From Turritopsis dohrnii (Eukaryota; Cnidaria; Hydrozoa; Anthoathecata; Oceaniidae), in assembly GCA_027922465.2 (NCBI GenBank), contig BQMF02000268.1, positions 536,106 through 600,105 of the forward strand: a stretch of DNA of 64,000 nt, given 5' to 3'. The translations under genes were made by a program, and so were the position numbers. Every line of letters begins with the position of its first letter. The stretch's first letter is position 1. The notes under the pieces were generated by a model. That model was not told the origin of the DNA. It saw only the letters and a list, made by a program, of their open reading frames with translations, and ran no database searches. Positions 1-64,000 of this stretch are shown in pieces.

Positions 1-283
1 GCTTTACTGACACAAAAAACATATCTATTTTCAAGTGCCAAAGTTCATTGATTCAGTACCATAAAAGTAACTAAAAGTCCCAGTTTTATGTAGACCTATT
101 TGATTAATATCCATTCCTTCATCAATTAAGTGATAAAATATCAAAGAAAACGTATTTTCAATGTATGTGATTGAAAACCTTCGAAAATTCAAAAGGCTGC
201 GTTCGTTCATTAGAATGTATATTGAGTTTTTAGTGGGGACTCGCATAGTCTAAATCGTAGGCTAAAAACTGCCGTTTCGGCCG

Positions 284-316
<33 letters not shown>

Positions 317-1003
317 GAGTCCAAGGGTGTTTTAATACGGTATTCGCTTTCGCTGCTACCGTAAAAAAATCATTAAAAATAATACTCATTAGCACTGGAA
401 ATCTATTTTTGTGAAGTTTATTAAATTTTTAGTTTAAACAGATCTTTAACTGGTAATTAACATCAGAAACTCATCTATAACGTAATAAGTTTTTCTTTTT
501 CAATGGGTTTTCCTTCGTTTTTTTTATGCTACATTTTATTGCAAAACCAGATGCACATGTGATCTCTAACACTTGATCTTTCACATTCCATAACAACACA
601 ATAACTTTTTCTTTTTTCAATGGTTTTTTTTCTTCGTTCTTTTCTTCATTTTTTTTTTGCTACATTTTATTACGCATCGTTATGAACGCACAGGATATAA
701 TCAAAGAGACTTTACTAATAAATATTTCGGCCATGCAGTCAAGGAAGTTAAGACTGAGAGATTCAAGCTATATTATTCTTGTTTTATCCACGTACGATAT
801 CGTAAGAATTCTCCTGGGAAGTGCATTTTTCGACGATCTGCCTGTTCCTTGTTTAAAAAATTTTTCTGCCCCTCAGGTCCAACCATGGTGGGCCTCTCGG
901 GTGTCGCTGTCCAAGCAAACAGGTAAACAACTGTTGTTAAACTCAATCTTAAAAGAAAAAATGGTAGCAGCTAAAAATCCTGAAATAAAGCCTGTGGAGG
1001 TAT
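1..1003. other. AT-rich intergenic DNA with an AGT microsatellite
   Basis: I see no supportable gene here. There is a perfect AGT trinucleotide run at 285-316 and several T-rich tracts (for example 641-660). Two overlapping open frames on the plus strand at 657-1005 have no recognisable domain and lie just upstream of a decayed Tigger transposase, so they may be remnants of its N-terminal part. Confidence 0.5.
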
Positions 1004-1450
1004 GATCTGAAGGATATCTACAACGCCTATTTTATCAAGTGCTCCCAAATATATCTTCCAACTTCAAAGGCAACTGTTGTATTGGTAGTAAGCATTGCAA
1101 GGTACGTCTTACTGGACTAGCAGCTGGCAATGCAATGGGAGAAAAACTCTCCTTACTTCTAATTGGAAAGTCTGCAAAGCCTTGTTGTTTCAAGGGAGTT
1201 AAAAATTTACTTGCTGCTACCGCTCCCCAAAAGAGCTGGATGAATGGAGATTTATTTACATAGTGGGTAAAAGAGAATGATTAAAGGTTTGCAGCTGAAG
1301 ACAGAAAAATTGCATTAATTGTGGATAATTGTCCTGCTCATTCCACTGTAGAAGGACTAAATGCTATCAAACTTATCATCTTGCCTCCAAATACAACTTT
1401 GAAAAGCCAACCAATGGATCAAGGGGTGATTAGAAGTTTGAAAGCTTAAT
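1004..1450 (+). pseudogene. Tigger/pogo DDE transposase remnant
   Basis: Conceptual translation gives the core of a DDE_1 (Tigger/pogo, Tc1-mariner superfamily) transposase. Visible are GSKHCKVRLTGL, a LLLIGKSAKPCCFKGVKN segment, a KSWMNGDLFT segment, then IALIVDNCPAHS (the second catalytic aspartate region) and LPPNTTLKSQPMDQGVI (the third catalytic region). It is broken: the region around 1015-1045, where the first catalytic Asp should lie (after DIYNA), is shifted out of frame. A TAG stop at 1261-1263 interrupts the frame between DLFT and WVKE, and a frame change follows. No terminal repeats were identified. This is a dead copy with no flanking partner genes. Confidence 0.8.
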
Positions 1451-1496
1451 TGTCATTCGCTCATTAAAGCGTTTTATAACAAGTATTGATGGCAAG

Positions 1497-1523
1497 TAAG
1501 TAAGTAAGTAAGAAAGTAAGTGG
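1497..1523. repeat. AAGT/GTAA microsatellite
   Basis: About six tandem copies of a tetranucleotide (AAGT), directly after the Tigger remnant. Confidence 0.7.
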
Positions 1524-2759
1524 CATTACACCAGAAACAGTGGTCATCAGTCTTTGATAACAAACTGTTTTACAAAGTAAAAATCAATTTCACTTTACAG
1601 AAAGATGCATAGTTTTGTTTAAAAATGTTGTTTTTCTTGCCCTTTTCATTTTCACTGCTCAAAACTTCCTTAATTCAGATATCCTTTCATGGACTTTTAA
1701 AATAAGAACGGAAAAATTATTTCAGAAGTTATCATTTTACTTTTGAAGAGGGTCCTATCTGAAAATACGAATTTAAAGCATTTTTGTTCGAAAGGGTTAC
1801 GAGATTTAAACAATTCAGGCAAAATTTTCTGATTTTTCCTCACCTTTCAATACAAGGAACTCTCGATATAATTGTGAATGAAGCTGGAAACTAAGATGCT
1901 TTTTAATTTCATTTAATAACGCGAAAATGAGCCTTGCTGGTACCACTTCCGTTTTCATATTCTTTCCTCAGGTGAACAACTGAATTCGTATAATGAAGGA
2001 AATTTCAAAATTACCTTTGCAACGGTGGTCATTCTCCCCAGCAACAGGGAATAATTGCTTAAAAAACCTTAGTTACCCTTCATTGTCAATTGAGCACGTT
2101 GAACATGCTTTAGTTCATATAAATAGTTGATATTTTTAAAGAGTATCGGCCCCTGGACCCCACTAAGGCTCTGCCCCAGACCCCCAGGTGTGATGTACAC
2201 ACATTTAGAGTTTTAAAAAGGCCTTCACCCTTATGTTGCTATTACTACCGACGCCCAAAATAATTTTCTGGATTAGCCCCTGAAATTAAAGTCCTTGAAC
2301 CATGTTCGTTAAAGCACACTTTCAGAAGTCTTTGTCTATTCGCGTTAATTTGTGACTGTTAATTTTTGACGTGTTAAATAGTCTGCCTGTTAATTTCGTA
2401 GGTATACATCAACATTCCGCTTTTGTGAGTTCTATAACTTTTGGTGAAAAATTCTACAAGATGAATTTCTAGATAGTTATTTGATTCCAACACACTGACT
2501 GTCAGAGGTATTATTAAAAGAATTTTCATCCCAAACATTGACATTCAGTATTTCCACCAATATCAAAACACGTCAGACAATACTTATAGTGGGCAAAAAG
2601 ATAAGGATAACATACCATGCTCATTATCTGACACATCTGCATTACTCAAGGAACACCAATATACTAAAAAGGAGTTACAGTTGGCGCCAGAATTAGTCAG
2701 GCTTTACATATGGTAGTTTTTCAAAGAAACTGTGGAAAATTAGCAGTATTCCTTTTGGC
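1524..2759. other. intergenic, no gene recognised
   Basis: AT-rich sequence without a recognisable coding exon or repeat family. Further 3' exons of the minus-strand death-domain gene could lie here (see the GTAAGT donor noted in that entry), but I could not identify one. Confidence 0.4.
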
Positions 2760-3729
2760 TCAAACATTTTGGACATTTTGGACAACAAGGTACTTACATT
2801 CATTTTCTATTTGGGCAACCAGATTCCGTTTATCGATAAATAGCAATAATTTTCGTAAGTGCAACCACGTTGCCTTATGACAAGGTGTACATCTTTCCCA
2901 TTCCTCTAATATTTTACGAAGTCTTTCTTCAACACTATTTGGAAAGTTGATAGAAATAGTTTCAAGTTCAAAAAAGTCCAATAAAAAGTGACCAATGAGT
3001 TTCCATTCACTTGCTGCAGATTCAGAAATCTTCTGAAAGATTTCCATTCGAGTTTTTCTGTCTTGAAGATCTAAAATTTTAACATCAATTTATTATTCAG
3101 CACAACTTTCTGTCAAAACAAATATGAAAAAAGAAATGTGACACACCAACCTATACTAATATCATACGGAGAATTCCGAATTTCGGCTTCCTCTATCTTT
3201 CGGATATTGAATGACTTTAATTCATTATTAATCTTCTCCATCAAATTTTTCCTTTCACCGGGTCGAGCATTGGACAACATCTTCATAATACAATGCAGTA
3301 CAGGTCGATCATCTTTGGCCTTCATAGTCGCAAATATCCGATCAACTTCGATCCGACCATTGTAGATCTTTTGACAGAATCTCTTCCCCTTTGCTACATC
3401 ACCACAGAAATGTTTGTCCACAAGATAGGCGAACATACAATGATCTAAAGGTGTATATATAACAACAAGTAAAAATTCTTTCCAAATCAAGTGACTTCTA
3501 GTTTGGAAATGCAAGGATAAATTATCATGTTCAAGAAATGTATCTGGTCAAATACACTGTCAAACAAACAAACAAATCATATTATAGAAATCACAGCAAG
3601 TGTGACACATGCGCTTGATCTTCACTATAATGTAACATCTCCTTTGTTCACATATAGGCAACCAAAAAATTACATACCTCTCAGTTCTATCTCTTCACTG
3701 AATGGAGCTCCACTCTTACTTGTCTCCAT
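2760..3729 (-). CDS. death-domain protein, three visible exons
   Basis: Reading the minus strand, three exons join in phase: 3729-3678 (starts METSKSGAPFSEEIELR), 3444-3151 and 3070-2760. Acceptors CTTTAG and TTTTAG and donors GTATGT and GTTGGT flank them. The product would be about 218 residues. The last exon has the helix pattern of a Death domain (residues about 128-205: SEWKLIGHFLLDFFELETI, then EERLRKILEEWERC, then ATWLHLRKLLLF). The middle exon is alpha-helical (DHCMFAYLVDKHFCGDVAKG, later LHCIMKMLSNARPGERKNL) and may be a second death-fold or adaptor region, but I do not recognise it. Death domains assemble apoptosis and NF-kB signalling complexes in the cytosol. A strong GTAAGT donor inside the last exon (about 2797) suggests that longer isoforms may continue to the left, in which case the stop at 2760 is intronic. 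Gene identity is unknown; the exon structure is inferred from splice signals only. Confidence 0.6.
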
Positions 3730-4627
3730 CGTAGAAACACTGAATAGAAATCACTAGATCAGATTAGTTTTTGCTATTTGGTGGTCTCCAATATAATAGT
3801 TATATGATTATCAGAATAAATTATTGACTTGACTTGACTCACCGTTTATGGGAAGGACATAAGTTTTGCTTTTGTTTCAAGCAATTCAATTTAACACTAG
3901 ATTTCACCTTTAGATTCGGTGAAAATTTAGTGCCTTTTCCAATCAATAACTTACAAAGACTCACATTGACTCAGTGATAACAGCTGCAATTGGAAATATC
4001 TTCTACACTTACCCACAATGGTTTTCTTCGCCACTTACACAATAAGTAGGTTCCAAACTGCAGTAAGCAAAAGTAAAAACATGGCAGTTACTCAAAGAAG
4101 ATTTCAGCCTGTTTTGGCAAAATGCTCCTTAAAAAAGGCAAACTAATAAAAAAAATTATAAGAGAACACAACAAAATCAATAAAAAACAAAAACAAAGTT
4201 GAATAATTAAATACAATTAAGATCAAAATTAGCAGGGTTCCCACTCTTTTTTTGATCTCAAAATTGAGGAGATTTGAGGAAATTTGAGGTGAATCTTTTC
4301 GTTTTTTGAGGAGAAATGAAACAAAAATTGAGGAGATTTGAGGAGATTTCCCAATTTGATGTCTTTAAATTCATGGTACGCGATGCTTTCATTGTGACAG
4401 TTTACTCGCAAATGAGGAGCAGAAGGCCAACCCGTCAAATGTGAACAATTATTCTCATTCAGTCTAATTAACTTAAGTGAGACAGGAGACACCTGATCAT
4501 CCTTAAACAATATGAAAATCAGTCTAAATTGATATGTTTGAAATATTAATGCAAATAAAAATGAAACATGAAACACAATACTTTCTTCATAAGAAAAACT
4601 TTTGCAAAACAAATGAAAGTGAGAATA

Positions 4628-5186
4628 CAGTCGACTCTCTCTAATTCGAACCTCCATAAAATTCACCGTCAAATTTCCTTAAGAAACTCTCATAAATGAA
4701 CCTCCATAATTCAACACTTTCTAATTTGATCTAGCTTTTAGATCTCTATTGAGAAATTTTCTCTCTAATTCGATTTCTTGAGTGTAAAAAATCCCTTACT
4801 ACGGTTTCGAACCATAATTCATATTTCGAATTTTCATTCATTCGAATGTTTTAAAATTGAATTTTGAAAGCAAATTTTGTAAACACAAGACATTATAACG
4901 CAAGAAAACAGCAGCTATACCAAAAAAAACAAGTACACAAAGAAGCAAGTTTAGAGTTAAAATACAAAGCCTTGCTGGAACTTGACAAGGGAAAAACTAA
5001 CAAAGAAGTTTCATTGTTGTTTGAAATTCCACAAAACACTGTGTCCACTTGGGAAAAAAACATATCTAAAACTGTTGAGGCTTTTCAAAAAGGAAGTCTT
5101 CTACCAAAAGAGTTCAAGCAGACAAGAACAAACAATTTAATAAAGCTGTTCTGAGCCTTGGAAAATTGAATTGAGAGAGTCGACTG
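4628..5186 (+). mobile_element. non-autonomous Tigger/pogo element with TA target duplication
   Basis: Terminal inverted repeats CAGTCGACTCTCTC (left) and GAGAGAGTCGACTG (right) are flanked by TA dinucleotides at 4626-4627 and 5187-5188, as expected for Tc1/mariner-superfamily insertion. The 559 bp element retains an N-terminal DNA-binding reading frame but has no DDE catalytic region, so it must be mobilised in trans. Confidence 0.85.
4864..5154 (+). CDS. HTH (CENP-B N-terminal/psq type) protein inside the Tigger element
   Basis: A 96-residue frame beginning MKANFVNTRHYNARKQ. Residues about 30-70 (LELKYKALLELDKGKTNKEV, then SLLFEIPQNTVSTWEKN) match the psq/CENP-B N-terminal helix-turn-helix that Tigger transposases use to bind their ends. 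The usual Tigger transposase is about 450-600 residues; here the second HTH and the DDE domain are absent. The frame fills much of a 559 bp element and is open from Met to stop (TGA at 5152-5154). It could be a still-expressed binding-only protein or just a recently truncated copy. Confidence 0.6.
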   Translation: MKANFVNTRHYNARKQQLYQKKQVHKEASLELKYKALLELDKGKTNKEVSLLFEIPQNTVSTWEKNISKTVEAFQKGSLLPKEFKQTRTNNLIKLF

Positions 5187-5189
5187 TAT

Positions 5190-5899
5190 TACCAAGAAAA
5201 TGGGAAGTAAGAAAGTATTTCAGGGCCAAACAAACTCAGTTAAGCCAATTGTCTACCACTGGGCAAAACTCACAAACCAAAAAAATAGTAAGATGTCTAT
5301 CACAGGATTATTATTAGAATGTGTACATACATTATGACATGAAGTAAGGTCCTAAACTGTTATTGATCCATATAAACAAAACAATAGTAAACAAAGAACT
5401 TAGTGATAAATAGTCCGATAAACTACAGATATTTCAGTTTTCAATTAAAAAGAAACATTTTCACAAATTTTTTTTGAGGAGATTTCAGGAGAAATCGACA
5501 AAAATAAGATTTTTTTGAGGAGATTTGAGGAGAAAAATCAAAAATGAGGAGTTTTGAGGATTTTTGAGGATGCGTGATTAGGCATGACAGTTCGATAATA
5601 GTTTAATTGATCAAACATTTATTATCACACAATGGAATAAAGTGCTTGTTCCATTTGTATGAGAACAAGATTCGTAAAATTGCGACTATATTCCCCTAAC
5701 TTGCGAAAATTCTGTCAATTATTGTATGCATTGATAACCATAAAAAAATGTATAACTCATTAACCTGAATCTCGGATAAAAATGTCCTTAATAAACTGTG
5801 TGGAATTGAATCTTACCAGGAAAGAACTTATTTTGAACTTATTCTGAAATGAAGATGTTCATCATGGTAAAAAACGATAAGGTTTCTCTTGGATTCATC
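5190..5899. other. intergenic, repeat-rich, no gene
   Basis: Holds the right-hand TTGAGGAGATTT repeat cluster (5476-5570) and AT-rich unique sequence. No coding signal was seen. Confidence 0.5.
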
Positions 5900-5902
5900 T
5901 AA

Positions 5903-6478
5903 GAGTGCGTTTACATGAGACCCGTACTGAACTCAAACCGGTTTGAGATTTCAACCGGTTTGAAATCGACATTCTGTTTACATGAGAAATTTCGATACGG
6001 TCTTGGCGAGTGTTTGCGAGTAACAATCGAAACAATAGATTTTACTAGTTTCTAGTTCTCTCTACGAGCGCATTTACATGAGAGCCGTACTGAAATCACA
6101 CATGTTTGAGATTTCAGTACGGGTAGAAATATTTTCTGTGCATAAATGGAATAAATTTAGCACATTCTGTATTTTTGTTTCATAGGTGTCAGCAAAATTT
6201 AATTAATATGCGCATGCTTGTTAACACATTTTATGATAAAACAATGAAATGTGAAAACTTTCACACCTTTCCAAGCCGTATCGAAATTTCAAACCTATTT
6301 GAGAAATAGGTTTGAAATCATCACGGGTTAAATTTCAGTACGGCCGTTATCATGTAAACACCGCTGAAGGTTTGACCAGGAACCGTACTGAAATAAAAAC
6401 CCGTATTGAAACTCGATACGGGAGGATTGAAAATTCAACCCGTACTGAGTTCAGTACGGCCTTCATGTAAACGCACTC
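5903..6478. mobile_element. Harbinger-like (PIF) MITE, TAA target duplication
   Basis: Long terminal inverted repeats: GAGTGCGTTTACATGAGACC at the left and GGCCTTCATGTAAACGCACTC at the right, continuing into CGTACTGAACTC/GAGTTCAGTACG. TAA flanks both ends (5900-5902 and 6479-6481), the TWA target duplication typical of PIF/Harbinger elements. Internal sub-repeats (TTTACATGAGA near 5911, 5979 and 6073; CGTACTGAAAT) reiterate the ends. No reading frame is inside. Confidence 0.8.
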
Positions 6479-6899
6479 TAAGATTTACTGGTAATGCTTA
6501 AAACATGTTGCTTATAAAAAAAAGCGTGTACTCGTAAATACAAAAGATACGAATTCGATTACCTGTTCTCTTTCTTTCGAAAGAACGATCTATAAAACGC
6601 TGATTATTACTGATTTCTCTACTCACGTAAACAAACACGTACAACGACGATGGCTTCTAAACGACTGAACTCGCAGTCAGGAAAAAATCAAATTTCATAT
6701 CCACCCTTGCATGCAAATTTGACATAATTCAATTTCCGCGCTTATAGCGTAGGAAATTGTTTGGCTTTTACACCACATTCTATATCATCTATGTATCTAT
6801 CTCTGTCACAGTTTTTCGTCGTTTTCGGAAAATCCGTTCGGATTTCGGATTGTTTGTTTCTTCAGAATAGTTAATGACTGACCTATGCTAGGAACTTAG

Positions 6900-7235
6900 G
6901 ACAGGTTTGACTAAAATTGGACAATTTGGGCCAAATAATTTGGACCAAATTTCGGAAGTTCTTCAAATTTCATGAAATTTTGCATGGATTACATTTGAAA
7001 GGTGCTGATTTCAAATTTGACAGTCATTTTGTCAGAATTGACTAAAATTTGACAATTTGGGCCAAATTTGGACCAAACTTCGAAAGTTCTTCAAATTTCA
7101 TGAAATTTTGCATGGATTACATTTGAAAGGGGTGCTGATTTCGAATTTGACAGTCATTTTGTCAGATTTGATTAAATTGGACGATTTTGGGCCAAATTTG
7201 GACCGAATTTCGAAAAATCTTCAATTTTCATGAAT
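6900..7235. repeat. tandem repeat, about 128 bp x 2.6
   Basis: Two complete and one partial copy of a unit containing TTGACTAAAATTGGACAATT, GGGCCAAATTTGGACCAAA, TTCTTCAAATTTCATGAAAT and TTGCATGGATTACATTTGAA. Copies start near 6908, 7036 and 7165, with moderate divergence and small indels. Confidence 0.75.
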
Positions 7236-7593
7236 AAACATCATGCACAAGATATTGGTAAACTTTTTTTCTGGCCCCGAAACATCATAGTGAATTGCAA
7301 AGTGTCAAGATTAAGTTAAATACATTGAAGAAGGGAGTAATTTGATGAATTCCAGACTGTATCAAATTATTAGTCAGTGTACAAGTCATTCAGATATCTT
7401 GAAAATTAGCCTAAAGCAATTTTCTCAAGGGCTGATACGGAAATTGTTCAAGCCTAATGGCTTCTAGTTATATATTTGAAAAAATCATTGGTTTAGCAGA
7501 CAATATGCTTTTGTTTCAATGACATCGAAGACAATTATATCACGTGGTTCATGTTTATCCAGCATCAAAATCTCGTGATTCCATGTTTACATC

Positions 7594-7840
7594 AAAACAT
7601 CAACAGCATCAAGAATCGAAACTTCAAGAATTCTTTTGCTATTGCAGTCGTCAACCTCGTTCCCAGGGCTTCTTGCCTTTTTGATGCCGTCGTCCGTATA
7701 TCAAAAAGGCAAGAAGCCCTGGGAACGAGGTTGACGTAGTCATATGATGACCAATATTTTGGAGAAACGAAACTTAGAAACATCAAAACATCAACAACAT
7801 CAAGAATCGAAACTTAAAGAATTCTTTTGCTATATTTACA
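7594..7840. repeat. direct repeat flanking a hairpin insertion
   Basis: The sequence around CATCAAGAATCGAAACTT and AATTCTTTTGCTAT occurs at about 7594-7643 and again at about 7785-7833, separated by the hairpin element at 7649-7736. Flanking TAGTCATA motifs are also repeated. This is a short tandem duplication interrupted by the hairpin. Confidence 0.65.
7649..7736. mobile_element. short hairpin element (AACCTCGTTCCCAGGGC family)
   Basis: Near-perfect inverted repeat: the left arm 7649-7685 (TCAACCTCGTTCCCAGGG, then CTTCTTGCCTTTTTGAT) pairs with the right arm 7700-7736. The loop is about 14 bp (GCCGTCGTCCGT). A related shorter hairpin lies at 27375-27434 and half-elements sit at about 49424-49466 and 52243-52285, so this is a dispersed family. 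Confidence 0.8.
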
Positions 7841-9414
7841 CATGTAGTCATACTATATGACACCATGATTTTTTGTGGAGAGAAACGAAACTTCGACTTT
7901 TAGACCGTAGGCTTTGTTCACACGTGGACTTTTCATCACTTTTTATTTATGTTTTGTTTACAAACAATTTTAGTTTGGCGACAGGTCAAAAATCACGGGA
8001 ATATGGGTTTTATCAGTAAAATCAAACCTGTTCTTAATTTTGGAACCTTTTCTACAACCTACAACCCAGGCCTTCTCGATGTGCATATATTGCTCGTTGT
8101 CATCATAAAAGGAGAAGGAAATGTGTTACATTGAAAAGAAGAACCTTATCATTTCTCTAAATGAAATAAAATGTTAAATATGAAGCATTATAATAGTGCA
8201 GTTTTTGCCGTCAGTGTTTCTTTCACGTTCGTGTATTTGTGATCATATAGAAGCTTAAAAATACAACAAGCTTTATTCGAATAGATGTTATAAGTCCTTC
8301 TCTTTATATGCGTCAATAGTTTAATGCTCTCAAATATTTCTTTTGATACGATGTATTGTCAATCTCCTCTGTGACGTTGACATGTAACTCTATTATGAGA
8401 TTTCGAGTTGTTAACATTGTGTAGCAACCCAAATAAGTAAACAAATCTTTTCATTGTTATTACATTCTCTAAACAGCAGATGATTTTCGGAAGTTTATAT
8501 CTGATCAATTACATGTTAATACCCTGTGTACACACTGAAAAAGTTCAGTTTAGTTCCCACCAGACCAAAATCAACAGAAAAGTGTGAAAAGAGCATTAAA
8601 ATTACCTACCAAGATGCTAATCGGTAGGAAATGATCATTAATTTTGTATTATGTTGAAACATTCCAGAACAGCACATATGCATAAACAATACACTACTTG
8701 TGGCTGTATATGATCTCATATGATGGAGGCGGGCAGCAGCCTCGCCGGGCTGAAAGCTCGGTAAAAATAAGTGAAGTCGGCAAAGTGCGCTGGCTCGCTT
8801 GTCATATGAACAGACTAGTCACCATTGTTACACAGAATGAAATAGGGAAATTGTCGTGAAATCAACTCATCCAAAAAGGGAGCCATTCCGAATCTGTGAG
8901 TCATATTTGATGAATGAAATGAAATCTTTCTTCAAGTTCAAATGTGCGATCCAACACCACGTGAATACTCTTCCCAGAGCCTAGCACACATGCTGTTGAC
9001 ATGCTGTTGACATGCCGCCGACACAAGCCTTGATATTATCTGAGCATATGAACCTATTGCATTTTAGGACCTTTAATTGTTCAATATGGCCCATACCTTA
9101 TTTGGGTGTGGTTCACGCACAATTAATTTTAATCGCATTCGCGACATTTCCTTTCATTCAAAAATCCTACATTTGCGCTTGACATTTTGACATAATTTTA
9201 ACAGTATCACATGCAATTTTAAGTTGCGCTCTCCATATCCATTAAAATAAAATGGAAAGACTGATTCCTTGCATGGATGGAAAAGACTCAGTTAAGCCAT
9301 GGTTAATCCTTGGTGGCCACAACACTTTTTGTCATCAAATTTTCCGTAAACAAAAAAAATATTTCCTTTCACTGCGATTTTGATTGACGTACCATTCGTG
9401 AGGATGATTTGAAA
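7840..9414. other. region upstream of METAP1
   Basis: No coding exon recognised. A short GC-richer stretch at about 8722-8800 (GGAGGCGGGCAGCAGCCTCG) and the 600 bp before the METAP1 start codon are the likely promoter area, but I see no decisive core promoter motif. Confidence 0.35.
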
Positions 9415-26364
<16,950 letters not shown>

Positions 26365-27364
26365 TGAATCGCCCATCTAGCTATATTCACATAATTGTTA
26401 TCGGCCGCCGTTACTTCTGTACGATAGACACAAATATAAAACAATCAGTTGTCATGGTGAAGGCTGATTGATAGAGAGGCGTTTTTTTTTTGCTCACAGA
26501 ATATCTTTTTTCTTCATCGTGAAAAGAAAAACTAAAACAACGAAACTGTATTTTCTGTATGTGGAGCTGATTGAGAACATCTCTTTATTTGGGCCAAAAG
26601 TTCCCCTGTTAATCGTTCCTGTGGGCGGAATGCCAGTGACAAAGAAGGGCGCGAGAAGTTGGGCGTGGACATGTGACAGGCAGTGGCGGATATGCATGTA
26701 TACGCCTATGTAAGAAAATGTTAAAATTGTACCAAGTGTCTTCCAATAACAGTTTTTAGCTTAAAATACGACAATGAACTGATCTTCGTCCACTATTCTT
26801 GTTCTTTACTTCCATTCTTTTCACTGTCAGTCAAGAAAAAAAATTGGAAAAGAATCGGTCTGAATTACAAAGAATTTACTATACAAAACCTTTCTCTCTT
26901 TAAGAATTTTTTTGTAGTTTGACCAGACGACGTGACATGCTATACACATGGACTGTGTGGTTATAAGTTAAGCTTAGTGAGTGTGGCCAATGTTTACAAT
27001 GAGAGCGTAGGAGTGTGTTAAGCTAACAAGATGCGATCATGCTATTGTTATGGTTAAAAGTCTGTTATTTGCGTTTGAAAGAACGAGGCAATAACAACAG
27101 TTTTGCTCGTTTATTACAGACGTAAATAACAAAGTTTTGACCACAAACTTAAATGATCGGATCTTGTTAGATTAACTGTATGGTAGCGTGAACTGAAGGC
27201 TTTGTCTCGTTCACTCCTCAAATGTTTACTTGAATCTAGCCATGAAAGTTTGGGTAAATGAGCCTATGACCATGGTAGAATCGTTTGTTCAAACACTATG
27301 ACAACACTAACACCATACCTTATCATAGAGAATTAACATGTATTCTCAAAATTGGCGTTAATAT
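26365..27364. other. METAP1 3' flank
   Basis: METAP1 3' UTR follows the stop at 26362-26364; AATATAAAA near 26432 could serve as a variant poly(A) signal. The rest is AT-rich intergenic DNA with no exon recognised. Confidence 0.4.
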
Positions 27365-27374
27365 ATACGCTAAC

Positions 27375-27434
27375 AACCTCGTACCCAGGGTTTCTTGCCT
27401 TTTCGATAGGCAAGAAACCCTGGATACGAGGTTG
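27375..27434. mobile_element. short hairpin element with 10 bp target duplication
   Basis: A 60 bp inverted repeat (AACCTCGTACCCAGGGTTTC paired with AACCCTGGATACGAGGTT, loop TTTTCGATA) is flanked on both sides by ATACGCTAAC (27365-27374 and 27435-27444). It belongs to the same family as the hairpin at 7649-7736. The flanking duplication shows it inserted as a mobile unit. Confidence 0.8.
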
Positions 27435-27444
27435 ATACGCTAAC

Positions 27445-28959
27445 AATTATTTTGCACAGTTTTCTGGTGAGGAGAATAGAAAGTGGGAGCTTTGTTAGGA
27501 AACTTTTCTTCGATTATATCAGGGATATGTTTATATTGAGTTGATTTCTATTAGCTTTTGATATTATTGAATTCCTGTTTTTTCTGCTTGCGAGTATGTG
27601 TATGCGACAGGATTCATTATTACGGTCAAAACACTTATAAAAGTATTTTAACAAATGAGGCCCGAACCTTACCCTCACTAACCCAGACACATTTCACAAG
27701 TTTTACACCGTAAAGTTTTAATGTTTGAATCTTGTCTTAAACGGTATGTTACTGTCCAAACCTAGCGTGATCACTGAAGGGTGGAATTGTCAAGACTGTG
27801 CTTGAACTAATGACAAAGAAAGTAATTATCGCATTGCATTGTGTGATAGCTGTTCGCGTTGCATTGTGTGACAGTAGTTGTTCTGGAGACGGTCAAGTGA
27901 TGACGACAGGAAGATCTTTCAACGAAATCTAAAAGCAAGGGCTTGCTGTGTCAGCAGTGTTATAATTGGAAAGGTGAGGGTTGCACTATGCTGATGTCAG
28001 CAGAAATAGAACAATTGAGAATTGGCCTGGGTTCATTATCTTTATGTGAAATGACGAAATATGTAATTCAAAAAATGAAGAGTTAGTCACTCCACCGCAG
28101 TACTTTTTAAGTCATAAATTTCTTTGTGTGGGCACCTGTTTTTGATTCGACCTTATTATAATTTTCTTCTTCCAAGAGACCACAATTCGTTAGGTGAGAA
28201 TTATTTTGTTCTATCTCCAATTTCTTTAAAATGAGAAAATTAAGTTTGAAGTTTCATAACCTCACTGAATCTTTAAGAAACCAACAAGATAAGACTGCCG
28301 TTTGAAGAAGATTTCGTTTTTGGAAGAACCTTACGGAGAAATAAAAAAAATAACTGTGAAAAGCTTGAAAACAATCGAGGCTCATTTTTTCCAAAAATGA
28401 AGATAGAACAAAATAATTATCATGTAACGAATTGATATTTTCATAAATATTTTCATTTTTTTTTTTTTTTTTTAGAGCGCAGCACAAATCCTAAAGATCT
28501 ATCGAGAGTGTGTTCACCTGGCAACTCGTTACCAAGGTGAAAACGCTAGTAAAAATATTTGAACAAACGAGCCTTACACTCACTCGCCCAAATTTTACAA
28601 GGTTTACACCTGATGGTAACGATTTGTCAGATCATAGTTACGTTTACCATAGTGCCATAGTGACGGTTACTATAGGGATGGTAACCATAGTGAATAGAAA
28701 GTGTCACATGATCATATCGGTAAGCAGAACAATGAAACAATGTATTTTCATGAAGATATAGGGAATTTCGACAATTTACGGAAACAAATGTGTTACATCT
28801 TATGGACAACCGTAACAAACACATTTTGATCAAGTGAGCAAAGTTTATACCATACTGGAAGTGGACGTCAGCAGTAAGGAGGAGAGCAGCATTTATTTTT
28901 CGCTTTGGTGCACTGAACACTGAAGGTAGTATATTGAGCACTCCTCCCATAGGCTTTAT
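27445..28959. other. intergenic, diverged duplicate segments
   Basis: A stretch around 27640-27720 (TTTTAACAAATGAGGCCCG, CACTAACCCAGACAC, TTTTACACCG) resembles 28550-28612 (TTTGAACAAACGAGCC, CACTCGCCCAAATTTTAC, TTTACACCTG), suggesting an old dispersed repeat. A T-run lies at 28458-28474. No gene recognised. Confidence 0.4.
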
Positions 28960-29194
28960 TTCAAAGTTTATTAAAAGGATAAGAAACGAGGCGAAGGCTG
29001 CCGTGACGTCATTTCCATGACGACCTGTAGGCGGGATGTGAGTTGTTGGAAAAAGAACTTGCGAACTTGCGTCGGTTGGTATCCGATTCGGATTCTTCCG
29101 AGATAAAAAACAGTTATAATGGGAATGGTAAAAAAATAAGCGGAATAAAATTTGTCATACATTACTGAAGGAATGTTCTCACTCACCACCTGAA
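28960..29194 (-). CDS. possible terminal exon of an unknown gene
   Basis: On the minus strand an acceptor (AATTTCAG) precedes a frame reading VVSENIPSVMYDKFYSAYFF and then a hydrophobic run (TIPIITVFYLG) and a basic tail, with a stop at 28971-28973 immediately followed by two AATAAA-like signals. This fits a last exon of a membrane protein, but I found no upstream exon before CMC1 and no family match. It may be chance. Confidence 0.2.
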
Positions 29195-29647
29195 ATTATG
29201 AGAAAACAGGTTACATTTTTGTGAGAGAATCAGGTGAAGGTGACTGATTAAGGGTTAGCCTCGGGAAAAGTAATTCATTGTAGCAGTCTATTATTGTTTG
29301 CTATGCACTTGTTTGTCAAACTTTTCCTCCGCACACACTCATGCCACTAAAATAATTGAAAACTTTGACGATTTGGTTGCGCGACAACTTTGCCATCTCG
29401 AACCCAACACTATCCTGTGGACGGTGCCACTAAACTGGGAACTGAAAGAAGTGAAAAATTCAAAGTTGTGTTTGGCAGGCTAAGAGAGGTCAAGAAACAA
29501 GTCTATACTTTCACGCGCACGATACAAGATGAACACCAAGACTATGTACACAAGACATGAAAACAAGAAGCACACCAAAACTTCAAATGTTTCTTTGTCT
29601 GCGAAGTGATTGTCAATTATAACATCATCATGATAAAAAATCACGTG

Positions 29648-31979
29648 TCAAAATATTGCCGATTGTTTCCGTTTCGGATTTCTTTTGCTTCCGGTTTCGA
29701 CATAATAATTTTGAAATTCAGATCGATTTTTTAAATACGAACTCCGACATTCTTCATACAATTCTGATCGGTCTAACCTGAAACAAAAACGAAGAATATG
29801 AACCGATTGAAAATATAGTGAGTGTGAGCCAGGACAAGCTTACTGTTGCTTCAGACATTCTTTCATTGCGTTGGTCTCTTTTCCACATGACCACGCCAGG
29901 GAGATCGTCCGACCTTTTATGCATTCCGAAAAACCTAGAAATCCGAAAAGAATCACAATTTCAGTTATGAAATTTTCCCGGTCAAATATTTTTCCTTATC
30001 TTAGTTGCATTGACGTTTTGACGGTCTTTATGATGTGTAACATGCAGGTATGGTCACATACCAGATGGTCATATACCAGATGGTCACATACCAGATTAAG
30101 GGGCTGTTCATATGGAGAAAAAAATATCCCGGTAGGCGGGGAAACTTTTCGACACACCAAAAAAAATTACCTCGGTAAGCGAGGAAATAATATGACTCGT
30201 GTAAAGTAGCGGGAAAAATTTAAAAACAAATAATCAATCAAAATATTACAATCTTGCTGACTAGACATAAAATGATCCCGCTCACCGGGGTAATTGTGTT
30301 CATATGGAGAAATTATTTCCCCGCCTACCGAGATCTCGCTTATCAATACGCGAGATCCCGCTTACCGGGATGTTTTTTTTTATCATATGAACGAAATATA
30401 ATTGTTCATAACAATTCTTAAGAGAGGCGAGATCTCGGCAAGTGGAGCGTCAAAAAGTTTCCCCGCTTACCGAGACATTTTTTTCCCATATGAACAGCCC
30501 CTAAGAAGATTTCTTGGTTGAGTGAAATATTTGTTTGAGTAAAGTCTGCCGGGAAAAATTACCGGGGGTCTTAATGTTCATTTTCTTTGAAAAACTAGCT
30601 TTGGCCAACATATTTTGTCACTAGTCGACATTGATTTATTGATTTAAACATGGTAACCGAAGAAGCGAAATTGATTGACAGTTCTGATTGAACACGTTAA
30701 AGAAGTTAAAATTCATATTTGTAAATCCATTATGGTAAAATTGCGAAAATTTCTTTGTAGAGTAACGAAAAAATTATAATGACATTCGCACGCAATGTAC
30801 CTTTCCAATTGCAGCGCAAAGTTATCGGATCGAGTGGGACTCGAACCCACGACCTCTCGCTTGCCGGGCGATTGCTCTATCCGATCCGATAACTTTGATC
30901 CGATCCGATAACTTTGATCCGATCCGATAACTTTGCGCTGCAATTGGAAAGGTACATTGTGTGCGAATGTCATTACTTAATACAAGTAAACTCAGCACAT
31001 TGGTTTCAGTTAGAAAAAAGTATAGATTGGACTGAACATATTTCGGTGCTGGTGCGTGCAAAGGGAAGTTCAAAAACAAAAGGACTGTGAAAGAAATACA
31101 AGTTCTAAAATCAAATCTTGGGGTTCTCATCTCCAAAGCAAAGTGTGGTTGACATTCTTTAGCCTATACATCAGAATGAAGACACAACGCATAGTTTCCA
31201 CGGTCAACGACTCACCAAGCCTTGGTTGCTAACTTGTAAACCTGTATAATACACAACAGATGGTGTCACGTGACATTCTCCAAATTGTACTGGTGGTGTT
31301 AACGAAAAATTTCTTTTTTTTTTTTTTTCCTGGTTAATATCGAACTGCTCTTATCTCGTTTCTGCATTTCTCACAAAATAATCAATGCAGATTGTTGGCC
31401 TTTTATATGTTGACTGTATAATATATGACGTAATATATGACGTAATATATGACGTTTATGTGGTCGTTGGTTATCAAGATGTTAAGCATTGAAGCCAAAG
31501 TTAGAAATCATACTGAAGTTCTCTCAGTTAGACATCATACAAGATAACCAACGGAAGTTCTGTGACAATTAAAACCCTGAATGTTCCATGATTTCCAAGA
31601 CAACCATGACAACTTCCATGATTTGATTTTCTTAATAATGACTGTTTCTGTCAGAATAAAATATACAATGCAACCATCACAGCACGTTTTTAGACACCAA
31701 CTTTCTTCTTCACCCCAACACGAACATTGTTGTGCCCAAAGTCAGGTATATGTGAATCAAACAAACAAACAAACAATAAATAAATAAATAAAAACAATCG
31801 AAAAACTTACTGTCAAGGTACTCTTTACAAATAATTTTCGCTTTCTTCTTCATCATATTCGGTATCAGCACATCACTTTCAATCTTGCGCAAATTTTCAC
31901 CAGACGCCCACGGAGAGACAAACCTTTCTTTCTTCTCCACTTTGCCTTGGTCATCTTCACCAGAAACTTTTTCATCCAT
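29648..31979 (-). CDS. CMC1: CMC1-like twin CX9C mitochondrial protein (3 exons)
   Basis: Minus-strand exons 31979-31811, 29934-29844 and 29777-29648 join in phase to 129 residues; human CMC1 is about 106. Exon 1 carries LRKIESDVLIPNMMKKKAK; the junction completes the first CX9C pair (Cys51, Cys61), and exon 2 holds the second (Cys73, Cys83: CGKETNAMKEC). Exon 3 gives the conserved LYEECRSSYLKNRSEFQ tail and a basic C-terminus. Such CHCH proteins are imported into the mitochondrial intermembrane space by Mia40 and help COX1/cytochrome c oxidase assembly and copper handling. Splice sites are GTAAGT/CTAG and GTAAGC/TTTCAG. Intron 1 (about 1.9 kb) hosts a Harbinger-like MITE and a tRNA-cored foldback. 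A longer N-terminus than usual (about 33 residues before the conserved region) may be real or a start-choice artefact. Confidence 0.9.
30046..30096. repeat. 16 bp tandem repeat x3
   Basis: ATGGTCACATACCAG-like units occur three times in a row just left of the Harbinger MITE. Confidence 0.7.
30100..30501. mobile_element. Harbinger-like MITE with TAA target duplication
   Basis: Terminal inverted repeats GGGGCTGTTCATATGGAG at the left and CCATATGAACAGCCCC at the right are flanked by TAA (30097-30099 and 30502-30504). Subterminal palindromic modules (TCCCGGTAGGCGGGGAAA, TTCCCCGCTTACCGAGA, GCGAGATCCCGCTTACCGG) repeat the ends inside. It lies in CMC1 intron 1. Confidence 0.8.
30777..30975 (-). mobile_element. 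foldback element with tRNA-derived core
   Basis: Long inverted arms (30781-30830 and 30924-30972; CATTCGCACGCAATGTACC paired with its complement, then AATTGCAGCGCAAAGTTATC) enclose a core that, read on the minus strand, contains TAGAGCAATCGCCCGGCAAG followed by CGAGAGGTCGTGGG and the B-box GGTTCGAGTCC. The core pairs GGATCG/CGATCC like an acceptor stem but lacks the first half of a D-arm, so it is not a functional tRNA. ATCCGATAACTTTG is reiterated three times in the right arm. It sits in CMC1 intron 1. Confidence 0.75.
31418..31456. repeat. 13-14 bp tandem repeat (ATATATGACGTA)
   Basis: Three tandem copies of TAATATATGACGT in CMC1 intron 1. Each carries TGACGT, the half of a CRE-like palindrome. 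Confidence 0.7.
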
Positions 31980-32829
31980 TATGGCATTATTAGTTAATTC
32001 TACATAATCCAGGAATGAAAAAATATGTGATAGATTTTTAGAAAATTTTAAAAAAGTAAAAAAACAACAACAAAAGATTTCCAAGACATCACTTATGTTA
32101 AGAATTTATATTCGGGAGAATATTTGAAATGTTTTGGAGAGAATTCATTTTTAATTTTGATTCAGTTTGTTTATTTCATACTTCGATAAAATGAGGTGTA
32201 GCTAAAATTTGGCGTGGAAGAAAAAAAAACAAGGAGAACGTAGAAAACTAATTCGTAGTAAGTAGAGACACATTTATACTCTTTTTTCGGCAAGAAATTA
32301 AAACTGATACTGCAGCTAAAATTAAAAGACATAAAATTTAGAAGACTATAAAGTAAAATGGTGGTATTATAATTTTTATATTTTTCGCTGGAAATTTGCT
32401 ATCAATAAAGCTTTTTTCATAAGTTATTTTTGATTACCGAAAACATCAGCGTGATAGGTTACCTTTTCAAACTTTAAGAATTGCTTTTTTACAATAGTGG
32501 ACATTCATTTTTAATGCAGACTTTTTTTGACCTTGAATTCTATCATGGAAATGAAATTGACATGCAACAAGATGTTTTGCATATCAACAAATCGTGAAAC
32601 CTAACACAATATTCTTAAATAAAAAAAAACTCTATTTTAGTATTCAATTACTAAAGTTATACTAAAAAAAGTTATATTAAAAGTGAATTTCTGAAATTTG
32701 AATTAAAATCCTAAGTTTTTCAAAACAAGAGATCAATCGGCAATGACAACTGTCTCAAACATCAAAAAATCTTCAGACTACTGTAATAAATACAAAAAAT
32801 AATACAAAAAAGCGTCATCTAAACTTTGT
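31980..32829. other. intergenic, upstream of CMC1
   Basis: AT-rich DNA holding the CMC1 promoter region; no gene or repeat recognised. Confidence 0.4.
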
Positions 32830-33475
32830 ATTTTGCGGAAATTGATACAGTACTTAACTCCAGATGCTGCGAAGTTATTGTATTCAAGTGTCATCCATTC
32901 AGGACTCAGATTCAATGGAATTGTTCACTTAAACATGAATTCAACACAGCAGACAAAATTGAAGTCACTTGAACGACGAGCTGATTATATATTACAATTA
33001 CAAAATGAACTTGACAAACAAGCTGTGCTAGTAGTACGCAAATGCTTAGATAAGAACATTTTTGCACTATGTTCCAAGACTACTTTTCTATAAACCAGCA
33101 CAGAATCAACACTAGAAAACAAAATGTTCTAGTCAAAGGACCACAAGTGAAACTAGAATTTGCTAAAAATTCTTTTTATTTCATGGGGGCCAAGATTTAC
33201 AACAGCTTACCACTGGATATTAGGACATGCACAAACTTTAAGAAAAAGGTACAACAGTTCTTCAAGTAAATATCTATTTACTGAAATGATGTGTTTACTT
33301 TTAATTTTATGCTTGTTTCATTTTATTTGTATCTATATTGTTTTGTTTTTTATTTATTTTATTATCTTGTATATTCAATTGTAACCATATGATAAAGGAC
33401 ACATATTGATAGCAGATTTTATCTGAAATGTAAATATCCTTTTAAAATATTCAAATACAATACAATACAATTGAA
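32830..33475 (+). pseudogene. LINE 3' remnant (CR1/L2-like)
   Basis: Two overlapping frames encode the C-terminal part of a non-LTR retrotransposon ORF2: LIQYLTPDAAKLLYSSVIHS then, after a frame change, RINTRKQNVLVKG and FYFMGAKIYNSLPLDIRTC. The latter is the 'TR...WN.LP..IR' signature after the RT domain. A short TACAA repeat at about 33453-33472 is probably the 3' tail. It is 5'-truncated and dead. Confidence 0.75.
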
Positions 33476-33849
33476 AAGAATAGACCTAAAGTTCACTAAT
33501 TATTGCATATTTTATGTTTGTGCAAAACTTCTCAAACTTATCTAATGACGTACTATCTACCAGCTTCTTCTACATAATATTGATGCCAAGTGTCAAATAC
33601 CTAATGTTTCAAAGATTCATGGACAACAGGTTATATATTTTCGACAACATCACTTTGGCAACATAAAACATGATTTGAATAACCAATGACTAAATCTGTA
33701 AGAAATCCTTTGATTGCTACCAGATAAGAATTTCCAGATATAGAGATTTGTTAAAATATGTCACAATGGCAATTACATACACTTAACATAGATCACCAGA
33801 AAATTTATAATGGATTGGCGAATCAGTCAAAAACAGAAATGGGCAATCT
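33476..33849. other. intergenic, no gene
   Basis: AT-rich sequence between LINE remnants; nothing recognised. Confidence 0.4.
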
Positions 33850-34430
33850 ATAACGGAGATAATTATTTGAGGCTAGCAAGGATGATAGAGAGCATGGACA
33901 TCACAAAACAACTGCAGGAAAGAGAAATTAAATGGTAGTTAACAAAAATAAAAATAAAAGGTAAAAAAATCTGAAATCAAAAAGTGAGAAGCTAGTTGCA
34001 TGTTAGGTAGAAAAAAATCAGTGACAAGATTTTTAAGTTGGTTATAAGGGAAGCTAGGTTGATGTGTTTATGGATAGTCTGGAGGAGATTCCACCAGGAT
34101 ATTGATTGATATGTAAAAGAATTAATACCATGCTAGTGTTTATACTAGGTTTACATAGATATCCTGCTGACTTACCTCTAGTATTGATGGTATGGGATAA
34201 TTTGGAGAAATTGAAAGCACTAGGAATGTGATCAGGAATTTTGTGATTAAGAATTCGATGAACGAAAAAGATACAATACAAGGTTTAAAACCACTAATGT
34301 GTATTGAGGTACAAGGAGGAAAGGTGACGATGGACATTACATTTAAAGTCTTGAAGATTATAATGAGAAGGAAAAACAGACTGGGGTAAAAATTCCAGAG
34401 AGTTTTTTTTTTTTTTTATCATGCAAATAG
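33850..34430 (-). pseudogene. LINE 3' remnant, minus strand
   Basis: Minus-strand translation gives FVHRILNHKIPDHIPSAFNF, NTRGKSAGYLCKPSINTS and a GISSRLS stretch, a diverged version of the LINE ORF2 C-terminus seen in the other copies. No upstream RT is in frame. It may be the 3' end of the LINE at 36.3-38.3 kb separated by the retroelement between them, but the two partly overlap in content, so they may be independent copies. Confidence 0.6.
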
Positions 34431-34499
34431 TATTTCATATATGCAAATTTACACTGTTTGAAATTGAAGCAAGAAACTATAAAGATTACGTAAAATCGT

Positions 34500-36160
34500 T
34501 TAATGATATGCAATCGACTCGGAAATTCGAATTTCTTCTACTCTGATCTTCTTTGTCGCCGATGTTCTAGTGCCTCGGATGCAAGTGATGGCGGATCGTG
34601 TCAATGCAAACGAGATTTTTGTGCGCAACCAATTCAATACTTCTGAGAAGAGATCGTCATTTTTGTCTGATAAGTGTGTTGCGAGTGCACGTAGAAGGTG
34701 TTGAGCCTCTATCCCCATACCCCCGTTTGTCGTAAAGATCAGCGGAGTGAATGATCCTCGTTCAACTTGAAGTATCCTGTCGTTATAGGATCTCTTCTTT
34801 TCTCGCTCCATGATAGTAAAAGCGTTTTTCAGACTTTGGTTTGCGTATCTCTGAGCAAAGTACCTTTACGTATTCTTTAAGTATTCTGAGCGAATACCTT
34901 TACGTAGAAGAATGCTCGTTGGCCACGCGTCCAAAAGCCTGAAGCACTGATGCCTGCTCTTGCACCGTCAGTCGTAATGGTACCACGAGCAAGTTGTTCT
35001 CCACTTAGGGGTTCCAGTGCTGGTTCAATTACCACATCTTTCTTGACCTCACCTATAATGGCTGCAATGGTATCTCTCAGCTCATTGTGCCTTTGGTACA
35101 CAAAACCACCCTTTGGGCATGAAAGCGCATGATCTATAGTGAAAGATTTCCCACAAGCGCAAACAGATGGCAAGTGCTTCAAATCCCACCTGTATCTCAG
35201 TGCAATTGCATCGAAGAATTCTCTTTTTGAAAGATAGAAATTTTCAGATTGAAGCGGCAAGGTTGTCAACCAATTTGATGCACCTTTCATCTGGGCAAGT
35301 TCGTTTGCTCTTTTCTCTTGTTCTGACATTGTTTCTCGTACATTTTGTAGTTGTTGGTGCCTTCTTAAACTTCGGCGTTTCTTTATGTTAATCTTAATTG
35401 AAGGATTGTTCTGTGGGAGTTCTTTGGATTGGTTAATGATATTGTTGGACAAATCCTTGCTCATCTCAATTGAATTCTCGTACTCTTCTTCCGCCATTTT
35501 AGCGACTATTGGTATTACCCAGACCACCCAGCCGGACAGGTAGCGAAAGTAGCTTTCTTTCATTCTCGTTGCATACGTGACCTTCTGTCAATGCAGGGAT
35601 GAGATCGTAATCAATAGCATGGTCAACTGGTCCGACGAATTCTCCAGCGTTTTTTATAGTTCGCAAGAAGTATGTGAATTTACTCACATATCCGGTAGTA
35701 AAGGCGATGTATACAGCGTGAGGATCTGATTTTGCAATTTTACTTAGAAGCTTGATTTCATTTACCCATTTTTCTGTCAAGGATGTGATGTATTTTTCTT
35801 TGAATGTATGGGTTCCCACCGTTCCACCAAGATACTTGTGCCCCTCTGAATCTATGACGATGCCAGTTTTTTGGAAGATTTCCTTTGCTTCTTCCAATCT
35901 TTCCATTTTCACTATGAGATGAGTTTTCGAGTCATTGGGGTAGTAGCCAAGCAGAGGGCCTATTTTCTTCAGCTTTTCCCACCACTTTATGAGGTCTTTC
36001 AACTTACCACCACCGACAATATCGTCTGCGTATGCTGCATTCTTGATGTTGTTTGTCAAACTTTCCTCCATTAAATCATCTAAAAGTGGCATTAAGCCAA
36101 TCGCGTATGAAGGCATTGCCAATGGATCGCAATGAGTGGAGGAGCGAGGGATGAAACTTT
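34500..36160 (-). pseudogene. retroelement RT remnant with YADD box and CxC..H..C tail
   Basis: Three minus-strand frames (36122-35499, 35563-34877, 34811-34500) are pieces of one polyprotein in N-to-C order. The first starts inside the RT (CDPLAMPSYAIGL like RT motif B, then AAYADDIVGGGKL, the catalytic YADD; then HKYLGGTVG). The second has ERKLL... followed by ANELAQMKGASNWLTTLPL and a zinc-binding-like CACGKSFTIDHALSCPKGGF, then TTDGARAGISASGFWTRGQR. The third holds SFTPLIFTTNGGMG and RTKISFALTRSAITCIRGTR. Breaks are a frameshift around 35500-35560 and a gap near 34811-34877; the 5' end is lost at about 36160. The class is uncertain: the RT is not CR1-like and could be from a DIRS-like or other RT lineage; the tail could be a nuclease. 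Confidence 0.7.
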
Positions 36161-36299
36161 GATGGTAAAAATTTTTTGATGATTTTGGGATGCTGACAGT
36201 GTGATCATGGCAATTAGATGAATATCTTGTGTTTCGCTTGAAAGTTTTTAATGCAGGGATGAGAGAAGAGAGCTCAGTTGAACATTTTCCGTAAAAGTC

Positions 36300-38330
36300 C
36301 GTAAAAGTATTTATATTTAGGATAAGAGTGGATAAGAATGAGTTCTAAAGGAAGAAAAAGTAATTGGGACGAACTGCAATTTTTTGGAGAAGGAGAATGC
36401 GTTTATTATGAGTAGTTTCATGCAGGGTCCAGGCCTGGCAGCCATAATGCATATGAGAGGAAAAGATTGCATGGTAAACAGAAAGAGACACAGATTCAGG
36501 AAGGAAGTGACAAATTTTACTCAGTGCACAGTTGGCTCGTCGAAGTTTGATTGAAGGCTCAAGATATACACCAAGATATTTAATGAACTGGCTAGGTTGA
36601 AGTTTCCTCCCACCAATTTTGACCTTGAGTTTAAAATTCAGTAATTCAGATTTGTCTAACCAGGGTAAACTCAGTTTTACTGGTATTAAGGGAGATTTTA
36701 TTTGCATTAAGTTTTAAATCAATGTTAATTCTTTTGTTCAGTGACTTCAGGGACCTGTTAACTTGAAGGAGATTATCATTATCAGCAAAACGGTAGATGT
36801 CAGAGTAGGCAAGAGCATAATGTAAATCATTGATGTAAATTAAAGAGTAAAGGTCCAAGGACAGACCCTTGAGGAACACCTTGAATCAGACTTAAAGATC
36901 AATAATTTTCCAAATTAGGATCTTTTGGAAAGGTTAGACCTAAACCACCTGTTGGTAACACCTCAAATTCCATGGTATGAAAGTTTTTTGCATAAAATTT
37001 TGTGATCTACAGTGTCAAAGGCTTTTTGGAGATCGACAAAGACCCCAATACCAAACTAACCTCGGTCAAAAGCTTTGCAGATGCGCTCAGTGATTAAGGC
37101 ATGAGTAGTAGAGTGCCCTTTTTGGAAACCAAACTGTCTCTCATACAGGTATTTATGTTGTTCGAGAAAAGAAGAAAGGTGAAAGTACATGAGTTTTCCT
37201 AAATAGTTTTTCAATGTTGGACAGAAGTGAAATAGGGCAGTAATTAGAGATTTCTAAGATAGAGCCTTTACTTTTGCAGACCAGAACAACTGAAGAAGTT
37301 TTAAGGAACACTCCAGTAGAGAAAGAAAGATTTTTTGAAGAGGATTAGAGATTTCATGTTTAAGAAGTTTAAAAGTGGTTACATTAATGCTATCAGGACC
37401 ACTAGCCTTTTCATCAGGTAAGGAGATTAAATTAGTAGTTTCAGCAGGGGTAACAAAGAGATAATTTCAAAGTTTTAGTGAAATTTTCAAGTAGCTTCAG
37501 ATAGAAAGAGAAGTGTTTTGGTGTGTAAGGTATAATAGTGGTTCTTATAGTGTCAGCTACAGAAGAAAAGTAGTTGTTAAAGGTTCAGGATCAGATATGA
37601 TTGAACTGTCAATAGATAAGAAGAAGGAGAAGGAGTGAGAAGATTTTACAGATATTATTTCTTTCACTCCAATCCATACTTTTTAATGTTATTAAGGTTA
37701 GATCTAAAGTATTCATAATTTGTTTTTTACTATTCTGCAGAGAGAGACAATTTGGTTCCTATGACGTTTAAAATCGTTGTGAAGCTTAGATTTCAAAGTT
37801 GGATCAGTTTCTTTTGATGAATTGTTTTAGAAGTTTATCCCTGTTTATTATAGACTTCTTCCCTGGTGTAATCCAAGGTTTTGATAAGAATTTGATTTTT
37901 TTTGTCAGTTTGAGAAGGGAGATGTCGATCAATAACGCCATCAATTGCAGCAAAGAATTTAGCAAAAGAGTAGTTCACGTCACGATCAGTCAGCTATAGT
38001 CTTTCATCCCAGTCAATGTCAAAATAGTCTGAAATGAAATTAGTTTTGTCGAACTTAGACCAGTCGCGTTTGTAGACTGGTTGGTTAGATCAATTTTGTT
38101 TAGTGTGTCATTGAACAGAAGTATGAATTGTGCTAAGTGATCAGAGATATTAAATAAAAGGTTTTCAGAAAGGGTTTTAAGATTAGAGGTAGATATAAAA
38201 ATATTGTCAATGAAAGTTTTAGAAGAAGAAGTTATTCCAGTTGGAAGAAGAATAGAAGGAAGAATGAAGTAAGAGCCTAAAGTATCAAGAAGAGTAAGGA
38301 GAGACATCAGATTTCAACAGTTCAATTTCG
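36300..38330 (-). pseudogene. LINE (AP-endonuclease plus RT), minus strand, decayed
   Basis: Minus-strand pieces in order: 38307-37990 resembles the end of an apurinic endonuclease domain (SKTFIDNIFIST, then NISDHLAQFILL); 37150-36880 has RT-like matter in broken frames; 36879-36646 has a LYINDLHYALAYSDIYRFAD stretch around the catalytic box (FADN in place of FADD); 36707-36345 has QPSQFIKYLGVYLEPSIK, RRANCALSKICHFL and MHYGCQAW. Same clade as the LINE at 53-54.6 kb (CR1/L2-like). Many frameshifts and a mutated catalytic box make it dead. Confidence 0.75.
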
Positions 38331-38725
38331 AGACTAAACGAAACGCTGATATTCAATGGTAAGAGCATAATTAATTCCGGAAAATTGGAACCATCCAAGC
38401 ACTTGGTGGGAAGTCCAACACACAAATTTCATTCTCCAGGTCCCGGATGACTTTTAAGCAATTCTTAGTGTATATATATATTCTTTTATTGTTCAATTAT
38501 AATTGCTCATCCCTCTATGTCGTGATTAAGAGTCTAGCCTGGACATTTTTGGTACATATGTAAAGTATATAGGCTGAATGTAAAGAAAATTATAATGTCT
38601 GAAAGAAATTCTGTTCTTCACTGCTATATTCTGTTTTTCTTTTCCTTATGCCTTTATCGATAATATTGTGCTTATAAAAACACAAAAAAAACAAATGTTT
38701 TATATCGCTATAAGGTACATGTTCG

Positions 38726-39096
38726 CAGGGCTTTAGCCAGCCCTGTCATACTGCGTATATCGCGGTATTCCCAATTGTCAGAAAATTCCCAAATTTGTAT
38801 ACATTACGTTTAACAAACGCGTCTTAACAAACTCTAGGAGTGCGCTTCATAATGACAAGACTGGAAAGAAAAAATCTATTGGTCAAAAAAATGAATGAAA
38901 AAACGATGAAGTTAATAATGTTGTGTTGGTTATTTATATGCTCAAAAATCACAGAGAAGTTGATTTTAAAGATGTTTTAGAGAGTCTAGATCCCAAGATT
39001 TTCTTCGTCACCCAACCATGATGGGTGACATTTGGCAACAAAAATTCCCAATTCTGGTTATACGCGGTATTTTAATAAGTTCTGGCTAAAGCCCTG
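38726..39096. mobile_element. MITE with CAGGGCTTTAGCCAG termini (hAT-like)
   Basis: Perfect 15 bp terminal inverted repeats CAGGGCTTTAGCCAG (38726-38740) and CTGGCTAAAGCCCTG (39082-39096). Subterminal GCGTATATCGCGGTATT and TATACGCGGTATT are repeated in inverted placement. The CAGGG terminus suggests hAT, but I do not see an exact 8 bp duplication. Confidence 0.65.
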
Positions 39097-40901
39097 ATTT
39101 GCAAGAACTTTGTGAAAAGTCGTCGTATCTCATGGGAGATTTAATGACTTACCAAAGAAATTTTAATAAGCGTGCTCTTTCCATGATAGGTCTCAATAAT
39201 TTTGAAATTTCAATGTTAATTTCGTTTCACATTAACGAGGGTCATACATGTGTGAACATCGTAAATATCTTTTGTTTTACTAACATTCGCTGATCTTTTA
39301 CGGTCAAACATTTACCGCGGATGAGAAATGAAGGTCTGTTAATATTCTAATAATGGCGCTTTAAAAACATTGCCAAATATAATTATAAGTAATTTGGCGC
39401 TTCTCATAAGCTAATCGAAGTCACCCCATAATTGATATTGTCGTTTTCTTGGAAAGATCAAGTCATTTCTCTGGAATTACATACAAGATTAGATTTAAAT
39501 ATTCTAAGGGGTCATTATTTTCTAACACATATCTAACTTGATAATGTAAGCCTTATCTTACGAAAAGCTTTGTATATTTTTAATAAATGCTAACATGTGT
39601 TTTTAATAAATAAGAATGAAAATGAATTCAGAACATGCTTTTAGAAATTTTATTATCATAAAATAAGTCAAAAAATAAATTTTTGTACGTCAATCACAGT
39701 GAGGGAGGCCACTTCTTAATGGGTATTGAAATAGATAGGCCATTATGATTCTTTACGGTCCATTTGCATTTCTTCTCACGATAACGTGTTGGCTGGTAAT
39801 TGCTCTCTATTGGGGCTCTCTAACTCTGCTGGATCTGTGTTTCATATAAAACGTTTTATTCAGTTACATGTGGTGAACTTGGTAAGATAGAATGTATGTT
39901 TTCGTGACAAGAATCTTTGTTTACATTTTGATGTCCGTAATAAGGAAGGCTGTCCTTAATTTGGCACATTGACGACGACGGTATTTATGATTTACACAAA
40001 ATGAATAATATCATCAATATTATTCTCAGCACAGCAGACAACCTTTCGAGGACTTTGAGTTTACAATAGTTTGTCGCTCTCCTATCCTCTCATGACAGGC
40101 CTCAGTGAATGGCATGGGTAGATTCCATGTTGACAAACTGAAAACAATACCATTAAACCAAAGAATAATGAAATACAAACCAAAATAGATCGGATTTAAG
40201 ATTCGAAGCTGCTTCCACCGTTTACAGTAGTTTCCTACTATGGCTTTGGTGGCTTCCAAAAGCAAAATCGATTTGATTCCCACTAAAGGAGGAGTACTGA
40301 GCATATGATTGTAAGTAATGAGCTGTCTACCTTGCTCATCCTTTGTAAGATGAATGATTCTCAGGATTTACCATCTGAATAGGCAAGCTCAATGAAAACA
40401 AATCTAACCTTAAGCGCACAACGTCTTTGAGTAAGTCCATTCCTATGTGTGAAAAGAGGCTTTGTACTAAGTAGTCGAGTATTTATATTTCTTTTATTCC
40501 AACAGTCGTTCTATTGTCCAAGTTTGTTTTTGCTGCGCATAAACATTAATACTTTGAACAAGACTTTGACAGTTTCACTTACATGACAAAAAAAACAATC
40601 ATGGCACGAGATAGAGAAACTAATGGAAAAGTCTAGTTGATAGACTGTTTCAAGCTTTTTACTTGTTATAAATTACTCAATTTACAAACTCGCCCACGTA
40701 AATTTGATTGCTAATTCGTTGTTATAATAATAATTTTTAGCTGCCAGCGACTGAATCATTTTCGAAAGAAAGGAGGAGCGAGATGTAGATGAGTAGTGTT
40801 TTAGATGGGAGAAATGTTACGTTACTCCTGGTGGTAATCTTCGATCCGATTATACAAACATACATACAAAAAGTCTTTAACCCGAGTTATTTGAAAGTAG
40901 A
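39097..40901. other. intergenic, upstream of the UBAN gene
   Basis: No firm gene. A 92-residue minus-strand frame at 40026-40304 (KSILLLEATKAIVGNYCKRW with a hydrophobic middle) has no recognised domain. The interval presumably includes the promoter of the gene starting at 40902. Confidence 0.4.
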
Positions 40902-43900
40902 ATGGCTGCCACTATCGCAACACATAATAGGCTAGAACCCCGGGAGGTGATAGAATGGGACATACCATTTGAGATGCATGGAAATGAGACAGACGTTATT
41001 GATTTCAGTAAATTGAGTATGGGAACAGAGTTAAGAAACAAAATGTGGGAAACTGATAATAAAGGTATGCTGAATTCTTACCATCAGAATGGGAGTTCGT
41101 CATCTTCACCATTGCTGGATCAAAACCAAAATTTTACGAATGGTTTTTCCCATTTTGTTCCTGGTTATCAAGCAGATCATAAGAATCTTGATGATTTTAC
41201 CAATGTGCCTGTTTCCTATTGTGACTCAGCGTTCAGTCGTTATCAATCGCAATCACAAATACCAAATACCACACTACCTGGAAACATTTATAATACAAAT
41301 GGACACCAGTACATCAGTTCACCAACAACAAAGTCTCGTAAAGGACAACCCTTGTTGCAATCTCCAGTCCCTATGCCCAGTGATAGGAAGACGCCTGAAC
41401 TACTATCAGAAGCAGATAACACGTTTGACGATAGAAGGGTAAATAATAATATAATTTCATTTTCTTGTAATGTATTATGTTTTCGTTGCTAGCAATATTT
41501 CTTGATTATGACAATGAATCATCCACTTTATTTTGTAATGAATAAATTTAAAACTGCTGCATAACATAGTTGGCAAAATTAAAACTATTGATTTTCACAT
41601 CATGCTATTAGACAATAGTGGTTGCTGTGATTTGTTGTCATTAAATGTTTTAATTATTATCAATAAAATGATCTTGTTAGAGAAAATTGTTTTTTTATAT
41701 TAATGAGATGGTATAATTGATTTGTTCTCTGATTTAATTGTATTTTCAATTAGCCACACAAAGATTGCTTTCAGAAATAAGCATATATTGTTTCTAGTGG
41801 TGGCTCTAGGAAGTCAATTATTAAAACTGTGTTTTGTCTCTGCATTTCCATGAATATTATAAACAATTAAATTGTGATTCTGTTTTATGATACTGAAAAC
41901 ATGATAAGACATGACAATTGTTTTTGTCGGTTTCTATTTAATTAGTGCCTCACGCTTCACTCATTTCTAACCACAAAATAAGCAAGATGGTCAACAAATG
42001 AAAATAAAAGCACTTTGGTTGCATGTTTCTGTAATCAGATTCCTATTCAATTCATGATGTAATCGAAAACATTATTACAATGTGACTTTTTTGTCAACTG
42101 TGTTTTTTTTCACAAAAGAAGAAAAAAAATAATATTCATAATTGTATATTGGCTTACATTGAGATAGAACTACACTCTAGTTTTCTTATTTCCAAAGAGA
42201 TTCTAACTTTTTAGCTGTCTTACCAAAATTGTAGGTCCTTAAGCCTTTTAATTCATTAGTTGTTTGGGAAAAGTTCAGATTTTTGTTCAAATATTCATGT
42301 GCTCCTTAGTTTTGCTTTTTAGTACATTTCACTTTGAAAATCAGTTTAGAGACCTTAGGAGCTTTCATTTGTTTTGTACGTGAATTCATGATAAGCTATA
42401 TAATAAGAAAACACCTGGTTCTTGATATATATCACAGAACATATTGATTGTTCTATATTTATAGTGGCTCAAAGTTGTTTTTGTTCAACAGCTGAATGAT
42501 CATTCTCGTCTTACCAATAGACTTCTGAGAATTAAGTAAAACTGGTGGGAAATAAGTCTTTCCAGAAAATTCTTTTATTACATTCGCTTTCAGCATAATC
42601 TTATACAACCTTCTGAACAATAAAAAATGAAGGGTTCAACCCAGGGCTCAACCCCTTTAGTAATGCTGATTTTTAGTAAGTAACACTTGGAGCAAGTTGA
42701 TGTCTTGGCAATTGGTTTTCAGATATAATTTATCTTGTCCTTTTTGTTTCATGTTATTTCATTTTAGATCAACGAAAGCCAAACAATCAAGGAAGAATTG
42801 TTGGAAATGAAATCAATCTTTACCAAGTTAGCATCCCAGACAGACGGTAAGTAGTTTGGTTACCAAGGCGTTTTATATAAATTTTCTTAACTGCACTGGT
42901 GTTTTTTCTTTGTTCTCTAACAGCTACTTGATCTTATTATGTATCTTTCAGACATATTAGGTCTTCCCGAACCTGTTCAACTTGCCCTAAAAGTCATTCG
43001 GTTGGAAGGCCAACTTCAAGACCGTGATAATGCCAATAAATCGTTAGACGACACAATAAAAAAATTGACCAAAGATATTGAAAAGATGAAAGAAGAGCAT
43101 GAATTTGAGATAGAAAAACAGAAGAATGAAATTCAATTTCTTAGCGAAAAACATGATTATAAAGTGAATCTAGATGCAAAGTTGAAAGGTATGAAACAGA
43201 ATGAAAAGTGTTCGAGTGAAGCCAAGCAGATTGCTTACCTGAAAGAGGAATTGTTAGGTGTAACTGAGACCAAAGAAAAGGTAATCAAAAATAATTGATT
43301 TCAGAAATTTAATATTTTGTCCTTTTGTTGTTATACTCAACAACATATGCAAAAAGGATAATATTGTAGCAAGATTTTATTTATTTTTTTGTATCTTCGA
43401 CTTGTTTAGCACGTTCAAATATATATATTGGTCATAGAATATTCCGTGTATCGTGGTTTGAGATGAATGGCTTCAGTGTTTCAAAAAAAGTTTTATGTTG
43501 TTATATTGAGAAAATGTCTTATTCATTCATTGATTTTGTTGTGAAAGTGAAGCCTGCATTACATACCCATACTGCATTGCAATAGTTTGTGATGTCTAGT
43601 GGCTAACATGACATATCTTCAGTAAGGCTGATCCGTTACATGCAATTTTTTAATCATCATGCAAGTTTTGCCATATCCTTTTACATCTTGTTTATGATTT
43701 TCATTTGTTACCAACGAAGCATATAGTTCTTGTCAACTCAAACTTTGATATAACGATTCGAATGTAAATATAATTTTTTAAACCAATCAAAACGCAAGAA
43801 ATCCTTTTTTCGCCATTTTGATTGGTTGCCTATTTCCAAAAAAGATAGAAGTAATCTTAATATTGTCAATTGCTTTTCCTTTTAACAGAAAATTAAGGAG

Positions 43901-46900
43901 CTGTCGGATTGGAAGAACACCAATGAACACAAAATGAAAATGGCAGAGATGGATACATCGAACATGGAGAAGGAAGTTTCCCACTTGAAAACTCTTCTTA
44001 ATGAGCAGCTAACTATCCAACAAAATAAAAAAAACGAGCTTGAAAAATACATCACAGCTGCCAGAGAGGCGATGGAACGCGAACGTCAGGATCGTTATTT
44101 GTTGTTGGTCGAGCAAAACAAACTCAAGCACAAGGTGGAGAAGTTGTCTGAAACTTGCAAGTCTTATCAGGTAATCAACATCGTTTTTTGCTAGGTAATC
44201 AAGGCAGTTTCTTATTGGGTAATCAAGGACATGACGATGTCTTAAATCATCCTGTTGCTAGTAATTATTCAATTTGTAAAGAAAGAGAAAAAATACAAAA
44301 AGCAAAAAATATTGAAATGACTAATTTGGATCTACCATATTTGTAATAATTAAAATGAAAGTTTATAAAATATATATTAGTAGCAATAAAAAAAGCTAAC
44401 AAAATTTTGTTGACTGAAAACCTAATGGTAGTGAAAAGTATAAGCAGAAGAACTGAGTTAATGCGAACTATGAATTCTGAAATAACATAGACCATAATTG
44501 AATAAGTTAAAATCAAAATGCTGTCAAAAAATGAGTTCCAAGTGAAAAAAAGGACAAAAAGCAAACATTCAAGTCCTTCCATTAGTTATATTACTGCTAA
44601 GCAATGACCTTTTCAGTTCCTAAAGGTACCGTTATAAATTACGGTGCTGTGAAGTAAATCTTTCATCTACCACCCAACTGGACTAACCCCCTTTGACAAC
44701 AAAAAACTGATATCATTGATTCTTACTTAAGATAGTAGGGCCACTACCACAATCTCTCTACCACAATGTCTAACCAATTGGTGTTACTAATTGTGTTTAT
44801 GATATTTCAGCTAAAGAACGAAGAACTGTGTCGAATCCAAAATGAACTCGAACAAGAATGTGATCAATTCAGAAAGTTGAAGAAAATGATTCAAGAACAT
44901 GGCCTTCCCAATCACGAACAGTTAATCATGCTACAACAACAAGTAATATTCTTTATTTTATTTTCCAGCTATTCCAGCACGACCTGTACTAACTTGTAAA
45001 AACTGTTGCTTTTTGCAGACAGAAATGTTTAAAGATGACGTGTTGAGCGAGCGCAAGGACAGAGAAAGAGCACAGGCACAGAGAGAAAAATTGAGACGTG
45101 ATCTAGAAATTTTGCAAAGTCGAAACCAATCCCTTCAAGAACAGGTATTTAGACGTTTATCTCTCAACTATGACCTAATCTTGCCATACTGAGTGATTCC
45201 TAATCAAATGAAACATTGGCTTATAAACTTAAAATCATGGAGTTGTTGTTACTTCAATGACATTAAGACTTTCAACCAATTCAAGTTCTTCGTCATGGTA
45301 ACCATGGTAACCCTCAATAGAACGTCCCTTTGTCTTTCTGTGTAATGCTGGAAGAATGGCAGTGAAACCAATTCAACTTTCATCAAATTCATTCATTCAA
45401 TTATTCAATTGTTTTGCAGGTGTACAAGTATCAAGAGCATATCATGAGACTTAACACCGGCGACCGGCGTTATAACCATCAACATGAGTTCTTGATGTCA
45501 CAGCAGGTCTGGATCTTAAAACGTTTAATCTACACATCAGTAGTTTGTTAATTAATTTGTTCTTCTCACACCTTCCTTGTTTAGAACACTGGAAAGTTTG
45601 CCAGACAATTTTCCAGTCCATCCTATTACAACCCGAAAATTCGTGCACCACCTAACATGGCACCACCTAATGTGACTGGCTCTATGATGAAGACTTCGCC
45701 ATTCGGTGGTAGCACTGGGTCGCTTAACCAGCTCTCAAGCAAACCTGAAACTGTTCGTTTGAGTAATGGTTTTACAAACAACTATCCAATTCGAACGCCA
45801 CCAATTCGACAACAACAACAAGGGTAAAGCAAAGTCGATCTTTTTATCTCATATTATTTTTCCGACTGGTAGCCTGGTAGCCTTGTGGTATAGTGCTCGC
45901 TTCCTGTTCGGGAGGTCGCTGGTTCAATCCCCGACCGAGTCATGCCAGCGACTATAACAGTGTGAATCACTCCTCTCTGCTTAGCACTCAGCAAGAGAGT
46001 AAAAATGGTGTCTAGGGTGGTTGTCTAGTTGAGCGGTTTCTGTCATTGCAGCTTCCGTAGCCCAAATGGGGGCTTTAAATGCTCTAGGACCTCCTTCGCA
46101 GGACCCTCATTGATAACAGTACCTTAAGGAACTGAAGAGGCTATCCTGGGTAAACATTCGTAAATAATAATAAATAAATAAGCTGTTCATATTTTACACA
46201 CATGTTTGAGAAACGTTTCACTTGTTTTTCAATTTCCGTGCGCAAAAGTGAAGGAAGCTTTTTTGGTTTACGCATGTATTTGTTTGTAGTTGAATGTAAG
46301 CTTGTAGTTGAATGATTTTGCATATAGTTACAACAACAGCAGCCATTTTGATCCATGGCAACAGAAAGCAGGTGTTCAGCAAGCCGCACAGCAACAGCGT
46401 TCCAATGTAAACACGCTCCACAACATCAACCGTGCTCCGCGTTCACCACTTCTTGGACCTAATGGCGATCCTTGGGTGTTGCCGCCCGCTTCGAACAGCC
46501 CACCGCAGATACAACACCAAGTGGGTGCACTCTATGTTTGATATGTATAAATAGGGGCGTTATTCCGTTTATGGGTGTAAATATATTTGCATTATCCAAT
46601 CAATTTCTTTAGATGAATTCACCTCTGAGCTACAACACGAACATTTGGTCCCATCATCAGGCTGCTTCATCCATTCAATACAACGCCCCGCGCTCGGCTG
46701 GGCCATCAAGCCAATCGAATTGGGCCTTCTCAAACGAAAGTACGAGCGTTTTTGCGTCACAAGCAAACGAAACTGCCACCGTGTTTACCTCGCAAGCCAA
46801 TGAAAGTAATAACACGCTTACAGCTATTCCAGGTATGTTTTTAGTTTCATTGCTAACTCGCAGTAGGAGAGATTTTACGTTGCGGCTTATTTACAGATTA

Positions 46901-47142
46901 AATTTTAAGGTGGTGAAACGTGGTCAACTGCTTCAGATGATGTCCATGCTCACACGGCCCAGGAATCTACAGCCTCCACATCTTCTCCGAAGAACCAAGA
47001 TGGCGAAAACCAGGATGTTGGTTGCAAAGCTGACGGCTCACCTCTTCTCCATGGGGTTGGAGGATTTCAATGTGGCAAATGCAACTTAAAGTTTCAGGAC
47101 ACAGAGTCTTTCAGAGGACATGTGGAGAAGTGTTTCAACTGA
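40902..47142 (+). CDS. TNIP/NEMO/optineurin-like UBAN coiled-coil protein (11 exons)
   Basis: Exons in phase: 40902-41438, 42768-42846, 42952-43280, 43889-44170, 44811-44942, 45019-45144, 45420-45506, 45585-45823, 46328-46520, 46613-46832, 46910-47142; 818 residues. Layout: polar Ser/Asn/Gln-rich N-terminus (1-180); long coiled coil (about 205-470); a UBAN-like stretch in exon 6 (EMFKDDVLSERKDRERAQAQ followed by REKLRRDLEIL), whose ER-x-DRER core looks more like TNIP (ABIN) than NEMO; Gln/Pro/Asn-rich linker (about 500-740); and a C-terminal CCHC finger, CGKCNLKFQDTESF then RGHVEKC. UBAN plus a CCHC finger is the layout of ubiquitin-chain sensors that tune NF-kB and autophagy. An acceptor CTTTAG/TTTCAG type precedes most exons; the last exon uses TTTTAAG. 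Exact orthology (TNIP, NEMO or OPTN) cannot be settled by eye. A tRNA-SINE sits in intron 8. Confidence 0.75.
45871..46181 (+). mobile_element. tRNA-derived SINE in the UBAN gene intron
   Basis: The head carries RNA polymerase III promoter boxes: an A-box-like TAGCCTTGTGGTATAGTGC at about 45888 and a B-box GGTTCAATCCC at 45921-45931. A non-tRNA body follows and the element ends in an AATA-rich tail (TAAATAATAATAAATAAATA, about 46161-46181). It lies between exons 8 and 9 in the sense orientation. Confidence 0.8.
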
Positions 47143-48203
47143 AATGTTTTCTTTGCTCAGTTGTACTCTAAGCCGTTGAATGATCCATTTTCTCGTTTGT
47201 TCACACGCACTGAGGCAAAAGTATTGTTTTCTTCTTCAGGGTGATCGAGACATTTTTCTATGTGATTTTTTTAACTTGATGAATTTATGAAAAGTAAAAG
47301 TACTAATTAGATTACGTAATATATATTTTTAGCTGTTGCGTTGAACTGTTGAATTTTAATCATGGTTCTTGTAGGTTGTCATGGTTACCGGTAAACTAAC
47401 CGTTATTTCACGGACTTGAACTCAGTAGTTATAAATTTGTTCAGGCTATCGTAAATATGTTTAGCCTGGATTTAATTTACTCTTTGTATTTTTCCATTAT
47501 CGGTTGCCGTAATTTTCGAACAATACTGCGGTTTATAATGGGAGAATTCAAATTAAGAATGAATTTTTTTTAGAATAAGGATTGATTTTTTGTTGACTTT
47601 TTGTTTGTTGAACTTCTTTATAAAACTTGGAAATTCTATTTAATTTTATTTATATTTTTTATTGAAAAAGAAATTTGGGATTTATTTCATAGAGAGAATG
47701 ATATTTTTTGTCCTGTCTAGCACCGAAGAATAATTTGTTTAATCTGCAGACCTTATTTAGTTATTTACGATGTGTATATAAATTTCGGTTTTCTTTAAAG
47801 CTCTATTTACACGAAATTGTTTTCATTGAAACAGTTCGACAACTTCCATATTCATTGAAAAGAAAACAAGCTTCGCATTCTACCTATGACGTTTTCGACT
47901 TCCGTTACTTTTATATTCTTTAGGGTAGTCTTTTGTTTCGCCCATTCCTTACTACATTTATATGCTGGTCATATGGATGTCTCTCCTCCCTCGTCATTTT
48001 AAAGGCTCTTATCCAAGTTTTTCTATATAATGTCTTCTGTGATTTCAACTTCATCATCCCAGGAGAAGAACTATCGAAATCTTTCCCCTCTTCAAACACT
48101 CTAATCCAACGGGCGCGGAAATTTCTTGACTCTTCCTCCTCATAGTAATGTATATCATTAGCATGTAAGCAAAGTAGAGATTCGATGATTAGTTTTATTT
48201 CAT
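47143..48203. other. 3' flank of the UBAN gene
   Basis: 3' UTR and intergenic AT-rich DNA. A plus-strand frame ending at 48145 has an acceptor-like TCATCCCAG and reads EELSKSFPSSNTLIQRARKF; it could be a stray terminal exon but has no visible partner. Confidence 0.35.
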
Positions 48204-49731
48204 TGATTTATTAATTGATTATTATGTTCTGTGTTTCAGATAGAAATAAACTGCGAACGAATTGATTACGTCACTGCAGCACTAACCTCGTTTCGAACTT
48301 TATCAATTATGGCATAATTTACTGTGATAATCTTTCCTATAGTTTATGAAAATGAGGCTGCTATCATGTCATGAAAATTAAGCATTTTTTTTTTTACCTT
48401 CGTCATAAAACACATTTTCTCTTCTTGTTATTTTAAAAGAAATTATTTGGTAATATATTTACATGAAATTTAGGTATTATATATTATATATATATAAAAA
48501 ATATTTTTAACAATCTCATTTCTAAAATTTAATCTGAAATCGAGGCTTATTTTTTTCACGAATACGTCCTTCAGTTGTTACGAATAATGACTTTTATTTA
48601 CACAAATTTATATAAGCTGACAGTGTGGAGAATAAAATAATTTTTTATAAAATGTTCGTTTGTTTGAAAACCCTGATGACAAAGGACAACTATCTTGGAA
48701 ACCCCTCTTCAGGTATCTTAACCCTCCAACATCAAACTCAGTCTCGGTTGATTATAGTAACAGTCAAATCGGATCTCACATCGAGGCTTAGGTGCCATAT
48801 CGAGACTTAGTAAATTCATGCAATAATCTCACTGTGATAACAAACCCTGCCATACCTTGAGATTTTGCGTTCTTTCATCTGAAAGTTAAGAGTGGATTCA
48901 ACATCAACGTCTTTCAATAATTTTGCAGTGACTTCTTAAAGCTCGTAGTGATGTTGAGTTACGAATCTCCCATTTTTGCAGAATGTTGAATACATCGACT
49001 TTGGTTTGGTATCTCACATGTACATCGACTTTGGTTTGGTATCGGTCAGTTGTATTGTAGCCGGAGAGCGTCCTCGAACTCCCATTTTATTCTACAAGGA
49101 ACATATTTTGAAAGTGGATGGGCCAAAAAGGACCCAACAAGCATTGATCTCTTAGATTTGCTAAAATAATGCAGATTTGGTGTTACTCACTTGAAACTAA
49201 AGCTTTTAAACACCGAAAGTAAGAAGCTCTTCATTACAAGATTTCTTCTACAACTTCGTCAACAACATCTTTATTCGTTGACATGAACTATTTTGTAATC
49301 ATTCTGGAAGCTTCGTGTTTTCGTAGGTGGCACTCTTGAAGTTCATTTAATTTCTAAACCCTCAAATGTGACTGGATGAGCAAGCAGTTCACCAAACTGA
49401 TCGAGAGATGAAAAAAATTATCGCCTCCGTCCGTATATCGAAAGAAACCCTGGGCACGAAGTTGGAATAAAGTTGTCCGCGAAGAAATGGTTAATAAAAA
49501 AATTTCGATGAAGATAAATCTACTACCCAGACCTTTCAAAACAGAAGAAAACTAATATGTAAACAAATGTTCTGACGTTGAGAAAAATTCATGAAAACAA
49601 ACTAAACTTGGCAAATCATGTTGTTTTGGTTTTGTTACTATGTTACTATATGTTACTACTATGTTACTATATCTTATGGCTGGCACTGAAGTTATAAAAG
49701 CAGTTGCGAGTTATAATCATACACAAGTGGC

Positions 49732-49885
49732 TACCGTAATCGTTCGAATAAGCGCCCGGGCGCTTATTTAATTTTTCTGCGCTTATTCGAGAGGGGCGCT
49801 TATAAAATTATTTTCTTAAAAGGGAGGGCGCTTATTCGAGAGGGGCGCTTATTTGAGAGTGGGGCTTATTCGAACGATTACGGTA
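49732..49885. mobile_element. MITE with TACCGTAATCGTTCGAATAAG termini, copy 1
   Basis: Terminal inverted repeats TACCGTAATCGTTCGAATAA and TTATTCGAACGATTACGGTA bracket about 110 bp made of GCGCTTATTCGAGAGGGGCG sub-repeats. TA at both ends fits a mariner-like insertion. It is duplicated with the 2.8 kb unit. Confidence 0.75.
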
Positions 49886-50149
49886 TTGCACTTTCAACAA
49901 AAATTCTTGAAAAGCCAAATTTGCGATACGTACAGGGTTGTTGCTTGTCGTCAAACAGAGGGAAGTGGCTAATATCATGCGAAGGACTGTCGCGGGGGCT
50001 GGTGTTACAACAGTGGTAGACTTTGCGTAATCTCTGCAAGGTCTTTATGGTCTCACTTTCTTTTCTAGAAGCAATGATTGGTTTATTCTGGATTGGAACT
50101 CAACCAAACACGTTTTTCCTATTTTTTTCCTTCTTGAATATAATGGCGC

Positions 50150-50987
50150 TTGTTAAGTTGTCATTAGCTCAAGAAGGCTCTTGTTATTCCTGTCTATAAA
50201 AATAAAGGCTCGCCATTTGGTTGGAATTTTTATACCAATATCTCTTTTGTATAATATCGATAAGATTTTTCAAAAACTAATGCATAAACGTCTTATCAAA
50301 TTTCTTGAGAACTCAAAGATTATCTATCCTTCTCAGTTCGGTTTCCGCTCGAAACATTCGACTGTATCTGCCCTTTGTCATTGTGTGGAAAAAATTTACA
50401 AGGCGGTCGATAGTGGTAAGTTCGGCTGTGCTGTTTTTATAGATCTCCAAAAAGCCTTTAATACCGTTGATCGTGATATTTTGCTTTCTAAACTTGATTT
50501 TTATGGTATTCGAGGAATTCCTCTTGATTGGTTTCGCTCTTTTCTCTCTCCAATCGCACACAATCTGTCTCAGTATACGGCTTCAAATCTAAACTGTATT
50601 CTTCACGGTGTTCCACAAGGATCTCTTCTTTTCCTCCTTTATGTTAATGACCTTGCATCTGATATTTCTTATTCCGATGTTAATCTTTTCGCTGATGACA
50701 CCATGTTATTTCAAAAGTGACCATTCTTTGAAGTCAATGACCAAAAAAATCAACATTGATTTGAAATTACTCACAAATTGGCTGAATGCCAACAAGATTG
50801 CTTTTTAACCGCAGCAAAACAGAACTTTTAATGTTCAAGCCTAAACGAAAGGTTAGTGACTATGAAATTAAAATTAAAATTAATGGTCACAGGTTGATTC
50901 CAAGTAAATTTGTAAAATACCTTGGTGTTTATATCGACGATGAGCTCAGTTGGAAATATCATATAAACTTTGTTTGTAGTAATCTCA
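50150..50987 (+). pseudogene. LINE RT, copy 1, truncated by the duplication junction
   Basis: Same RT as the complete copy at 52969-54619: FQKLMHKRLIKFLENSKI, AVFIDLQKAFNTVDRDILL, GVPQGSLLFLLYVNDLASD and LFADDTMLF. Translation breaks after LFQK and again at the duplication junction near 50987. Confidence 0.85.
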
Positions 50988-52550
50988 GTAATGATTTATT
51001 AATTGATTATTATGTTCTGTGTTTCAGATAGAAATAAACTGCGAACGAATTGATTACGTCACTGCAGCACTAACCTCGTTTCGAACTTTATCAATTATGG
51101 CATAATTTACTGTGATAATCTTTCCTATAGTTTATGAGTGACTTAAACATGTTCATTGTTCAACATGAAAATGAGGCTGCTATCATGTCATGAAAATTAA
51201 GCATTTTTTTTTTACCTTCGTCATAAAACACATTTTCTCTTCTTGTTATTTTAAAAGAAATTATTTGGTAATATATTTACATGAAATTTAGGTATTATAT
51301 ATTATATATATATAAAAAATATTTTTAACAATCTCATTTCTAAAATTTAATCTGAAATCGAGGCTTATTTTTTTCACGAATACGTCCTTCAGTTGTTACG
51401 AATAATGACTTTTATTTACACAAATTTATATAAGCTGACAGTGTGGAGAATAAAATAATTTTTTATAAAATGTTCGTTTGTTTGAAAACCCTGATGACAA
51501 AGGACAACTATCTTGTAAACCCCTCTTCAGGTATCTTAACCCTCCAACATCAAACTCAGTCTCGGTTGATTATAGTAACAATCAAATCGGATCTCACATC
51601 GAGGCTTAGGCGCCACATCGAGACTTAGTAAATTCATGGCAGTAATCTCACTGTGATAACAAACCCTGCCATACCTTGAGATTTTGCGTTCTTTCATCTG
51701 AAAGTTAAGAGTGGATTCAACATCAACGTCTTTCAATAATTTTGCAGTGACTTCTTAAAGCTCGTAGTGATGTTGAGTTACGAATCTCCCATTTTTGCAG
51801 AATGTTGAATACATCGACTTTGGTTTGGTATCTCACATGTACATCGACTTTGGTTTGGTATCGGTCAGTTGTATTGTAGCCGGAGAGCGTCCTCGAACTC
51901 CCATTTTATTCTACAAGGAACATATTTTGAAAGTGGATGGGCCAAAAAGGACCCAACAAGCATTGATCTCTTAGATTTGCTAAAATAATGCAGATTTGGT
52001 GTTACTCACTTGAAACTAAAGCTTTTAAACACCGAAAGTAAGAAGCTCTTCATTACAAGATTTCTTCTACAACTTCGTCAACAACATCTTTATTCGTTGA
52101 CATGAACTATTTTGTAATCATTCTGGAAGCTTCGTGTTTTCGTAGGTGGCACTCTTGAAGTTCATTTAATTTCTAAACCCTCAAATGTGACTGGATGAGC
52201 AAGCAGTTCACCAAACTGATCGAGAGATGAAAAAAATTATCGCCTCCGTCCGTATATCGAAAGAAACCCTGGGCACGAAGTTGGAATAAAGTTGTCCGCG
52301 AAGAAATGGTTAATAAAAAAATTTCGATGAAGATAAATCTACTACCCAGACCTTTCAAAACAGAAGAAAACTAATATGTAAACAAATGTTCTGACGTTGA
52401 GAAAAATTCATGAAAACAAACTAAACTTGGCAAATCATGTTGTTTTGGTTTTGTTACTATGTTACTATATGTTACTACTATGTTACTATATCTTATGGCT
52501 GGCACTGAAGTTATAAAAGCAGTTGCGAGTTATAATCATACACAAGTGGC

Positions 52551-52704
52551 TACCGTAATCGTTCGAATAAGCGCCCGGGCGCTTATTTAATTTTTCTGCG
52601 CTTATTCGAGAGGGGCGCTTATAAAATTATTTTCTTAAAAGGGAGGGCGCTTATTCGAGAGGGGCGCTTATTTGAGAGTGGGGCTTATTCGAACGATTAC
52701 GGTA
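52551..52704. mobile_element. MITE with TACCGTAATCGTTCGAATAAG termini, copy 2
   Basis: Second copy of the preceding MITE, carried by the tandem duplication rather than by an independent insertion. Confidence 0.75.
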
Positions 52705-52968
52705 TTGCACTTTCAACAAAAATTCTTGAAAAGCCAAATTTGCGATACGTACAGGGTTGTTGCTTGTCGTCAAACAGAGGGAAGTGGCTAATATCATGCG
52801 AAGGACTGTCGCGGGGGCTGGTGTTACAACAGTGGTAGACTTTGCGTAATCTCTGCAAGGTCTTTATGGTCTCACTTTCTTTTCTAGAAGCAATGATTGG
52901 TTTATTCTGGATTGGAACTCAACCAAACACGTTTTTCCTATTTTTTTCCTTCTTGAATATAATGGCGC

Positions 52969-54583
52969 TTGTTAAGTTGTCATTAGCTCAAGAAGGCTCT
53001 TGTTATTCCTGTCTATAAAAATAAAGGCTCGCCATTTGGTTGGAATTTTTATACCAATATCTCTTTTGTATAATATCGATAAGATTTTTCAAAAACTAAT
53101 GCATAAACGTCTTATCAAATTTCTTGAGAACTCAAAGATTATCTATCCTTCTCAGTTCGGTTTCCGCTCGAAACATTCGACTGTATCTGCCCTTTGTCAT
53201 TGTGTGGAAAAAATTTACAAGGCGGTCGATAGTGGTAAGTTCGGCTGTGCTGTTTTTATAGATCTCCAAAAAGCCTTTAATACCGTTGATCATGATATTT
53301 TGCTTTCTAAACTTGATTTTTCTGGTATTCGAGGAATTCCTCTTGATTGGTTTCGCTCTTTTCTCTCTCCAATCGCACACAATCTGTCTCAGTATACGGC
53401 TTCAAATCTAAACTGTATTCTTCACGGTGTTCCACAAGGATCTCTTCTTTTCCTCCTTTATGTTAATGACCTTGCATCTGATATTTCTTATTCCGATGTT
53501 AATCTTTTCGCTGATGACACCATGTTATTTCAAAAGTGACCATTCTTTGAAGTCAATGACCAAAAAAATCAACATTGATTTGAAATTACTCACAAATTGG
53601 CTGAATGCCAACAAGATTGCTTTTTAACCGCAGCAAAACAGAACTTTTAATGTTCAAGCCTAAACGAAAGGTTAGTGACTATGAAATTAAAATTAAAATT
53701 AATGGTCACAGGTTGATTCCAAGTAAATTTGTAAAATACCTTGGTGTTTATATCGACGATGAGCTCAGTTGGAAATATCATATAAACTTTGTTTGTAGTA
53801 ATCTCAAGCGCGCTAACGGTGCTCTGAGTAAACTTCGTCATTTTCTGTCTAAAAAAATCCTCTTATCTCTTTACTTTTCTTTATTTCATTCTCATCTTTC
53901 ATATGGTGCTCAAATCTGGGGTCAACGTAATAATATCCACAGTAATCGTATTCTTACTCTTCAAAAACAATCTTTGCGAATCATGTCTTTTTCTGTTTTT
54001 CGTGCTCCTTCTTCACCTCTTTTTCTTCGATATAAAATCTTGTCATTTTTCGATTTCGTTAAATTCTTAAACATACTTTTTGTATTTAAGTTCTTTAACA
54101 ACCAGTTACCCTCTGCTCTCTCCACTACATTTAATTTGCAGCGATTAAATCAGCATAATCGTGGTCATCTAAGTCGCGCTAAACCTGGATTACTTAAACT
54201 ACCAAAGGTGACAACTGTCTCCTTTGGCAACAACTCACTTTGTTACCAGCAAGCTGTTTTATCTTGGAACTTATTACAAAATTACCTTGCTGTTGATGAC
54301 ATCTCAACTTTAGCATTAAGTCGCTTAAAGTATCTCGCAAAATTATTCTTTTCTCATCCTATGTTGATTAAATTAACCTTTTTCTTTTCTTTTCTTTTCT
54401 TTTTCTTACATTTTCAAATATAATTTTCACTTTCTTTTTGATGTGTTTTTTTTTATGTTTTTATATTAATTTTTGTTAATTACGATAATTTTTTCCATCT
54501 TTGTAGCAATTTATAAGGGGACCACCTCCTTTAGATTAACTCTATGAGTGTGGTCTCTCGTCGGGTCAGAGACAAATAAATAC

Positions 54584-54615
<32 letters not shown>

Positions 54616-54619
54616 GTTA
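52969..54619 (+). pseudogene. CR1/L2-like LINE, 5'-truncated, RT with frameshift
   Basis: RT motifs in order: QFGFRSKHSTVSALCHCVEK, AVFIDLQKAFNTVDHD, GVPQGSLLFLLYVND, LFADDTMLF (catalytic Asp pair), then a frame change at about 53540-53605, then KFVKYLGVYIDDELSW, RANGALSKLRHFLSKK, a long C-terminal region and a stop at 54421-54423. An ACTT tetranucleotide tail at about 54581-54619, preceded by GACAAATAAATA, is the 3' end, as in CR1/L2/Rex clades. The 5' part (endonuclease) is missing, so the copy cannot move by itself. Confidence 0.85.
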
Positions 54620-55420
54620 CTCATGTATTGGCAACATAGTCAACATTTATACAATAACAGATTATGTGCATGTAACACTTCTGTGCATGTACCACTTCTT
54701 TGTACCTAAGTTAACACCTTTTTATGAGTATCGGTGAATTTCATCGCCCTTCCCTGGTTGTAAAAATAACTTACGCAGAACGAGGTGAGTGCTGAGAAAA
54801 GTCATGATATTATAATTTCGACCTATTTTGTGTGTTTAAGGGACTTACATATTTGTAGCTATCCCTGACAGGTGACAGTTCTGAAAGGAGAAGCATTTAA
54901 TCGTACACAAGTTGGATGATGACGTCATTCTCATACGCTAAGATTTTTTGTTCTCTGTTACTTTCTGACACGATGATTTTCCTTTGTTTTCAAAGAAATC
55001 TTGCAAAAGTGTGAACGAATAATGATTTGTTAAGAAAATAAAGAATTCGTTCAATTTTCGAGAGAGAATATAATTTCGCGGATGTATCTTTTTTTTGTGG
55101 GAATTTAATGCTTGTTTAAAGCTACTGAGAGTAGGTTTTAGGTAGTATTAATAAGAATCTTAAGGAAACCATTAATCCACTAGTAGTAGTAGGCGAGAGG
55201 TATTATAGGCCCACTTTTCGATATTCATAATTTTATCGAGAATTTACTATATTTTTTAACGGTGAAAATAAGGGGGATTTCCCCATGACATTATTAACGT
55301 GAAACGCGTTAATAAGTGTTATCGTGAATGAATTTCGATTAGTATAGAGGTTTGGTGTGTATCCCATCATCAGCTACGATTCTTTTGTCATAATAAGCGC
55401 TGAGCACACACAAGCACATA
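54620..55420. other. boundary region left of the viral-like block
   Basis: No gene. Contains a palindromic GGGGATTTCCCC at 55273-55284 and a 9 bp-arm hairpin TTATTAACG/CGTTAATAA at 55291-55315. A terminal repeat of the element to the right might begin here, but I could not identify one with certainty. Confidence 0.4.
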
Positions 55421-56017
55421 CTAGTAACCATTTTCGGTTATGGACTTTTTCAGGTTTTGAAGTTCTACCATCAAACTTTTTTGAAATTGATTTTGGGTTT
55501 CAGTCTCCATCTTTCTATCTGTAGAACTGAGTCCTTCTAAAGCTTTGTAATATGTTCCCTGCAAAACCTGGAATTCTTTGTAATTGATCCTCCCATCAGC
55601 CAGCGCCTGACTTATGTTAGTTTCGAACACAGCGATTGAGGATGTAACAATATCATATAATTTTATCACTTTTTCTACTTTCTTTTGATATCTTTTGATG
55701 ACAGCTGTGGTAAGTCCGGTACAGATAGAGCCGGCTAGGGCTACACCACCTAATCCTGCAGAAATAGGTATTCCGATAATCGTAGCCCCTGTTGCAATTG
55801 AACCGATGCCAGAGCCAATGGTTATAGCGCTTGAGCTAGCATTTAGTAGCATCGATCGTTCTATCGCCTTGTTGTATCTCTTGAGCTTGATGCTAAACTT
55901 GTTCTTAAGTTTTATCAACTCTTCAAACTCAGAATTTATTACGCTTGCGTTAAACTTTTCCTGCTCATTCAAATCCTCAGGAGCAGTGGGTAGTTTTGGA
56001 TAAATTTTAAAATTCAT
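55421..56017 (-). CDS. putative membrane protein of the viral-like element
   Basis: 198 residues. Residues 1-55 are charged and helical; 60-105 form a Gly/Ala/Ile-rich double hydrophobic segment (ITIGSGIGSIATGATIIGIP, then ISAGLGGVALAGSICTGLTT); 110-198 is helical with EFQVLQGTYYKAL and ends with a coiled coil. The shape suggests a membrane-inserting hairpin protein, such as a virion inner-membrane or pore protein. It is the leftmost gene of the block, divergent from the 423-residue protein with a 59 bp AT-rich gap. I recall similar uncharacterised proteins in cnidarian annotations but cannot name a family. Confidence 0.7.
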   Translation of the reverse strand: MNFKIYPKLPTAPEDLNEQEKFNASVINSEFEELIKLKNKFSIKLKRYNKAIERSMLLNASSSAITIGSGIGSIATGATIIGIPISAGLGGVALAGSICTGLTTAVIKRYQKKVEKVIKLYDIVTSSIAVFETNISQALADGRINYKEFQVLQGTYYKALEGLSSTDRKMETETQNQFQKSLMVELQNLKKSITENGY

Positions 56018-56076
56018 ATTTAGAGGTTTGTTATAACATAATTAATAATAAATTATCCTCTAAATAAATAAATAAA

Positions 56077-57348
56077 ATGGCAGACATTGACATAGATCCT
56101 TTTGGAGAACATGGTATGACGACAGATGAAACAACCGATGAGACGTTTCCTCTCATACCAACTTCGGGTGGTGAACAAATAGATACACGCGGAGCGACGG
56201 GTGAAACCTCATTTGGTGGTGGAGATCAAAAAATTAAACTTTTGAAAAGTTTTGTCGGTGATATATACAAAAGATTATCTGAACGATTGCAACAAAAACC
56301 TGAGGTGTTATATACCGATCTGTTTGAAATCAGAGATGGTGAATTATACTACAAAGACAGTAGCAAACCATTGACAAACAATGGAAGACTAAGGGCTACC
56401 GGTACTATAGCTGATATATTGCGTAAGGAGGGGTTACGTAAATTAGGGTTTGATATACCTAAGGGTAAAATAACAGCACGACAAGCAGTTGCACTTAACA
56501 AAATACAAGAAGAACTCCCTTCATCATCTAAAATCACAAAATCGAGTGATGTAGAGCTTGAGGAGATTACGGGGAACATTGCAAATAGTACGGAAGATCT
56601 AATTTCATTAATAAGACAACAATCGGTCGATCATGAAATGACTCAGACCGGCGATCTATTTGAATATCCTATGCGAGAGTTGTTAGGATTGGATAAGGCG
56701 CTGAGAAACATTAGAGGAGGTCTTCAGGAAGAGGTTGCAAAAAAGGTTCGAATAGAACAGCATATCGATCGAGAGAAAAACAAGTTGGAAGAGATGGAAA
56801 ACGATGCAACATACACAGATGAACAACGAAAAGAGGTTGAAGAGAGAGTGGAGGGATTACATGAAGAGTTGAAAGCTAGGAAAGAGAACATTGATATTCT
56901 CAAAGGTAAATTAAACAGTCAAGTTACGAGCATCAAAGAAACCATTGCTAAAGTCCTCGACAAAGATACCACATTAGGTGAAAGGATACGAACACTATTC
57001 CGTGAACAAGGTATAACAATCGTTAGCATTCTGACAGCGTTTGGTATGGCTATCGGTGTTCTTGTGGAAGCTTTGTTACCATCAGCAACTGGAAACTCTT
57101 CGCAAAATCCTGACAAAGGTGGTGATAAAAAGAACGATGCAAAGGAATGGATAAAAAATAAACTAAAAGCGTTAGCATCACTTCTAGGTAGATTAGCATC
57201 TAAAGCGGCAGAGGCTTTACCAGGAATAATTGGATCTATCGTATCGTGGATACTCACTAGAGCTAAGGAAGTTGTAGGTTGGTTAAGTCAAAATTTATGG
57301 GCTCTGATTGTAGGGTTGATCTATACATACCTTGTCACTAGACGATAA
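56077..57348 (+). CDS. coiled-coil protein with C-terminal membrane anchor, viral-like element
   Basis: 423 residues. Acidic, Thr/Gly-rich N-terminus (1-45: MADIDIDPFGEHGMTTDETT); a globular middle (about 50-190) with LYYKDSSKPLTNNGRLRATG; a coiled coil at about 205-300; a hydrophobic segment at about 313-336 (ITIVSILTAFGMAIGVLVEA); a Gly/Asn/Asp linker; then an amphipathic stretch (LKALASLLGRLASKAAEALP) and a final anchor (LWALIVGLIYTYLV, about 407-420). It is the largest plus-strand gene in the left half. A structural or fibre/membrane-fusion role is possible but only inferred. No start ambiguity: the Met follows an AAATAAATAAATAAA leader. Confidence 0.8.
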   Translation: MADIDIDPFGEHGMTTDETTDETFPLIPTSGGEQIDTRGATGETSFGGGDQKIKLLKSFVGDIYKRLSERLQQKPEVLYTDLFEIRDGELYYKDSSKPLTNNGRLRATGTIADILRKEGLRKLGFDIPKGKITARQAVALNKIQEELPSSSKITKSSDVELEEITGNIANSTEDLISLIRQQSVDHEMTQTGDLFEYPMRELLGLDKALRNIRGGLQEEVAKKVRIEQHIDREKNKLEEMENDATYTDEQRKEVEERVEGLHEELKARKENIDILKGKLNSQVTSIKETIAKVLDKDTTLGERIRTLFREQGITIVSILTAFGMAIGVLVEALLPSATGNSSQNPDKGGDKKNDAKEWIKNKLKALASLLGRLASKAAEALPGIIGSIVSWILTRAKEVVGWLSQNLWALIVGLIYTYLVTRR

Positions 57349-57418
57349 CCATCTGAGTGTGTATATATGTTACACGTATCGTGTAACATAATTTTTGTAC
57401 TCAAATTGAATATACATT

Positions 57419-57841
57419 TTATCTTTCAAAATACCACACAATTCCACCAATACCGAGCATACTCAGAGCTATAAAAGCCAATTCTCTTTCATGTTGATCA
57501 TGACTCGGTGTATAAAAGTCGCTCAATACAGGCTCTCGTGGTAGCGGTTCAAGATGATTACTAAACACCCTATTGTACTCTCTCATTGCATCATTGAGTT
57601 CTACGAATTTTGAATCAGCCTTCTTTTCGAGCATGAGCTGCTTATTGATAAAATCGATTCTTTCCTGTCGTTTTTGCTGCCATTCAATCTGTGCTTTTTG
57701 TAATTTTTCTATGGCCAAATCATGGCGTTTTCTTTCCCTATCGATTCTGTCTTTGGATAAACTTGAAAACAGATAGCTTGATCCTGTGAAAGCCAAAGCG
57801 TTAGCCAAAGCTCCACCCAACATCATTGCGATAGAAGCCAT
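57419..57841 (-). CDS. small protein with two terminal membrane segments, viral-like element
   Basis: 140 residues. Hydrophobic N-terminus (ASIAMMLGGALANALAFTGS), a long basic/acidic helix (residues about 30-90, KDRIDRERKRHDLAIEKLQK), then a C-terminal anchor (LAFIALSMLGIGGIVWYF). It starts 2 bp from the stop of the next upstream gene and faces the 423-residue gene tail to tail with a 70 bp gap. Function unknown. Confidence 0.7.
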   Translation of the reverse strand: MASIAMMLGGALANALAFTGSSYLFSSLSKDRIDRERKRHDLAIEKLQKAQIEWQQKRQERIDFINKQLMLEKKADSKFVELNDAMREYNRVFSNHLEPLPREPVLSDFYTPSHDQHERELAFIALSMLGIGGIVWYFER

Positions 57842-57843
57842 AT

Positions 57844-58071
57844 TTAGATATTGATATTTTCAGGTAAAATCTTTTGTTTGATTAAGTAGTCCTTTGTCAC
57901 TTCACTAGCGGCGATAATGGCAACTAGTTTTCCTGTATCTTCCAAGTCGAACTTTTGAATAGAGGGAGGTGTCATTTTTAACACCTTTTTTCCTAGCATA
58001 GAGTAGCCGATAGCGAAAACGCAGACGACTGATGCATGATATAAATCGTTGACGATACTTTTCTTGTCCAT
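57844..58071 (-). CDS. small membrane protein, viral-like element
   Basis: 75 residues with one hydrophobic segment at about 12-28 (ASVVCVFAIGYSMLGKKVL) and a second weaker one around 46-58 (LVAIIAASEVT). It is packed between two minus-strand genes with no room for separate promoters beyond about 27 bp. Function unknown. Confidence 0.6.
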   Translation of the reverse strand: MDKKSIVNDLYHASVVCVFAIGYSMLGKKVLKMTPPSIQKFDLEDTGKLVAIIAASEVTKDYLIKQKILPENINI

Positions 58072-58098
58072 ATTTGTTACATATACATTTTTTTCTTT

Positions 58099-58443
58099 TT
58101 ATTCCATTTCATGTTTATTGATTTTCACTGGTATTTTAGATTTTTGTGGAAGTGGGGTGGATGGTGACCCACTGGGTAATATTTGCTCTTTCTTTTTATA
58201 CATAAAATAAGTAAATCCACCAACTAAACCGAGAGCTATTATTCCACCTACACCATAGGTGTAATTCATAGGTTGTTCATTTGGTTTGGTGAGAGAGTCA
58301 TCGAGCTTATTCATTTCTTTTTGAGGTGACACTTGTTTTAATTGTTCTCGTTTTTTACGGTTGTATTCCGCCAACTTCTTACCCGCTTCAACCTTTTTTG
58401 GGTTCTTCGTTGTCACTTGAATGGGATTCTGTTCTTCTGACAT
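58099..58443 (-). CDS. small single-pass membrane protein, viral-like element
   Basis: 114 residues. A Lys-rich soluble N-terminus (KKVEAGKKLAEYNRKKREQL) is followed by a Gly-rich membrane segment at about 66-82 (VGGIIALGLVGGFTYFMY) and a Lys/Pro/Ser tail. Its 5' end overlaps the 3' end of the preceding 214-residue frame by 56 bp in another frame, a typical viral economy. Function unknown. Confidence 0.65.
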   Translation of the reverse strand: MSEEQNPIQVTTKNPKKVEAGKKLAEYNRKKREQLKQVSPQKEMNKLDDSLTKPNEQPMNYTYGVGGIIALGLVGGFTYFMYKKKEQILPSGSPSTPLPQKSKIPVKINKHEME

Positions 58444-59032
58444 TTTTATTATCTACTGTATTTATATTATCATCGGATTTATTTAAATTCCTTTCATTGA
58501 TATAATGCCTCCCGGTAATAAGTCCAACACTGAGTGGTGCTAATAATGAGCCGAATTTATAATATAAGTCACATGTAAATCTTTGAAGGGCAGAGTTTAA
58601 GAAGGGGTCAGTTTCCAGGTCATTGCTCAACGCATCTTGATTGTTTATTCCTAACGTTGCACAAGCCCCCATCGAATAAATGCGTATCAGTGATTTCCCT
58701 AAGGATTTTACCATTTGACCTGATAGTTTAGCCTCGTAAATACTAAAAAGTTTTTCTACCTCTTCATCTTTGAGTTTGTTAATTTGCTCTTCGGTGTACA
58801 TTTTCCCTAAGTATAGCTTGCTATTACCTGTTAAGACACACTCTAGCAGTTTTTGTCTTTTACCATCTGAAGGTGGAAATTCACCCGGAACATCATAACT
58901 CTGGTTGATTAAATTATCGATCGCTGTTTCCGCCATTTTTATTAGAGAGAGGTATTTTTTTAACACAAAATAAAAGTAAAATAGCGAGATCAGCAGTATG
59001 CTTAATAATATAAAGTTGACATATTCTATCAT
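58388..59032 (-). CDS. uncharacterised protein of the viral-like element
   Basis: 214 residues from the first Met, whose first 25 are hydrophobic (FILLSILLISLFYFYFVLKK). A second start at Met32 (MAETAIDNLINQSYDVPGEF, at 58939) gives a soluble 183-residue protein and is preceded by an AT-rich gap like its neighbours, so it may be the real start. Residues about 110-180 include SMGACATLGINNQD and RFTCDLYYKFGSLLAPLSVG; the C-terminus is polar and acidic. No family recognised. Confidence 0.65.
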   Translation of the reverse strand: MIEYVNFILLSILLISLFYFYFVLKKYLSLIKMAETAIDNLINQSYDVPGEFPPSDGKRQKLLECVLTGNSKLYLGKMYTEEQINKLKDEEVEKLFSIYEAKLSGQMVKSLGKSLIRIYSMGACATLGINNQDALSNDLETDPFLNSALQRFTCDLYYKFGSLLAPLSVGLITGRHYINERNLNKSDDNINTVDNKNVRRTESHSSDNEEPKKG

Positions 59033-59067
59033 TTTGTTGTGTTTGTTATAATTTTCTTATACTCTCT

Positions 59068-59216
59068 TATAATTTTGTTGAAATTTGTTGTATAAGAGTT
59101 TGCTGTCTTCTTATAATTTTGTTGAAATTTGTTGTATAAGAGTTTGCTGTCTTCTTATAATTTTGTTGAAATTTGTTGTATAAGAGTTTGCTGTCTTCTT
59201 ATAATTTTGTTGAAAA
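59068..59216. repeat. 44 bp tandem repeat, about 3.4 copies, in the viral-like element
   Basis: Units of CTTATAATTTTGTTGAAATT plus TGTTGTATAAGAGTTTGCTGTCTT. Each unit carries both TTATAA and TATAAGAG, near-inverted motifs. The array separates the minus-strand gene starting at 58939 or 59032 from the plus-strand gene at 59297, so it occupies the divergent promoter or a possible replication-origin position. Confidence 0.85.
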
Positions 59217-59296
59217 AATAATTATAAGAGGATGATGATGTTTAATAATATATTCTAACATTGTTAAATAAATAAACATTGTTTACTTAAACAATT

Positions 59297-59545
59297 ATGT
59301 TCGATGATGATGAATCCTCAGATGATGATATTATATTTTCCCATCAAGATACAAAAAGGGTTACTTTTAATGATATAGTAATGGTCCATTATATCTCTGC
59401 TTGTGAATCTCGTAGAAGTAACTGGATAGAGGCTGCTGTTGACAGAGTACGCTTTGAATCGAGGATTAAACATATTGGTAAAATTCTAGATCCTGTATTG
59501 AGACGTAAATTATTCTCTTATAGTAGTCTTATAACAGTCTTATAA
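59297..59545 (+). CDS. PPP1R15/GADD34-like small acidic protein of the viral-like element
   Basis: 82 residues. An Asp/Glu/Ser-rich start is followed by KRVTFNDIVMVHYI, with a canonical RVxF protein-phosphatase-1 docking motif at 21-24. Then comes NWIEAAVDRVRFESRI (42-57) and ILDPVLRRK. The order RVxF, VxVHYI, W-x5-DR-x-RF-x2-RI and L-x-P-x2-R is the layout of the C-terminal PP1/eIF2-alpha module of the PPP1R15 (GADD34) family. Known large DNA viruses (for example asfarviruses and some herpesviruses) carry stand-alone versions that bring PP1 to phosphorylated eIF2-alpha and keep translation going when host kinases shut it down. This is inferred from motif order by eye, not a search. It starts downstream of the 44 bp repeat array. 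Confidence 0.65.
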   Translation: MFDDDESSDDDIIFSHQDTKRVTFNDIVMVHYISACESRRSNWIEAAVDRVRFESRIKHIGKILDPVLRRKLFSYSSLITVL

Positions 59546-59596
59546 CAGTCTTACAGTTTTTGTTACAAGAGTCATGTAACAAATATATCAACCTGT

Positions 59597-60202
59597 TTAA
59601 CAAATCATGTGCGTTCTTGGGTGTTCCATTCTCATGACTAGGCACGTGTGTTTCCCTTCTTTCAGTTTTTCCTTGACATTTTTCAATTCTTCTTGCGATT
59701 CAATGACATCGTTCTCTTCATGAATGGTGGCTAGATCGTTTCTATCTTTTGGATACCACACATATAACATTTTAGCTTGCCGTCGTAAATTTTTAGGTAT
59801 AGCCGTGTATGATTGTGTAAGTAACCATAGCGAATGATTTCGATGGCGACCACTAATTGCCAACTCGAGCAAATGGTTTCTCTTTTTATCCAATTTTTCA
59901 TCAGCGATGATGTCATCAATCAAAAATAAGGTTTTATATCCAGCACAGAAAAAGTCCATTTTCTTAATATATTCATACAAAGATCCTTCCGGCTCAATTA
60001 AAATCACATAGCTGTCATTCCAGAACCACTTCCGATCTCTGTAAGTCTGATTCCACCTCAAGGTGGGACATATAATCACGATGAAATCAAAGTGATCAAA
60101 GTATTCATTTTCTAATAATTTTATGACACGATCCGTTTTGCCGCACGATGTTGGTCCGACGAATAATGCTGTGTGAGGTTCTTTCATGTAAAGTGTGTTC
60201 AT
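59597..60202 (-). CDS. A32-like (FtsK/HerA superfamily) genome-packaging ATPase
   Basis: 201 residues. Walker A GPTSCGKT at 16-23; a beta-strand-rich IVIICPTLRWNQTY region at 41-54; Walker B LFLIDD at 92-97; and SLWLLTQSYTAIPKNLRRQ at 124-142, which carries the sensor Gln and Arg positions of this superfamily. Such ATPases pump viral DNA into preformed capsids in viruses with double-jelly-roll capsid proteins. The size is small, as in Polinton-like and virophage ATPases (about 200-260). Its start is 4 bp from the stop of the upstream major capsid gene, a co-located morphogenesis pair. The reading frame is intact. Confidence 0.85.
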   Translation of the reverse strand: MNTLYMKEPHTALFVGPTSCGKTDRVIKLLENEYFDHFDFIVIICPTLRWNQTYRDRKWFWNDSYVILIEPEGSLYEYIKKMDFFCAGYKTLFLIDDIIADEKLDKKRNHLLELAISGRHRNHSLWLLTQSYTAIPKNLRRQAKMLYVWYPKDRNDLATIHEENDVIESQEELKNVKEKLKEGKHTCLVMRMEHPRTHMIC

Positions 60203-60206
60203 TTTA

Positions 60207-61523
60207 CTAATATAATGTAGACATAAATTGACCGTTTTGTATGTTTAATTGAGCATCCATTATTAGATATATATATGCGTTTAAGTTTCCTGCAGTTTCA
60301 GCGGTCTTTTCAATCTGTAAAGTGATGCCTTCACTTGCATTTTCAATCCTTCGACCGGTCCCATGCAAAGCATTCTCATCAATTGTTCTGAAATCTAACC
60401 ATAGAGCATACTTGTTTGTCAAGTAATCAGAGACTTTTACATCATGTAATCCCAAGCGCTTTCGGTTTTCGCCGACGCTATTATCTTTTGGTTTTCCTTC
60501 AGCAAAATACTTGCAAATCTCATTGTATTGTTCAAACGGCTGCATCCCTTGAGCAAAAAGTTGATTTGGCTTACCCTCGACGATGACAGATACCTTTTCG
60601 ATCTTTGGATTATAGAATTTACAAGTTTCTCGTTTGTAGGATTTTTCTTCTTCAAATAGAACTAAAATACCCTTCAAAGATTTGGCAGGTGTGTTGAATG
60701 ACCAATTCCATGTTGTGTCTGACTTGTTTACTCTAATTTGTCTGTGCCGCAAAACCCTATCATAGAGCAAAGCCATGTTTTGATATTCAGAAGCGATTTG
60801 TATAGCCAACGTGGGTTGTGTCACAAGCTCATATTCAAGTGAGATGTTGGATATTTTGTATTTACCATCTGGGTTACGTTTTTGACCTGCGGCAGTATCT
60901 GGAGGGTCAGAATAGATAACTCGGTTATAGTCGTTAAATGTGATCTCGTAGCATAACCTATTACCTAAACCCGCTTGATAATATGGGATAGTACTATCTA
61001 GCATCTCAAAGTCGAGTGGAATGACAAACTTGTTTTTATAGGTGTCAGCAATGGCCTTGTCTTCTACATCAGAGGTGTCTTTATCTGAAGCACCAATTCT
61101 TAATTTCATACAATTCTCTGTACACCCATCGTCGATGATGATACCCTGTCTTATCGCGTTTCTCTTTTCAAACTTGGTTAACCATAAATCTCTGTAACAC
61201 CCGAAAAGATCAAAGTCATCGATGCTCAATATCTCGTTACCTTCGAACTTGACAGCCAACTTTTTAACGATAGCTCTCCCAATGTTACTGACCAATGTTC
61301 TTTTTGAGTCAGCTTTCGACTCGAGTTCAATATCAAAACTTAGATTAGCTGTGCCAGGGATAATAACATCATCATTTCCTAAATTTGGAAACCTAACCAA
61401 TAATAACTGATTTTGATCGATCTCACTCGGATTGTGTGTGACAATTACTTTTTGACGAGAACCTTTTACACCGCGGGCAGTTCTAAGTGAACGTTCTGGA
61501 TTTAACCTCTTTCCATACTCCAT
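60207..61523 (-). CDS. probable major capsid protein (double jelly-roll type)
   Basis: 438 residues, intact, mostly predicted beta. Notable stretches: an N-terminal basic region (SLRTARGVKGSRQKVIV), QLLLVRFPNLGNDDVIIPG, NKFVIPLDFEMLDSTIPYYQ, LCYEITFNDYNRVI, TWNWSFNTPAKSLKGILVLF and YALWLDFRTIDEN, ending LNAYIYLIMDAQLNIQNG. The size, beta richness, repetitive two-part layout and position between a penton-like gene and the packaging ATPase fit a double-jelly-roll major capsid protein. I cannot show the fold by eye. The closest look-alikes I recall are uncharacterised cnidarian proteins. Alternative: another beta-rich virion protein. Confidence 0.65.
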   Translation of the reverse strand: MEYGKRLNPERSLRTARGVKGSRQKVIVTHNPSEIDQNQLLLVRFPNLGNDDVIIPGTANLSFDIELESKADSKRTLVSNIGRAIVKKLAVKFEGNEILSIDDFDLFGCYRDLWLTKFEKRNAIRQGIIIDDGCTENCMKLRIGASDKDTSDVEDKAIADTYKNKFVIPLDFEMLDSTIPYYQAGLGNRLCYEITFNDYNRVIYSDPPDTAAGQKRNPDGKYKISNISLEYELVTQPTLAIQIASEYQNMALLYDRVLRHRQIRVNKSDTTWNWSFNTPAKSLKGILVLFEEEKSYKRETCKFYNPKIEKVSVIVEGKPNQLFAQGMQPFEQYNEICKYFAEGKPKDNSVGENRKRLGLHDVKVSDYLTNKYALWLDFRTIDENALHGTGRRIENASEGITLQIEKTAETAGNLNAYIYLIMDAQLNIQNGQFMSTLY

Positions 61524-61568
61524 TATTAATTATGATATATATAATTAATTATTACTTTTTATCTCGGT

Positions 61569-62129
61569 TTAGCGGATGTGCAAAACAACGGTTCTTCCTA
61601 GGTCTTCTTTTAGTATATTGTCATGCTGATCTGTGAGTTTCAACGTGAGAGACTCAAATACACCATTTTTTAATTTTTTGTATTGAGGGTTTTTAGGCTG
61701 AACATGTGTGAAGTCATTATATTCAACCAGGTGATAGCTTAGTAAAATATCACTTAGCTTTCCATTCTCAAGATTTTGAGTGTTGTCGAGTTCAGAGAGA
61801 TGTAAATTCATTTTGGTTATTTTAGCGAGCTTATTTGTTCTGATTATATGAGGGTCTTTGACTAATGATTTAAAACTTACCTCACCTTCTAAAAAGGCAC
61901 CTGCTAAAAAGGCATTCAATTCCCTGCTCGTGAATGTTCCTTTAGGTACCAACTTTTTAGCTTTCCCATCAGCAGACAGTTTCACTGTTAGGTCTGTGGT
62001 TATTTCATACGTAACATTGTCTGCAAACATATCAACCAATGCAATTTCTTTTGAGCCATCCAAGTTTTGAATGGGGTAAGATAGATATATGGTATTTTCT
62101 CCTTTTGCGAGATTTGCTGTGATATACAT
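61569..62129 (-). CDS. probable minor capsid (penton-like single jelly-roll) protein
   Basis: 186 residues starting MYITANLAKGENTIYLSYPI. Beta-rich, with LVPKGTFTSRELNAFLAG (a Polinton minor-capsid-like turn) and the ending SLTLKLTDQHDNIL then LGRTVVLHIR; a final 'L.D..N......V.LHIR' strand is typical of penton proteins in Polinton-like elements and virophages. It lies 45 bp upstream of the major capsid gene on the same strand and diverges from the 387-residue gene with a 39 bp AT-rich gap. Confidence 0.65.
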   Translation of the reverse strand: MYITANLAKGENTIYLSYPIQNLDGSKEIALVDMFADNVTYEITTDLTVKLSADGKAKKLVPKGTFTSRELNAFLAGAFLEGEVSFKSLVKDPHIIRTNKLAKITKMNLHLSELDNTQNLENGKLSDILLSYHLVEYNDFTHVQPKNPQYKKLKNGVFESLTLKLTDQHDNILKEDLGRTVVLHIR

Positions 62130-62168
62130 TTTCTTGTATTAAATAGAAGATAATATTATTAAATAATA
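62130..62168. promoter_or_regulatory. 39 bp divergent promoter region in the viral-like element
   Basis: All upstream sequence between two divergent start codons is TTTTCTTGTATTAAATAGAA followed by GATAATATTATTAAATAATA. Both genes must be driven from this AT-rich stretch or from within each other's leader. No canonical TATA box at a fixed distance can be assigned. Confidence 0.4.
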
Positions 62169-63332
62169 ATGGAGAATATTTTTAAATATGTTCCCAACGC
62201 GCTTTATAAACCAAATGGAGGGCAATACCTTCAGATATTGAATGCTAAAGATTTATACAAACAAACAATTATCGTCTCTGAGAGCGGTTCTTTCCCCGCA
62301 ACTTTTCCAAATATATTTACTAATTACGAAATGGATGAAAATGATCAACGTATGAAAATTTGGCAGGAACAACCGTTTAAATTATGGCAAACCCAACTCA
62401 ATTTTGTCACTTGGTGTGCTTCAAGCGCTTGTGGAGTCAGTTCTGAACATCTGAAAGAAAGTCGCTCTACTCCTATGATTAGAGCAGTATATCGTTTTCA
62501 CGTCTATTATCATATTAGACGAATCATTAAGCGTCTGCAGACACCTCTACCTTTTGAAGATAGTTTCAACCAATACGATAATCCTTATAATAAAGAAGAG
62601 TTTTTAAAAATCTGTAGTGAATATGGTGTTGATTCTGATCCTAAAAAATACAAAGGGCAATATTTTTACAGTTCATATCAAAAAAGACGTAGAGACTATC
62701 CAACGCCAGGTCTGAGTTATTTCACAGACGACTCCATGACACGATGGATTATAGAAAAATCTAAAGGCTTTACAAAAACAGGTCTTGTAAAAATTTCAGA
62801 GAGTGTTAGAGCATATGCTTATCTTGTTCTTAGTTCACAAGCCTCAGCTCGTTCTTCTATTTTAGGTAATAATTCAAGCGCTTTGACAGCTCAAAGAGTT
62901 TTTATGAACAACTTTGAAGACATTGTTAACCGCAGAGTTGATATTCAAGATGACATTAAACGTTATCAAGATACTTTAAATTACGCTTCAAGCAAGGTTG
63001 ATTATTCTGTTGGACAAGGTATTTACATGTTACCTAGTGACATGAATCTAAACATCAAGTCGGGAGTGTCTGGTTATAATAATAAAATTCTCATATCTAA
63101 TGACAACTTGAGCCTCGGAAGAAACAAAATGATTAATGTTATGCAAGAGCATCATATTTCACCCAAAGTGACTAGCTCTCCAACACAAACAAAAAATAAA
63201 AGTTTACAAAAGAAAGTTCAAACAAGAGTAGTGAGTCAAACAGATTCACTCCCATCTCATGAAGAAGAGAAAATAGCTTTGGTTTTAGCGATTACCACGA
63301 TGTTTAGTATATGGTATTATTATTATTATTGA
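62169..63332 (+). CDS. 387-residue protein of the viral-like element
   Basis: Residues 1-330 look globular (YVPNALYKPNGGQYLQILNA, FVTWCASSACGVSSEHLK, RFHVYYHIRRIIKRLQTPLP, SYQKRRRDYPTPGLSYFTDD), with a helical region of QASARSSILGNNSSALTAQR and NNFEDIVNRRVDIQDDIKRY. A Lys/Gln/Ser-rich linker leads to a final membrane segment (EKIALVLAITTMFSIWYY, about 366-383). I do not recognise the family; position next to the capsid genes suggests a virion or assembly role. Its 3' part recurs from 63818. Confidence 0.75.
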   Translation: MENIFKYVPNALYKPNGGQYLQILNAKDLYKQTIIVSESGSFPATFPNIFTNYEMDENDQRMKIWQEQPFKLWQTQLNFVTWCASSACGVSSEHLKESRSTPMIRAVYRFHVYYHIRRIIKRLQTPLPFEDSFNQYDNPYNKEEFLKICSEYGVDSDPKKYKGQYFYSSYQKRRRDYPTPGLSYFTDDSMTRWIIEKSKGFTKTGLVKISESVRAYAYLVLSSQASARSSILGNNSSALTAQRVFMNNFEDIVNRRVDIQDDIKRYQDTLNYASSKVDYSVGQGIYMLPSDMNLNIKSGVSGYNNKILISNDNLSLGRNKMINVMQEHHISPKVTSSPTQTKNKSLQKKVQTRVVSQTDSLPSHEEEKIALVLAITTMFSIWYYYYY

Positions 63333-63817
63333 AAACAAAACTCCCTTAGGAGAACCCCCTAGGGTTTTTGTTGTTGTTGTTGTTGTTGTTGTGATACCCT
63401 AGAGGGTTTTTAATTCATTGTCTTCGATCTAACCGGCACTCCACCCTGGCTTCTCCAATCCACCAGCTCTGAGCTCTACCCCTAGATCTTAGACTATTTG
63501 TGTGTGACTACTTACGAACTCCGACTACTACGCACGCAATGGCCGTTCATGATCTGTTCGAGTATATTACATCTAGTCACATTGTTTTTCCCGACAACTT
63601 TTGGCACATTTTGTGGTGAATACCGGGAGCGGACGGCACCATCCAGTTCCAATCTAGCCGCTCCACTAGACCTTCCCTTTCCGGCAGACTCTGTCGCCTG
63701 TTCACCACAATTTTCAAATTATTCCGCTCTTGGGTTTTATATCATTCATTTAGACCTTAGTGTCTGCTTGTGGTGTCTCTCGGAACGCTATAATTTTGTT
63801 TTTATTTTGATTACATA
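63333..63817. other. GC-richer spacer after the 387-residue gene
   Basis: Holds a palindrome of CCCTAGGG type (about 63352-63366 and 63398-63410), a TTG trinucleotide run at 63367-63392, then a segment (about 63425-63800) of clearly higher GC than the genes on its left. A 106-residue plus-strand frame at 63498-63818 has no recognised domain and I do not call it a gene. It could be an insertion between two copies of the gene's 3' end. Confidence 0.4.
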
Positions 63818-63993
63818 ACAAAATGATTAATGTTATGCAAGAGCATCATATTTCACCCAAAGTGACTAGCTCTCCAACACAAACAAAAAAATAAAAGTTC
63901 ACAAAAGAAAGTTCAAACAGATTCACTCCTATCTCATGAAGAAGAGAAAATAGCTTTGGTTTTAGCGATTACCATGATGTTTAGTATATGGTA
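63818..63993 (+). pseudogene. partial second copy of the 387-residue gene's 3' end
   Basis: Matches 63123-63315 closely, starting AACAAAATGATTAATGTTAT and running to the membrane-segment codons. It differs by one extra A in the AACAAAAAA run (a frameshift), loss of 18 bp between CAAAC repeats, and a few substitutions. It runs to the window end (64000), where the sequence diverges after TATGGTAT. It is a decayed or partial duplicate. Confidence 0.85.
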
Positions 63994-64000
63994 TGTATTT

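Follow-up and report, generated by a model that had tools for sequence, protein, structure and literature searches.

The gene array at the right-hand end of the window (the whole 64,000-nucleotide stretch of Turritopsis dohrnii DNA analysed here) is very probably the visible part of an integrated Maverick/Polinton-type DNA virus, truncated by the end of its contig and present in many near-identical copies. We describe it from observed gene content, termini, copy number and sequence constraint, and from the finding that, in the copies examined, each polymerase type goes with one type of terminus. The window edge is also the contig edge (BQMF02000268.1, C268), and the contig as assembled breaks off within the element, with the left boundary at 55185, the right terminus past the contig end at 64000, and approximately the left 8.8 kb of a roughly 15.5-kb element visible. 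Another copy in the same genome, C311, is 15.6 kb long; downstream of ORF K it encodes an ORF of 101 aa, an rve integrase and a PolB-like ORF of 1376 aa, and it ends in a terminal inverted repeat.

The absence of the polymerase and integrase is only apparent and is due to the end of the contig within the element. A first-pass annotation had headlined an element with no visible replication genes; a real lack of such genes is contradicted by the contig end and by the right half of C311. As that annotation observed, the window shows neither a polymerase nor an integrase in the frames tested. Of the two explanations it offered, a replication half beyond 64000 is borne out by other copies in the same genome, while a lineage that lacks such genes and relies on some other route of movement finds no support. 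Of the features that it proposed to look for in the flanks, terminal inverted repeats, an integrase and a PolB-like ORF were found in those other copies. The analysis disposes of a spurious virus without polymerase and illustrates how a contig end can give rise to one.

Gene array and the PPP1R15/DP71L-like gene

The ten intronless ORFs first reported are all present, in position and length, and the one gene overlap is real (58388-58443), but the total was too low, as an eleventh gene (59297-59545, + strand) had been overlooked inside the array. The start of the element, previously placed at 55421, is corrected to 55185. The features are as follows.

55185-55404, +: left terminal inverted repeat; outer end AGTAGTAGGCGAGAG at 55185-55199, an end motif common to other type-1 copies
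55421-56017, -: ORF A, 198 aa, one hydrophobic segment, at the array end; pN/pS 0.16 (6 copies)
56077-57348, +: ORF B, 423 aa, one hydrophobic segment; pN/pS 0.26 (4 copies)
57419-57841, -: ORF C, 140 aa, one hydrophobic segment; pN/pS 0.05 (6 copies)
57844-58071, -: ORF D, 75 aa; pN/pS 0.11 (6 copies)
58099-58443, -: ORF E, 114 aa, overlapping ORF F; pN/pS 0.44 (6 copies)
58388-59032, -: ORF F, 214 aa, N-terminal hydrophobic segment; pN/pS 0.14 (5 copies)
59065-59215, no strand: tandem repeat with 3.4 copies of a 44-bp unit, separating the divergent ORFs F and G
59297-59545, +: ORF G, 82 aa, PPP1R15/DP71L-like (PF10488)
59597-60202, -: ORF H, 201 aa, A32-type packaging ATPase (Pox_A32; phrog_2666)
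60207-61523, -: ORF I, 438 aa, probable double jelly roll (DJR) major capsid protein (low-confidence model)
61569-62129, -: ORF J, 186 aa, possible penton-like protein, by position only
62169-63332, +: ORF K, 387 aa, conserved (3531 relatives), C-terminal helix
63817-64000, +: partial, frame-disrupted direct repeat of the ORF K 3' end, also in C311

Within the left repeat, 55219-55404 matches the opposite end of C311 in inverted orientation at 98.4%. ORF H had been read as a packaging ATPase with Walker A and B motifs, and the profile search of 59597-60202 agrees, with a match to Pox_A32 of 34.4 bits (Pfam cut-off 22.8) and to phrog_2666 at E 5.4e-12; Walker A is GPTSCGKT, and the second motif, LFLIDD, is Walker-B-like. 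For ORF I, the probable DJR major capsid protein (MCP), 49 of the 50 structural matches listed for a weak, low-confidence model are DJR capsid or scaffold proteins. ORF J has no Pfam match and its PDB sequence search was uninformative, and a poor structure model of ORF K gave no fold match. No peptidase was matched by Pfam in ORFs A-K or in the four right-half ORFs of C311, in a search that the MCP and PolB also escape, so that this negative result carries little weight.

Of 1109 candidate MCP copies, 96 were scored; all of these are 97-100% identical, and 95 of them contain no stop. Across ORFs A-F, pN/pS is 0.05-0.44, and in the integrase it is 0.18; all of these genes but ORF E stay under 0.3. 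The MCP model and these ratios support the earlier reading of a Polinton-type morphogenesis module, with intact frames that are under constraint.

Judged from its sequence, ORF G carries the PP1/eIF2-phosphatase domain of PPP1R15 and ASFV DP71L, and it resembles a device by which viruses are known to sustain protein synthesis. It matches PF10488 at 29.1 bits (cut-off 26.1), PPP1R15B at E 2.8e-5 and DP71L at E 1.3e-4 (PDB 4v0x, 9nb9). These scores are modest, pN/pS is 0.69 over 9 copies, a database search returned no relative and the gene is missing from about half of the eight MCP loci L001-L008, all of which would suit an ORF that is decayed, repurposed or a chance match. We nevertheless consider it somewhat unlikely that ORF G fails to work as an eIF2-phosphatase adaptor, as the PP1-docking and W..AA.DR.RF.SRI (substrate-binding) stretches align with both PPP1R15B and DP71L and are kept in 9/9 full or near-full copies (one short piece omitted), and the frame is stop-free in all 150 genome copies scored. 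Protein G would then tie host PP1 to phosphorylated eIF2, allowing translation to continue during infection.

Right half, termini and gene orders in other copies

Integrase sequence is present in all ten flanked copies (C13, C229, C739, C300, C849, C110, C78, C151, C125, C311). The matches to the rve profile (PF00665, cut-off 32.6) come from other copies in the same genome, the window copy being read only to 64000, and score 41.4 bits for L023:1887-2885 (copy C311) and 41.1 bits for L020:832-1833. Polymerase sequence of one of two kinds occurs in 14/14 other copies read far enough. The two polymerase ORFs, of 1376 aa and 1291 aa, each contain in order what we take to be the exonuclease, A, B and C motifs, which point to PolB; profile searches of both ORFs gave no match to the polymerase body. 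Beyond a shared leader the two are 23% identical, and they lie alongside near-identical capsid proteins. Each type goes with terminal repeats of its own, a pairing that was examined in 5 and 9 copies. No OTU domain or chromodomain scored over the Pfam cut-off in the right-half ORFs.

Terminal inverted repeats are present in 10 of the 11 copies compared (the left piece of C232 is too short), and the terminus motifs are AGTAGT//ACTACT and AGAGAT//ATCTCT. Exact 5-bp target-site duplications flank all three testable type-2 copies (C13, C229, C300), and none was found in the eight copies with other orders (C110, C125, C151, C311, C232, C716, C663, C610). Such duplications, together with a very high copy number and an element known here from genes alone rather than virions, could indicate that the copies spread within the genome as a transposon, with the capsid genes as passengers. 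We regard this as unlikely, since the low pN/pS of A-F and the stop-free MCP copies suggest that the structural genes are still needed, and a like argument is made for cyprinid Mavericks in the account of PMC8097293.

Three gene orders were found, interrelated by block inversion. It is quite improbable that these orders and the mixtures of polymerases are artefacts of assembly or haplotypes in a set of near-identical repeats. The assembly does break at these repeats, since 20 of the 96 MCP copies are found less than 12 kb from the low end of their contig, and type-3 copies were read outside their middles only; however, every order recurs at several loci (2 or more, 5 and 4 in the flanked set; in the coordinate lists, 9 and 5 of 15), comparison of 24 flank pieces showed nothing in common, and the exact duplications bound three type-2 copies. 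A capsid-only or satellite lineage moved by a helper would fit a window without visible replication-half genes, but the window stops at the contig end, and the polymerase and integrase counts above already contradict it, leaving it a negligible chance.

For the Maverick-type virus itself, the following cycle is proposed. PolB would replicate the linear DNA, with protein priming at the terminal inverted repeats; packing into a DJR capsid would fall to the A32-type ATPase, and insertion of new copies to the integrase. Polymerase and terminal repeats would form one exchangeable cassette, and capsid and integrase another, with recombination as the presumed route of exchange. The virus may, with less than even confidence on our part, still be circulating, with one capsid/integrase cassette common to two replicon cassettes (polymerase plus cognate termini), three inversion isomers, its own DP71L-like translation-rescue gene, and a window-type isomer that integrates, or is later reshuffled, without a target-site duplication.

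Comparison with known elements

The element is a Polinton/Maverick-type virus. As described in PMC8097293, vertebrate Mavericks/Polintons likewise have PolB, an rve integrase, a packaging ATPase, a DJR capsid protein (probable in the present element), terminal inverted repeats and constrained genes, and their range of 12.7-24.6 kb includes the length found here. Their two commonest end motifs, (AGT)2//(ACT)2 and (AG)3//(CT)3, resemble our two, the second nearly (AGAGAT differs from (AG)3 by one base). In contrast to that description, the target-site duplication is 5 bp where found rather than 6 bp, no protease is recognised, genes A-G are extra, and three gene orders occur within one genome whereas module orientation there differs between species.

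The animal-associated combination of PolB, rve integrase and adenovirus-like capsid genes is shared with adintoviruses and other meldviruses, as presented in PMC11071296, which defines adintoviruses by a hexon and PolB that BLASTp can match to reference adintoviruses, an OTU-bearing PolB and a chromodomain integrase. Mixed hexon/PolB clade pairings are reported there; here the mixing instead occurs within a single genome, between copies whose capsid proteins are nearly identical. DP71L is, like ORF G, a small viral protein (PMC7615683), but unlike PPP1R15B and DP71L, ORF G sits in a Maverick-type element, and our literature search found no paper linking such a gene to one. If functional, it would add another DNA-virus group that counters translation arrest through eIF2 phosphatase recruitment.

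New here are the overlooked 82-aa ORF G, two polymerases with their own termini, and three inversion-related gene orders. Because a single genome holds many young copies, the capsid, the polymerase and the terminal sequences can each be traced independently, a natural experiment in which it becomes testable whether Maverick polymerases and terminal origins travel as a unit. Elsewhere in the window, a Pfam scan of eight ORFs outside the element identified a hAT transposase, a GPCR and a reverse transcriptase (the rest having no match over the cut-off); among 58 stop-to-stop frames of at least 90 codons in the window, the longest outside the element, at 828 codons, is the hAT transposase.

The contig end and the replication half

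The right edge of the window lies inside the element and is the end of its contig, since the window spans C268:536106-600105 and C268, in an assembly of 435.9 Mb, is 600105 bases long. About 8.8 kb of this copy is visible, and its other half is deduced from other copies. Flank pieces were taken from ten other copies. On contig C311 the right arm of the window (63023-64000) runs on at 95.7% identity into piece L023, where it is followed by a 101-aa ORF, an integrase (L023:1887-2885; PF00665, 41.4 bits), a 93-aa ORF and a 1376-aa PolB-like ORF; L023 terminates in sequence that repeats window 55219-55404 in inverted orientation. The first-pass annotation had noted the absence of replication genes, which is thus an artefact of the contig end, and of what it proposed to seek in the flanks, terminal inverted repeats (TIRs), an integrase and a PolB-like ORF are present in other copies. 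For 20 of the 96 copies of the major capsid protein (MCP), the low end of the contig is no more than 12 kb away (low ends only counted).

The element works like a Polinton/Maverick and has the integrase, ATPase and terminal repeats of that group; its PolB and double-jelly-roll MCP are putative, and no peptidase match was seen among ORFs A-K and the four right-half ORFs of C311, a weak negative because Pfam also misses the MCP and PolB. Mixed pairings of hexon and PolB have already been reported, in the accessible part of the source (PMC11071296; a further related paper, likewise accessible in part, is PMC11071308), and hence mixing in itself has precedent. The finding comes down to a virus of a known kind that has three unusual features, among them a plausible counter-defence gene.

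Gene orders, integrity and polymerases

Three gene orders were found.

Gene orders of element copies (A-K, ORFs as in the window; H, ATPase; I, probable MCP; S-I-P, 101-aa ORF, integrase, polymerase)
Type 1: end-[A-F][G][H-K][S-I-P]-end; C311, and the window, assigned from the left terminus and right arm that it shares
Type 2: end-[H-K][F-A][S-I-P]-end; C13, C229, C739, C300, C849
Type 3: end-[K-H][F-A][S-I-P]-end; C110, C78, C151, C125

Inverting H-K or A-K turns one order into another, and the breakpoints are close to TIR-like sequence. The inner order of type 3 is deduced from both edges, the middles being unread, and for C110, C151 and C125 also from the unchanged distance between A and MCP; C78 has ~3.1 kb extra there. 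Among the matches listed, at least 15 MCP-integrase pairs lie no more than 14 kb apart, of which nine fit type 1, five type 3 and one none of the three orders. The integrases listed reach down to 95% identity, and type-2 integrases, measured at up to 94%, are therefore absent from them. Module orientation differs between vertebrate species (PMC8097293, accessible part). A literature search of titles and listings found no published report of a single genome in which near-identical MCPs occur in three gene orders. On C849 a second copy starts inside the polymerase of the first (PolB-2; L017:7968 onward), through either nested insertion or rearrangement.

Calculated from the outer end motifs, element lengths are 15,571 bp (C311), 15,480 (C110), 15,151 (C13), 15,912 (C229) and 14,971 (C300). 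The earlier impression of intact frames fits the MCP, where all 96 copies scored (of 1109 candidates) are full-length and 97-100% identical and 95 are without a stop, but copies are not uniformly intact: the reading frame is interrupted by a split in A (L013), B (L009, L013), F (L011) and integrase (L011, L013), a stop is present in one more integrase, and by our own count 28 of 121 integrase frames among the matches listed carry one or two. Over 4-8 copies each, pN/pS is 0.16 (A), 0.26 (B), 0.05 (C), 0.11 (D), 0.44 (E), 0.14 (F), 0.18 (integrase), 0.45 (101-aa ORF) and 0.58 (93-aa ORF). Selection has acted on the element's genes, and decay is under way in many copies.

Two polymerases occur, PolB-1 (the 1376-aa ORF of C311) and PolB-2 (1291 aa, C110), which are 83% identical over the N-terminal 133 residues and 23% across 740 columns further along. 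In both, what we take to be the exonuclease, A, B and C motifs follow one another in order. The polymerase body of neither is matched by a Pfam, PHROG, NCBIfam or PDB profile, so their assignment to PolB depends on motifs, size, position and the resemblance of the two to each other. PolB-1 is present in 5/5 type-1 copies (C311 by definition; C232, C716, C663 and C610 by C-terminal pieces), a count that leaves aside C467, whose contig ends before the polymerase. PolB-2 is present in all nine type-2 and type-3 copies examined, in forms whose resemblance to the C110 protein is either 67-77% or 96-100%. The combination of a constant capsid and a changing polymerase holds for the near-identical-MCP set from which the copies were chosen and has no bearing on the remaining candidates. 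Because the 133-aa leader is kept while the remainder differs, the exchange point would be within the gene. This common N-terminal leader (L023:3411 and L020:2364 onward) has a Rho_N match. Residues 570-611 of PolB-2 (L020:2364-6239) resemble endonuclease VII (PF02945 at 26 bits against a cut-off of 23.6), a stretch for which PolB-1 has no Pfam match.

Termini and insertion

Copies with PolB-1 have the ends AGTAGTAGG...CCTACTACT and those with PolB-2 AGAGATAGG...CCTATCTCT. In the accessible part of PMC8097293, vertebrate Mavericks most commonly have (AGT)2//(ACT)2, with (AG)3//(CT)3 also common, lengths of 12.7-24.6 kb and 6-bp duplications, whereas those found here are exact duplications of 5 bp.

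Duplications and TIR identity
C13 (type 2): GGATC; 90%
C229 (type 2): GTAAC; 91%
C300 (type 2): ACTAT; 100% over 311 bp
C110 (type 3): none fitting; 71%
C151 (type 3): none fitting; 76%
C125 (type 3): none fitting; 91% and 75% over two stretches
C311, C716, C663, C610 (type 1): none fitting; 92-98%
C232 (type 1): none fitting; TIR not measurable

Duplications thus occur in 3/3 testable type-2 copies versus 0/8 of types 1 and 3 (Fisher p 0.006, with post hoc grouping and several read by eye); the two other type-2 copies, as well as C78 and C467, have one usable terminus each and are outside this count. The 24 flank pieces share no sequence among themselves or with the element parts checked, and the copies are therefore separate insertions. 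Within single type-1 copies the TIR variants differ, by eye, between the two ends, which would fit later recombination between copies; such recombination would also scramble duplications. Insertion that leaves no duplication is an admissible alternative for the copies without one.

ORF G and the rest of the window

ORF G (59297-59545, 82 residues) matches PF10488 at 29.1 bits (cut-off 26.1). Its best PDB sequences by phmmer are PPP1R15B (E 2.8e-5) and African swine fever virus (ASFV) DP71L (1.3e-4), and the alignment to them spans the PP1-docking and substrate-binding stretches. The substrate-binding helix H1 is common to R15A, R15B, Drosophila R15, ICP34 and DP71L (PMC7615683, accessible part). 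A database search returned no relative of ORF G. The putative product would recruit PP1 to eIF2 and may keep translation running against host eIF2 kinases. A search at the level of titles and listings, with subscription journals mostly outside its coverage, found no paper linking polinton, Maverick or adintovirus to GADD34, DP71L, ICP34.5, PPP1R15 or eIF2alpha.

Across the genome, all 150 G copies scored (of 451 candidates) are stop-free and 93-100% identical, and with the family model all 150 scored (of 413) exceed the cut-off. Among the matches listed, G lies within 3 kb of at least 27 of the 96 MCP copies; these 27 are 1.4-1.7 kb from the MCP, on the same side and the opposite strand, as in the window. 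At MCP loci L001-L008, G is present in four, including the window itself and one cut by a contig end. The other four are type-2 copies without it (C13, C229, C739, C300), and G is thus accessory, carried by some members of the family. Its pN/pS of 0.69 over 9 copies is compatible with either an arms race or weak constraint and settles nothing. Tandem 44-bp repeats between the divergent ORFs F and G (59065-59215) are possibly regulatory.

Elsewhere, the window contains:
48204-50987 and 50992-53806: tandem 2.8-kb direct repeat, 98.6% identical, with a reverse-transcriptase ORF
17972-18402 and 19742-22608: long minisatellite-like arrays, the latter with strong C-over-G skew
12811-15294: long hAT-type transposase ORF (827 aa), possibly a young DNA transposon
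24071-25129: rhodopsin-type GPCR ORF in a single frame (352 aa), which indicates an animal host
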